Positions 1-64,000 of a DNA stretch of 64,000 nucleotides are shown here, piece after piece. Origin of the DNA: Phragmites australis (lineage: Eukaryota; Streptophyta; Magnoliopsida; Poales; Poaceae); the NCBI RefSeq assembly GCF_958298935.1, contig NC_084924.1, positions 26,447,819-26,511,818 on the forward strand, written 5' to 3'. Numbering within the stretch: the first letter of the stretch is position 1; the number at the start of each line of letters is the position of its first letter. Both the position numbers and the translations under genes were made by a program. The notes below the pieces were generated by a model that worked only from the letters and a program-made list of their open reading frames with translations, was not told where the DNA came from and did not search any database.

Positions 1-480
1 ATGACAGTAATGGCTTGGCATGAAGTTCCTCTCCTTGATAGAGCATCAGCTACCAAGTTCTCCTTTCCCTTCTCGTATTCTATTGAATAGTCAAATTCTA
101 ACAATTTAAGCAGAAGCTTGTGTTGAATCCCATCCATGAGTATTTGGGTAGTAATGCACTTCAAACTTTGCTGACCAGTTTCTATGATTACCTTGCTGCC
201 TAACAAGTAATGCCTCCACTCCACTTCTTAAGAGCTTCCGAGATTGCCATTGCCTCTTTGTCATACACTGATTGAGCAACTGCCTTAGAATCAAGTGTCT
301 TGCTAAAATAAGCTATGGGTCTACCTGCTTGCATCAACACATCTCCTATCCCAAATTAGCAGGGATCAAATTCTAGTATGATTGGCTGGTTGAAATTTGG
401 CAGGGCTAATACAGGACATGTGGTCATGGTCTTCTTCAGTTGTTCAAAAGCTTCTACCTGAGCTGATTCCCAAGTGAATG
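1..480 (-). pseudogene. RNase H segment of Ty3 pol, degenerate
   Basis: The minus-strand translation in broken frames resembles the RT-RNase H connection and RNase H of Ty3 elements, directly following the RT at 490-1220. No frame stays open beyond about 60 codons. The domain is cut by the window start. Confidence 0.55.
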
Positions 481-489
481 ATCCTTTCT

Positions 490-1220
490 TCAATAGATCC
501 AAAACAAGGGTCTACATATTTTCCCATAGCTCTTAACAAATCTTCTGTAGTAGCCTGTGAGTCCTAAGAACCCTCTCAGCCGAATCACATTTTTTGGTTT
601 AGGCCAGCTAATAACATCTGCTATTTTAGATGGGTCAATAGCAACTCCATCACCACTTATCACATGGCCTAAATACTCCACTTGAGTAACAACAAACACA
701 CATTTGCTTATCTTGGAAAACAATTGATTTTCTCTAAGAATTTCCAAGGTCATCCTAACGTGCTCATGATGATCAACTTCATTTTTGTTATAGACCAGAA
801 TGTCCTCAAAGAACACAAGAATGAACTTACCTAAGTATGGAGCAAAAATTGAGTTCATGAGTGCCTGAAATGTGGAAGGTGCATTAGTTAATTCAAATGG
901 CATCATTGTGTATTCATAATGCCCCATGTGTGCCTTAAAGCAGTTTTAGGAATGTCCTCAACTTGCATTTTAATTTGATGGTATCTTGACCATAGGTTTA
1001 GTTTAGTAAAGATAGCAGCTCCATGAAGTGCGTCCAAGAGGTCTTCAATTATTGGCATTGGAAATTTGTTTTTGATTGTTAAGGAGTTCAACTTTCTATA
1101 GTCTACACAAAGCCTCCCGGACCCATATTTTTTCCTCACCATTACAGCTAGGGATGAATAAGGACTGATGCTTGGCCTTATCACTTTTGAATCAGGTAAA
1201 GTTTTAATTAACTCTTCCAT
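490..1220 (-). pseudogene. Ty3 reverse transcriptase, frameshifted
   Basis: Two overlapping minus-strand frames (903-1220, then 490-927) together cover RT. The first has the VDYRKLNSLTIKNKFPMP block and the KLNLWSRYHQI block. The second has the LTNAPSTFQ block, the catalytic loop and the GFLGLTGYYRRFVK block. The catalytic loop reads FFEDIL where active enzymes have two Asp, so one metal-binding Asp is replaced by Glu. The frame change is near 903-927. Clearly inactive. Confidence 0.9.
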
Positions 1221-1714
1221 AGCTCCTCTCTTATAGTGAGGTACCCTGTATGGTATGAGGCAGGGGGTTCTGCCCCAAGCTTGAGATGTATAGCATCATC
1301 ACAACTCCTTTCAGGGGGCATTCCTTTAGGTTCTTGGAACACATCAGCAAGATTCTTATCCATAACCTTCAAGGTTGTAGGAACCAACTCCCTCTTCTCT
1401 ACTGCCAGACTTTGTACCAGGTTTATCCTAATCATGCAGCCCATCACCTCTGTCCTAAGCATCTTCTCCAATTTGTTAGAGTTCACTAGGCACTTGCTCT
1501 TTGGAATTGTATGGTTTGTGAATGTTATCCCCTTTCCTTCTTTAATGATGGAAAACACCCTCTTCTCTAAGTCTAGGCTCACAGGACTATGTTCATAAAG
1601 CAAATCAGCCCCTAAAATAATATCATGGCCCTTGAGAGTCAATGGTTTGAATGTGTTATTGAACCATGTCCCTTGTATATTATACTTCATTCCCTCAAAT
1701 ATAGTGTCCATCAC
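1208..1714 (-). pseudogene. Ty3 protease C-terminus and protease-RT linker
   Basis: This 168-codon minus frame contains a stretch typical of the C-terminal half of retropepsins (HDIILGADLLYEHSPVSLD) and then the entry to RT (DVFQEPKGMPPERSCDDAIHL). The catalytic DSG part would lie upstream around 1800-1850 in a broken frame. It ends just before the RT frame at 903-1220, consistent with one ancestral pol frame. Confidence 0.75.
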
Positions 1715-2816
1715 TAATTATCCACCATCTTCCATAGTTACCTTTCTATATTCAACATGATTGAGTGGATAGCTACTTTTGATAGCAAATTCATAATTCA
1801 TGACAGTGTTAGTGCTCCCACTATCCACCAATGCCACTACTTTGACCCCATTCACATAAATGATAATGGAAAAAAAATGTAAAGTGGCTAGATGCGCCCC
1901 TCACTGCATGTGTTGACACCATCATGAGTTGTTCTTGCTCCTTCTATTGAGAAGGTGGAATACGGAATTGCATTTCTGCAGGACTGCTTGGGGCTGTCAC
2001 AAATGTCTACTGTGTGTTGTGATCTCCTTCATCCTCCTCCACTTCCTCTCTTGATTTTTCCAACAAAAGTGCATGTAACCTCTTTTTGACTTTACAGTTA
2101 TGTTGACTAGTCCAGGGCTCTTAGCAAAACCAACATGCCTTCTTATCCTTCTCCATTCTGCTAGGACTTTTAGTTGAAGTTCCTTCCTTATGAAAGTAAC
2201 CCTTGTTTGAGTTCATATTGTTTGTGATAGGCTTGGTGTTAACATGCTTCCTAAAATGATTGGACATCCCCAAATGTTTTGCATACCAGTGTGCCTCCAA
2301 CAGATTGTTGGGCTAATGGCAGGTCACTTGATGTTGAATATGACTTTTGAGGCGACCTATAAAACAACTTAAAAAGAATGATTCATGTAAATATGGATGT
2401 TCTCTCTTCAAAAGTGCCATTCACTCCTCAAATTTATTATGGGACAGTCCCATATTGTTGTAAATTCTAAAACTTTGATATTGCTTCATAGATTCCAAGG
2501 GGTGGGAACCTATCTCGCAACATTATGCTCCAATGATCCCAGGTGATCATGTACCAAGGTACTCCTAAACCAACAAACTAGTTCTTAGCCTTTTCAGTGA
2601 AATGAGCTGTGGCAAGATTCATCCATTGACTGTAGGGGTACCAGTAATGTCAAAAAAACACTCACATTGTCTGACCCAGCTACCGGGGTTCTCTCCACCA
2701 AATAGGGGTATCTCCAACCTAGGTCCCTTAATCACAGCCTCAGCATAATTCTAGTTCAAGTTCTCAATCTGTTTACCTGGTGCTCACAAAGTCCTTACCC
2801 TCTACTAAGCAATTCC
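1715..2816 (-). pseudogene. Ty3 gag body and CCHC zinc knuckle, degenerate
   Basis: No long frame survives. At about 2095-2138 the minus strand reads a CCHC knuckle of the form CWFC-x-EPWTSQHNC, with a stop codon inside it. The rest is broken gag and the protease N-terminal region, judged by position between the gag start and the protease end. Confidence 0.6.
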
Positions 2817-3272
2817 CTAGCCCATATGGATTGTACCTGGGTAAGCACGCATGCTTGGTTCTCTCAGTGGAGCCACTGTAGGAAGAATAGATGCACTATA
2901 GATAGACAAATCAACTGAGCAAGGTAGTTGCACAACCCCACCTAATTGTCCACTGGATGTTCCCCCCATACCTTGACTAACCTGAACAGTAGCCACTGCT
3001 GAAGAGTTAAAAGTAGGAAGGTTGTTACCATCGGTTGGAGTTATCACTGGTAGGCTTGTTGATGGCACACCAGATTTGGCATCTGCCTTAGCTTGTCGAT
3101 CGGGGGGCTTGGTCAGACCATTCACCAGTAACCTTTTGATCTCAGCAATCTCATACTTCAACTCCTTCAGATCAGCCAGATCCTTCTTCATCTCGTCGAT
3201 CTCCGCCCGTATGGATTCTTCTCCGATTGAACTCATCTCCACTTGGATGTTCTGATGCCTCGTCTTGACCAT
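2817..3272 (-). pseudogene. Ty3 gag N-terminus
   Basis: A 151-codon minus frame starting MVKTRHQ, followed by a charged heptad-like stretch (IRAEIDEMKKDLADLKELKY) that predicts a short coiled coil, then a Gly/Ser/Thr-rich linker. Gag N-termini of plant chromoviruses often look like this. It starts about 270 nt after the primer-binding site, as expected for gag. It is truncated relative to a normal gag. Confidence 0.65.
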
Positions 3273-3530
3273 AGACCACCACTCCCAGGCAGCTTGGATT
3301 TCTCCTCACCTTTAGCCTTGGGTGCTTGTCTACCGCAGCTTGAGATCGGAGATTGGTAGAGGTATTTTACACTTGAACAAGTTGAGAAACCCAAACCTGA
3401 ATCCGATCTTCCGCTATCATTACCTCAGCAAGACCTAGCCTCAGCTCCAAAAATTTTACACGCGAACAATTACTGTGCAACCCTCGCCTTGATTGGATCC
3501 TCTGCTTAGCGTGTTCGCTGAGGAAGTCTC

Positions 3531-3545
3531 GGCTCTGATACCCAT
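3531..3545 (-). other. Primer-binding site (initiator Met tRNA type)
   Basis: The minus strand reads TGGGTATCAGAGCC directly after the LTR end TGTGTCA. This is one base off the common plant TGGTATCAGAGC site complementary to the 3' end of initiator tRNA-Met. It fixes the element's orientation and the LTR inner edge. Confidence 0.8.
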
Positions 3546-3827
3546 TGACACAACCCAGTGATTTAGATAAACAAATTGGCAATACAAACACAATCGGACA
3601 AAGAACGATCCACACACATGAGTGAAGAACTACACATGATCCTAGATAGAAACTAAGCTATGCTATTGGTGGATAACTAGTGCTTCAATAATTCCCCAAC
3701 ATCCACAACCAAATCAGTTATATGCTTACAACTCAGGCAGCCCTAACGCGCGTTCGACAATAGAAAAACGTAAACAATAAGTACATAAACAATGTTTTAG
3801 TAGAGAAAATAGAAAATAGTAGGAGCA
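3546..3827 (-). repeat. Short 5' LTR of the Ty3 remnant
   Basis: On the plus strand the segment begins TGACACAACCC and ends AGGAGCA, so on the minus strand it has the canonical TG...CA ends. Its inner edge abuts the primer-binding site. About 282 bp, short as in Reina-type elements. The outer edge is only 2 bp from the Sirevirus LTR, so it may be truncated by that insertion. Confidence 0.55.
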
Positions 3828-3899
3828 TCTGAAAGGTCGATATATCGCCAAGAGGGCGGGGGTGAATAAGCGTTCCTATAAAAGAAAACTTCACAGCGG

Positions 3900-5035
3900 A
3901 TTAACGAAATCCAGAACTTTTGGGTTTAATCTAGAACTTCCGAGTTTTAGAAGTTCCGAGCTCAACCCAGAATATCTAGGTACAGAACACGAATTCGAAA
4001 TTAAAGTGCCCTTAAGCAAGTCTAATTGATTGTAACGGTTATCACATGTTCCAAATAATGTCTAAAAACTTTTCAACAGTTCTCCTGCAGTCACAAGCTC
4101 ACAATCAAGTAGATCGGGCAAATCGCCCAAAAGTCGACCAGAATAAATATGAACTCAAGTAAGCAATGAGATAAAGATTTGTTTCCCAAAGTTCGGACAC
4201 CTTAACTTGAGGTTCCTACGTCTCCGTTGAGGATCTCCAAAGAGCCGGTCTCTTTCAACTCTAATCCTCACTAAGCAACCACCTAGATTAATCTTGGGCT
4301 TACTCAAATGTACTTTTCACTTACGGAGGTGAGGATGAACCTTCACAAATGTCCTGAGGTACACCACAAGCTTGGGTGCTCATTGAGCGATGTCTAGCCA
4401 TCTAGAGGATGAACCTCCAAGAACAACAAACGCGGTGTTGAATGGCTTGACGATGAACTCAAGTTCTCAAAGATGAGAATGACGCTCACTAGCACTCTTT
4501 CTCAAAATCTCAAGCCAACTTTCAAATCCTTGTAAGAATTAAAACCAAAAGGAGTGGGGAGAGCTTCTAAAGGGGCTTTGAATGCTTTGTCTCAAGGTAG
4601 TTCAGTAGCCAATATAAGGTGGGGATGAGGGGGGTATTTATACCCAACCACCAAAAACTAGCCATTAAAAATACTTTCTAGACTAACCCGAAACTTCCGG
4701 ATCTAACCTAGAACTTCCAGGTTAGCTATAGACTTAGCAACCAAGGACCCCTACTCAGAAACAATCTGGAGGTTTCGGCACCCAGAACTTCTAGGTCAAC
4801 TCAGAATTTCAAGGTTAAACTCAGAGGCTCTAACCGAGCACCCCTGCCTAGAATCAATCCGGGTTCCAGCTACTCGAAACTTCTAGGTCAACCTAGAACT
4901 CCTGGGTTGGATTTAACATACCAAACCAAGCAACCCTGCTAGGAGCTCCACCCGAAGGTTCCAGAAACTCGGAACATCTGAGTTGCACCCGAAACTTCTA
5001 AGTCCACAGGGCACCAAAGAACTTTCCGGTGTTCG
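3900..5035. repeat. Dispersed inverted motif cluster (CGAAACTTCC / AACTTCCGGGTT) in the Sirevirus LTR
   Basis: At least ten degenerate copies of an AGAACTTCCGGGTT-like motif and its complement (AACCCGAAACTTC) lie at about 3905-3985 and 4685-5010. Pairs of opposite orientation often sit 10-30 bp apart, for example at 4688-4725 and 4878-4915. The densest part is on the upstream side of the TATA box for minus-strand transcription. Sireviruses are known to carry palindromic repeats here; this is a family-specific version. Confidence 0.75.
4635..4642 (-). promoter_or_regulatory. TATA box in the Sirevirus LTR
   Basis: The minus strand reads GGGTATAAATACCCC, a strong TATA element about 700 bp into the LTR, placed just downstream of the inverted-motif cluster. 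It would start element transcription toward lower coordinates. Confidence 0.65.
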
Positions 5036-5342
5036 TGGGGTGTTTTGTGTCTCTCATTTTTTATATCTAAAAGTGTACTTTGAGCATTGAGACATCTTCA
5101 AGTAGATCTACACGCACCCTCTTGATAGTTTGGCATTCCTAAACTCAAATTCAAAAGTAAAACAAATTTAAATCTATAGAGTATTCACATGCTGCTTCTT
5201 TTTCCCTTTTTGAGGTTTCCTAGCATCATATAAATTCTTCATGGGACTAATACCTGTTAATAAACTCATTAAACTTATTAGTCCCTTAATCATTTATCAT
5301 CAATTATCCAAAACCCACATAGGTGGCATATATGCACTTTCA

Positions 5343-5355
5343 ATCTCCCCCTTTT
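5343..5355 (-). other. Polypurine tract
   Basis: The minus strand reads AAAAGGGGGAGAT immediately before the LTR start TGAAAG. This is the usual plus-strand priming tract of copia elements and fixes which LTR is the 3' one. Confidence 0.85.
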
Positions 5356-5834
5356 AGTGATTGATGACAACACAATTAAAACTTTCAAAAGATAATTAAA
5401 ATAAATAATTTGAATCCTAAGGCATATGGTGAGCTCCCCCTAAATGTGTGCATTGATTAAAATTTGATTTTGACATCAAATGCACATATTTAAAAAGATT
5501 TTGCAATAGCTTCCCTTATATCTTAGCATTCATGGGGTGCAACAAATGTGAGTGAACATATAATCGTGATGCATATATCAAAATGTATCACACAAAGAAG
5601 ATAGAAACAACATTACACCAAAACATCACATGTATTATCATCACATAAATCTCACCCTAACATAAATATGTTCTTACAAATTTAAAGTTCAACATCTAGC
5701 ACACCGCATAGTTCATCACACCATTACAATAAATAGTCTTACATGTCCAATATCGGAAAAGATAAAGATTTTAGCTAAAATATGAACTGCCATAGAACAG
5801 ATAGCAAAAAAATATGTTCTCTCCCCCTTTGGCA
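5356..5834 (-). other. Noncoding stretch between env-like frame and polypurine tract
   Basis: AT-rich sequence with no open frame beyond noise on either strand. It is the 3' untranslated part of the Sirevirus. Confidence 0.5.
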
Positions 5835-6593
5835 TCAAGTCACCAAAAAGGAAAGAGAAGTTGAAAAAGAAAGCTCAGTCGTTGTTCTCCTCATATTCCT
5901 CATCTCCATCTCCATCTTCATCATTGTCCTCGGCATTGGAGATGTCCTCGGCACCTCCAACATCTTCTCCTTCTGATTCTTCCTCAACATTTGCTTGAGC
6001 ATGAGATGATCCAGCACCGGCAGCAGTTTGAGCAGTATCATACCAAGCCCATGGGTCCTCAAAAATCTCGGGCTCGCTAACTTCTTCCTCGGAAGCCACT
6101 GGAGAGCAAGAGGCTCAATCCTCAAATGTGTATGAATTGCTTTTTGCCTCTCTTCTAGCTTTCTCAACCTCATGTTGGTGTGATCCTTATGCTCTTTGAT
6201 TTTCACAGCATTATGAGTGCACACATTGAAAATTGCCTTTAACATAGGATGAATTGACAATGAAGAAGATCAAGATTGACGTGAAGGAGGAGAAGGACCC
6301 CTCCTAGGAGTCGCTTAAGATAGTTGAGAGGATGATATAGAAGGTGATTTGGTACTCATCAACCTTATTCTCAAAGGCTCTTGCTTGACTTCCTTGCAGA
6401 ATTCCTTCTTTGTCACCTTTTCTATCATAAACACAATGTAAGGAGAATATGCATAACTCTTGCTTGGTGTGTGGGATGTGGTAAAAATCTCTTCCCAAAG
6501 GAAACCAACCACACTAAAGGGATCACCTTCATTTGACATCCTAGCAAGCAAATTTCTTGTAATCGATTGCACACTAGTAGAATCACCACTTTT

Positions 6594-6670
<77 letters not shown>

Positions 6671-7438
6671 GCGAAACAAGAGATTTAGATATTTGTAAAA
6701 AGGCCTCATGCCCTTAGTTGTTCCATATTTCACTTTACAAGATTATGATCATACATGAAATCCATTTCATCGGTGGTGAGTTGTTGCTCAACGTAAATTT
6801 TTTACTTGCTAGTGTCACAAACATCAAACCCAAACAAACGACCAAAGGTATTGTATTTGATCTTGTACCTTTCACCTTCAATCATCCAATTCATGATCAT
6901 AATGGAGAGTATCGTAAAACTGTGCAATCACCTCAACACTCCAATTATACTATAATCCCATGATTTGCTTGATTTTATTATGCTCACAAGCGGATTTCAC
7001 CTCATTAAAACTTGGATCATTTTTCTTGACCATATAATCCCAATCAATCCATTGTATGGGAGTGATAGGCTTCTTCTTTGGAAGGATCATAGTTTCATAG
7101 AAGTCAAATTGGAAGTCATTTCAAAAATGAGGATCTGTTACATTCTTCTCATACATAAAAGGATCTTCATATCTTGCCTTCTTGCATTTGCCGGCCTTGA
7201 CCATGTAATTTATCACTTTTCTGCCCATCCCACCTATATTCATATATGTGTTGTGAGGTTTATGAAGCTCCAAAGGTGATAAGGTAGACCTTCCCTCTTG
7301 TCCACCCATATCCACATCCATCTCTTCATCTTCTGCTCGATAGCCAGAGGCCACTGCCTTTCCTTTTCCTCTGCCTACACCTTTTCCTCTTCTAGGTGGT
7401 AAAGTACCACCATGACCCACATTGACGGTTTGAGCCAT
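5835..7438 (-). pseudogene. Sirevirus env-like (third ORF) remnant, broken
   Basis: The minus-strand pieces run in order. N-terminal frame (7438-7121): basic Gly/Arg/Lys segment followed by an acidic stretch. Middle: broken frames with an FYDTLHYDHE-like block and, at 6572-6315, a block ending YAYSPYIVFMIEKVTKKEF. C-terminal: a charged helical segment (LRKLEERQKAI) near 6170 and an acidic tail (6099-5875, DPWAWYDTAQ then many Glu/Asp). This layout matches the env-like/plant-transposon-protein frames found downstream of pol in Sireviruses. A long AG microsatellite and several frameshifts interrupt it. Family assignment is from recognition, not alignment. Confidence 0.6.
6597..6666. repeat. (AG)35 microsatellite
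   Basis: A pure AG dinucleotide run of 70 bp, uninterrupted, inside the env-like region. On the minus strand it would translate as a Ser-Leu repeat in one frame. Its purity suggests recent expansion. Confidence 0.98.
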
Positions 7439-8649
7439 CTCGTTAATGTGAATACCGCCAGACCTAGATAGTGGAACTTTCTAAAGCCTTACGGGCCCCA
7501 TGCTGTGCATGCTCATTGCCACCATCACTTCCATTGCCACTGCCATTCCCTTTTGAATCGCTTGATGCTTCAACTAGGGGATCATGTCGAGCCTTTGTTC
7601 TTCTTTGGTAAGATTGACCAATAAACTCTTTGTGTCCCATCTCACACTGTCCTGAGAAACACATGAGTGACATGCTTGAGATAGGGAAAATATCGAACAA
7701 GAATTGGAATTGAGAAACATGATCTTGATGGCAGTTACTGGCCAACCTGGAACTTCCGGGTTCAACCCGAAACCTTTGGGTTCCCCGAGCATGGGTAGGA
7801 TTTAGGGTTTTGAGGAATTTAACTAACGGAATTTCAAACCCTTAAGGAACATGATTCTAGGATAGGTAAGCAACCAAAATACCAAAGGGAATTGACTCTA
7901 AAGCTTGGCATTGAGAGATCAGGAAAAACGGTTTTGAGATGTACCTTGAAGAACAACCATTGAACTAGAGTCGATTCGGAGGATTGCTCGGAGTATCCAA
8001 CCTAGGGAGGGATACCTTGGGTGAAGATCATGAGATTTCGATGGAGAAACATGTGGATATTCGGTGGGGGCACCCTTGGTAGAGAGAGGAGAGCTGATGG
8101 AGAGAAAAGAAACAAATGAGGGGTGGTGGAAAGGGTTATCTCTCGGGTAAGGGTTAAAGACCCTAGAATTTGGAACCTTCGGGTAGAGGCAGAGATAGAA
8201 ACCAAGAGGGGTCACCCGGAGGAGAACACGGAGCTTCCGGGTGAACTGACAGAATCCGAAAGTTTCGGGTGAACCCAAAACATTCGAGTTCTGTCAACTC
8301 GACATAGACAGCTAGAGAGCCAGGGACTTCTAGAATCCGGAACTTTTGGGTTCTGGAAGATGACAGAACATAATTTCAAGATGATATTCGATCCGGATTT
8401 TTGAGAGATTTGAAGGTTAGACATATAAGGAATTTTTACCACTTGTGATCAGCCAACAAACAATAATACATAACAATGATCACAAGTAGGAAATATGATC
8501 ATAAGATCAAATAATCAAATCTTTGGAAAATAACACTTAAAAGAAGATTTTTGCAAACTTCTAGCTATCAAAGCTACTAAACTAAAACAATCAATTGTAT
8601 GCAACATATCAAGCCATGTTACGAGAATCTAGGATATTTAGCTCACTTC
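7439..8649 (-). other. Sirevirus spacer between RNase H and env-like frame, with scattered LTR-type motifs
   Basis: No convincing gene. The short frames (7464-7745, 7919-8278) look like noise. Copies of the LTR motif (GGAACTTCCGGGTTCAACCC at about 7749, others at about 8235-8300 and 8330-8360) occur here too, so the motif is not confined to the LTR. Confidence 0.55.
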
Positions 8650-8898
8650 TCAACTCACCAAACCTGGTTCGTCTAGTGGCTTGATGAGGATATCAACTAA
8701 TTGTTTTTTTATTATCACATGACGAATATCGATATCCCCTTTGGTTGAGTGGTCTCTCAAGAAGTGGTGTTGGATGTCAATGCGTTTGGTTCTTGAGTGT
8801 TGCACGGGATTGTTGGCTATTTTTATGGTACTCTCATTGTCACACAAAAGTGGAACTTTGGTCATATTATAGCCATAGTCTCTCAATGTTTGCCTCAT
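8650..8898 (-). pseudogene. Copia RNase H, C-terminal half
   Basis: An 82-codon minus frame with the copia RNase H signature: CDNESTIKIANNPVQHSRTK, then HHFLRDH and a C-terminal ADIxTKPLDE-type motif (here VDILIKPLDE). The upstream half is separated from RT by a stop and frame damage at 8899-9001. Confidence 0.9.
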
Positions 8899-9001
8899 CT
8901 AAAGTAGTTGAGCGTAACAAGAACCCACGATAACATACTCGTCTTCGGCGATGGATAGGGCTATGGAATTTTTTTTGAGGACCAAGAGACCAACGACCTA
9001 C

Positions 9002-10060
9002 CTAAGAATTAGTAAGTCCTTGAGGTAATCTTTCTATCCACTTTACAACTGCATAATCGGAATTTGTATAGCCGATTAGGTCAAAAATTGAACCTTTAGG
9101 ATACCATAAGCCAAGGTAAGGGGTATAAATCAAATATCTAAGAATTCTCTTAACGGCCATTACATGACACTCTTTTGGAGCGGCTTGAAATCTTGCACAT
9201 ATGCATACACTAAGTATAATATCAGGTCTAGATGTACAAAGGTAAAGTAAAGATCCAATCATAGAGTGATATACCTTTTGATCCATAGCCTTGCCTTCTT
9301 CATGGAGATCGGGATGTCCATTTGCTTGCATAAGAGTCTTGATAGGCTTGCCATTCTCCATGTCAAATTTCTTGAGTATATCCTTGATGTACTTGGTTTG
9401 ACATATAAATGTCCCTTCGTCGAGTTGTTTGATTTGAAATCCTAGTAAGAACTTCAACTCCCCCATCATTGATATCTCAAACCTCTTCGTCATAATCCTA
9501 GTAAACTCTTCACAAAATTTTTTATTAGTAGAACCAAATATAATATCATTGACATATATTTGGCAAACAAATAAATCATTCTCAATATTTTTAGTGAAGA
9601 GAGTAGAATCGGCTTTGCCTATTTCAAAACCATTTTTGATGAGAAAGTCCATAAGACATTCATACCATGCCTATTTCAAAACCCTTTTTGATGAGAATGC
9701 CCATAGAATGCCTTATGGAGTTTATACATGTGGTTAGGGAACTTGGGATCTTAAAATCCGGGTGGTTGCTCCACATACACCAATTCGGAGATTGGTCCAT
9801 TGAGAAAAGCACTCTTCACGTTCATTTGGTATAGCTTTAAATCATGGTGAGTAGCATAGGTATTATGTGTATTGACTCAAGCCTAGCTACGGAAGCATAA
9901 GTCTCACTAAAATCTAAACCTTCTATCTGTGTGAAGCCTTGAGCAACCAACTGTGCCTTATTTCTTGTCATGATCCTGTTTTCATCTTGCTTGTTGCGGA
10001 AGACCTATTTGGTGTCAATCACATTTTGATTGGGTCTTTCCATCAAGGACCAGACTTCAT
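9002..10060 (-). pseudogene. Copia reverse transcriptase, truncated at N-terminus
   Basis: A 216-codon minus frame (9652-9002) holds RT fingers/thumb: VCQIYVNDIIFGSTN (catalytic loop VND where active enzymes have VDD), FQIKQLDEGTF, and RPDIILSVCICARFQ. Upstream (9653-10040), in broken frames, are the LNG-like and KWVFRNK blocks of the RT N-terminus. There is a short local duplication around 9617-9700, where a CCTATTTCAAAACC segment occurs twice. RT is cut at 10060. Confidence 0.88.
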
Positions 10061-12046
10061 TCGTGTTTCACACACCTGTGATTCACGCACCATCATCAAA
10101 CAACCTTCTGCGCGATATCCCTACGTTCCATGTTGCTACGACAATTACCATAATTCGCATCTCATCATTTTATAGTTCATTAGTCATGTTTAACTTACAA
10201 CCCATCCATACCCTTGTGTAAAGATAAGCATTAACTACCCATAAACCACTACTGACAGCTAGGCGAAAAGGAATATATGAAACATGGTACTATAAGTAAA
10301 TGGCATTCAAAATTAATAGCATGCATGTTTGAAATAAAGAACGCATTCGAAAACTGGGATCAAAATATTCAAGGACACTTTCCTCTTCCAACTTGCTGCT
10401 CAGACTCTTCAAAGGTTTGGTCCTGGAGATTCTCGAACTGCTCTTCGACTTCTCTCGAAATAAACCGGAAAAACACACAACAAAACTAACTAAGAACAGT
10501 ACACCAAATAATAGCTAATATCTGAGAAAAAGGTACTAAATAATAGTACACGCTGCTACGAAAGCGGGAGCACGAAAGCCTAAATCGGAGCTAGAACGAG
10601 AAAGATATGCTAAAAACAAGTTTTAGGGTTAATCTGAAAAAGAAAAGGACCTATTTTGAGTAAAACAGAAAGGTTAGGGGCCTTTTTGTAAAAATAGAGG
10701 GACCTAAATGTAATTTGGAAATGTTTAGGGGCTAAATTGTAAAAAGATAGGGCTTATAATTAATTTTAGAAGAGTTTGGGGATTATTTGCAAAATTACTA
10801 ATTACTGGAATTCTTGGAATTATTTTTGTATTAGAAAAGATTGAATTGCTGACTAGGCTGCTAACCGGGCTAGGTTAGATGTGGCATTCCACGTAGGAAG
10901 ATCTGCTAAGGTAGTCGGCTGACTTGGCGTCTGAGGTGGCACTAGGCTGACTGGGATTAAAGGGGACATGTGGCAATTTGTGATTGGTGGGTAAAGGGGT
11001 AAGTTGATGGTCTAATCTCAGTGCTCGGAATTGGATTGGACGGCTGGGGTTTGCTCCCAACGGATTTTGACCAGCGGTGGCAGTCTGGACGCCGGAGGGA
11101 GCACGGGACGGTGGCGATCTTGCTAGAGCTCGATGGAAGATGATGAGGGGTGTACGGGGAACTCGATTGACGGCTCACCTCGGGTGGCGCGGCTTGGGAA
11201 AGAGGTCGGCGCCGGAATAGGTGGCAGAGCTCGTTGGTTCATGTAGGCAACGGAGTTTCAACGGCAAAGAGGTGATGACTAGTGGTGGAAAAGACTCCAC
11301 ACGAGCTTGTGGTGCCGGAGATGCGCTCGGTTGCGGTGGAGAGGCGTCGGATGCAGCGGACGACGAGCTCGGTGCTTCAGCGACAATGGCAGGTGTCGGT
11401 GGCGCGAGTTCTAGGGTTTCAGCGCTCGGATTTTTTGGGGGAAAACAAAGGGGAGGGGTTGATATATATAGGGGCATGCACGTGTGAAGAATCCCGTCGG
11501 TTAGGGGGTCATTGGGATAGGATTTGGAGGCGGCGACAATCGGTGGAGTCCGAGATGGCGACGGCAGCGGTGGCACGAGGAACACGCTGATGCGTGGGCC
11601 CGGTGCGTCAGCAGAAGGGGAGGAGTGGCTGGGCTGGCGCAGAGAACGGGCCGACGCGAAGACTAGCCGGGAGACGGCCCAAGTGGGAGAGCAAGGCTGG
11701 GAGAAAGAGATAGGAGAGGTGCGGGCCAGGCCGAAAGGAACATGCCGAGAAAAAAATAGGAGGAAAAAGAAAAACGGCTTGAGAAGGAATTTCTGGATTT
11801 TCTTTTATGATTTGAATTGATTTCTTCCACAATTTTTAAACGGCGCTTCATGGGGTTTTTCAAAAAGGGAATTTTCCACACAATAAAAACCCTAATTCAT
11901 CTACTCCAACATGAATGCGATAAATAATTCCTAAATCAATTATTTGCTCCATAAATTAATATTTTTCTCTTTTGTTCAAGAGCTAACATAAATATCTATA
12001 ACAAAATTCATTACTATTTAAAAAATGTGATAATTAGGGTGTTACA
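10061..12046 (-). repeat. Tekay 3' LTR, truncated
   Basis: Matches 18831-20838 nearly base for base apart from scattered substitutions and small indels, for example the shared segment TTTCACACACCTG at both low ends. On the minus strand it starts TGTAACACCC at 12046. The distal third, present at 17759-18830 in the other LTR, is absent; sequence changes directly to Sirevirus RT at 10060. Confidence 0.9.
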
Positions 12047-12060
12047 AACCTACCCTCCTT
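12047..12060 (-). other. Polypurine tract of the Tekay element
   Basis: The minus strand reads AAGGAGGGTAGGTT just before the LTR start TGTAACACCC. This defines the 3' LTR. Confidence 0.8.
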
Positions 12061-12082
12061 AGAATGAATCTCGCCCTCAAGA

Positions 12083-12292
12083 TTATGAAGGATCGGAGAA
12101 GAGCTGCGGAAACTCGGCTTTGACGTCTGATTCTCTTTCCCATGTTGCTTCTTCTTCTGAATGGTGCCTCCACTGCACCTTGCACATATGGAAGCTCTTG
12201 TTTCTGGTGACTCGTTCTGACATCTCTAGAATCTTGACAGGATGCTCCATGTAGGTGAGATCCTCTCCAACTTCAATTTCTTCTAGGGGCAT
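12083..12292 (-). pseudogene. Integrase C-terminal chromodomain-like segment
   Basis: A 69-codon minus frame. After a short acidic lead (EEIEVGEDLTYMEHPVKIL) it has the chromovirus chromodomain-like core, with VQWRHHSEEEATWERESDV followed by an FPQLF end. In this clade such domains are thought to steer integration toward heterochromatin by binding methylated histone H3. The aromatic cage is usually incomplete in this subgroup and I see one clear Trp pair here. Upstream integrase frames are broken. Confidence 0.8.
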
Positions 12293-13472
12293 TTGCTCTT
12301 CAGGAACTCATAGGCATTTCTTCAACTGTGAGACATGGAAAACATCATGGATATCTGCTAGCTGAGGCGGTAACTCCAATTGATACACTACTTCTTGTTT
12401 TTCTAACACCTTAAAAGGTCCGATAAATCTGGGTGCAAGTTTTCCTTTGATTTTAAATCTGCGAAAACCTTTGATCGGTCAAACTCGAAGGTATACGAAA
12501 TCACCTACCTCAAAAGCCAACTCACGACATCGATGATCAGCATAACTCTTCTATCATGATTGAGATATTGTCATATTTTCTCTGATCTGTTGTACTTGTC
12601 TTTCTGCATCTCTTAAAATTTCTGGGCCAAACACTTGGCTTTCACCAGTCTCATCCCAGAACAACGGTGTTCTACATTTTCTTCCGTACATGGCTTCAAA
12701 TGGTGACATCTTCAAACTAGCCTGATAGCTATTATTGTAGGAGAACTCTGCATAAGGAAGACTTTTATCCCAACTAGCCTTGTTTTTCAAAGCACAAGCT
12801 CTCAACATATCCTCCAAAATTTCATTTACTCTCTCGGTTTGACCATCGTTCTATGGATGATATGCCAAAGTGAAGTTTAACTGGGTATCCAATGACTCAT
12901 GTAGTTTTTGCCAAAACCTAGAGGTAAGCTGTCTCCCTCTATCAGACACTATTATCTTAGGTACTCCATGCAAACACACAATTCTGGCAATATACAACTC
13001 AACGAGTCTAGTCATGTGTATGTGGTCTTCATTGGGATGAAATGAGCAACTTTTGTCAAACGATCCACTATTACCCAAATAGAATCATATCTAGATTGAG
13101 TTTTCGGGGCAATCCAACGACAAAATGCGTACTAATTTCCTCCCATTTCCACTCTGGTATCTTCAAAGGTTGAAGCAATCCAGCGGGTCTTTGATGTTTC
13201 ACTTTGACTCTCTAGCATATATCATATATTGCTACATACTCGGCAATTTCTCTCTTCATACCATACCACCAATATCGATCCTTAAGGTCTTGATACATCT
13301 TGGTGCTTCCGGGATGCATACAATATGCAGACTCATGTGCTTCTCGAAGGATAGTTTCCTTGATAGATTTGATATCCGGAACACAGATTCGTTTCTCAAA
13401 CCACACCATTTCATTCTCATCCATGGTAAAACATGTGGCTTTACCCTCCTTAATCTGTTTCTTGATATCCAA
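12293..13472 (-). pseudogene. Ty3 integrase (HHCC and DDE core), fragmented
   Basis: Minus-strand pieces in order: zinc-binding region (13472-13212, with HPGSTKMYQDLKDRYWWYGM), catalytic core (13078-12851, with GVPKIIVSDRGRQLTSRFW containing the second core Asp) and core end (12817-12554, NNSYQASLKMSPFEAMYGRK). The GPY/F region follows in broken frames at 12293-12550. Several stops and frameshifts separate the pieces, so it is inactive. Confidence 0.88.
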
Positions 13473-13490
13473 AATCTTCTCATCCTCGAG

Positions 13491-15153
13491 TTACCCTTTA
13501 TGAATTTCTTGTTCCAAAGTAGAATCAACTTCCATTACCACAGCTTCCATGTTGTTTACTAATCCGAGATTGAGCTTTTCGAACTCTTTGCATAACCCGG
13601 GTCGCCTATCTTGCATGGTCATTAGACTGAGATGAGCCTTTCTTCTCAAAGCATCAGCAACTACATTCACCTTTCCGGGATGATAGTTAATTCCCAAGTC
13701 ATAATCCTTGATAAGCTCTAACCATCTACGCTGCTGAGGTTGAGATCTGGCTGAGTGAAAATATACTTTCCGAATAGGTCTCACATCTCTTTCCGATCAA
13801 GTAGTGCCTCCAAATCTTGAGTGCATGAACTATGGCAGCTAACTCCAAATCATGTGTCGGGTATTGTTCCTCATGCTTCCTCAATTGCCTTGATGCATAA
13901 GCTACAATGTGGCCTTCTTGCTTAAGAATACATCCTAATCCTTTTCGAGAGACATCACAATATACGGAGAATGGCTTCTGTGTATCTGGCATAACTAGTA
14001 CTGTCGCAGATGTTAATCTTTTCTTCAACTCTTCAAAACTTGCCTCACAAGCAGGGGTCCATTTAAATGTTTTACCCTTCTCAACTAACCGGGTGATAGG
14101 CTTTGCAATCTTGGAGAAACCTTCTATAAAACGACGGTAGTAACCAGCTAATCCAAGGAAACTACAGATCTCAAAGACATTCTGGGGAGACTTCCAATTC
14201 AAAACATCCTCTACCTTACTTGGATCAACTGCTATTCGTCTAGCGGAGATGACATGACTGTGAAAAGAAATTTGGTCTAGCCAAAATTCACATTTGCTCA
14301 GCTTAGCATACAACTGATTGTCGCTAAGTCTTTGTAGAACCAAACTCAGATGGTCTACATGTTCCTCTTCATCCTTTGAGAAAATTAGGATGTTGTCTAT
14401 AAATACTACCACAAACTGATCCAAATACTCCATGAATACCTTGTTCATCAAATACATGAAGTAGACAGGGGCATTGGTCAATCCGAAAGACATGATCGTA
14501 TACTCATATAATCCATAACGGGTGACGAAAGCTGTCTTAGGAATGTCCAATGCTCGAATCTTTAACTGATGATAACCTGAGCCAAGATCGATCTTGGAGA
14601 ATACACATGCTCCTCTAAGCTGATCAAACAAGTCATCGATCCTGTGAAGAGGGTATTTATTCTTGATGGTTACCTCATTCAAGGCTCGATAATTTATACA
14701 CATCCTTTGGGTATCGCCCTTCTTGGGTACGAATATTACTGGTGCACCCCATGGTGACGAACTAGGTCGGATATAACCTTTGTCTAACAACTCTTGCAAT
14801 TGTTCCTTAAGTTCCGCTAGCTGATTAGCAGCCATTCTACACAGCATTTTAGATATAAGAGCCGTACCAGGTACTAGTTCTATAACAAACCCGATGTCAC
14901 GGTCAAGTGGCATACCTGACAAATCTTCTAGAAAAACATCCAGATACTCGCAAATAACTGGAATGCTCTCGATTGGGGTTCCATCAGCTTGATTGATTAT
15001 TCCTCTGACTGCTGATGGTACTTTTGCAACATATTCCACTTCATCTCCTTCTTTAGAAGTCAGGCGGACAGCTTTTCTCACACAGTCTATAATTCCATTG
15101 AATTTGCCTAACCAATCCATTCCTACAATGACATCTATCCCTTCTGATTCCAA
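13491..15153 (-). pseudogene. Ty3 pol: protease end, RT and RNase H
   Basis: The long minus frame 15153-13726 (475 codons) covers protease C-terminus ([14 protein letters not shown]), RT ([51 protein letters not shown]) and RNase H start ([16 protein letters not shown]). The frame 13784-13491 continues RNase H ([21 protein letters not shown]). The catalytic RT loop reads VFIDNIL, so the second Asp of the DD pair is Asn. The frame break near 13726-13784 sits inside RNase H. Inactive but well preserved. Confidence 0.93.
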
Positions 15154-15176
15154 AATGATAAGGTTTGCCAGAAATT

Positions 15177-16560
15177 CTACCCCCTTATTCTAATACTAAG
15201 GTTAGGGCATATATACCTTGCTTTCATTTCTCCACGTAGGGAGCTAAAAACCATTCTATGCTTCATAAGAGTTATAGGTAGAGTGTATCTTGCCACATAC
15301 TTGGTTGATATAAATGAATATGATACTCTAGAATTAAATAATACTGTAGCGGGGTTGGAGTTGATGAGGAACATACCGATCACGACATCAGTTGCATCTT
15401 GAGCTTCATCAACTGCCACCTGGTTCACACGACCTCTAGCAACATTATGCTTTGCGTGATTCTGGGGTTGACTCCCATTGCGTTCTGTTGCTGGTTTGAT
15501 CCTTGGGCGGGTGGTTGACTTTGACGCTTCTGAGGACACTGATAGGCAAAGTGTCCTTCTACTCCACAATGGAAACAAGGTTTGCCTTTGGTTGAAACTT
15601 GAGTGTTGTTACCGGCGTTGTTGTTCCTTTGAGAGGTCTGATTTGAAGTGCAGGGCACCTGAAAATTGGAGCACGGGTACTGTCCCGCATTCCTGGATGT
15701 GTTCTGATTTGTAGCCTGTGTTATGGTCTGGTTGTATTGCTGACCAGAATGATTCATAGATCCTTACTAAGATGAGTCATAACGGGGCCTGGTGTTGCTG
15801 CTTAACTGACCTGGGCGGTCCATCTTACGCTTGCGCTCAATCATGTTTCTCTTGTGCTCCAAGATGATAGCACGGTCTACAAGGGCATGGAAATTCTTGA
15901 ATTCATGAGAAGCCAGAGACTACTGTAGTCCATCATTCAGGCCTTCTAAGAAATAGTCTTGCTTCTTCTCATCAGTATCCACATCTTCTGGTGCATACCA
16001 GGACAACTGAGTGAAATTAGTGACATGCTCACTCATAGTCATTCCTCCTTGCTTGAGTGATAGGAATTACTTTCTTTTGATTTTGATTGATCCTTGGGGG
16101 ATATGATGAGCGCAGAAAGCAATCTTGAACTCCTGCCAGTTGATGCTGTCAGGTTCTTCATGAGCAGCGACATAGGCATCCCACCAGTCTGTGGTAGGTC
16201 CCATCAGTTAGTGTGAAGCGAACAAAACCTTCTCCCTGGTGTTGCACTAAGCAACTGAAACTTTCTTCTCGATGACCTTGAGCCAGTTATCAGCGTCCAT
16301 TGGTTTAATAGCATAAGAGAAGGTAGGTGGCTTAGTCCTTTGAAACTCTCCGAGCTTGTCACGGGGTTGTTGTGGCGGTGCAGGGGCAACAACGAAGTGA
16401 TTCTGCTTCATTTGGGTCATTATGTGGGCCACTCCTTAAAGAATCTGAGTTTGTACTACCAGAAACTGCTCGAGGGAAGGCTGCGGTGGTGGAGGGGAAT
16501 TGTCATTGCCTTGTCCATCACAAGCATTGCCATTAACGTTGACACGGTTCCTTAGGTTCA
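15177..16560 (-). pseudogene. Tekay gag and protease N-terminus
   Basis: Minus-strand gag pieces: N-terminal part (16432-16247, with PTFSYAIKPMDADNWLK), matrix/capsid body in broken frames (16200-15760), then a Gln/Asn-rich region with a CCHC knuckle at about 15575 (CFHCGVEGHFAYQC). The frame 15578-15177 runs into protease, whose active-site region reads NSRVSYSFIS where DSGASHSFIS is usual, so the catalytic Asp is lost. Confidence 0.88.
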
Positions 16561-17036
16561 CCATCTGACATAGGTCTAGGAAGATAAGGAAACAAGGAAA
16601 TAGACATAACAATAGAAGTAAGAACGGACAGAAAAAGGATAGAGATAGACTGCCAAACTAACTAATATATTAATATCATGATGCATCCATCAAGAAGCTC
16701 TTCACTATACATCACCCACTCAAACAAAGATCCAAATCATTACAAAGCACACCACCAACTCACTCCTAACTAACACGCTATTCTAACGACTCAAAATATC
16801 TAAAAGTAACCTCCTAAATGAACTCATAACTCTACCGACATCTCAGGGTGCTGGTGCCGGACGACGATGGCCTGAAGGCAGCGTGGGGAGCGCGGAGTCT
16901 CTTCCTCAGACTCGGAGTCAGAAGAAGAAGTCTACCAACAATTCGGGTGATGACGCTTCTTGTTCCGTAGTTCACTCTGCGCTAACATATTGTAACTCCT
17001 TAATGGTATGATCCAACTCACGACTCAGCTCCAAAG
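16561..17036 (-). other. Spacer between the upstream ORF and gag
   Basis: No frame I can support. The 66-codon frame at 16972-17172 overlaps the end of the upstream ORF in another phase and looks like a shadow. Confidence 0.4.
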
Positions 17037-17573
17037 CTAGGGCGGTCTGCTCTCCAAGCCTGGTAGTTCGTTCTGCATGACGGGTGTAATGGTGATGTCG
17101 GTGTAGCCACTCACATGCTGGGGGTAATGGTTGAGCTGAGTGAAGATCAGGTCGTTGCTGTGGCGGTGACAAAGGACCAGAAGGGCTTGGTGTGCAACGT
17201 CATGAATTCCAGCCTCGAAAGTAGCTCTCGGTGAGATGGCATGGTGAATGCTCGTCACTTGGTAGGATCCATGCTCTGGTAGTGAGCCGTAGATCACCAC
17301 TTCAACTTTCCACTCAGGAGGAGCATCGACATACTCAATCTTTACTCCTGCATACTCAAGTGCCTTCTCGGATCCCAGATTGTGAAGTATCTCCCAAAGC
17401 TTGGTGGGGAACCATCCTGCACAGCGTCCATCGGAGTGGAAGATACGGCTCCAACGCTGAACACGGGGCGGCTGCTGCGGTCTTGCAAAAGCCATAGCAC
17501 GGGTCGGGGTCAACGATCGAGCATTGAGACGACCACCAGTGTGCTTGCGTGCAGTCTGACAAGTCCGGGCCAT
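17037..17573 (-). CDS. Upstream ORF (ORF0 position) with histone H3-like N-terminus
   Basis: An intact 178-codon frame between the primer-binding site and gag. The ATG is about 185 nt after the LTR. The first residues are MARTCQTARKHTGGR. Aligned with the H3 tail, 11 of the first 13 post-Met positions agree, including the A-R-K around Lys9; K4 is Cys, S10 is His and K14 is Arg. A Pro/Arg-rich segment follows to about residue 40, then an uncharacterised, probably folded part (LWEILHNLGSEKALEYAG and a region rich in His and aromatic residues). I do not recognise the rest. An ORF upstream of gag is known in some plant Ty3 elements (for example RIRE2 orf0), with unknown role. The frame is intact although gag and pol are broken, which may be chance or slower decay. 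Confidence 0.65.
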   Translation of the reverse strand: MARTCQTARKHTGGRLNARSLTPTRAMAFARPQQPPRVQRWSRIFHSDGRCAGWFPTKLWEILHNLGSEKALEYAGVKIEYVDAPPEWKVEVVIYGSLPEHGSYQVTSIHHAISPRATFEAGIHDVAHQALLVLCHRHSNDLIFTQLNHYPQHVSGYTDITITPVMQNELPGLESRPP

Positions 17574-17740
17574 CTATAACATTTTGAAAAGAACAGGGAG
17601 AGTCAGTAATAGGGTTTAAACAGCATAAGCCAAGAAAAGCACAAAAAAGCCAAGGCAGAGTTTTTCGAAAATAGTTTTCTTAACAAAAATAATCCTTAAG
17701 ACTCGACCACTCTAACTAGGCTCGCATCCTACGGTCAACA

Positions 17741-17758
17741 CGGCTCTGGTACCACCTC
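17741..17758 (-). other. Primer-binding site of the Tekay element
   Basis: The minus strand reads GGTGGTACCAGAGCCG just downstream of the LTR end. It differs by one base (C for T) from the Met-tRNA type TGGTATCAGAGC. Confidence 0.75.
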
Positions 17759-20700
17759 TATCACACCTGGTTTCATAAAGGGGAAAAACCAGATACAAAC
17801 CACATGTATGCCAGGATCAAGTTTCATACATGCAACGACTTCATCAGTGTATCACACACAGTGTCATTATTACAATGTTTAACTTAAACAAAATAGATAG
17901 ACCTCAAAGTCTTTAACTAAGGCACACAAACTAAACACAGCGAAGCACCCATCTTCCACAGGCAATTGACCTGGGGAACCAGCAGCCTAGAAATCTTCGT
18001 CCTCATCGATGTAGAAGTCTGGCTCTCCTTCAATATCTCCATTGTCTAAGCAGCGGTTTGATGCACATTTGGATGAAAATAGCAAGTGTGAGTACATAAT
18101 GTACTCCGCAAGTGTGGGAAATATATGACATGCAAGCTTGATTAAAGAAATAGACTATAATAGGTAAATTTCCATCAATGCAAACTATGCTATCGTAAAA
18201 GAGTAATAAAAACACCCTATTTAACTATGTGATTCATCACTAGACGTCCAACTCCTAGGAATATCTCCACATGTTTCCCAACTACCTGAATTCCACATCA
18301 GGGTCCCAAACCAACCAACTTGATACTCATCACAGGTAACCAAGAACCATCCACTTGACATTTACCCTTCACAAGTAACCAACCAAATCAACTAAACCAA
18401 ACCAACTAATTATGTGAGGATCCACGTCTCTCGTAACCATGAGCACGACTGATATATCATATTTTACACTCTACAGAGGTTGTCCAGCTTTCCCCTTGAG
18501 TCATGATTTTCTTGTTGCCGTGTCAGCCAAGCACTTAACACACGCCAGTGGTGTGTCGCTCGGAGAACGCTACAAGGCTGTTACAGAGCATCCTCCCAAC
18601 AAGAATAAGCCTGCTAAGGTTCCACCCCCGTCAAAGTGGAGTCACACCACCCAAAAGACCCCTCATGTGCCTTATAGCTCCGAAAAGAATCACTCTTCTC
18701 TTCCACTAAACCACTAGTGGCTCATTCTATGCTGAGGATACGCTAATTACTAAGCCAGGCCGTACCCATATAAGCCTTGTGGTTGGACGTTACTTCTTGG
18801 GTTTCACACACCTGTAGTCACTACCACCCACCATCGTGTTTCACACACCTGCGATTCACGCACCATCATCAAACAACCTTCTTCTAGATATCCCTACGTT
18901 CCATGTTGCTACGATAATTACTATAATTCCCATCTCATCACTTTATATTTCATTAGTCATGTTTAATTGACAACCCATCCATACCCTTGTGCAAAGCTAA
19001 GCATTAACTACCCATAAACCACTACTGACAGCTAGGAGACAACGAATATATGGAATATGGTACTATAAGTAAATGGGATTCAAAATTAATAGCATGCATG
19101 TTTGAAATAAATAATGTATTCAAAAACTGGGATCAAAATGTTCAAGGACATTTGCCTCTTCCAACTTGCTGCTCGGACTTTTTAAAGGCTTGGTCATGGA
19201 GATTCTCGAACTGCTCTTCGACTGCTCTCAAAACAAACTAAAAACGCACACAACAAAACTAACTAAGAATAGTACACCAAACAATAGCTAACATCTAAGA
19301 AAAATGTACTAAACAATAGTACACACTGCTACAAAAGCGGGAGCGCAAAAGCCTAAATCGTAGCTAGAATGAGAAAGATATGCTAAAAACAAGTTTTAGG
19401 GTTAATCTAAAAAAGAAAATAACCTATTTTGAATAAAAAAGAAAGGTTATGGGCCTTTTTGTAAAAATAGAGGGACCTAAATGTAATTCTAGGGGCTAAA
19501 TTGTAAAAAGAAAGGGGCTTATAATGAATTTCAGAAGAGTTTGGGGCTTATTTGCAAAATTACCAATTTCTGGAATTCTTGGAATTATTTTTGTATTAGA
19601 AAAGATAGAATTGCTGACTGGGCTAGGTTAGCTGAGGTGGCATTCCACGTAGGCAGATCTGCTAAGGTGGCCGGCTGACTTGGCGGCTAAGGTGGCACTG
19701 GGCTGAGTGGGATTAAGGGGGAGATGTGGCAATTTGTAATTGGTGGGTGAAGGGGTAAGTTGATGGTCTAATCTCAGCGCTCGAAATTGGATTGGAAGGC
19801 TGGGGTTTGCTCCTGACGGGTTTCGGTGGTCTTGCCGGTAGAGGGAGCACGGGACGGCGGCGATCTTACCGGTGCTCGATGAAAACGTTGTTGCTGGGTG
19901 CGGGAAGCGAGGCGAGTGGTGGAAGACAATGAGGGGCGTACGGGGAACTCGATTGACGGCTCGCCTCGGGTGGCGCAGCTCGAGAAAGAGGTCAGCGACG
20001 GAAGAGGTGGTGGATCTCCTCGATTCGCATCGGCGACGGAGTTCCAGCGGTGAAGAGGCGACGACAAGCGGTGGAAAAGACTCCACACGAGCTTGCGGTG
20101 CTAGAGATGCACTCGGATGCGGTGGAAAGGTGGCGGATGCAGCGGACGCCGAGCTCGATGCTTTAGCGGCAATGGCGGGCAGGCGGCGGCGCGAGTTCTA
20201 GGGTTTCAACACTCAGATTTTTTAAGAAAACAGAGGGGAGGGGCAGATATATATAGGGGCATGCACGCGTGAAGAATCCTGTCGGTTGGGGGTTGTTGGG
20301 ATAGGATTCAGAGGCGGCGGCAGCCGGTGGAGTCTGAGACGGCGACGACAACGGTGGCACGAGGAACACGCTGACACGTGGGCCCGGTGCGTCAGCGGAA
20401 GGGGAGGAGCGGCTGAGCGGCAGGGCTGGCGCGGAGAATGGGCCGACGCGGAGACTGGCCAGGAGTCGGCCCAAGTGCGAGAGCAAGGCCGGGAGAAAGA
20501 GAGAGGAGAGGCGTGGGCAGGGCCGAAAGTAATGGGCCCAGAAAAAATAGGAGGAAAAAGAAAAATGGCCCGAGAAGGAATTTCTAGATTTTCTTTTATG
20601 ATCTGAATTTATTTCTTCCACAATTTTTAAACGGCGCTTTGCGAGGTTTTTCAAAAAGGAAATTTTCCGCACAATAAAAACCCTAATGCACCTACTTCAA

Positions 20701-20838
20701 CATGAATGCGACAAATAATTCCTAAATCAATTATTTGCTCCATAAATTAATATTTTTCTCTATGGTTTCAAGAGCTAACATAAATACCTCTAACAAAATC
20801 CATTACTATTTCAAAAATATGAAAATTAAGGTGTTCCA
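17759..20838 (-). repeat. Tekay 5' LTR, full length (3080 bp)
   Basis: On the minus strand it starts TGGAACACC (ancestral TGTAACACC) at 20838 and ends GGTGTGATA at 17759, with decayed inverted ends. Its distal part (17759-18060) resembles the start of the solo LTR at 34368, showing the same broad family. The flank is ACTTG (20839-20843); the partner flank is deleted. Long open frames on both strands in the GC-rich part (19628-20672) are compositional noise. Confidence 0.88.
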
Positions 20839-21560
20839 ACTTGACACCAGGAACCTGAGAAGCTTGCCAGATGGAGCACCGAACGTGCATTTTTCGGGAT
20901 TAAGCATCATACAGTACTTCCTGAGGCTGTCGAATTTTTCCTTGAGATTCGACAATCAATGCATCTTCGGTTCTAGACTTGACTACAATTTCATTGACAT
21001 ATGCTTCTACATTGCACCCAATTTAGGGCTGTAAACAGTTCTGAATACACCGTTGATAAGTAGCACTAGCATTTTTTAACCCGTAAGGCATCTTTACATA
21101 GCAGAATACACTAAAAGGAGTGGTAAAAGATGCTTTCTCCTTATCGTCTATTCCCATGCTAATTTAGTGATATCCTGAATAGGCATCTAAACAACATAGT
21201 AATGCACAACATGTCATGGAGTCGACGATCTGGTCGATGGGAGGAAGAGGAAAAGGATCCTTGGGACATGCTTTGTTGAGGTCGATAAAGTCAACGCACA
21301 TTCTCAATGTGCCATTAGCTTTCTTGACAAGGATGGGATTCACCGGCCATGTAGGATGACGAATCTCTCGAATGAACCCCGCCTTTAGGAGTTTGCCAAC
21401 CTCCTCCTGTATGGCTTGCTTCTTGTCATCCGCAAATCTTTGCTGCTTCTACATCACAGGTTTGGAGTTAGGCATAACAGCTAGTTGATGCTCAATCACC
21501 TCCTTAGAGACTCCGGGCATATCAGACGGTTGCCACATAATCACCTCTTGGTTTGCCCAA
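20839..21560 (-). pseudogene. Tat-type reverse transcriptase, truncated
   Basis: Minus-strand translation in broken frames shows the RT core: an RMCVDFIDLNKACPKDPFPL-type block at about 21250-21310, the MPYGLKNA-type block at about 21085, and the catalytic-loop region at about 20985-21000 (reading AYVNEIVVKSR, so the DD motif is lost). It is interrupted at 20839 by the Tekay LTR. Confidence 0.85.
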
Positions 21561-21784
21561 AGGAAAGTGATGATCTTGAGTTCCTATTTAGGGTCGAGGT
21601 TAGCTTCAACCTTAACCATCTTTGCTAGTTCAAACAGGTTGAGGGTTATTGCCTTGACGCCACGGTCACCCCTTTTGTGGTCAGCGTCGTCGTTGGTCTC
21701 ACCCTTGGCGGCATCGTTGGACTATCAAGTATCAGTAGGACTTAAAACCTTGGATTCCTTGATCTCAATGGTGTCTTGATGCTT

Positions 21785-22168
21785 CTAACGCTTGGAATCT
21801 GCACCCTTACAAGTGGTTGTCGCTCGACTGTGGTGTTCAATCATGTCCATGCTCTGCTTGTTGCATTTGACTGCTGCACGCTGATCTCCCTTGATAGTTA
21901 TGCTCCCTTTAGGGCTCGGGATCTTGAGCGTTTGGTACGCATAGTGCACCACTACCATAAACTTACCTAGCATTGGACGGCCCAGGATCACGTTGTACGC
22001 TATCTCGAAGTCCGTGATATCGAAGGTATACTTCTCTAAACGGAAGTTGTCAGGCGTGCCAAATGTTACCGGCAACTCAATCTGGCCTAGGGGCATGGTC
22101 AATGAAATGGGGGTTATACCATGGAATGGTTCGACTCCCGCCCTAAGCTCTAATCTCTGAACCCCCAT
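21785..22168 (-). pseudogene. Tat-type protease region
   Basis: A 127-codon minus frame with the retropepsin C-terminal half: LRAGVEPFHGITPISLTMPLGQIELPVTFG then FEIAYNVILGRPML. In this clade the ILGRP block follows the DSG active site, which would lie upstream at about 22200-22260 in a broken frame. Confidence 0.8.
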
Positions 22169-22680
22169 CTTGTCCAGGGTCTTGGCGAGATGAGGTTAAG
22201 CGAACTACCCCACATCAACTAAGGTTCGGGAAACTTTGATATTGAGGATAGTCAATTGGACAACGACTGGGTATAGATCAGGGTGTAAAACTGCAGCTAG
22301 ATGATCAACTTGATTGAAAGTGATCAGAACCTCCGACCACTTGAGGTATCGAGTAGGCCCAGTCAGAGCCAAATTGACCTCTCATTCGACTGCCTAGTAC
22401 TGCCTCTTAGATTCATATGTGACGGAGCCTCCAAAGATATGTGCTAGACTTTGGTCGACCTCGTGGAATTCGATCTCGTTACCATTAAAATTCGCCTTGG
22501 CCTATTTGTTGTTATGCTCAGCAACAGTAGCCTTGAGCTTTTCGTCAATCTTCCTTTTGATGACATGGCATTCGTTGAAGTCATGTTGGCTGGTCCGATG
22601 AACGGGACACCACTTCCCCCCACCTCAACTTAGGCCTTCGTTGTCCCTAGTGGTGCATGACTTACTCCTATCGACTGCGG

Positions 22681-23460
22681 CTATGGTCGTATCTGGACCC
22701 TTGCGCTTGTCGCTGGGTTTGTTCTTATTTCCCTCATTCTTTGAGGACTCGGACTTGTCCTTTCCATATTGAGGGTTCTTAACGTGTACCTGGGATTTCG
22801 CTCACTTTGCACACATGTCGGCCAACTCGAAGAGCTCTTTGACTGTGTGGGTCTTCCAAGTAGCCATCTTCTCGAGCAGATTTGTGTCCCGGACGCCACG
22901 TTTGAAGGCGATGATGACTGACTCATCGGAGATGTCCAAGATCATATTACGGCAGTCGCTGAACTGATGAATGTAATCTTGCAATGACTCATCCTCACTC
23001 TGGTTCAACTGATAGAGATCGTTATCCGTTCTTGGGAGCTCGAATGTGCCCTGAAAGTTGTCTATGAACTGAGCCTTCAACTCGGCCCACGATCGGATTG
23101 AGTTCGGAGGTAGGTTCAACAACCAGGACCTCGCAGGTCCATCGAGTGCGGTCGGCAAATAATTGGCCACTACCTTGTTATCATAGCCCGCTCCTCGAAT
23201 AACCGTGGTATAGATCTATAACCACTTGTTGGGGTTGATCTTCCCGTCATACTTCTAGATCAGGCCCGCCTTGAACTTCTTGGGCTAACGTATTGACTGA
23301 AGCTCATGTAGGAAAGCTTCACAGCCTCCATCAAATTCTTCAGAAGGAAGTGGGGGAGGACTATCATGCATGTTCCTTCAAGTAGGGGAGTTATGTCGAC
23401 CATCTCATCCTGGAGATCTGCGGTCATAATAATAGTGGTGGTCCTCTCGGCGTTCCTCAT
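22681..23460 (-). pseudogene. Tat-type gag
   Basis: The frame 23170-22802 has the capsid-like core: ALDGPARSWLLNLPPNSI, SWAELKAQFIDNFQGTF and an ESLQDYIHQFSDCRN block, typical of Tat/RIRE2 retrotransposon gag. The flanking frames (23460-23260, 22926-22681) continue it after frameshifts. A basic/Ser-rich C-terminal part lies at 22681-22800. Confidence 0.88.
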
Positions 23461-24016
23461 GGCAGTTGGATATCATTGTACGTAGATCATGCTGATCGTG
23501 AGGGATGTGATTTCTCAGGTCTTCCTAGTTCTTACACCTATGAATAGGGCAGTTACAGCTTGACCCGTAGGACTACGCTCAATCTTGACTGCCCGAGCTT
23601 CCCATCTGGGATCCCTCGACTTGGGATGCTCACGTCCGTGGCTCCTCGAAGTGGCGCCTTGCCAACTGGGGCGCTCAAAGTTGCTAGGATTGTTTGCTCA
23701 AGCGCTTGGATCTAAGCCGCATCAAGTAGGGTCCTGACCTGATTAACCATAGGGATTAAGGGATTCATTGGATCCAACTCCAGAAGGGATCTTAGAATAA
23801 GATGGGCTCCTTGGATATTAGCATCCGGAGTGCTAAAAACATCACTACCCAGACTTGGTCATGGTCGAGATGATGCTGCTCCACAGTTGCTATCCTAAGG
23901 TAGCTCATTCCTCGTTGCTTGAGCCACTAGCGATGGAGGTGTGCCCACTGGAATTCGTCATTGAAAACGAGGAGGTACTTGACCTCCCGCAGTCCATCGA
24001 TGCAGAGTTGTGTCAG
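23461..24016 (-). other. Gag N-terminal/leader region of the Tat element
   Basis: No intact frame. By position this is the gag N-terminus or untranslated leader; I can make out only short open pieces. Confidence 0.4.
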
Positions 24017-24573
24017 GGACACGTAAAGCTCCAGCTGTAGATGTCTCCAGTGGTATTTCGCTGGCAACGCCGGTACCGTGAGCGACGGTTATCACTGCTG
24101 GATCCTCAGGAATTTTTGTGCCATTGTTTACCATAGCGTTTGGATCTACCACCATTGGGTCAGCAGGTGGGATATTGGCTCCTCTGGCCATAAAGATGAA
24201 TCGATCTGTTTGGTTGCTCTGGCTGGTGCTGGAGTAGTTGTTGCCACCCTTGTCGCTGTTGGTGTATATGCACTGGAGAACATTAGGCTCCTTGGGACAC
24301 GTAATTCTCCAACTGTAGATGTCTCCAGTGGTATTTCGCTAGCAACACCGGTACCATGAGCGACGGATATCGCTGCTGGATCCTAAGGAATTTTCGTGCC
24401 ATTGTTTACCATAGCGTTTGATCTACCACCATTGGGTCAGCATGTGGGATATCAGCTCCTCTGGCCATAAATACGAATCGATCTGTTTGGCTGTTCTGGC
24501 TGATGCTAGAGTCGTCGTTGCCACCCTCGTTGCTGTCGGTGTATATGCACTGGAGAACATTAGGCTCCTTGGG
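24017..24573. repeat. 278-bp direct tandem duplication
   Basis: Units 24017-24294 and 24295-24573 align throughout at a period of 278 bp. Both contain CCATTGTTTACCATAGCG (at 24121 and 24399), both begin GGGACACGTAA-like and both end TTAGGCTCCTTGGGA. On the minus strand each unit encodes a copy of MARGA-x-IP-x-ADPMVVD. Confidence 0.93.
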
Positions 24574-24820
24574 ATCCCACTCGATATGTCCCACCTCGTA
24601 GTATGCGTCCAATGGCGTGTACTCAATAATACCGATGCGAATCAGTTCACCTTGATGGTCCCAGCAAAAGATCATAGTTCTGAGTGTGATCTCTGATCCA
24701 GTTAGGGGCGATTCAAGGGTGATCGTTGTTGACCCGAAGTGGTCATAGAAATCGACGTCAGAGAATCCAGTGCTGATGTGCACTCGAGACATAGTCGATC
24801 CTGAAAAGCAAAAGTCCCTT
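24190..24820 (-). pseudogene. Upstream ORF (ORF0-like) of the Tat element
   Basis: The minus frame (part of 24918-24406) from MSRVHISTGFSDVDFYDHF onward lies between the LTR and gag. Some Tat elements such as RIRE2 have an extra frame there. It is acidic in its second half and runs into the first MARGA repeat. Its product is unknown. The tandem duplication has rearranged its end. Confidence 0.45.
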
Positions 24821-24835
24821 ACCTGGCGCATCAGC

Positions 24836-25436
24836 TGTTGAGGATTTGTTCCTGACAATGTGTCCAAAAATAACGGGGTTATCTTCATGGAACAAAGATT
24901 GAGCATGAAGCGAGGCACACGTGATGTAAACAGGTTCGGGCCTCCGATTGGAGTAATACCCTACGTCCTGTGTGGATGATTATGTGTATGTATTCACTCG
25001 AGTACAGATAATGTGGCTAACCTATTACAAGGAGTAGATCGAGTAGATCGGATCTACTCTAACCTAGAGCTAAAGTCACCGAGTTCCTCCTGAGCTAAGG
25101 TATTGATGTCTACCTCCCATAGTCTAGAGAAAGAAGAGCCTCCCTCGGGGGGTCTGGGTCCTCGCCTTATATAGGGGTGATATATAGTCTCCTATCTCAT
25201 AGTCGATAGGGAGTCCTTTTCCTTATCATCCAAGTAGATAGAACTGTCCTGGATACTAGTCTTCTCTAGTTGGTAAACAATCAATGTCTTCCTAGTATAT
25301 ACCTTCTGGATTTCGAGCATATCAGCTACCGCGGATTTGGTTCCATAATATCCGGAGTTGTTAACTATACACACGGCATAACGTGTTCATATATGGTATA
25401 CTCCTTATGCGTATATACTCTATAGTTAGATATTCA
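24836..25436 (-). repeat. Tat element 5' LTR (about 601 bp)
   Basis: Plus-strand ends TGTTGAGG...TATTCA give TG...CA on the minus strand. The inner edge abuts GCTGATGCGCCAGGTAAGG, the primer-binding region of this group. A TATA box (minus CTATATAAGG) lies at about 25165-25174. The outer edge meets plus-strand Tat pol at 25437. Confidence 0.75.
25165..25174 (-). promoter_or_regulatory. TATA box in Tat LTR
   Basis: The minus strand reads CCTATATAAGGCG, placed in mid-LTR and upstream of the CTGTGTGG block near the usual R region. Confidence 0.6.
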
Positions 25437-26030
25437 ACAAAAGGACAGCAAAATAGGTAGTAGAGCTTGGGGAGTTCGATATTCAGATTGTCTCCCGAAC
25501 GACTATCAAGTCCCAGGCACGGGTCAATTTTATGGCCGAGTGGTTGTCCGTTGAGCCCGAGCAGGAACAGCGACCAAAGATTTACAAGCACTAGACCATG
25601 CACTTTGACAGATTGTTCACGTTGAAGGGAGTGGGTGCTAGAGTAGTCCTGACTTCATCGACTGGCGACATCCTCAGGTACATAGTTCAACTATGTTTTT
25701 CGGCTACTAACAATATTGCAGAGTATGAGGGCCTCTTGTCCGGAATGTGAGCGGCCTCCGCGCTTGGGATAAAGCGCCTACTAGCGATAGAGGACTCGCT
25801 ACTGGTCGTGAACCAAGTGCAAAAGGAGTTTCATTGCTCTGACTTGACAATGGCGGCATACCTTGCTGAAGGAAGAAGCTTGGAGCGACGCTTTATCGAT
25901 TTCAAGGTCAAGAGTGTCCCTCTCAAGGACAACCTCCTAGTCGATGAGCTGGCCTGTCTAGCTTCTTCTCGTAAATCTATCATAGTCAAAGTCTTTGAAG
26001 AAAGACTCACATAGCCATCCACCGTGGCCT
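25437..26030 (+). pseudogene. Tat-type RNase H
   Basis: Plus-strand translation with few stops shows connection and RNase H blocks: KWVVELGEFDIQIVSRTTI-like, TNNIAEYEGLLSGM (followed by a stop), ALGIKRLLAIEDSLLVVNQV and DLTMAAYLAEGRSLERRF. These are hallmarks of the second, archaeal-type RNase H of Tat elements. The frame at 25808-26014 is its last open piece. Confidence 0.87.
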
Positions 26031-26159
26031 CGGGCCAAGGTGAAGGGGATGCTCCGCTTAGAAACGGAGCACCAGAGACAACACCTTCGGAGGCAATGCC
26101 TCGTTTGGTGCCGTCAACCTTAGGTGGAAATCATGTGGTCGCCCTGCCCAATTTGGGTA

Positions 26160-26485
26160 CAACCTAGATGGATCAGATCTCAGACTACCTTCAAGATCAA
26201 GCAATCCCTGATGATAATGCGTCAGCAGAAAAGGTCACGCGACAAGCCCGCAGATACTCCCTGGTAGAGGGATGCCTTTACCATAAGGGGATCAACGGCC
26301 TTTTACTGAAATACATCACTCAGGAAGAGGGGAGCACGGTGTTCTCTGATATCTGTTGAGGCATATGTCGTAGCCATGTTTCATACCACATTCTAGTTGG
26401 AAAAGCGTTCCGTCAAGAATTCTATTGCCCCACGACCCTCCAGGATGCTTGCGAGCTGTTGAAACAGTGCAAGTCATGTCAGTAC
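26160..26485 (+). pseudogene. Tat-type integrase, N-terminal part
   Basis: The plus frame 26168-26359 (MDQISDYLQDQ, then RRYSLVEGCLYHKGINGLLL) is the segment before the zinc-binding domain. The HHCC end reads LLKQCKSCQY just before 26485, where a solo LTR is inserted. Confidence 0.85.
26481..26485. repeat. Target-site duplication AGTAC (left)
   Basis: AGTAC at 26481-26485 is repeated at 30094-30098, directly flanking the solo LTR. Confidence 0.85.
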
Positions 26486-26952
26486 TGTAACATCCTGAGT
26501 TTTAACGTGTTAATTAATTGCAAATCTCACTCCAAATTAAAATTTTTGTGATAAATTAAGTCAACTAAAATCAAGGATAAATACATATGCATATATATTA
26601 AGCTGACTAGGTATTCCAAAATGCACTGGAATTATTTCCAAAATAATCCCTACATTAAATTGATTCAGGTGCAATTGTTTATGGTTTTTACGGTTCTTTG
26701 TGTGGAGCTTTGAAATTGAATGTCTCTCAATTTCAAATCTATTCCTAGAGTCTATTCAACTTAATTCCAAATTGAATTCAAATATTTTGATTCAAATCAT
26801 CTTCAAAGTCTCAAGATCTAAATCCCAATCACAATTCAAATATCTCCATTTGAATTTATACCAAACCCAAACCCAATTCTAAAACTAAATTCAAATACCT
26901 CCATTTGAATTTAAACCCTAAACTGCTTTCCTTTTTCTTTTCCCCCCGAGCC

Positions 26953-27008
<56 letters not shown>

Positions 27009-30000
27009 CAGCCCGAGAGCCTGACACCCATAAATTTCGTGACCCGTGCGCATGGCCAATGCAGCTCGGCCATGCCACAAAAATAAAAGTGGAAGCCGCC
27101 TTGCCACCTCAACGTAGTGCTACTTGCTGACGACCACACGACATTATGAGCCAGTGCCGCATCAAATCGAACCATGGGGCTATAAAAGGTGTAGCCGCAT
27201 CCTCTCTCTTTCCCTTCCCCCCCCCCCCCCCATTTCTCCGCCGCAGCCACCACAACTCTCCTCCGTAGCTCGCCGTCATCAGTCCACCACACACGTGCTA
27301 CCAAGGAGCTCTAGGAGGACAACACCATCCCAGTGTCGCTCTCCGTCAACCAGAAGCTCAACGGGAGGCCGTCCGAGCCTTCGACGAAGCGGCAGCGCCG
27401 CCGCCTCTTCGACGCATAGCTAGGTGCCATCTTGCCGATTATTGTTCTTGCTCTCGGTGAGCTTTGTCACCCCCTAGTGTCCCCTCCTAGATAGTGCATC
27501 GTCAACCTAGTGCTCTCTTTTAGCACGTAGCCATGTGTTGCCTGTGTCCTTGCTCCACCGTCGTGAAATAGCTCACCCCCGGTGTGTTTGTGCCTGTGCT
27601 TGTGGTTTGGTTATCGTGCTGTGTAGTCCAGGGAGCCTTATTCTTCTTTTTCTTGTAGGTAGATCATGCATAGGCTAGGAGAGATGCTACCCAATTTCTG
27701 CGCAGTCGCATAGATTGCCTCTGGCCGTCGTCTGGCACTGCTCCGACCTTGGTAAGTAGTCAGACGAAATCGTCGTTGCGTGTAGAAGCACGGCGACCAT
27801 CCATCGTCATGAAACCCCATCGGGTGGGTGATTCCGGTGAGCCCTCCGACGTCGCTCCACTGCAATCGCTTACCATCGATCCCCCTTCGCCGCTCTGCTC
27901 GGGCCAGTGCATGTTGTCAGGCTGTTCACGCACCTGCACAGCCCAGCCGAGCTGGCCTGCCCAGCCGCCCATAGGTCGTGCCCTAAGGGCCGGCCTAGTT
28001 CCATAGCCCACGAACCAGCCGACCGACCTGAGCAGGCCTAGTACTGTGCAGACCAAGCTCGGCCTAGCCCATCCAGGTCTGGACCCAGCCCAAATCTGAG
28101 CCCAATTTGGCCCAACCACGTACTGTTCATGTGAGTCCCACATATGAATAGTTTCATTTCATATTTTCTCAATCAATTTTAGATTAAAACTTCTGAGAGT
28201 CATAACTTCTTCGTTCTGTCTCCAATTTCAGTGATTCTTTTGCCGAAATTCATCTAAATTCGACATCTATCTATTCATCATAGTTTGATATCATTTAGGA
28301 CTCATTTGGATTTCCATTGGTGTTATTTGATTCTTCCCTAATATAGCCCGTTAATGATCATAGTCACAATTGCAGAACCGTCAGAATTCTGCGAGTGCCG
28401 CGCGGGAAGTGTCAGGAGCGAGGAAGATCATGACTACAATCAAGACCTTGAAGAAATCCTCGGAGAAGGCAAATCCTATCTTCTTGATCATATTGGACCT
28501 ATGTTTTCAAGGAATCTACATGATCAACTAAAACATGGCTTATTATCGCATGTGTTATGTATCGCGTTTTCTTTAAAAACTGATATCTAAATCCTATCAA
28601 TACATGTCATGCCCTAAATGTTATCATCCAGAGCACATATCACCTTAGGATTACCTATTGTTATCTATATTAATGATGGATAACACTTTGATATCTAGCA
28701 TACTTAGGATGGAATACGTCTCCTCGTAGACATCGCTTTTTAAAAGACATCTACACGGAGACAACGATTTATTGTTACCAATGCTAACTCATATACCATG
28801 AATCCTTGATGGTTATGAATTCTGTGATGGTTATGAAATACTTGATGTCATATGGGATGTGGAGGGTGATGTGTAAAATAGGTGAAAACTGTTTTGGAGA
28901 GAGCAGGTGGAGTAGTACTCTGGATGAGGATGCTCTTGGGGGCCTTGAGTCATCTCTGTGGTGTTCATTGCCAAAAGATATCTGCCCCGGTCACTTAAGA
29001 ACCTAGTTATTACACCGCTGGCCTAGCCACCCCGTGCAACCATACGTCCTGAATGGGTAAGACTTGACTTCTCCCTCACCGAACTGAATGGACAAGACTT
29101 GACTTCTTCCTCACAGGAGGCTGAGAGCAACGAGCAGTCAAGTGACCATCTGTCCCTCTATTTGAAGGTTACTAGAACCAGACTAGGCTTAAAAAGGGAG
29201 CTGGTCTTCAGTACATGACCTCTAGTACTTGGGGGTAAATATCGTAGAAAAGCAGAACAGGAAAGGTGATTTGAGTGTCTCGGTATGATTCACCCCTGCA
29301 CTTGTAACGGTTGGAGGCTGAGCATATCGCGTGGGTATAGTGTACAACCACTGAAGAGTGTAAACCTATTCGAATAGCCGTGTCCATGGTCATGGATAAG
29401 TGAAAGCAGCAATCGCATTGACTAGACTTGGGGTGCATGTGTTTTGATAAGCGAGTGTGTGGATTAGGTGTCCGTGTGATTAGGTTCCTAGCTCAATCCG
29501 CCAGAAGCTGTGTGGTACTAGAGGTACACTATAGGTGATGGGACTGAGGAGTGAGGTGTAGCCCTCCCAGGACTGAGAAACCCCTAGATATAGCTTGTTA
29601 CCTGGTTTTAAACTATTTAAACTATTTTAAAGTCAATCATAGATGATACAATTGGATACCTGCATAAACTGTTTTACGCTTAAAACAAAACTGTAAAGAC
29701 TTATCCTTGAATTACCCCCTTTATGCATCTATCAACACCTTGAAGTAGTATAAGGCTTGTTGAGTACCTTACGTACTCACCCTTGCTGTCATTCAGATGA
29801 GGAAGCCTATGCTAACTTCGCGGAAGGTGAAGGCGAGGATGAAGAGTAATCTTAGCGGTCGCGTTCGCACCTTACCTACTTGTGGCTTGGGCTTCTATTT
29901 TCCGCTGTGTTTTGTTGGCCGCTCGGCCATGTTTGTAATATACAGTTTGGTTTGTAACCTTTTGTACTTTGAACCTTAGTATTTATGTACGAAACTTAAC

Positions 30001-30093
30001 TATGATACTACAACTGTTACACTGTGCGTATCAACTACTTGATCCAGGGGACTGATATGGGAGGCGCATGAGATTCCGGGTTGGGGTCTTACT
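26486..30093 (+). repeat. Solo LTR (3.6 kb, Tekay-like) inside Tat integrase
   Basis: Starts TGTAACATCC and ends GGGGTCTTACT (ancestral end probably ACA). Flanked by perfect AGTAC repeats, with integrase sequence resuming right after. No PBS, polypurine tract or pol inside, so it is a solo LTR left by recombination. The size and TGTAACA start resemble the Tekay LTRs, but the sequence is a different family from 17759-20838. It contains a (TC)n run and a poly-C run. Frames inside are noise. Confidence 0.85.
26955..27005. repeat. (TC)n microsatellite
   Basis: About 50 bp of pure CT repeat within the solo LTR. A 15-bp C run lies further on at about 27218. Confidence 0.95.
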
Positions 30094-30098
30094 AGTAC
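30094..30098. repeat. Target-site duplication AGTAC (right)
   Basis: Matches 26481-26485 and proves that the LTR between them came in by integrase-mediated insertion. Confidence 0.85.
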
Positions 30099-31020
30099 CA
30101 TGGCTGTCATACAACCTATTAGCCCAAGCACTACAAACCATACCACTCTTTTGACATTTCCCTGTCTGGGGGCTCGATATCATGGGACGGTTCCCTAAAG
30201 CCCAGGCGGTTTTGAATTCTTGTTCATGGCAATCGACAAATTCACTAAGTGCATCAAAGTTGAGCCTATCAGGAAAATCACCGCTGCAATAGCAATTAAG
30301 TTGATACGAGGGCTGGTAGTGTAGTTTGGCACTCCAAACCGCATAATTACAGACAACGGGACTCAGTTCACCAGTAGTACCTTCCGAGACTACTGTGAAG
30401 AGATCGGGACAAAGGTTTGGTATGAGTCCGTGTCACACCCCAAAATAACAGACAGGTCGAAATGGCAAATATGATGATACTCCAAGGGATCAAAACCCGG
30501 GTCTTAGATAGGCTTAAGAGCTATTCAAGATGCTGGATGGATGAGCTCCCCACAGTACTCTGGTCGCTACGAACAACCCCCAGCAGGGCCACGGCTGAAA
30601 CTCCTTTCTTCTTGGTTTTTGGTGTGGAAGTAATGCTCCCCTCTGAGATCACCCTTTAGTCTTCTCGAGTGACCAGCTATTCAGACAACGACCAAATGGT
30701 GCGACAAGAGGATGACATAAATCTGATCGAAGAGTTCCGCGATCGTGCTCTAATTCAAGCTGCTCGATATCAGCAAAGGCTCAGACGCTATCACGAATGC
30801 AAGGTGCGAGAGTGGACACTGGTCGTTGGCGACCTCATCCTTAAACAAATCTAAAATAAGGCAGGTCGGAATAAGCTGTTCCCTAAGTGGGAGGGGGCCC
30901 TACAAGGTGGTCGATGTCACTCAACCTAGTGCGGTCAAGTTAGCCATGAAAGATGGCTATGAATTGTACAACTCCTGGAACATAGCTCAGTACGCAAGTT
31001 CTAAGTGTAAGGTTGCTTGA
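30094..31020 (+). pseudogene. Tat-type integrase, core and C-terminus
   Basis: Continues the integrase after the solo LTR: a GPFP-like and WGMD-like region in broken frame, a TPNRIITDNGTQFTSSTF-like block at about 30330-30380 (core Asp), the frame 30462-30659 (SYSRCWMDELPTVLWSLRTTPSRATAETPFFLVFG) and 30669-30854 (C-terminal, EFRDRALIQAARYQQRLRRY). Clade-typical but with many stops. Confidence 0.87.
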
Positions 31021-31591
31021 AGACGAGCATGTTTCTCTATTTTGCAGGATTTCCTAGAAAGGAATAGTCTCCCACTGGCTTGTAAGTTTTTTCAATTCAA
31101 AGGCTTGACCGCTTGGTCGACATATTTTCTGCCGATTTTCTGTCGACTAGATGGTCGGGGGCTAGAGCAGTTTAGATTATATAGTTTCTTTTTCCTATTT
31201 TTCTGTACTGCTAGTTACTTTGCATGTTCCCTCATGTGGCGGCTACCAAACCGTTTGAGTGGGGATTCAAATTGCCACTCGCACAGTTTCAAGAAAATAG
31301 GCGGCTAGGGGATAATGACCATGAAGCCACAAGCCCTAACTCAAATCGAGCGCTGGTCACCACCGAAGGGCTTGTCATGCCAATGGTTGTCTTAGGCGCC
31401 ACAAACCTAACTAATGAGCGGTACGGAAGGCCTTATTCCCCCCTCCCAAATGTAACAAGCACTCAGAACCTACTCGCCACACGAACATAGAGAAAGTTTA
31501 CATAAAAGTAGTCCTTAATTTACAAAATTACCGCTCGGGTCATGCCCGGGGGCTGTTTTATTCAGTATCCCTAACATTCTAAGATGCCCCT
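31021..31591 (+). other. Noncoding spacer after integrase
   Basis: No supported frame. By position it is the start of the long 3' region found in Tat elements between pol and the 3' LTR. Confidence 0.45.
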
Positions 31592-33367
31592 CTACGGGTC
31601 AAACCGGATGGACCAAAGCAGAGACTGAGCCGCAAAAAGAAATGACCTCTTACAATCATGAAGCTCCTCTGTGGTCATTCGGACAATGACGAAGCCTTCA
31701 GAGATTGCCAGAACAAGATCGAGGTCCGAGCAGTGCTCGCTAACACAAGCAAAGGCAAGGTAGGCACCATGGATTGTGGTCACAAACAAATGGTCGCTAA
31801 TGTTCTCGCGCAGCCTCTGCTCGAGCGCACCCTCCTCCTCGGAGGCTGCCAAGAACCAGTCAACATGACCAGTTACAGTGTCTCCAGGAGTGGGGCGGAT
31901 CTGAGTGCCAGTAGCCGAGAGCAGGGAGTCAAAGGAAACTTACCGAGTCAAGAAAGAAAGAAAACTTCCAAAGAATCTACACCTTACCAGGAAACTTACC
32001 GTGTGGGCGATGAGGTGACCACGAGCCTCGTCCTCATGAAGCCGCTGGTGATCGATGTCCACGGGTGCATTTGGACGCTTCCACGGAAGCTAAGTCCTCC
32101 GCTTCTCCTCTCTGGCGCAAGGCCTTGGCCAGCAGCAGTCTAATCGCCCCAGTCTGGTTAGAGCGTGTCTGGTTGGAGGGGGTCTGGTTGGTGTGGGCTT
32201 AGTCAGAGCGAGTCTGGTCGGTATCGGCTTGGTCGGAGCAAGTCTAGTCAGGGCAAGGTTGGTCAACCCTCTGTCATCCAGCACTGCTCGTAGAATCTCT
32301 ACCCGTGGTCACTGGCTAGCTCCGAACAGCCTGGTCATAGCCACTACCAGATTAGCGGCCAGCCGGGGTGGTGCTGGGCGATGGGTTGGTCATTTGGGCG
32401 ATCGGATTGATGTCCCGAATGACCTCCATGACCTCGTCTACTATCGGTCGCAGGACATCGACCTTAGGAAGACCCTGCAGGGGCCCAACTCACAAATCCC
32501 TTTTCCCAGGAGAAGGATTTAGGGTGATAATTGCGGGGCGAGGCTGAACTTACCAGTATGAGCCAAGCCCTCTATAACGAAGGAAGGTCACATAGCAGAG
32601 GAACGCCGTGGGGTGGGCCATCTTTTCTCGGGCCAACTAACATTAGGATTCAGACCTGTGAATCGATGGCCTCATAAGTGAGATCTAAACAGTAGGAATA
32701 TGTAAAGGGTCATGTGCCTAGCATAAAAAACGCCAAAGAAATGACTGCAATGTTACCAATGGAGCTCTCCTGGGTGCCGTCGTCATTCCTAGTGTACAGG
32801 AATGCTAGATGAGCCCTCCTTCGCAAGGGGCACAACCGGCACTTGATGAAATCACAGACAATGTCCGATCCTATCAGCCCGGTTTCCCCAAGCCACTTGA
32901 CTCGAGTGGCGAGGGTCAGCAACTCCAAGTTGTCTTTGGGACGCTCCTCCAGTTTTCGGTGACCAGTGCTGGTGCTCTCGGCACGCGTAGATTGTCCAAG
33001 GCGTTGTTTGCTGATAGGTAGAACCAATCCTCCCTCCAGTCCAACCACGATGATTTTAGCCCATCTCAAGGTAGGAATCCATGATGACGTCGCGAAGACG
33101 GAACCCATAGCTCCTAGTGGCCGATCCGGTCACCGAACGGGCCAAGTAGAAAAATCAAAAGAGATAAAGACACGGCTCGACCCCAATGAAGTTCTCGCAC
33201 ATGTGAGAAAAGATGCTCAGCATGATGATGGAATTGGTGTTAAGATGAAGGTGGTGAATGTTGTAGAAGGTAATGATGGTGGTGAAGAACTCGGAGAAGA
33301 TCGGCACAAGGCTAACCAGGAAGAAGGAAACAAACATGACAACCTCCCCCTGGCGGGGAGCTGGCAC
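31592..33367 (-). pseudogene. Antisense ORF of the Tat 3' region (putative gypsy-type transposon protein family)
   Basis: Minus-strand pieces run in order. At 33367-33155: GEVVMFVSFFLVSLVPIFSE then NTNSIIMLSIFSHMCENFIGV. At 33108-32710: RWAKIIVVGLEGGLVLPIS, TRVKWLGETGLIGSDIVCDF and CPLRRRAHLAFLYTRNDDGT. Acidic tail pieces lie at 31852-31592. This is the layout of the grass family often annotated as putative gypsy-type transposon (Transposase_28). Tat elements are known to carry additional frames, often antisense, between pol and the 3' LTR; function unknown. Frames are broken. The plus-strand frame at 32966-33904 is its shadow. Confidence 0.62.
32130..32280. repeat. Degenerate minisatellite (GTCTGGT-GGAG-type units)
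   Basis: Repeats of a GTCTGGTTGG / GCTTGGTCGGAGC unit, roughly 12 and 24 bp in period. On the minus strand it encodes a Thr-Pro-Lys/Leu-Thr-Arg-Leu repeat, probably a linker in the antisense frame. Confidence 0.7.
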
Positions 33368-33979
33368 GCCCTCCTCAGAACGTATCTAGAAGAGAGGCGG
33401 GGAGGAAGCAGGCTGGTGTCGCACATCTGTTTCAGTCTTGCTGCATTGCACATGGATTTGGGGAAATCTGGCTCGTTGCTAGTGCGTGGCACCATTGCGG
33501 ATGCAAGAACGGGGACGGAGAAGAAGGGCTCTGAGCACAAAAGGCATGGAGGCTATGGGAGGTGGCAAAATGATGGGGAACCTTGGGCTTTCCAATTTGT
33601 AGGGTCAGCGCAATATCCCAACCGTCACGGAGTCCAACCGGTTCGAAATTCGAAAGGATGCATGTGGGCAACCGAAATTCCCTCGGGTCCGGCGGCAATT
33701 AATATTTCTCTTTCTCTCATGATTCTCTCCCACTCACATTTTTCTCTCCCGCATGATCTCTCTCTCTCTCTTCGGATGTTTAAACCTCCAATCGGGATGA
33801 GGTTTCCTGAGTCGACCACAAAAGCGGGCCACAACGACGACCTCCTAGGTGAACTTTTGTTCACACGGGGCCTAAGTGATTCAACCAGGCCCGTCCATGG
33901 CTAAATGGTGTCCAGCGACCTCAGAACCATATGGTGAACCACTCAGTCCACCCCATTTGCAATGGAGTTTGGGGGTTAC
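33368..33979. other. Tat 3' untranslated spacer and polypurine tract
   Basis: No supported coding frame apart from a possible N-terminal lead of the antisense ORF up to about 33540. It ends in the purine-rich GGAGTTTGGGGGTTAC directly before the LTR. Confidence 0.5.
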
Positions 33980-34362
33980 TGTCGATATAAAGAATAAGGG
34001 GGTCCCCTGTCAGGAAGGCCCAAGCCTGCAGATGCCAGCTAGCAATTGATATTTTTAAAACCATAGCCCATCCTGCGTGACCAAACGGGGCTCACGCGAT
34101 CAGTCCCTGGTCACGGATGGAAATCCCGTGACCAGCCCTTACTAGTCGCGAGGCAGATACTCACCTAACCAGTCTAATCATATTTAATACCATCTACTTA
34201 TGTGTTTTCCTTCTTTAGGCACCCTTTTTGCGCAAAGTCATAGGCAGACGCAGAGGCGGTGTGACCCGTCCTGTAGCATTTAATGCTATGGGACAGCCTG
34301 GCAGGCGAGCGCGACGGCCTCAGGCACCCTTTCTGCCGCAAAGGCATAGGCTGACGCAGAAG

Positions 34363-34367
34363 CGGTG
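34363..34367. repeat. Target-site duplication CGGTG (left)
   Basis: CGGTG at 34363-34367 recurs at 37358-37362 on either side of the solo LTR. Confidence 0.85.
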
Positions 34368-37357
34368 TGTAACACCCAGTTTTTAAAGGAACAAAACCAG
34401 GCACAATCACATGTATGCTAGGATCAAGTTTTATACATGCATTTACATCATCAGTGTATCATTACATTGCCAATAATACAACGTTATATAACTTATTACA
34501 AAGGACCCAAGGGTCTAAAAGAAAAAACAGTGGAACTAAAAAGAGATCTTCAGCGCCAGCGGGGCCACCATCTTCCATAGAAGTCGATCGGGGGCACACC
34601 AGCCTAGAATAGCAACTCCGGGTCGAAGTTGTCCTCGTCGAAGTTTGCAGCATCAAAGACGACTTTTGAATAGTGGTAGAATGCAAGAAGAGGGACAACG
34701 GGAGTGAGTACAAAATGTACTCCATAAGTGTAGGGAAAAAAATATGCTATGAGGCTCAAGTCAAGGAAAGGATAGACACAGGTTAACTGTACTAAGCAAC
34801 TATGACCTATGACATCAACATCAGGCATCCTATTTACTAGGTGAAGACTCAACTATAAATAAAAGGAATGACTCATCAAATTCCATCTGATTACCAAGAC
34901 TCACCAGGTAATTCCATCACCCCGCTACCCAACCAACCATACCTAACCCAGATCCCAACTAATCCTGAAGAAGTCCAAGCTGCTCTTGTCCGTGAGCATG
35001 GCTGATCGACCAGTTGGTTACTTTGCAGAGTTTGCACAGCTTTCCTCTAGAGTCGTGATTCCCATGTTGCTTCACACTTTTGGGGTGTGGAGTCGGGGTC
35101 TCACTACAAGGCCTTTACAAAACTCCTTCTAACCTGCAGGCACCCACTTAGGTTTCACCACTAACAGACGATTACATCGTTGCAGAAGCCCCCTCTTGTG
35201 TCACTTAAACGTCCAACGGTGCCCATAGAGCTAGAGGGGTGGCTAATTAGTTGGTTAGACTATACCCATATAGGCCTCGTGGTTGTGCAGTTTAACTTGG
35301 TTACAAGCTTCAAGAACCGGTCCTTAGGACCCCACACAGAAACAAACACAAGCCTGCTATTCAGCACCACCTCAAACCAACCATTCTGTTGGGATCCCTA
35401 TACCATGTTGCTACAAAATTACCATTTCCCAAATATTATTGCATAGTTCATTAGTCAATGTTAACAGTTCTCCCAACCCTGACTGCACTAGCATATCTAT
35501 CCATTTTATAACATGATAAAACAACGGCGACAAGGAATATTTATTCAAAACTAATAAACCTTAACATGGGATTTTATATTTAGACAAGCATGCATCGAAG
35601 ATAAAACATCTACATAAATATCCTAAGAATAGGTGCAAGATGCTCAAGGACACTTGCCTTCGACGGAGTGTTGCTCAAAATCCTTGAACGCTTGGTCTTG
35701 GAGATTTTCGGACAGCTTAGCTCCTACTCAACAAACCGGAAAAGCACACAAAATAAAACTCTAAGGACAGTACACCAAACAATACTAAATCCAGTTAAAA
35801 ACCTATAAAAAGATTCTACGCGACGCTACGGACATTAAGGCATGAAAATCGCCAAAATCGGAGCTATGAGCAAAAAGTATTGAGCTTTTAAAGTTCTAGG
35901 GGCTAATCTGGAAGTTTTAGTTGATTTTCAGAGAAATAAGTGATTTGTTTTTTATACTGAAAAATCTAATTATGACGCCATAAGCATTTGCTAATTTATT
36001 TTTTCTATAGGAAAAACTCATGGAATAGGCTCATGAGCCCGTGGACCACGGCCTGGAGGTGGAATTGGTGCACGAGTCCATGGTGGGCCGGTTATGAGTT
36101 TGAAGGGGTATGAGTTTTGGACTGTCGGATAGAGATCCAATGGTCAGAGTTCAAAGGGGCATGGCCGGACTCGACCGGGCGGTGCTGGATGGGGGAGGCG
36201 GCGGCCGGAATCCTCACCGGAGTAGCGCAAGAATGCACTACCGGCCACAGTTCGTGATGGGGAGTGGCTCAAAAGAGAGAGGGTGTCACGGGGGTTCTTT
36301 ACCGCGGCTTCATAACGACGGAGGAGACCCGGGGGCGGCCAGCGATGGAGAAGAAGACCGGTGGCGTTTGGAGCTCGGTGCGGCAGTGGGAGATGCAAAA
36401 TGGAACCTTGGACACCTGCGCACAAGGGAAGGGGACCGGATTGATCAATGGAAGTTTGTTGGCGATGAATTGAGACGGCGGAGCTAACTCATAGGCGTTC
36501 GGGAAGAATTGGCGCTGAGGACGAAATCAAGTGGGAAAAAGAGGGGAAACAAGTGGAATGGGTGAGGAACGTTGCAACGGAGGGGATGGGAGGCTTATAT
36601 ACATGATAGGTGAAGGCAATCGACCGGATTTTGGAGGATTTGGCCGGCGGCCATGATCTTTAATGGTGTCGGTTTTCCGCATTAGAGAGGGGAATTGAAG
36701 GGGGAAATGGCCGGGGATGCTTTATTGTAGGGCAGGAATCGCGGTAGTGGCGATTGATTGGCGAGAAACAGACGGGGGCGGCTCAGATTTGAATCGGCCG
36801 GTGCACGGATTAGGGGCAAATCGAGCTCGGCAGGAGGAGGAAGAAGTGGAGCCACGGCTCGGGCACGGGCGGCTCGGCAGCTCGGCTCCAGCCAGGCCCA
36901 CTTGGTAGCGAGAGAGAAGGTAGAGGGGTGGCTCGGGCAAACGGTGCAGGCCGGCTCAGCCGGGCGCGTGGCAAAGCTGGCCTGAGGCCCAGCGAGAGAG
37001 AGGGGGCGGCCCAAGCAAGAAAAAGAAAAAGGGAAAGGGGAAGGAAGAAGGAAATGGGACGGAAGAAGGAGAATCGGCCCAGGAGCATTTTTCCATTTTA
37101 AAAATCCATTTTCTATTTAGATTTTGAACAAATTTCAAATGAGGTTGAACGAGCGACATCTAGCGAAATTTTGCAAACTTTTTCCACGCATAAAAACCTA
37201 TTGCAACTAGGACGGCATGAATGCATCAACACAAATATAACCTATGGCCAAATTAAATTTAGAAATTAATTTCTCTCTATAGAACAAAATTGCAACTCCT
37301 ATTTAAATTGTAGCAAAATTTTAAACTATTCAAAAATTTGAAATTTAGGGTGTTACA
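34368..37357 (-). repeat. Solo LTR (2990 bp) of the Tekay family, minus orientation
   Basis: Ends TGTAACACCC...GGTGTTACA are perfect short inverted repeats, flanked by CGGTG duplications. Its low end clearly resembles 17759-17870 (shared ACATGTATGC-AGGATCAAGTTT segment and ATCAGTGTATCA), so it is the same lineage as the Tekay element and in the same orientation. No internal domain is present. Intact termini and target duplication make it younger than most neighbours. Confidence 0.92.
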
Positions 37358-37362
37358 CGGTG
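37358..37362. repeat. Target-site duplication CGGTG (right)
   Basis: Matches 34363-34367. Confidence 0.85.
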
Positions 37363-38243
37363 TGACCCGTCCTGTAGCATTTAATGCTACGGGACGGCCT
37401 GGCAAGCGAGCGCGACGCGCTTGCAGCAGGCGGGACGGCGTTTGGCAGATGGGACAGGGCGTGCAAGATGATCAGGATGAGCCAGGCATGCCAACCCCCT
37501 GTAATGATGACCTAGGCACCCCTTGTAACGGTGACCTAGGCATAATTGTTTTCGTCAGGCATAGGGCAGCCACCGTATTTGGCACAATCTGCTTGTATGT
37601 ATATGGTACACCTCGCCTCCTGCTACATAAAGGGGGAGGACCGGACTTGTAAGGAAGACACTCTGGGTAAGTCATCCAACTCATAAGAAAATACACAGGA
37701 CGTAGAGCTATTATCCCAAGGGAGGTATGGACCTAGATAAACTCTGGTGTTCTTGAGTTTCTTCAACACATATGCACATCCCACCAACAGCCACTAAAAA
37801 ATTTGATCATGCACCCATCATTTGGCATACCCCGAATTTATTATCAGGGATTAACCCTCGACGGATTGGTTGGTTCTGCAGTTCTGCTATGCATTGTCTT
37901 GCACACGTTTGATTACATTTAATTTGTTTTAGTTGTCTAGTAGTGGCCTACCTGCAAGAACTAGTAATGCCCTATCTGCACTGCTGCTTGTTTGGCTAGA
38001 GGTTAAAAAAAATGCAGTACTGAAAACTGGATGTCGTGGCTGAAGATAATGAATGCAGTAGCTGCATTGCTATTGTCAGAAATTCCAAAGGCATATGTGC
38101 TGATTGCATTGCAATTCAGCATTCTTTGTTTGCTCATGTGTTTCCTCTTGATAGCAAAGAGCATATGTTTGTTCTTATAGTACTTGTTCTTTGTTTATAG
38201 TGATTTGATGGTAGTGTTAAATTTGGAATGTTAACTCATTTGT

Positions 38244-38940
38244 TTGATACCCTTTTCTGGAACAAAATATGTGGCAGCTAACATCTTATTCCCTAAAGTT
38301 TGTGAAATCAAGATGAGTATGCATGAGTGGCAAGTATGTGGTATTCCAATAATTGAAGAAATGTCAGCTACCATGATACAAAAATTTGATAAATATTGGT
38401 ATGATATTCACACTTTGATGGCTATTGCCGTTATTCTTGATCGAAATCGTAAATTGACATACTTGCATACTTGCTATACTGCTTTGTTTGGTGAAGAAAA
38501 TGTTGTATCATGTTAATAAAAGCCATGAATTATTGTGTGACCTACTGAATGAATATGGACCGACAAGTGGTGAAGAGGTGATGGACACATGATCTTCTGC
38601 ACCTCCCAAATCTTCAGTTGAGGCTAAGGCGGTGGATGCTATATTCAAAACTCTAGCTGCCAATAATAAAACTACTCATTTAGTGAAGACCAAAAATGAG
38701 TTAGGCCACTACTTGGAGGAAGAAAATCTCCCTTGCACTGACGAGAACTTTGATATACTTGGTTGGTGGAAAGTGGCTGGTACTCAATATCCTACATTGC
38801 GGATAATAGTTCATGATATTTTGGCAATTCTAATCACAATTGTAGCTTCTGAATATGCATTTAGCACTAGTGGAAGAATTCTAAGTGAACATCGTAGTCG
38901 CCTCACACCAAGTTTGTTAGAATCATTGATGTGCTTCTAA
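38244..38940 (+). pseudogene. hAT transposase, middle and C-terminal dimerisation domain
   Basis: The frame 38244-38516 (AANILFPKVCEIKMSMHEW, then FDKYWYDIHTLMAIAVILD) is the region before the hAT dimerisation domain. After a frame break near 38516-38632, the second frame has LGWWKVAGTQYPTLRIIVHD and SEYAFSTSGRILSEHRSRLT, the classic hAT C-terminal motif. This resembles plant Ac/RICESLEEPER-type proteins. The zinc-finger N-terminus and most of the catalytic core are absent, so it is not functional and not a domesticated gene. Confidence 0.88.
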
Positions 38941-39660
38941 AATTAGCTTCATAACAATTTTAAAGGTAATCAAATATACACTTGTGTTGTGTCCTATTTG
39001 TTTATAATTTTTTATTATTAATGCAAATGATTATTTGCTTTTCAGTTGAATGGTTGGAGACTATGGAGATCTTATGGACATGCTTGGACGAGATGGAAGA
39101 TGAGATCAAGGAGACATGCTTCTCGACCGTTGACTCAAATTAGAGGAGTATTTTAGATTTTGAATCATGCACTCATGTGTTGCCTATATGGCTATATTGC
39201 TTATTTGCTTGTTGCTACTTTGCTATTTCTGAATTTCAGAACCTTGTCATGTGTTGCTACTTAAAGTCATTTGTTTCAGACTTCGGCACTTTCTTTCTTG
39301 CTATATATTGTTGTTGTTATAATCTAAATCTTAGTGTTGTTGCTATAATCTGAATCTTAGTGTTATTGCTATATCTTGTCATTTTAGTGCTGTTGTTATA
39401 CCTTGTCATCTGATGATGTTCATGTTTAGTGCTCACATGTTCATTTGAACCTTTGAAGTGCTCGTTTGTTCACATGTTCATTTGACTGGAAATTGTGCTC
39501 TGCGTTTGAGAGTAGATGATCATACTGAACCTGGAAGTTATAGCTTCTATACATCATACATCAATTATATTTACCTTGAGTTGTTTAGTTGTTGCTCCAA
39601 TTACACTATTCTCGCATAGAATGATGCATGGAACTTTTGACAGTGTTTTATACATCTATT
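38941..39660 (+). other. hAT 3' untranslated region
   Basis: AT-rich, no frame. Contains short imperfect repeats of a TTAGTGTTGTTGCTATAATC type around 39310-39410. Confidence 0.5.
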
Positions 39661-39818
39661 GTCGCCAGCGGGTAAACGAGTATACTCACAGGCAATGGGT
39701 TTAGGGGCTGCTCTTCGCCCGTGGGCATTCGCGGGTATACCTGTGGGTGGGTAAAAATTGGCGGGTACATGTATGGGTGAATACTATCCGTACACGCCAT
39801 ACCCGATTGTCATCCCTG

Positions 39819-41030
39819 AGTAGGTGATACACAAAAAGGTTTGGCTAACTCTAATAGACCAAAATGAAGACCCAAGGAAAAGAAGCCACAAAGATTGGTA
39901 ATTGAGACAGTTTAAATTGGACAAGTCCCCTTGAAAATCTAGTCATTGCATGATGCGGTGAGATCACTGCATGATGTGTCAAGGCATCGTATGATACGAT
40001 AATTGTGTGTAGGTGGTACAGAAGTTTTTCTAGGCTTCAGAGATGAAGTCACCACATGATGATGTAGCATCATATGATACAATAGTCCATGAAATGATGC
40101 ACAATTTATCAATTATACAGAGGTTGCAATTCTAGGAGGTCCAAGGTTAAGTCACCATAGGACAATCCAATGTACTTCATTTTCATAAGTTTGCTAGCTT
40201 TGGAGAAGAAGGTCACCGCATGATGCGGTTAGGCACGCATCATGCAATGGGTTTTGACAAGGCTACAATGGTCGAATTTTAGACTATTGAAAACAGGGTC
40301 ATGCGGTGAGGCCATCGCATGTTACGGTCCCAACGGTTAGTTTTTGGGGTTAGCTCTATATATACCGTATTCACCGGTCAATTGTTGTTTCTCACTCCCA
40401 CCACAAAGGCATACACATATATTGGAGAGGGTTTGAGTTACCTTAGAGTTGAAGTTGAAGATCAAGGCAATTAGCATCCTAATATACAACAAGCTAGGTA
40501 ATTAGATTAAAGTTGGATAAAGTGAATAATCCACACTTGTTACTCTTGATGTTTGGCTACATCTACATGGCTTGGCAACGGTGAGTTATCGAGACCCTCC
40601 AATTGAGTTTGTGGAGTGACCACAAGCGTTATGAGTGGGAGGAGTGACCCGTGTCGAAGTGACAAAACATTACCTTAGTGAAGACGACAGTGAGCATCTG
40701 AATGCACTTAATAAGAAACCCACCGAAGTGCGAGGAGCTCTAGCAAATAGAGCCACATAATTATCTGATCAAGGAGTTTGGCCGTTGTATTCGTGGGCCA
40801 CTATTATGGGTTGTTAATGTGCCATACGACTTGTCTTACACCAAAGCTAACTGTAGGATGAGATGTATATAGGGAATCCCCTTAGGGCATGCCGAGGTTT
40901 ACATCGGTCCAAGTTGTTGTTACCCAAAGGCCGTCCGAAAATAATGATCAGGTCAAGTTCTTGTCTTTTTCCTTATCAAGATCTTTCTTCTTAAGTCTAA
41001 AAACAACCACACCTGCAGGATAAGAACATC
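39819..41030 (+). repeat. Sirevirus-type LTR fragment
   Basis: Contains several copies of CACCGCATGATGCGGT-like palindromes (39950-40330) upstream of a TATA box (CTCTATATATACC at about 40352-40364), then a GC-poor R/U5-like region. Palindrome clusters upstream of TATA are the Sirevirus LTR pattern. Orientation is plus. Neither end shows a clear TG or CA terminus or target duplication, so boundaries are approximate and no internal region is present. Confidence 0.5.
40352..40364 (+). promoter_or_regulatory. TATA box in the Sirevirus-type LTR fragment
   Basis: CTCTATATATACC directly downstream of the palindrome cluster. Confidence 0.5.
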
Positions 41031-41942
41031 CAACGTTCTACAATTATGTGTCTCTTGCATTTTTAGTATAACTTATCATTCAACATATAAGTTTGTAAGT
41101 CTATCTATATAAGAGAAGGGGATTTTGAGGATACGCCATCAAATATGCCATTACATATAGTCGTGTCCATATATGTGTGACATATGGATAGAAGTCAATT
41201 TTACAGCCTTGAACTACGGTTGCGGTTTGAACTTAGCACCAGGCATCGGGCACCGTTCAACTATTGAAATTGAAATGGGGCAAATTACCTCCCTGAAATG
41301 GTGCTCATTCAAAAGGCAGTTTTGATCTGAGATGTTAGTTGAGTCCAGAAAAGTTTGATTAAAGAATCTTAATTTGGCACCGCAACGCTTTCCACCCATG
41401 CTCGCGGTCAGCCGAATGGAGATGGAAACTAGCCGTTACCACTGCACAACGCAGCCACGCCCGGAACGAAACGGGTTCCCATCACCACGCACGCTGCTTG
41501 ACGTGACGTGGTGTCACGCGGCTGGGGTGCGCGGCCCCCCCGGGCCGGCAGCCGCGATTGCGATGGGCGGCATGGGTGCTCGCTGTTGCTGCCGAGCACA
41601 CTCGTCACCGCCTGACCGCCCTCGCATGCTTCCAGCCGGTGCTTTCGTGGCCCCCATGCTCCAGATCGGATCGGAGAAAAACAAGAGGCAACCTAGCCTC
41701 ACCTCCCGGTGGTCGCACCACACCTCGTCGTGTCGTCTTCCTCTTCCGTTCCAGCTCCAACTCCAGCCCATCATCATCCCTTAGAGGCTTTAGACCACGC
41801 CAAAAACCAACTTGGGATTCCGCCCTCCTCCGACTAACCCCCAGCCCCCTCCATTCCCACGCCTCTTCCTCTCTCCCCTCTCCTGCCTCCTAGCCCCAGC
41901 AGCCGCTCCTCCCCGCACCCGCCGGCGCCCCCTCTTCCAGCC
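41031..41942 (+). promoter_or_regulatory. Upstream region and 5' UTR of the VWA gene
   Basis: AT-rich to about 41400, then GC content rises sharply toward the start codon, a common pattern at grass promoters. Pyrimidine-rich sequence (CTCTCCCCTCTCCTGCC) precedes the ATG. I see no clear TATA box. The frames on both strands here (41374-41784, 41514-41777) look like GC-driven noise. Confidence 0.45.
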
Positions 41943-44900
41943 ATGGAGGAGGGCTTCGCGCGCGCGGTGGAGGACGGCCTCAAGCTCACCAAGCGCCTCG
42001 TCCTGCCCGGGGGGGTGCCCCCGCCGCGCCCGCACGCCGGGATGGAGAGGGACCCCGTTGCGGCGGCTGGGCCGCTGCAGCACCTGCTGCCGGCGGCGCC
42101 GATGGCGTACGCGGTCGTGCTGGACCCGGGCGCCGTCGACAACCCAGATGTGCCCAGCTACCAGCCGCACGTCTACGGCCGCCTCGACCCGCCCGCGCTC
42201 ATCCCACTCCAGATGCGGGAGGTCGAGCTCCGAGTCTACTGCGCCGCGGCCTGCGCCACGGCCGAGGTCGCCGTGCGCGCGCGCTGGTGGGTGCACTGCC
42301 TCACGCGCAGCCGCGCCTGCGACTGCCGCGTCGTCGTGCCCATGGGCCACCAGGTCGATCATCCGATCCCGCCCACCGCCTTGCTGTTCTCGTTTTCGAT
42401 CCAATTTTTCTCCTCAATATGCTGTTGCTGTTGGGCTGGATTTGGTTGCGGTTAGGCGTTGGAATGATCAGCATTCAGTTGCAGTCCCCCGGCACTTTGA
42501 TTTCTGTTAGGTGCATGGGGCCCATTAATTAGCTGTACATTATCTTGGCTTTGGACTGTGCTCTTGGATTGCGCAAATCAGGACCTACTTCTGTGTCATT
42601 ATGTCATTACTCCTGAGGTACATTTGTTTGGAGCATTGGTGTCATTTGGGCATATTGTAGAGGGCCATCGCTCTGCCTCTGCTGCCAGTGGATTCCAGCT
42701 ACAAAGCAACAGAAATTCCTTGCTTTCCATGCTACAAGATTAACAAGAAAGAATAATTGGATTGACTTGCAAAAGGATAACTTTCTTTGTATACATGTCC
42801 AATAAAGGCTTTCAAACAATCAGTTGGATCTTTTGTTCTCCTTTCCTTCCATTGTTGTACAGTGTTATCTGTCAGTTGCCCCAAAAAAATATACATCTTC
42901 AACTGTAACTTAGAGAAATGGAAGTTGTATGGCCTTAAATTGCTTAAAGCTGTTGGATTTCTGCTATTTCATTTGCATTCTGGTGTTGGTTGACAAGCAC
43001 GTTAGAGAAGGCTCGATTGCATGAGAACTTCAGAACTGTGCATGAGGAAGTTCCATTTCGTTCTTTTAACATTCCGTTTCTTTTTTTCCCACAGAAAATA
43101 AGTTCTGTTTCTTTTGATCTTTCAGATGTTTTAAATTTATCAACCTTTTTTATTTTGGTTTAAATTTAGTTAGCAACTTGATGATAACAACAATGAGAGA
43201 GAACTAATCTCATTTATTTATCCATTAGTTTGCATGCTGAACAAATTCTTCCCTATCAAGAGATGTTCATGACATGATTGTGAGCAGTAATTCTCAATGC
43301 TTATATTATCTGAAACAATTCATCATGTAATTTTCTGCTGGCCTCAATCTAAGAATAATTTCGCTAATAGGGTTCAATTCTAGGCGCTGAGGTTACTGTT
43401 GGGAAAAGATCATACAATACTCATGTAATTGATGTAGAGGATAACAGTGCGGTGAAGATTGCAATGCCTGAGGGTGGAGAACTTTTAAAACAGGAATTGT
43501 TTTCCTTGACAATACCACAGGTACCTGTTACATACTTTTACAATCAGTACCGACTGCTACCTTGTGAAGTTTCAAGCTTCCATGCATTGGCCTTTGTTAA
43601 CTAACTTCTTTTATGTCATCAAGGTTGGAGGCGGAGAAGACATTTTTGCCACAATTAGATGGTCACAGAAGCTGCTATACGACAACGGACAGTTTTCTGT
43701 TGAAATACCTTTTCGTTTCCCGCAGTTTGTGAACCCTTTGCCAAAAGTTTTCATGAAAAAGGAGAAAATACAGTTGACTGTGAATAGTGGTCTGAGTAAA
43801 GAGGTTTTGTTGCAGGGGACAAGCCATCCCTTGAAGGTAATATAGTATTTACTGCTTTAGTTAGTACTATTAGGATGGCGTCTGCAACATATAATTATTG
43901 TGCGATCTTCTATTGCCATTTCAGGAAAAAAGTAGGCAAGGTGAGAAATTGTTTTTCCTGCATGAAGCTGTTGTTGAGAATTGGTCTAGCAAAGATTTTA
44001 CCTTCGCTTATAGTGTAAGTTATATAATACGGAGTACTCTTTTTGGGATTATCTGTACCTGTTCTTCGATGTTCCTATAAACATACTGCATATAATTTTA
44101 CTTTGAATATTGTGACAGAAAAGCTATGCTATGATTACTGTCCAGTGCTAGTAGCATTTGTATTCTCCGCAGGGATAGCCATTAAGCCCACTCTACAGAA
44201 ACGAAAACATGAATGTACATGCAAGATCCCTCCTTTTTTTAATTAATTTTAGGAAAAAGTCTATTCTCGTCCCTACTCTTTACTCTGTCTAATTTTCGCC
44301 CCTCCAACCATCAAAACAGGTTCGCATTACGTCCTAGGGCTGTTTTTATAGAAGTTTTGTGTGATGTGGCAGCAACATCATCAATTTTCCCTATGTGGCA
44401 GCCACATCATCTCCTCCACCTCTACTATCTCCCTCTCTCACCTCCATCCATGTCAATCATGTGCTATAGAGAGAGAGGGGTGTGTTTGTATATGTGAGAA
44501 GGGACTGCCATGTGGCACTAAATTGTTGACATGGCTTCCATGTCAGTTAAAACAGCCATAAAACCAGCCTTGGGACATAATGTGACCCAGTTTTGATGGT
44601 TGGGGTTTTTGAGTTGAGGGACACAAATTAAACCGAGTGAAAAGTTGGGACAGGAAATAGACTTTTACCTATTTTATGACAACTTGTGGGTTTATATGTT
44701 GTCTTCAATTTTTACTACAATGAGAAAGCTTTCATCCTTATTCTAGTAATAGAAGTATTAAATTGAGGCTTTGAGGAGTTCATTGTTCCAATCTTACTTC
44801 ATACTTGCAATGGAGATGAGAGTGCACTTCTCTACCTAAATTTTGTGTCATGCCTATAGGTTTACTCAGGTGATTTGTCTGGTGGAGTTCTTGTGCAGCC

Positions 44901-47900
44901 CTCAACATTGCGTGACTATGATGACAGAGACATGTTCTGCATTTTTCTTTTACCTGGGAATAACGTGAATAGAAAGGTAGTTACTCTTGCTTGGTTATCG
45001 TTTTGTCTTAATATTACAAGTAAACAAATTATGTCAGGGGATAACATCTGATGGTTAAAAATGATTGTATTTTCCTTGAGGAAATATCAGTTGGTAAAAG
45101 ATTGTACCAAGCTGGATGCAAGTTTTACCTTTTTAATCATAAATAGTTCTAAATTTCTAGTGCTATCGATTTATGTTGTTTCTCAGAAATATTGATATCT
45201 TTTTAATCTTTATTTGAAATCTTTTGTTTCTTGGCCACTATTGAAGCTATAATGACTCTATTCTATTGTTGTATCAATATTGATTCAAGCTGAAATAAAA
45301 TTAGGTTGTCACCCTTTTTTTTATTCATAAATTTTCCTTTTAGGGTGATTTATCTCACTTGAGTAATCTGATAGGTCTTCAAAAAGGCAGTTGTTTTTAT
45401 CGTTGATACAAGTGGAAGCATGCAACGAAAGCCTCTTGAGAATGTTAAGAATTTCATGTCCACTGCTCTCGCTGATCTTGTGCAAGGAGATTACTTCAAC
45501 ATAATAACATTTAATGATGAGCTTCACTCGTTCTCATCATGTTTGGAGAAAGTAAATGAAAAAACTATAGAAAATGCTATCGAATGGATGAACTTAAATT
45601 TTGTCGCACAGAGTGGCACTGATATCATGCATCCTTTGAGTGAGGTATGTTATTCAGAAGATTGTATCAGTTGTCATTTGTTTTGTGATTAATGTCACCA
45701 TTGTTACTCATGTTTCCCCAATTTTTCTGGGTATAAGGCAATGGCTTTGCTGTCAAACTCTCATGATGCTCTTCCACAAATCTATCTTGTTACCGATGGG
45801 TCAGTTGATGATGAACGGAATATCTGCCATACTGTGAAAACTCAGCTCATGAGTAGAGGATCCAAGTCTCCTCGGATTTCTTCTTTTGGACTAGGTAATA
45901 TCTCATAGAATATCTGGTTATGTATAGGGATGCAAGTTTTGTATATTTTGGGTCATTGGGTCGACCCGAAACTCAAAAAAATGAACCAAAGGTATTAGGC
46001 AGGTCTATGTGTGATTAGCTATAATTAGCTCTTACTATGTATACTTGATTGTATTCCTTGTATCCCTAGCCATATTGGCTATATATATGAAGGTCACCCC
46101 CCCATATTGGGTGTGAGGTGTGTCTCTACATGGTATCAGACGATTAGATCCTATTCTCCCGGTCTTTCCCCCCCTCCACCTCGCGACTCCGTGATCGTGC
46201 GACTTCCCCCCCACGCGCGAGACTTCCTCTCGCCCGTCCTCCCTCTCTCCTCTCCCATGGACACCTCGGCCTCCTCCTCCTCGGCCACCAGTGCCGGCAC
46301 CCTGCCCCCGACAGGCACTCCCCCCATGCCTGCCATGAGCGCCGGCGCTGCTGCCCCGATCGTGGCTCACAACTACGCCACAGTCAATGTGAAGTTCCAC
46401 ATCCCTTTTACGCTGGACCTTCAATCCAACTACTCCAAGTGGGCGTTCTTCTTCAAGTCGCTGTGCGGCAAGTTCGGCCTTCGCTCGCACATCGACGGCT
46501 CTGCTCCCCCTCGACCTGATGATCCTCAGTGGGATGCCGCGGAGTGCTGCGTCCGGGGCTGGATCTCCGGCTCCGTCGACGACTCCGTCCTCGACCTCGC
46601 CATGGACAGTGCCGATCCAACCGCTCGTGATCTGTGAGTGGCCAATCGGGAGCTGCGCGCCATCTTCCTCCTCAACGAGTTTCACTCCATGGTGCAAGGT
46701 GATAGCACCATATCGGCGTACTGCCAGCGGCTGAAGATCAAGGCCGCCGCTCTTCGCGACGTCGGCCATCCTGTCCAGGACTCGCAGCTCGTCCTCGCCC
46801 TTCTGCGTGGCCTCAATCCTCGCTTCTCCAACACCCCCGACGACATCGCCAACTCCGCTGTACTTCCCACATTCGCCAGAGCCCATGACATGCTGGCACT
46901 AAAGGAGCTTCGTCTCGCCAACGACGAAAAGACGGTTGCCAGCACCGCCCTCCTCGCCACCGCCGGCTCTGGCTGCACCAGCCCGGGCGGGTGCCGTGCT
47001 CTCGCTGCCACAGCCAACTCTGGAGGTCCACACAACCCACACGTGACCGGCTACGGCAGCAACAAGGGCGGCGGCGGTGGCAACAGCAGTGGCAGCAAGG
47101 GCAAGGGCAAGGGCCGGCGTGGCTGGAACAGCGGCTCTGCGCAGTAGCGCAGCGGCGCTGGCCAGACTAATCAATACCGACCCATGGGCCCCTGGATTTG
47201 CTACAATCCATGGGCGCCACAGGGCCCTCCTTCGGCTCAGCAGGGCGGCTGGCGCCCAGGCGTGCTTGGCGCCCCTCCTCCTCAGGCTCACACGGCCTTC
47301 GCGCCTACGCAGCCCCCGACGACATTTGCGCCGCTCCACGTCTCCCAACAAGCTCCCATGTGGAACCAGGATGGTCTTGTCGCTGCACTCAATCAGATGC
47401 ATCTCCAGGGCCAGCATCCTTGGGTCCTGGATTCCGGCGCCTCCTCCCACATGAGCTCCTCGGATGGTATACTCCTCTCTCGCCATCCTCCTCCTCACTC
47501 TTCCATTACAGTTGGCAATGGTGCAAATCTTCCTATTTCATGTCGTGGCGAGTCTGTTCTTCATACACCAGAGTCCAATTTTCATCTAAATAATGTCTTA
47601 GTTGTCCCATCTCTAGTCTGCAATCTGCTATCTATCCGTCAATTTACTAGGGACAACAACTGCTCTATAGAATTTGACGCTCTTGGTTTTTCTGTCAAGG
47701 ATATCCCGACCCGACGCGTGATGCTTCGCTGCAATAGTGCTGGTGATCTTTACACCTTCCCTGCTGCGTCTTCCGCTCCACACGCCAGCATTGCCATCTC
47801 CACCGACCTCTGGCATCACCGTCTTGGTCATCCCAGCTCCGCCACCATTGACATTCTTCGTCGTAATACGTCCATCAGCTGTAATAAAATAGAGCAATTG

Positions 47901-50900
47901 CTATGTCATTCTTGTCAGCTTGGCAAACATGTGCGCCTTCCTTTTTCAGATTCCAGTTCATATACTTCCATGCCTTTTGAACTTGTTCACTGTGATGTAT
48001 GGACATCCCCGGTTGCCAGTGTATCCGGGTATCAATACTATCTCGTTTTACTTGATGATTTTACTCATTTCTGTTGGACCCTTCCCCTCACTCGCAAATC
48101 TGAAGTCTCCACACATATTGCAAATTTTTGCAATTATGTCCACACTCAATTCAGCCTTGCCATCAAAGCTGTCCAAGCCGACAACGGCACTGAGTTCGTA
48201 AACAATACCCTCCATACTCTCTTTGCTTCCCGTGGTATTCATTTACGCCTCTCGTGTCCATACACCTCCCCACAAAATGGCAAGGCTGAACGCCTTCTTC
48301 GCACATTGAACAACATCAGCCGCACGATGCTCCTACATGCACACATGCCTGCTCAGTACTGGGCTGAGGCGCTCGCCACAGCCACATACCTTCTGAACAG
48401 GCGTCCCTGCTCTGCTGTTCGCCACAGCATTCCATACACTCTCCTCCACAACAAATCTCCCGAGTACTCCCACTTACGTGTCTTTGGGTGTCTCTGTTAT
48501 CCGAACTTGACCGCCACGGCTCGCCACAAACTCTCCCCTCGCTCCACAGCTTGTGTTTTTCTCGGCTATCCCTCTTCCCACAAGGGGTACCGCTGCCTCG
48601 ACATGGCCACTAAGCGCGTCATCATCTCTCGCCATGTGGTCTTCGATGAGACTTGTTTTCCCTTCGGGCTTTACCCCTCCAGGTCCTCGCCAAGCGACCT
48701 GGATTTTTTGCTTGCAGGAACTACAGTGCCGGTGCGTCCTGCATCTCTGCCCTCTGCTGCTGGGCAGTCACACCAAGGTTTCATTGAGGAGCTGACCGAC
48801 GACCCCGCGATCTTGTTTCACGGCCCCGCGGCTGCTCCTCCAGCGGCTGCCCCGGCTCCAGCTGCTCCTCCAGCGGCTGCTCCTCCAGTGGCTGCCCCGG
48901 CTCCAGCTGCTGTTCACGCCGCTCCACCAGCTCGGGACATCCGGCTTGTCTACAGCCGGCGTCCCCGGGCGCATGACGGGTCCTCTACAGCACCAGGACC
49001 GGCTCCTGCACCTGTTCAGCAGCCTCCTGCCCCTGTACAGCAGGAACGACGCATCACGCGGACCCAGTCCGGGGCCATACCGGTTATGCGGTATGTGGGG
49101 CTCTCTGCGACAACCACTCCGTCTCCACTTCCCGGCAACTACCGTAGCGGCTTGGCTGATCCAAACTGGCGTGCGGCCATGGCTGAGGAGTACAAGGCGC
49201 TCATCGACAACGGGACATGGCGCCTCGTGCCCCGGCCACCCGGCGCCAACGTGGTCACCGGCAAGTGGATATTCAAGCACAAGTACCACTCCGACGGTAC
49301 CCTCGCCCGCCACAAGGCTCGCTGGGTGGTTCGTGGCTTCTCCCAGCGCCACGGGATCGACTACGATGAGACATTCAGCCCGGTGGTCAAACCAGCAACC
49401 ATCCGGGCTGTCCTCAGCATGGCTGCCTCACGCGCCTGGCCTATTCATCAGCTAGACGTCAAGAACGCCTTTCTCCATGGACATCTGGAGGAGACCGTCT
49501 ACTGCCAGCAGCCCCCAGGCTTCGTCGACCCTGTTTTTCCTGATCATGTGTGTCTGTTGCAGCGCTCCCTCTACGGCCTGAAGTAGGCTCCCCGAGCCTG
49601 GTACCAGCGTTTTGCGACATACATTCGCCAGCTCGGCTTCGTCGCCTCGACTTCCGACACCTCCCTCTTTGTCTACAAAGACGGGACCAGTATCGCCTAC
49701 CTGCTTCTGTACGTCGACGACATCGTCCTTACTGCGTCCTCGACGGCATTTCTACAGCAGATCATTGGGCGCCTCCACTCTGAGTTTGCCATGACTGACC
49801 TGGGCGCACTCCATCACTTCCTCGGCATCTCCGTCACTCGCTCCGCCGATGGCTTGTTCTTATCACAGCGACAGTACGCCGTTGAGCTCCTTCAACGCGC
49901 CGGCATGGCTGAGTGTCACTCTACGACGACACCTGTTGACACTCATGCCAAGCTATCTGCCACCGCCGGTGCCCCTGTTGCTGATCCGTCCGCGTACCGG
50001 AGCCTTGCTGGCGCGCTCCAGTACCTCACGCTGACTCGTCCTGACCTGGCATACGCCGTCCAACAGGTGTGCCTCTTCATGCATGATCCCCCCGTGAGCC
50101 GCACCTCTCGATGATCAAGCGGATTCTACGCTACCTGAAGGGCACTCTCTCCTCCGGCCTCCACATTGGTGTCGGCCCTGTTCAGTCACTGGTCGCCTAC
50201 TCCGATGCCGACTGGGCTGGCTGCCCAGATTCTCGGCGCTCCACCTCTGGCTATTGTGTCTACCTCGGCGACAATCTGATTTCTTGGTCCTCCAAGCGTT
50301 AGACCATGGTCTCCCGCTCTAGTGCAGAAGCAGAGTACCGTGCTGTTGCTCATGTGGTGGCCGAGTGCTGCTGGCTGCGCCAGCTCCTGCAGGAGCTCCA
50401 CGTCTCCATTGCTTCGGCGACAGTTGTCTACTGCGACAATGTCAGCGCTGTCTACATGACAACCAACCCCGTTCATCATCGTCGCACGAAGCACATTGAG
50501 ATTGATATTCACTTCGTCCGTGAGAAGGTCGCCTTGGGACAAGTTCGGGTTCTTCATATGCCGTCCTCCCACCAGTTCGCAGACATCATGACCAAGGGCC
50601 TTCCTGTACAGCTATTTACTGAATTCAGGTCCAGTCTATGCGTCCGGGATCCTCCCGCTTAGACTGCGGGCGGGTATTAGGCAGGTCTATGTGTGATTAG
50701 CTATAATTAGCTCTTACTATGTATACTTGATTGTATTCCTTGTATCCCCAGCCATATTGGCTATATATATGAAAAGGTTAACTCCCACCTAATTAAGTTA
50801 AGGAAAAAATGAACTAAGTAGTGGCCCAAAACTACCCACTGGGTACCCACTTGCACCCCTAGTTATGTATCACTCAACTGATCAAGCTAAGCCATGTGCT

Positions 50901-53900
50901 TAAGTCAAATCTCTGTTGGTTTTTTAGAGTCATGTATGAGGTACTGTTTTTCGGTCAAACACATTGTTCCTGTGTTATTGTGAACTTCATCATGTTGTTA
51001 TATAAGTACTAGCATTTGTCCTTAACAGCTATGAAAATATTTGTTCTTAAGTTAATTGGTTTTGAATTAGTCAAGTTTGTCATGTATAGTCCTTAGTTCT
51101 TGTGAAGGGACTAAAGGGCAATGATATTGTTTCTTGTGTTTCTCTATGTGATGGGCATAAAATTTGATTTCTTTACATAATTGCTGATTTACTAGTTAGA
51201 TACATTTTCTAATTGTTTGTATTTAGTCAGATACATTTTCTAATTCTTTGTATTTACGCTGGGAACATCATATTAGGTTCATATTGCAACCACTATTTCT
51301 TGAGAATGTTGGCATCAATTGGTAAGGGTCACTACGATGCTGCACTTGATACAGGTATTGACATGTTTCTCCCTTTTGTCTAGAAGAGAGATGCTCCCTC
51401 TTGTTCTACATATTAACTATTGATGGAAATTTAAGTTTTACATTATGCTCTAATATTTTTTGTCCTAACTTTTAGATTTAATTTGACATTCCCTACTGTA
51501 GTTTACCTAGATGATCCAGCTCATGCCTTTTTAGTTACTCCCACCTGCTGGATCCAGCTCAGCATAGAATCACTCCCACGGATTCCACTCAGAGAGCTAA
51601 AAGCTGAAAGCTGCTGTTTAGCAGAACTCTTCCTGATTTCAACCGGGAAGCTGCTCTGGAAGCTCTGCCAAATAGGCCATTAGAAGATGATATGATGCAT
51701 AACCTAAAATATTATCTTAGTTCCTTCATACAGAGCAAAAGTCAGACAAACTTCATTCAACTGATCAGAAAATTTATTGCTCTTGCATGAACAAAATTAG
51801 GCTTTGTTATTTATGAAATGATTATTGCCTAATAGGTTGTTAAAATTAGTTCCACTCATTCATATAATGGATGTTTTGATATCTGTTTGTTTTTTTTGCT
51901 GGATCCAGCAACTCTGGGGTCAAATCGAACAACTTAATCAAATCTTGTTCAATTAAATGAAACACTTATTAAATATTTGATTGAAATAGATTATACATGA
52001 TTTTGAGCATAGTAAAGTTAATCAAATTTGTAAAACTGAACTTTCTTTGTTTTTATTTTTTTTACCACAGCATCAATTGAGGTTCGGATGCTTCAATGGT
52101 TCCAGAAAGCCTCAAGCACAATAGTGACAAATATTTCCATTGATGCGCTGGAGCATATCCAAGAATTTGAAGTGAGTTCATTTAGTTTACTTTCACTTTC
52201 TGTTGGTGCCTGTGAAAGAGCTATCAGTGTCATTCATCTTTTTCAGTATTGTTTTTATCGTAAAATTACATCTAATGAAATGTGATACTGCCTCCTTTCA
52301 AATAGCTGTCCAACTATCTTGTGAACACAGACAAACGAGGCACACACTGTCCATAACAATCAGTGTAATTGGGCCCCTCATCCCTGTTAAATGACATATT
52401 TTAACTACTCATCAATTAGCATTTTTCATGTCACTAGAAGGGGGGTAGAGGATAGCAAAAAGCTGAACCAACTATTCTGAAACGATGAATCCCATAGATT
52501 AGGCAGCTATTATGAAAAGGATGGTGTACCTTGCAGATGCATGTATTTTTAGGCCATTGTCATTGTAATAAGAAGTGCATTAATGTTGAGTGAACTGCCC
52601 CCATAGCCCATATCATAGCAGTTAGCTCCCTTATCTGGAACAGCTATGTTCCTTACATTTGAACTTCCCTCTTTGATTTAGGTGGATTCTGAATATATTC
52701 CAGACATTTCAGCAAAATATCCATTATGTGTATCTGGAAGGTACAATGGCAAGCTTCCGGAGACACTTACCGCTAAGGGTCACTTGGCTGACATGAGTGA
52801 AATATCCATCGAATTGAAAGTCCAACATATAAAAGATATACCTCTTGACAAAGTAAGATGCTCATACTTATTATTTTATTATTTTTATTCAATTGATTTT
52901 TGTTACAGTTGTCCTTGAGCTGTTGACCAACTTCAGTCAATCAAATACACGAAACTAAAGAGGTGGCAGAGGAACTTTGATGGTCAATTGTTTTCATTAT
53001 TGATACAGATACCTCTGTACAGACTAAGAATAAAGTTTTCCTCTATTTTAATGCTGACCAGCTTTGTTGCATTACAATTTGAATTGGTACCTTGACCCCA
53101 AGAAACTTATAGCGTAACCAGACATAATGACAACAGCTTACTCATTTGTTCGATGCATCTTTTCAAGTGTCCAATTATGGAGAAGTACAAAAAGTACAAT
53201 ACGAGCATTAACCAAGGATACCAAATGAAACATGCAAATATAATTAGTTAACCGGACTTGATTTGTTGGAACCATTGCCTATCCTGGCACACATAGAGAT
53301 ATAAATAAATCTCTATGATTTGCATAATTCGAACCATATTACTGGCGCACAAGATCATAGTACCAAATTGTTGTCCTGTTTGAATCGTTTGATTAATAAT
53401 TTATTCTATGGGAAAATGGCATACTTACCACTTGCTTGTTTCAATTTTGCTCATATTTCACAGGAAAAAATCCTAAATGCAAATGTACTACTATAATTGC
53501 ATGTAATAGGCTAGACTTCCACCAGGCCAATACGGAGATCTTGTAGCATTTGACCTTTTTTTTTTAATTGTGAGAAAGACTCCTGACCATGTGGATACTT
53601 TTCTTGTTCCCTTGTATCCTTGCAAAATTGTAACTGGGGCTCGCACCAGGGTAAAGCAGTGGTAAATGGAAGCCTGCTTATTTGAGCGGCATATTTGTAG
53701 TTAATTCTTTTTATATTGACAAATCCCAAAGTATTGGTCACAGAAGTGGCAAATATGTCTTTTTTTTTGGTTATGAAGGTCAAATTTGCTCCAATTATGT
53801 GTTGAATATTGAATTGATTGTCGTCTTCACTGAAGTTTGTAGTCATGAAAATGTTTGCATGAAGTTTGTAGTCATGAAAATGTTTGCATGTGGCCGTTCA

Positions 53901-56900
53901 TTTAAGGATTAAATACTCACATGCTGCTTCATTTGTGCTCCTCACTGTATCGCTGACATCGGGCATTCATAAGTTAGTGACACAGTGGATGGCATACAAG
54001 GGATAAGGAAAATTTGCAGTGGCATATAAGAACTAATATGTATTCTATTTTCTGTTTGATTTCAGGTGTTGGCAAAGCAACAGATGGATCTTCTCACAGC
54101 AAAAGCATGGCTTTCTGAAAACAATCAGCTTGAGAGAAAGGTATGCTAGATCACATCAGCTAGTGGCTCAAGATTCTTATATTAAGATCTGCAAGTTGGA
54201 TACTAAGTTATTAGTATGAGTGTTGATGTGGTTATTTTAGGGTTAATGTCTGGACTAAAAAAAAATATTACAAACTGTGAGAAAAGAACCAAAAATATGA
54301 GATTGGTATTTCCATGTGATTAAATAATAACAAATATGTGTTGCGGCCTCTTCGGTCGGGGTCGCCGAGCACACCTCGCGCCGCATGGTCTTGACACTGT
54401 GGCAGGAGGAGGGCGTGTACGCGCCTCCGTCGATGAAGGCGACGGTGTGCTCGGGCTCCTGGAAGCCGAGCTCTTGGTTGTCGGGGGCGGCTCTGTCGTC
54501 GCCGCCCCTGTGGGGCTCCTCGCGGTCCCTCTAGCGCTGCTCAATGAGGCTTTTGACCGTGCGGCACTCCGTGAGGTCATGCCACTTGGTCTGATGGATC
54601 TGGCACCACTTCCCCGGTTCGGGCCTCGCGGGAGTGGGGGCCCTTGCCGGAGCGGGAGCCCTAGCGGGAGCCGGAGCCCTCGTGGGCGCGGGCCGTTTGT
54701 CGGCGGCCGCCCGGCGTGCTTGCCGGCGGTCGGGTTTCTGGGCCGGCCCATGGGCGGGGCCCTGGGCTGGCTCGACGGGGACAGCCTCGCGCCTCCTTCT
54801 CTTTTTCTTTTCCCGCCTGTCGGAGCGGGAAGGACCTGGCTGATCGGCAACGGGATGCTCAGGGTGCGGAACATGTCATGCTCGAGCCTCCGTCGCCTTG
54901 GCGCACTTGTCGGCCAGCGCGAAAAGCTCCGCGGTGGTTTCGACCTCGTGTGTGCCCAGCTTCTCGAGCATCCGCTCGTTGCGGACGCCCTGCCGGAACG
55001 CGACAATAATAGCGTGGGTGGTTATCCGCGGGATGGTGTTGCGGACCTGGCTGAAGCACTGCATGAAGCGCCGCAGCGTCTCCCCCTCCTGCTGCTTGAC
55101 GGCGTGGAGGTCGCACTCCAGGCCGGGGCGCGTGAACGTACCCCTGAAAGTTCACCACAAACTGGGGGTAAGTTCATAAGACAAGAGCGGGCAGAGCCCC
55201 TCAAGGCGACATGGAAGTAGTTGGCCATCACCTTTTCACTGCCGCCAGCTGTTTGGACAGCAGTGGTGTAGATCTGGAGGAACTCGACGGGGTCGATGGA
55301 CCCGTCGTACTTCTCCGGCAGTTCTGGCCGGAACATGGTGGGCCATTTGACCCGGCGGAGCTCGCTGGTGAAGGCACGGTAGCCTGTGCCGTACCCTGTG
55401 GCGCGGGCAGCGCCCTTAGGCGGTGAACGCCGGCGAGCCGGGGAGCCCCAGCGGTCATGGGCTGGCAAGGAGGAGGCCTGGTCCTCGGCTTCGGCCTCAT
55501 GCCGGGTCTCTCGCTGGCGCTCGAGGGTAACGCGCGCGTCTTCGACGGCCCTCCGCTCGTTGAGGTGTAAGCGGAGGTCTTGAGCTCCGGTAGTGGCCAG
55601 GGGGGCGGCGCTCTGCTTGGAGGCCCCTCGGTCAGTGCGACCTCGGTCAGTGCGACCGCCACCTGATGATGGGCCGGTCTTGGCTGCGCCGCGGTGTGAG
55701 GTAGCACGGGAACTTTCGGCTAGCATCTGGCGATGAGCCGTGCCGACCAAGGCGGCCACCTCCTGGAGCCAGCGGCCTTCTGGGGTTTCCCCCGCCGCCT
55801 GGACTAGCAGGTGCCTGAGGAGAGCTTGCGCCGCAAGCAGCCCGCTCCCAGGACTGGCCTCACCGAAGGCGAGCCTACGCCGCAACGGCGCCCGGCGCCC
55901 GGCGCTGTCCAAACGTGGATCTGGCGGCAGGAGTTTCGGCCACCTGCTGAGGGTTAGACGGTGCGCCAGCGACGGCGGCGGCGGCCCTGCTGGGCCCAGC
56001 ACCATGGTCCCCCTGAGAGGGGAACGCCGTGTGTGCGGACCGCGGCTGCTGCTGGGAAGCAGCAGCAACTGGGGCCTCCTGAGCGAGGGGCTCCATTTCC
56101 TCACTGGAGCTGGAGCCGGCGCGCTGGAGACGATGGCCACCCGCCATTTTTTTTGCAGGAGAAAACAAACAAATTTAGGGATGCAACCCCCTACCTGGCG
56201 CGCTAGCTGTCGGAGGGTTAGCTCCTGTCGCAGGGATCTTGAGGGACCCTTTTTTAGAGATTCGGTCGGGGGGATGATTCTGAATATGTTTGCTGGAGAA
56301 ATAAATGGATGTAAATGCGATGGCAGGTGGGGTGGAATGATCTAATGCAGAAAAGAGTAAATGCGCTGGGGGGATTTTTAGACAGGTTCGGACCGCACTG
56401 CGCGTAACACCCTACTCCTGTGTGGATGCTATAAATGCCCTGAGAATGTCTCTCAGGAATGTGCTGGTTACAAGAATGTCTGTCTATCCTAGAGCCTTGG
56501 GCTCCTTATTCTTCGGTTTCTATGCTCGTATGAAGGTGTTCTTCAATCTCTGTTGGCTCTGTGTGCGCTTCTGTTGTTCGAGCTTGTGTTTGATCTGTAT
56601 CATCTTGTCTTTGTCCGCGCCTGCCGGCCGTTTTAAATACCCGCTGGCGGTAGCGTACCCCGAAGGGAGGGCACGAGTTTCAAGGCGCCATAAATGGAAA
56701 GGGCGTCATCATGGCCTCTGCACGAAGTGACGGGGGTTGAAAACGCGCCCCGCGCCTGGTCTTCAGTCGTCATGATGGCGTTGGCAACGGGCGCCGTGGA
56801 GAGGGCCCACCGGGCAGCCGCAGAGCGGCCCGGTGTGCCCGTCCGGTCTTGTTCGCCTGCCACAGCAGCGCGGCAGACGGAACGCCTCGGGCCTCGCGAT

Positions 56901-59900
56901 GTTATCCCGAGGCGCCCCGGATAGCGCGGGATGGGACCCGTGCATTAAATGTCCCCACACCCTTCTGCCAGAGGATGGCAGGGACTGACACCGAGCGTGG
57001 TGGGAGCAGTTGGAGGTGACACCTCATCGCCGGACCCCTGTGGGGGCCACTGACGGGGAGCTTCCTGGGTCGTCGGGGAACCGAGTGCTCGGGGGTCACT
57101 GTTCACCTCTCCGAGCACTCTCTCCCGAGAACGCCCTCTCTTGGTCCTCGGGGAACCGAGTGCTCGGGGGGTCACTGTTCATGGCCCGAGCACTCTCTCC
57201 CGGTCTTGACTGTACGGATCGTCGGGGAACCGAGTGCTCAGGGGCCGCTGCTCGAAGCCCCGAGCACTCTCTCCCGGAACTACCTTCTTTGGGTCCTCGG
57301 GGTACTCGGGTGCCCGGAGGGCCACTGCTCGCAGCCTCGGGCACGCCCCTCCGGTACTCGGTTCTCCTGGTCGTCGGGGGACTTGGGTGCTCGGGGGTCG
57401 CTGTTCACCTCCCCGAGCACTCTCTTCCCTGTCACTTAGTCTTCGCAGATCATCGGGGAACCCGGGTCCTTAGGGACCACTGACTGTGGCCCCGAGCGCT
57501 CTCTCCCGAGACTTAGTCTTTTTTACCTCGCGGAGATAACCTCCGCGGGAGGGTGTCACATGGCGGATTGCTGGTCTGGTCTCGGGATTCGGGGACCCCT
57601 GGTTCCTGATTCACTGACAGGTGCACTGACGTTAGTTTCTACTAAAGGTGCAACTACCTGGGGCACATGGATGTAGGGCTCTTGGATCAACGGTGTAGTA
57701 ACATAAACTCGCTTTTCCTCGAGATCAACTTTTCTGGGTTCAGATCCTCTTTCTCAAGAAATACAACGTGTCTTGTTTTAACAAACTTAGTGATCCTATC
57801 TAGACAGTAAAAACGATACCCGATAAAGTGAACTAACTGTCTTATGATCTAATTTCTCAATATGTGGATTAAAAACTTTAGTTTCAGCTGCACAACCTTA
57901 CACACGTAAATACTTCAAAGAGGGCTTTCCCCCAGTCTATAATTCATAAAGTGGTTTTAGAACTGATTTACTGGGAACCCGATTAAGGATATGCACGGCT
58001 ATCTTAAGTGTCTCCATCCACAGTTCAATTGGTAAACTAGAATAGCTAAGCATACAAACGTGTCTATCAACATGCAGTTGCGTCTTAGCTACCCCGTTTT
58101 ACTGAGGTTCTCCAGGTGTAGAATATTGGGCTACTATGCCATTTTTTTGAAGGAATCTGGCAAAGGGGCCAGAGATTTGCCCGTATGGGGCATGTCTCCC
58201 ATAATACTCTACCTCGCGATCCAATCTTGCTATTTTAATCCATCGATGTCATAGGAAAAGGACCGCAAATGTCCATGTGAATTAATTCTAATAATCCTGT
58301 GCTCCGAGTGGCCTCCTTCTTTATTTGTTTAACGTATTTTCCTTTAATGCAATCTATGTAGTGGTCAGAGTTAGAGAAGTCTTAAGTGTTGGAGAATCTT
58401 TTCCTTAATGAGACGCTTCATTCTCTCCCTCGAAATGTGATATAAACGACAATGTCACAGTTTCGAAAAAGTCTCATTAATTGTACTTCTTTTTCTCTTA
58501 TAGTTTACATCATAGATATTCATAGATACAGAGGATTCATTAAGAGGAAGCATATAAAGTTTGTCTTGTCTGATGGCAAGACCAATAACATTTGAATTAA
58601 ACTTAAGAATACACTTATTGTCTTCAAAATTACAATGAAAACCAGATACATAGAAATTGAAATGAGATTCCTCCTCATGGTAGAAACATAAACTACATTA
58701 TTAAGTCTAAGAGTGAAGCTACTATCAAGGACTAAGGGAAGTGATCCAACAACCTCGACTTCAGCTTCCTTCCCGTTGGCCACTCTAAGACTTCGCTCCC
58801 GCTTTTCTAACGTTCTCGCGGTAAGGAATCCCTATAAGGAGTTGGTAACATGCACAGTGACACCTGAGTCAATCCACCAGGAATTAAGGGAGAAATTAGC
58901 ATAAAGAGATTCATCTATAAATGTTAAGAAGCTTAGTGTTGAGGAGTTTCTGAATTAATGTACTGGCATAAATCTTGGAGGTGCCTTTGAATTGCTCCTC
59001 CACGGATGCCAAGTACATCTTAGCTTTTTCTAAGGTTGGGATTGCTCCCCTTATAGCTTCTAAGATAGTTCCTCATAATCATTAGTGACATGCGGTTGGA
59101 CCGCTCCCACTTCTCACAAAGTGCATCATATGTTTTCTTTAGTTCATCATAATTCTCCACATCAATGGCAGGAACAGTGGGAGCGTCAACCCTGAGTGCA
59201 TAGTTAAGGTCCAAAACTCCAAGTAAAACAGTCACCTTAGCTTTCCAAGCGGGAAAGTTATTCCCCGTAAGTTGCTCTATGCCGTCAATTGTGGTGGCAA
59301 CAGAGGAAGCGTTAAGAGCTAGAGAGAAAAATTGGACCAGATTAGAAATTTATCATAAAGAAATAATTTGCATGAAAATAACACTCGTTGGTCTGGTTAA
59401 AATCATGCAAAAATTAAAACTCTAATCCGCATCACCATTGGGTAGAAAAACGGAGAAGAATTTGAATGAACACATAAAATGGCGCATAATTACAGTCAAT
59501 TTTGGTCAGAAAGTAATTATGAATGTACATAAAATGACCGTAAAATTCTTTGGGAAAAACTTCCTGTTGGTTTCAATTCATCCAGAGAATTAATCGCAAT
59601 TTTATACATTAATCATTATTAATTCTAGGCCATAATCTAGTGCATCAATGAATAAAAGCATTAGATAACCACTGGAAATTCTAAATAAATGGGAAAACCC
59701 AAAGACTTAAAGGAAGCGGCCCAACCGACCTATTCAGCCGATCGGCCCACGTAACACGTGCGCTAACCTGGCCCAGTAGCGCGACGATGGCCCGACCACC
59801 CGAGCCCGTGCGATCTCGGCCGTTCATCGTGATCCGACGGCTCTCCAGCGATTTCACCTGAACAAAAAAGTCGTGTCGGCCGGAAACCCTCTCATTCTCT

Positions 59901-62900
59901 TCGCTCCTTGCTCTGGCCCGAAAGAGAGACGACAACGGCGACGGCGGAGCTACCGGTAAAAGAGGGAGAAAACGTGAGGGGAGAGAGAGGAGAGGGCGGC
60001 ATTATAGGCCTACCCGTTGGAGCGCGCATGCAACCAAGGTCACGCGCGCCTCTGTCGGTTGGAGCTGTGGTGTCGCCTGTATTGATGGCACGTGCGGCGA
60101 GAGGAAGTACCTGGTAGCGGAGCTTTGGCGTGCGCACACAAGACGGAGATGTCGGTGGCTTAGGAAGATCCGCACGCACCCGAGGAGAAGGTGAATTCGC
60201 CGGAGGAGGCAAATCCGACGACAGTACAAGTGCGCAAGCACGTAAGATCCCCTCATCCTTCTCTAGGGTTCGAATTTGGGGTTTCTGGGCTCAGATTGGG
60301 GATTTTGGGATTTTCTTTAGAATTTGCATTAGGATTCTTCGAGTTTCCCTAATTCTCCTCCTACTTAATGCTACTCGAGGTCAATATATAGCCCTAAAGT
60401 CCTTATTCCGATGCTAATTAGGGCTAATCGATATCAATTAAGCCTTACACAGAAGCAATTAGGGCCTAATCATGCTTAATTGAAAACAACAATACTAAAC
60501 CTTGTTTAATTTGGATCTAATTATTGTGAGCCGAGCCTAATTTACATCAATTAAACCTAAAAAAGATCATATATGACTAATTGATCAACAATATACTTAA
60601 ACCGATCAAAATTAGGACTAATTGATCACTAATAGGCGTCATCCGAACTTGATCTAATTAGGTCTAAAAGAGCTTGATGAGAGACTAGAGAGGCTCTGAT
60701 ACCAAAAATTAGGTCTAAACCTTAGCTAATCAATATTATGGCCTAGCTCTAGATCAAACACCTCTTAATTGCGGAAGCATGAAGTCAAACCTGAGTTTGA
60801 TGACACCATCTTGTCTTGACGGTGAGGTTAAAGAGAGTGAACGCGTCGGTGTGGATGATCACCGGCTTGACGGTGAGGTCGATGTAGGGGACGCCGGCGT
60901 GATGAAGTAGTTGGTCGATGTGGTCGCCATAGGTGCTGCAAGGGCGGCGGCCTTCACCTCGGTTCAACGCCCATGAGGATCGGATCAATTAGAGATGTGG
61001 GGGGAAGTTTTTGACCTAACGTGAATTGTCAAGTAGGCGTTGGCTCCCCCCCCCCCCCTCACGTGTTTATGTGGCGTTGCCCAAGATAGAACCGCAACCA
61101 CAAGTTGGTTGCGCTCTCGATTAGAGCGCATGGGGAGATCGGACTCCTCCTCTTTCTCGATCTCTTTCTGTTATGGTACGTTAGAGTGCCGAGATCAATT
61201 CCAACACAATTCAGCCACCAATTTGGCCAATACATCTAGGGCCTGAAAATTGGACCCCTCAGCATCAGAACCTGACATCGTTGATACCAGATTGATAGAT
61301 CCTCGCTTCCTCATATTGTACCTGTGTTTAATAGCCTGTCTCGGCCTTAGCAACCTGTTGGGAGGAGCCGTGATTACAAGGGGGGTAGGAGAGCAGGGAG
61401 AGGGACAACAGAGAGGGGGCACATGAGAGAGCAAATCAGAGAGATGGAGCGGGTAGCCGAGAGTAGAGAGAGAGAGGGAGGAGAACAGCTTCTTTCTTGA
61501 TTTATGCGGCCAGGGGGGGTGACTCCTATATATATAGCTGGCTGTGGATCAACCCCCCAAGCCGGCCCTACAAGATTCTCTCTTAAATCTACCTCTAACC
61601 TTTATCTCTAATTTAAACTAAAAAACTCTACCTTGTACTGCTAGCCAAATTACATTAAATATTAATCTGATATCTAGCTAATGAATCAACAGAGGCACCC
61701 CTATTGCGCCAGCTAGACCTTGCCGGTCATAACATATGCTATATCTGATTAGGTGATGGTTTGACAAGCTTCACATTTACTTCTCAAACAAGAATGCTGC
61801 ATATAACACTGAGGAAGAAAAAAGGGATGTTTCATAGTGCACTCATAGTTTCATACATCACTTTTCTTCCATTGCCTTCTGTAAGGTATTAGTAGTACTT
61901 AACTACTGATACTTTGAACTATAGTTCCTTACAATCATTATTGTGGTGTTGCAAGTTTGCAACTATATGTAGTAGTTGTTTCCATATCGGTTTCTATTTT
62001 CTATTTCTTTCTTGTCGAGACTGAAATTAGGTCACCACTGGATTACAACTATAAACTTTCCATACTCCATCATGACTACTTTGTACCGACATGTAGGGGT
62101 TGCTGCAGTCTGTTGCTAGTTGCAGCATGAAATTAAGCCCCCTTTGTATATATTAAAAAAAAGATTCATATATCCTTGTTTTTCTTTATTTGTTGTCTGT
62201 GACATGCAATAATCTTAAAGTTTGAATCCCTGTTCACCTAAAATAATATTGTTTCTTTTATCTTATATCTTCTTTGCTCCAATTTACAGGTTGTGAAATT
62301 AAGCATACAAAATAGCATTCCTTCTGAGTACACACGCATGGTCGTACTTCAAACCAGCTTGGACAAAATAGATCCAGCACAACAGGTAGAATGCTTCGCA
62401 CAAGGATTATGTTTTTATGACTAAGTTTTAGTGGCTATTGTCTATCCAAGTAGCTATGAGTAGATGTAACCTATAAAATAAGAGCAATAAGTCTAGCTTA
62501 GGACATTCAATTTTCATATCTTTGACTGTTTCATCAGTCCATCTGAAGATATGGACTTTGAGTACGTTATACAACAGTACATTTCTCGAGAGTTTAGAGA
62601 ATCGTGACATGTAGCAATCCACCTTCTCATGCAGACAAAAACTAATATGCTGAGACTTAGAAGAACTACTTGAACCAATCAGATGTTTCACCATATGTGC
62701 AACTAAGCTAACCAAATCTTCTGTTTCAACTAGACAAGCAATCTAGGCCCTAGAATCTCTGATTAATCTATCTGGCGTCGTTAATGGAACTAGCAGGTTA
62801 TGCTTCCTTTCTAAAAAAAGGATATCTAATTGATATTGCTGTATTCGGCCAGGCAAAGAAGAAACCAACAAAACAGAGCAGCCCAGATGAGCTATCAGCG

Positions 62901-63188
62901 GCACCGCTCCGCGGCTTGACACATGGATTTGGTGATGTTGCGGCAACAAGGGAGAATCTGACAACAGGATTTGGAGACATTAAAGCACCGGAGAAGTTTG
63001 AGCTATTCGAGAAGGCTGCCGGGTGCTGCAGTCGCATGGCCGACTGCTGCTGTTGCATGTGTTTCATCAAGGCGTGCAGCAAGATGAACGATCGGTGCGC
63101 CATTGTCCTGACGCAGGCCTGCGGTGCCCTCGCGTGCCTTGGATGCTTCGAGTGCTGTTCGGCCTTGTGTTGCGGCCAGTCGGACTGA
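41943..63188 (+). CDS. VIT/VWA-domain protein (inter-alpha-trypsin inhibitor heavy chain-like), 13 exons
   Basis: Exons: 41943-42353, 43371-43520, 43624-43836, 43925-44014, 44860-44976, 45375-45644, 45738-45894, 51277-51354, 52071-52171, 52682-52852, 54066-54140, 62290-62385, 62853-63188. All introns are GT-AG and the frames join to 754 codons with no stop. The ATG has a good context (GCCATGG). Residues about 60-190 form a VIT-like region ([20 protein letters not shown]). VWA starts at about 328 with an intact metal site: DTSGS at 338-342, SGTD at 407-410, TDGS at 436-439. The last 54 residues hold 16 Cys. It closely resembles the Arabidopsis At1g19110-type protein, of unknown biochemical role. 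VWA metal sites usually bind protein ligands; the Cys tail suggests lipid modification or membrane association (inference). Introns 7 and 11 are swollen by transposons, yet every exon is intact, so the gene is probably functional. Confidence 0.93.
42354..43370 (+). other. Intron 1 of the VWA gene
   Basis: Begins GTCGAT, ends CTAATAG. AT-rich with T-rich tracts and no gene or recognisable transposon. The frames at 42287-42819 are noise. Confidence 0.75.
44251..44670. mobile_element. MITE with long terminal inverted repeats, in intron 4
   Basis: The left about 110 bp (AGGAAAAAGTCTATTCTCGT through the AACCATCAAAACAGG segment to TAGGGCTG) recur inverted at the right end (CAAGGC through CCAGTTTTGATGGTTGGG to AATAGACTTTTACCT). 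Flanks are ATTTT at 44246-44250 and 44671-44675. 420 bp, no coding capacity. The superfamily is unclear; the long repeats could suit a Mutator-like MITE, but the apparent 5-bp target copy does not fit that. Confidence 0.8.
45993..46130 (+). repeat. Copia 5' LTR (138 bp)
   Basis: TATTAGGCAGG...GTGTCTCTACA, immediately followed by the PBS TGGTATCAGA. The start is TA, not TG, in both LTRs. A TATA box (GGCTATATATATGAA) is at about 46077-46091. Confidence 0.78.
46131..46141 (+). other. Copia primer-binding site
   Basis: TGGTATCAGAC, the initiator Met tRNA type, directly after the LTR end CTACA. Confidence 0.85.
46257..47147 (+). pseudogene. Copia gag with two in-frame stops
   Basis: Starts MDTSASSSS. 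It has the gag core ([20 protein letters not shown], then [20 protein letters not shown]), a stop TGA at 46635, then [20 protein letters not shown] and [17 protein letters not shown], and a Gly/Lys-rich basic tail ending at TAG 47145. I see no CCHC knuckle. The same frame continues into pol, so gag and pol were one polyprotein. Confidence 0.9.
47148..49586 (+). pseudogene. Copia pol part 1: protease, integrase, RT N-terminus
   Basis: An open frame of about 800 codons. Protease: [12 protein letters not shown], catalytic DSG intact. Integrase: [14 protein letters not shown] and [14 protein letters not shown] (HHCC), catalytic core [23 protein letters not shown] and SPQNGKAER, with the DDE residues visible. 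Then an Ala/Pro linker made of repeated [10 protein letters not shown] units (48825-48940). RT N-terminus: [45 protein letters not shown]. Ends at TAG 49584 inside the [12 protein letters not shown] block, where TAG stands for the conserved Gln codon. Confidence 0.94.
49587..50662 (+). pseudogene. Copia pol part 2: RT core and RNase H
   Basis: Continues in frame after the [18 protein letters not shown], the intact catalytic loop LLYVDDIVL at about 49708-49735, [17 protein letters not shown] frameshift near 50090-50110 is followed by [14 protein letters not shown] and [18 protein letters not shown] (RNase H). A TAG at 50300 precedes [16 protein letters not shown] and [17 protein letters not shown], ending with [11 protein letters not shown]. 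Otherwise full length. Confidence 0.93.
50675..50772 (+). repeat. Copia 3' LTR, missing its distal 40 bp
   Basis: TATTAGGCAGG...ATATATATGA matches 45993-46090 with one difference (CCCTAG versus CCCCAG). The last 40 bp of the 5' LTR, which should contain the transcription start and U5, are absent; the target copy AAAGG follows at once. The purine-rich GACTGCGGGCGGG upstream is the polypurine tract. Confidence 0.85.
51355..52070 (+). other. Intron 8 of the VWA gene, possible small MITE
   Basis: Mostly AT-rich intron. A more GC-rich island at about 51480-51685 ends in GAAGCTCTGCCAAATAGGCC, which resembles the outward end of a common grass MITE type, but I cannot find a matching left inverted end. 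Confidence 0.4.
52853..54065 (+). other. Intron 10 of the VWA gene
   Basis: AT-rich, no recognisable gene or transposon. Contains the 29-bp tandem duplication listed separately. Confidence 0.6.
53832..53889. repeat. 29-bp perfect tandem duplication in intron 10
   Basis: A unit starting GAAGTTTGTAGTCATG and ending TGTTTGCAT occurs twice back to back (53832-53860, 53861-53889) with no mismatch. Confidence 0.95.
54330..56207 (-). pseudogene. Tat-type gag and leader, truncated, in intron 11
   Basis: Minus-strand frames hold Tat gag. The frame 56140-55022 has an Arg/Pro-rich N-terminal part, then [21 protein letters not shown] and [13 protein letters not shown] (capsid start). The frames at 55064-54876 ([20 protein letters not shown], then [11 protein letters not shown]) continue it, followed by a basic, Pro-rich tail to 54330. 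The GCGCGCCAGGTAGGGG primer region is at about 56186-56204. Pol is absent: gag stops at about 54330 against native intron sequence. Confidence 0.85.
56208..57619 (-). repeat. Tat-type LTR (1412 bp) in intron 11
   Basis: Plus-strand ends TGTCGGAGGG...TCACTGACA give TGTCAGTG...CCGACA on the minus strand, typical for this group. The primer region is directly inside. The R-like block CACCCTACTCCTGTGTGG is at about 56408-56425. The distal part holds a tandem array of hairpin repeats. Antisense to the host gene. Confidence 0.85.
57073..57520. repeat. Six tandem hairpin repeats of about 75 bp
   Basis: Units start at 57073, 57148, 57222, 57297, 57374 and 57453 with TCGGGG. Each carries GAGTGCTCGGG-like sequence followed about 20 bp later by its complement CCGAGCACTC, so each can fold as a stem-loop. 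Spacing is 74-79 bp. The first three are most alike; the fourth and sixth have matching changes on both arms of part of the stem (for example GGTGCCCGGAG with CTCGGGCACGCC). Confidence 0.88.
57900..58510 (-). pseudogene. Copia A integrase, degenerate
   Basis: The minus-strand translation, broken by stops, shows an HHCC-type start ([18 protein letters not shown]) at about 58400-58455, then a catalytic-core region ([16 protein letters not shown], then [12 protein letters not shown]). The order after protease fits copia pol. Confidence 0.7.
58520..58900 (-). pseudogene. Copia A protease
   Basis: At about 58865-58885 the minus strand reads [13 protein letters not shown], with the catalytic DSG. 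The frame 58783-58520 continues [20 protein letters not shown] and [18 protein letters not shown], the standard copia protease C-terminal half. Confidence 0.82.
59020..59330 (-). pseudogene. Copia A gag N-terminal part
   Basis: The minus strand reads [20 protein letters not shown] in the lead, then the 71-codon frame [20 protein letters not shown] and [20 protein letters not shown]. This is the UBN2-type gag of plant copia elements. The middle and zinc knuckle are missing between gag and protease. Confidence 0.85.
59340..60690 (-). other. Copia A leader, noncoding
   Basis: About 1.35 kb between the primer-binding site and gag. GC-rich middle (59700-60260) with purine-rich patches and AT-rich ends. 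No supported gene; the frames on both strands are short and compositional. Such a long leader is unusual for copia elements and may include another unrecognised insertion. Confidence 0.4.
60691..61206 (-). repeat. Copia A 5' LTR and primer-binding site
   Basis: The minus strand reads TTTGGTATCAGAGCC at about 60690-60706, the Met-tRNA type site. The LTR lies above it and starts TGTTGGAATTG at 61206. The inner LTR end lacks a clear CA. A poly-C run is at about 61047-61060. Confidence 0.65.
61207..61292 (-). pseudogene. Copia B primer site and short gag start
   Basis: The minus strand reads TCTGGTATCAACGATGTC next to the LTR at 61293, a plausible Met-type primer site. An open frame [20 protein letters not shown] follows and is cut at 61206 where copia A begins. 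It may be the start of a gag. Too short to be sure. Confidence 0.45.
61293..61691 (-). repeat. Copia B LTR (399 bp)
   Basis: On the minus strand it starts TGTTGATTCATTAGC at 61691 and ends GAGGATCTATCA at 61293. A TATA box (CTATATATATAGG) is at about 61530-61543. Antisense to the host gene. Most of its element has been lost. Confidence 0.68.
61692..62289 (+). other. End of intron 11, native sequence
   Basis: AT-rich with a T-rich stretch, ending CAATTTACAG, the acceptor of exon 12. Nothing else recognisable. Confidence 0.6.
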
Positions 63189-63464
63189 CAGCACCAACTC
63201 GGCTTTATTCTGTTGTACGGCGATGTGAATATCGTTATTACTGTATAGGATGGGCATCGCATGTTTATCTATCGGATTGCTTGATTAAGAATGACCTCCA
63301 TATCGATGTGTACAGCTTCGTCCATGTAATTCTATGAACCAAAAATCGGATGAAGCGTCCATGTAATTCTAGCCACTGTAGGCAAACGAAGGTTTAATCC
63401 CACAGGAGAGGGAAGAGTACATAAACGATGTACAAATTCTTATCAGTATGCGTTGCTTCAGATG
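63189..63464. other. Shared 3' region between convergent genes
   Basis: Holds the 3' UTRs of the VWA gene (plus) and of the acidic-protein gene (minus). A CATGTAATTCTA segment occurs twice (about 63324 and 63360). I see no canonical AATAAA on the plus strand, which is common in plants. Confidence 0.6.
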
Positions 63465-64000
63465 CTAGACCTCAGTATCCTTATTTGTTCTTTTGATTTC
63501 CACCTCTGCCTCAGCCACAGCAGTTTCGCGATCCTCGCCGTTACCTTGCGCTTTCTGTTTGACTTCGACCTGTGCGTCGACCGCAACAGGTTCATCATCC
63601 ACCACATTCTCGGTGACGTGCTCCTCCACGTCAAGTTTAGATTCTTTCTTGTCCCCTGTCTTCAGCGAGATATGATGGAACTTCTCCTGAATCTTCCCGA
63701 CACCTTTCTCCACAGGTCCAATTGCCTGTGAGATAGTAAGGGCAACATCCTTGACAACCTACATAAGAAGCCAGTGATCCTCTGTTAAGACATGAAAAAA
63801 ATCAGGAGCGAACATATCAAAATTCAGATCTCATTAGTATACATGGTGGCCACCGCCAAGAACAACATCCTGCGCGCTTTCCTTGATGCTTGTCCCTGGA
63901 GCTTCAACATGGGTCTCCTTTTGCTCAACCGCAGCCAGTCTACTGTTGCTGTCGTCGTTGACATCTACCTTCACCTCCATTTTACTCTCTTCAGATGTGA
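63465..64000 (-). CDS. Acidic, Glu/Lys/Val-rich protein of unknown function, 3' part
   Basis: Two exons on the minus strand: 64000-63843 (cut by the window) and 63758-63465, with an 84-bp GT-AG intron (63842-63759) in phase 0. The frame is open across both, giving 149 codons plus stop TGA-side at 63465. An ATG lies at residue 7 of the visible part (MEVKVDVNDDSNSRLA), so it may start there or further upstream. Near the junction it has VVKDVALTISQAIGPVEKG, a likely helix, then a highly charged, probably disordered tail rich in Glu, Asp, Lys and Val. No domain recognised. It converges on the VWA gene with about 276 bp between stop codons. Confidence 0.7.

Follow-up and report, generated by a model that had tools for sequence, protein, structure and literature searches.

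A histone H3-like start and a predicted dsRBD-like fold in the ORF0 of an old Tekay-type retrotransposon, a possible brake on RNA-directed silencing

The window analysed in this study, that is, the whole stretch of 64,000 nucleotides, carries on its minus strand the remains of an LTR retrotransposon. The 5' LTR (17759-20838, about 3.08 kb), which starts with TGGAACACC and ends with GGTGTGATA, was recognised by alignment with the 3' LTR, and its ends were placed by eye. The 3' LTR (10061-12046) starts with TGTAACACCC and is truncated at 10061; the alignment of the two spans 18834-20839 and 10061-12047. Reading of the sequence located a primer binding site of the initiator-tRNA-Met type, TGGTACCAGAGC, at 17743-17754, differing by one base from the tRNA-Met primer binding site, and a purine-rich tract, AAGGAGGGTAGGTT, adjoining the 3' LTR at 12047-12060. 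The internal region comprises a gag remnant (15425-16612) with stops in all three frames and a CCHC zinc knuckle, the latter encoded by the frame 15757-15425, followed by remnants of protease, reverse transcriptase and RNase H (13726-15578; Pfam PF08284, PF00078, PF17919 and PF17917) and of integrase (12554-13472). Within the integrase, PF17921 was matched in 13472-12851, as was, below its cut-off, PF00665, and 12817-12554 was assigned from its position, without a Pfam match. A chromodomain of the integrase lies at 12083-12292 (PF00385, E 1.8e-6).

The order of the Pfam matches on the minus strand, PR-RT-RH-INT-chromodomain, is that of a Tekay-clade chromovirus, and the chromodomain (12292-12083) holds both EExTWExE and [KR]x[LT]Rx[KR], which PMC3350952 lists as Tekay-clade motifs. 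Domain order and chromodomain motifs thus fit a Tekay-type (Retrosat2-like) chromovirus, the clade that the original prediction had named. From this type of element, the host is probably a grass. The LTR pair is 89.1% identical (K2P 0.120; 1955 ungapped columns, 83 gap columns), which corresponds to about 4.6 million years at a rate of 1.3e-8 per site per year. Since gag and pol are broken by stops and frameshifts, and the reading frame described below is shifted near its end, this is an old, dead copy.

Other repeats were observed in the window. A 124-bp piece at 34372-34495 shares 78% identity, in the same orientation, with the 3' end of the element's 5' LTR, and beside this remnant of a related element no recognisable ORF0 was found. 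At 24016-24574, two direct repeats, 127 and 158 bp long, adjoin each other, with a spacing of 277-278 bp and 91-92% identity, and long open frames resembling, by eye, copia gag, integrase and reverse transcriptase occupy 46107-49586 on the plus strand.

The extra frame, ORF0 (5'aORF), was identified from the list of open reading frames and from homologues found in protein searches. It lies on the minus strand at 17573-17037, comprises 178 open codons (178 amino acids) and begins MARTCQTARKHTGGR (MARTCQTARKHTGGRLNARSL); frame 1 of the plus strand across 17037-17573 is interrupted by stops. It begins 169 nt past the primer binding site and ahead of gag, and this position, together with the 3.08-kb LTR, matches the Retrosat2/RIRE elements with ORF0. 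The frame had been described as intact between primer binding site and gag; its position and openness were borne out, but the 3' end is frameshifted. The relatives P0001 and P0004 continue ...EGTxRLGEQxALALELS past the point where the frame of the window shifts, and tblastn with both, followed by translation, placed this continuation in another frame of the minus strand (16972-17076, ...RTTRLGEQTALALELSRELDHTIKELQYVSAE), where the sequence from 17076 down is 77% identical over 22 residues to P0001 and 94% over 18 to P0004. The final 13 residues of the listed ORF0 are therefore frameshift sequence. With an LTR K2P of 0.12 and broken gag and pol, the openness of the remaining frame means little in this copy. 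A two-codon frame, ATG TTA TAG, abuts the ORF0 ATG at 17574-17582 (minus strand), and two more ATGs occur earlier within the 183-nt stretch 17756-17574 ahead of ORF0.

The methionine and the 13 residues that follow it (17532-17573, minus strand) were compared with residues 1-13 of histone H3, ARTKQTARKSTGG. Eleven of the 13 are identical; Thr-Ala-Arg-Lys around Lys9 is retained, and Lys4, Ser10 and Lys14 are replaced by Cys, His and Arg, respectively, all as originally noticed. The judgement that the match is too close for chance was also upheld: the analytic probability of at least 11 matches in 13 is 7.1e-13 per start, and shuffling the 20-residue tail with its composition kept reached 11/13 in none of 300,000 trials. 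The two strands of the window together have 2543 ATG starts; ORF0 with 11/13 was followed by one start with 7/13 and one with 5/13, the other 2540 having at most 4. The 7/13 start, MTCTVSTARKHPGGSWGNRILDGT, lies at 26477 on the minus strand and resembles that of ORF0; about 0.004 starts of this kind would be expected by chance among the 2543, and no convincing ORF0 core was found downstream of it. In a sequence search of PDB chains with ORF0, histone H3 chains filled most of the best 60 rows at E 0.34 or worse, poor values being expected for so short a stretch. The Pfam search of the protein returned no histone family, and the predicted model has a different fold, not the histone fold. The H3-like peptide is N-terminal and probably exposed, since the model there has low pLDDT and no secondary structure.

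Protein searches yielded 164 proteins at E <=10, of which the 120 listed (E 1.5e-11 or better) derive from ENA or JGI contigs, several of them matching mainly through the coiled-coil end. The starts of two close relatives are MARTRKTARKST and MARTRKTARTN, and in a deeply diverged sister group the starts MARCKITAR and MARYKTTTCK occur. The listed relatives were sorted by start and core into four groups. Group A holds the window ORF0, P0001 (MARTRKTARKSTNG), P0002 (MARTRKTARTNV) and the fragments P0003 and P0004. Group B holds P0035 (MARCKITARNQV), P0005 (MARYKTTTCKQV) and P0028 (MSTTRKQV), together with P0034, P0039 and P0049, whose predicted starts fall later. The MAHLPAQDVVIELC group forms group C, the most numerous among those listed (proteins P0006-P0121), and group D comprises MAYWNPSIYYQ and similar starts. 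Of the 57 core sequences with at least 60 residues, cut from 62 alignment rows, 28 went into a tree: all 16 from groups A, B and D, and a hand-picked 12 from the 41 in group C. A branch (100/99) separates groups A and B from the other cores, and the distance between the two groups is about 1.7 changes per site.

Two signs of coincidence or of a single capture had been named beforehand: lack of the H3-like start in related elements with the same frame, and confinement of the match to this copy. Half of this was borne out. The H3-like start is present in relatives of groups A and B, but none was found among the starts seen in groups C and D, two of the four groups, so that it marks one branch and not every such frame. 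When tails were shuffled 300,000 times, the observed score was never reached for P0001 (10/13) and was reached 233 times for P0002 (6/13); over positions 1-9 of group B, it was reached 42 times for P0035 (6/9) and 335 times for P0005 (5/9).

The part between tail and core (residues 15-37; 17463-17531, minus strand) is without predicted strand or helix and unalignable between groups A and B, their linker alignment being no better than that of shuffled sequence. Over the first nine residues, the window ORF0 and P0001 share 4-5 with P0035 and P0005; this count leaves aside P0002 (5/9 with P0035, 3/9 with P0005) and P0028, which starts later and gives 1-3/9 without gaps. In the folded core 36-38 of 86-89 residues are identical. 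Judged by these identities, conservation of the tail is close to that of the folded core, without exceeding it, and far above that of the linker. All three group A starts have Thr3, P0001 has Ser10 and the window ORF0 has Gly12, none of which occurs in group B. Position 4 is Cys in the window ORF0, Arg in P0001 and P0002 and Lys in P0035 and P0005. The earlier description of a protein without Lys4 thus holds for group A but not for these two members of group B, and the Cys at this position seems peculiar to the present copy. Because group A keeps Thr3, Ser10 and Gly12, and P0035 and P0005 keep Lys4, we infer that the common ancestor of the two groups carried a more complete H3-like start. Against such an ancestor stand the loss of Lys9 in two of the six starts, the mere 3/9 shared by P0002 and P0005, and the small number of starts known, namely six.

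Two AlphaFold models, of the window ORF0 and of P0009 from group C, predict an alpha-beta-beta-beta-alpha fold behind the tail, which in the window ORF0 covers residues 53-139 (17157-17417, minus strand). The structures nearest to the modelled core are the plant dsRNA-binding domains of DRB7.2, HYL1, DRB4 and DCL4, at 11-19% identity. ORF0 shares the predicted fold with these plant domains but differs in its lack of the KKxAK lysines at the start of helix 2, the RNA-contact motif of dsRBDs, and in the added H3-like tail. With the alignment to KKxAK made by eye, Lys or Arg occurs at columns 119, 120 and 123 in 0 of 60, 0 of 58 and 0 of 58 sequences. Since the RNA-contacting lysines are absent, the domain more likely binds proteins than dsRNA. 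Profile searches reported no dsRBD family for the window ORF0 protein, nor any among the 25 listed of 54 families for 62 members of the ORF0 set. In the P0009 model the core is followed by a C-terminal helix that is very long (86-164) and predicted with confidence. As modelled, the domain behind the tail, which had no place in the original prediction, points toward the small-RNA machinery.

An extra frame of this kind has been described before. Gao et al. (2012; PMC3485330) reported an ORF0 preceding gag in Retrosat2, RIRE3 and RIRE8, with homologues in maize, sorghum and Brachypodium and, in that study, in no species outside the grasses. By description, those elements likewise have an extra frame before gag-pol, LTRs of about 3 kb, TGTCACACCC-type ends and fast divergence; metabolic-enzyme functions were, however, proposed there from models, and the word histone occurs 0 times in the main text. 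For the 5'aORF of Tekay elements, PMC11728184 found that the maize and sorghum proteins resemble a DRBM protein (Foldseek TM 0.35-0.37), a weak match that agrees with the dsRBD-like models obtained here. The main text of that account also contains the word histone 0 times, and its section 2.5 does not mention missing RNA-contact lysines. The sunflower Tekay frame described in it differs in being mostly disordered and in having no amino-acid similarity to those of grasses. Both ORF0 and, for maize and sorghum copies, a DRBM-like fold have thus been published; the H3-like tail itself is apparently unreported. Among the matches listed in a search of open-access literature, with most subscription papers outside its scope, no title or abstract opening dealt with a retrotransposon frame that has an H3-like start.

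Influenza NS1 is reportedly a pathogen H3 mimic, with a short H3-tail-like peptide at the end of the protein that is proposed to engage H3-binding machinery. The ORF0 peptide differs in being encoded by a plant retrotransposon and in lying at the N-terminus, as in H3 itself; from its sequence, mimicry is proposed. VANC, a product of VANDAL transposons, is not known to have an H3-like tail. As described in PMC10398659 and PMC11728184, VANC is likewise transposon-encoded and, as proposed for ORF0, counteracts epigenetic silencing but, unlike ORF0, is a sequence-specific protein of a DNA transposon.

In plants, SUVH4-6 write H3K9 methylation and CMT3/CMT2 read it, and SHH1 recognises the combination of methylated K9 with unmethylated K4 and presumably recruits Pol IV (PMC7617993). 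The start A-R-T-R-K-T-A-R-K-S presents a Lys9-like site without lysine at position 4. We tentatively propose, with a probability of roughly 40%, that the ORF0 of this old Tekay-clade element joins an H3K9-like tail to a docking domain of dsRBD fold and blunts RNA-directed silencing. The tail would either descend from the opening 13-20 or so residues of H3 or have been shaped by selection into their likeness. In an intact copy, removal of the methionine would expose A-R-T-x-x-T-A-R-K as a nuclear H3K9-like peptide, which may be methylated by SUVH-type enzymes or occupy readers of H3K9me (CMT2/3, SHH1), while the dsRBD-like domain may dock onto DRB or Dicer-like proteins; chromatin-based and small-RNA-based components of silencing could both be sequestered. 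On this reading ORF0 is a probable nuclear counter-silencing factor, and tail and domain together suggest that elements of this type employ it against the silencing directed at them. The fullest version, a two-headed factor that diverts writers and readers of H3K9 methylation with its tail and engages Dicer/DRB with its DRB-like domain, acting on both arms of the siRNA-H3K9-DNA methylation loop in a lineage probably of grasses, with group A devoid of a methylatable lysine at position 4, is on the whole doubtful.

A piece of H3 coding sequence may instead have been captured long ago and have persisted as a generic basic N-terminus (for nuclear import, nucleic-acid contact or translation start), without mimicry. 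Matches to H3 that in some rows run on beyond Lys9 (Thr11, Gly12, Gly13, Pro16, Leu20), as descent would leave, the loss of Lys9 in two of the six starts and the predicted nuclear location of 5'aORF proteins of species other than sunflower, including those of grasses (PMC11728184), make this a serious, if somewhat unlikely, alternative; a generic basic stretch would hardly explain why the tail is recognisable between groups A and B while the linker is not, or why Thr6-Ala7-Arg8 is kept in four of the six starts. That the resemblance to H3 arose by chance or convergence, without any history, is highly improbable: the motif is short and a second, seemingly unrelated ATG of the window reaches 7/13, but P is 7e-13, none of 300,000 shuffles attained the match, and it recurs in the same register in the sister group.

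ORF0 might also be a nucleic-acid or particle protein, its basic tail and C-terminal helix packaging RNA or dimerising and its dsRBD-like fold contacting RNA in a non-standard way. Its place directly upstream of gag, the fold and the long C-terminal helix of the group C model would suit such a role, which we consider unlikely because no row with a residue at the three KKxAK columns has Lys or Arg there and gag retains a CCHC knuckle of its own. Alternatively, the tail could serve targeting: the chromodomain of the element's own integrase, or heterochromatin readers, would bind it, and the integration complex would be steered in this way. The same element does encode a chromodomain (PF00385) with Tekay motifs. 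Tekay-type chromodomains, however, are described as lacking the aromatic cage (PMC6317226, PMC3350952), which makes binding of the tail to this chromodomain less likely; by eye it has His-His where the third cage aromatic is expected, and ORF0 lies outside pol. Targeting is accordingly quite improbable.

If the counter-silencing reading is true, ORF0 would be a histone mimic that a plant transposon encodes, and the element would be turning against the very H3K9 methylation loop by which it is silenced. The ORF0 proteins of abundant grass retrotransposons have so far lacked a convincing role; the union of H3-like tail and DRB-like fold would give them a concrete and testable one, interference with RNA-directed silencing, and the tail lends itself to a simple peptide assay.
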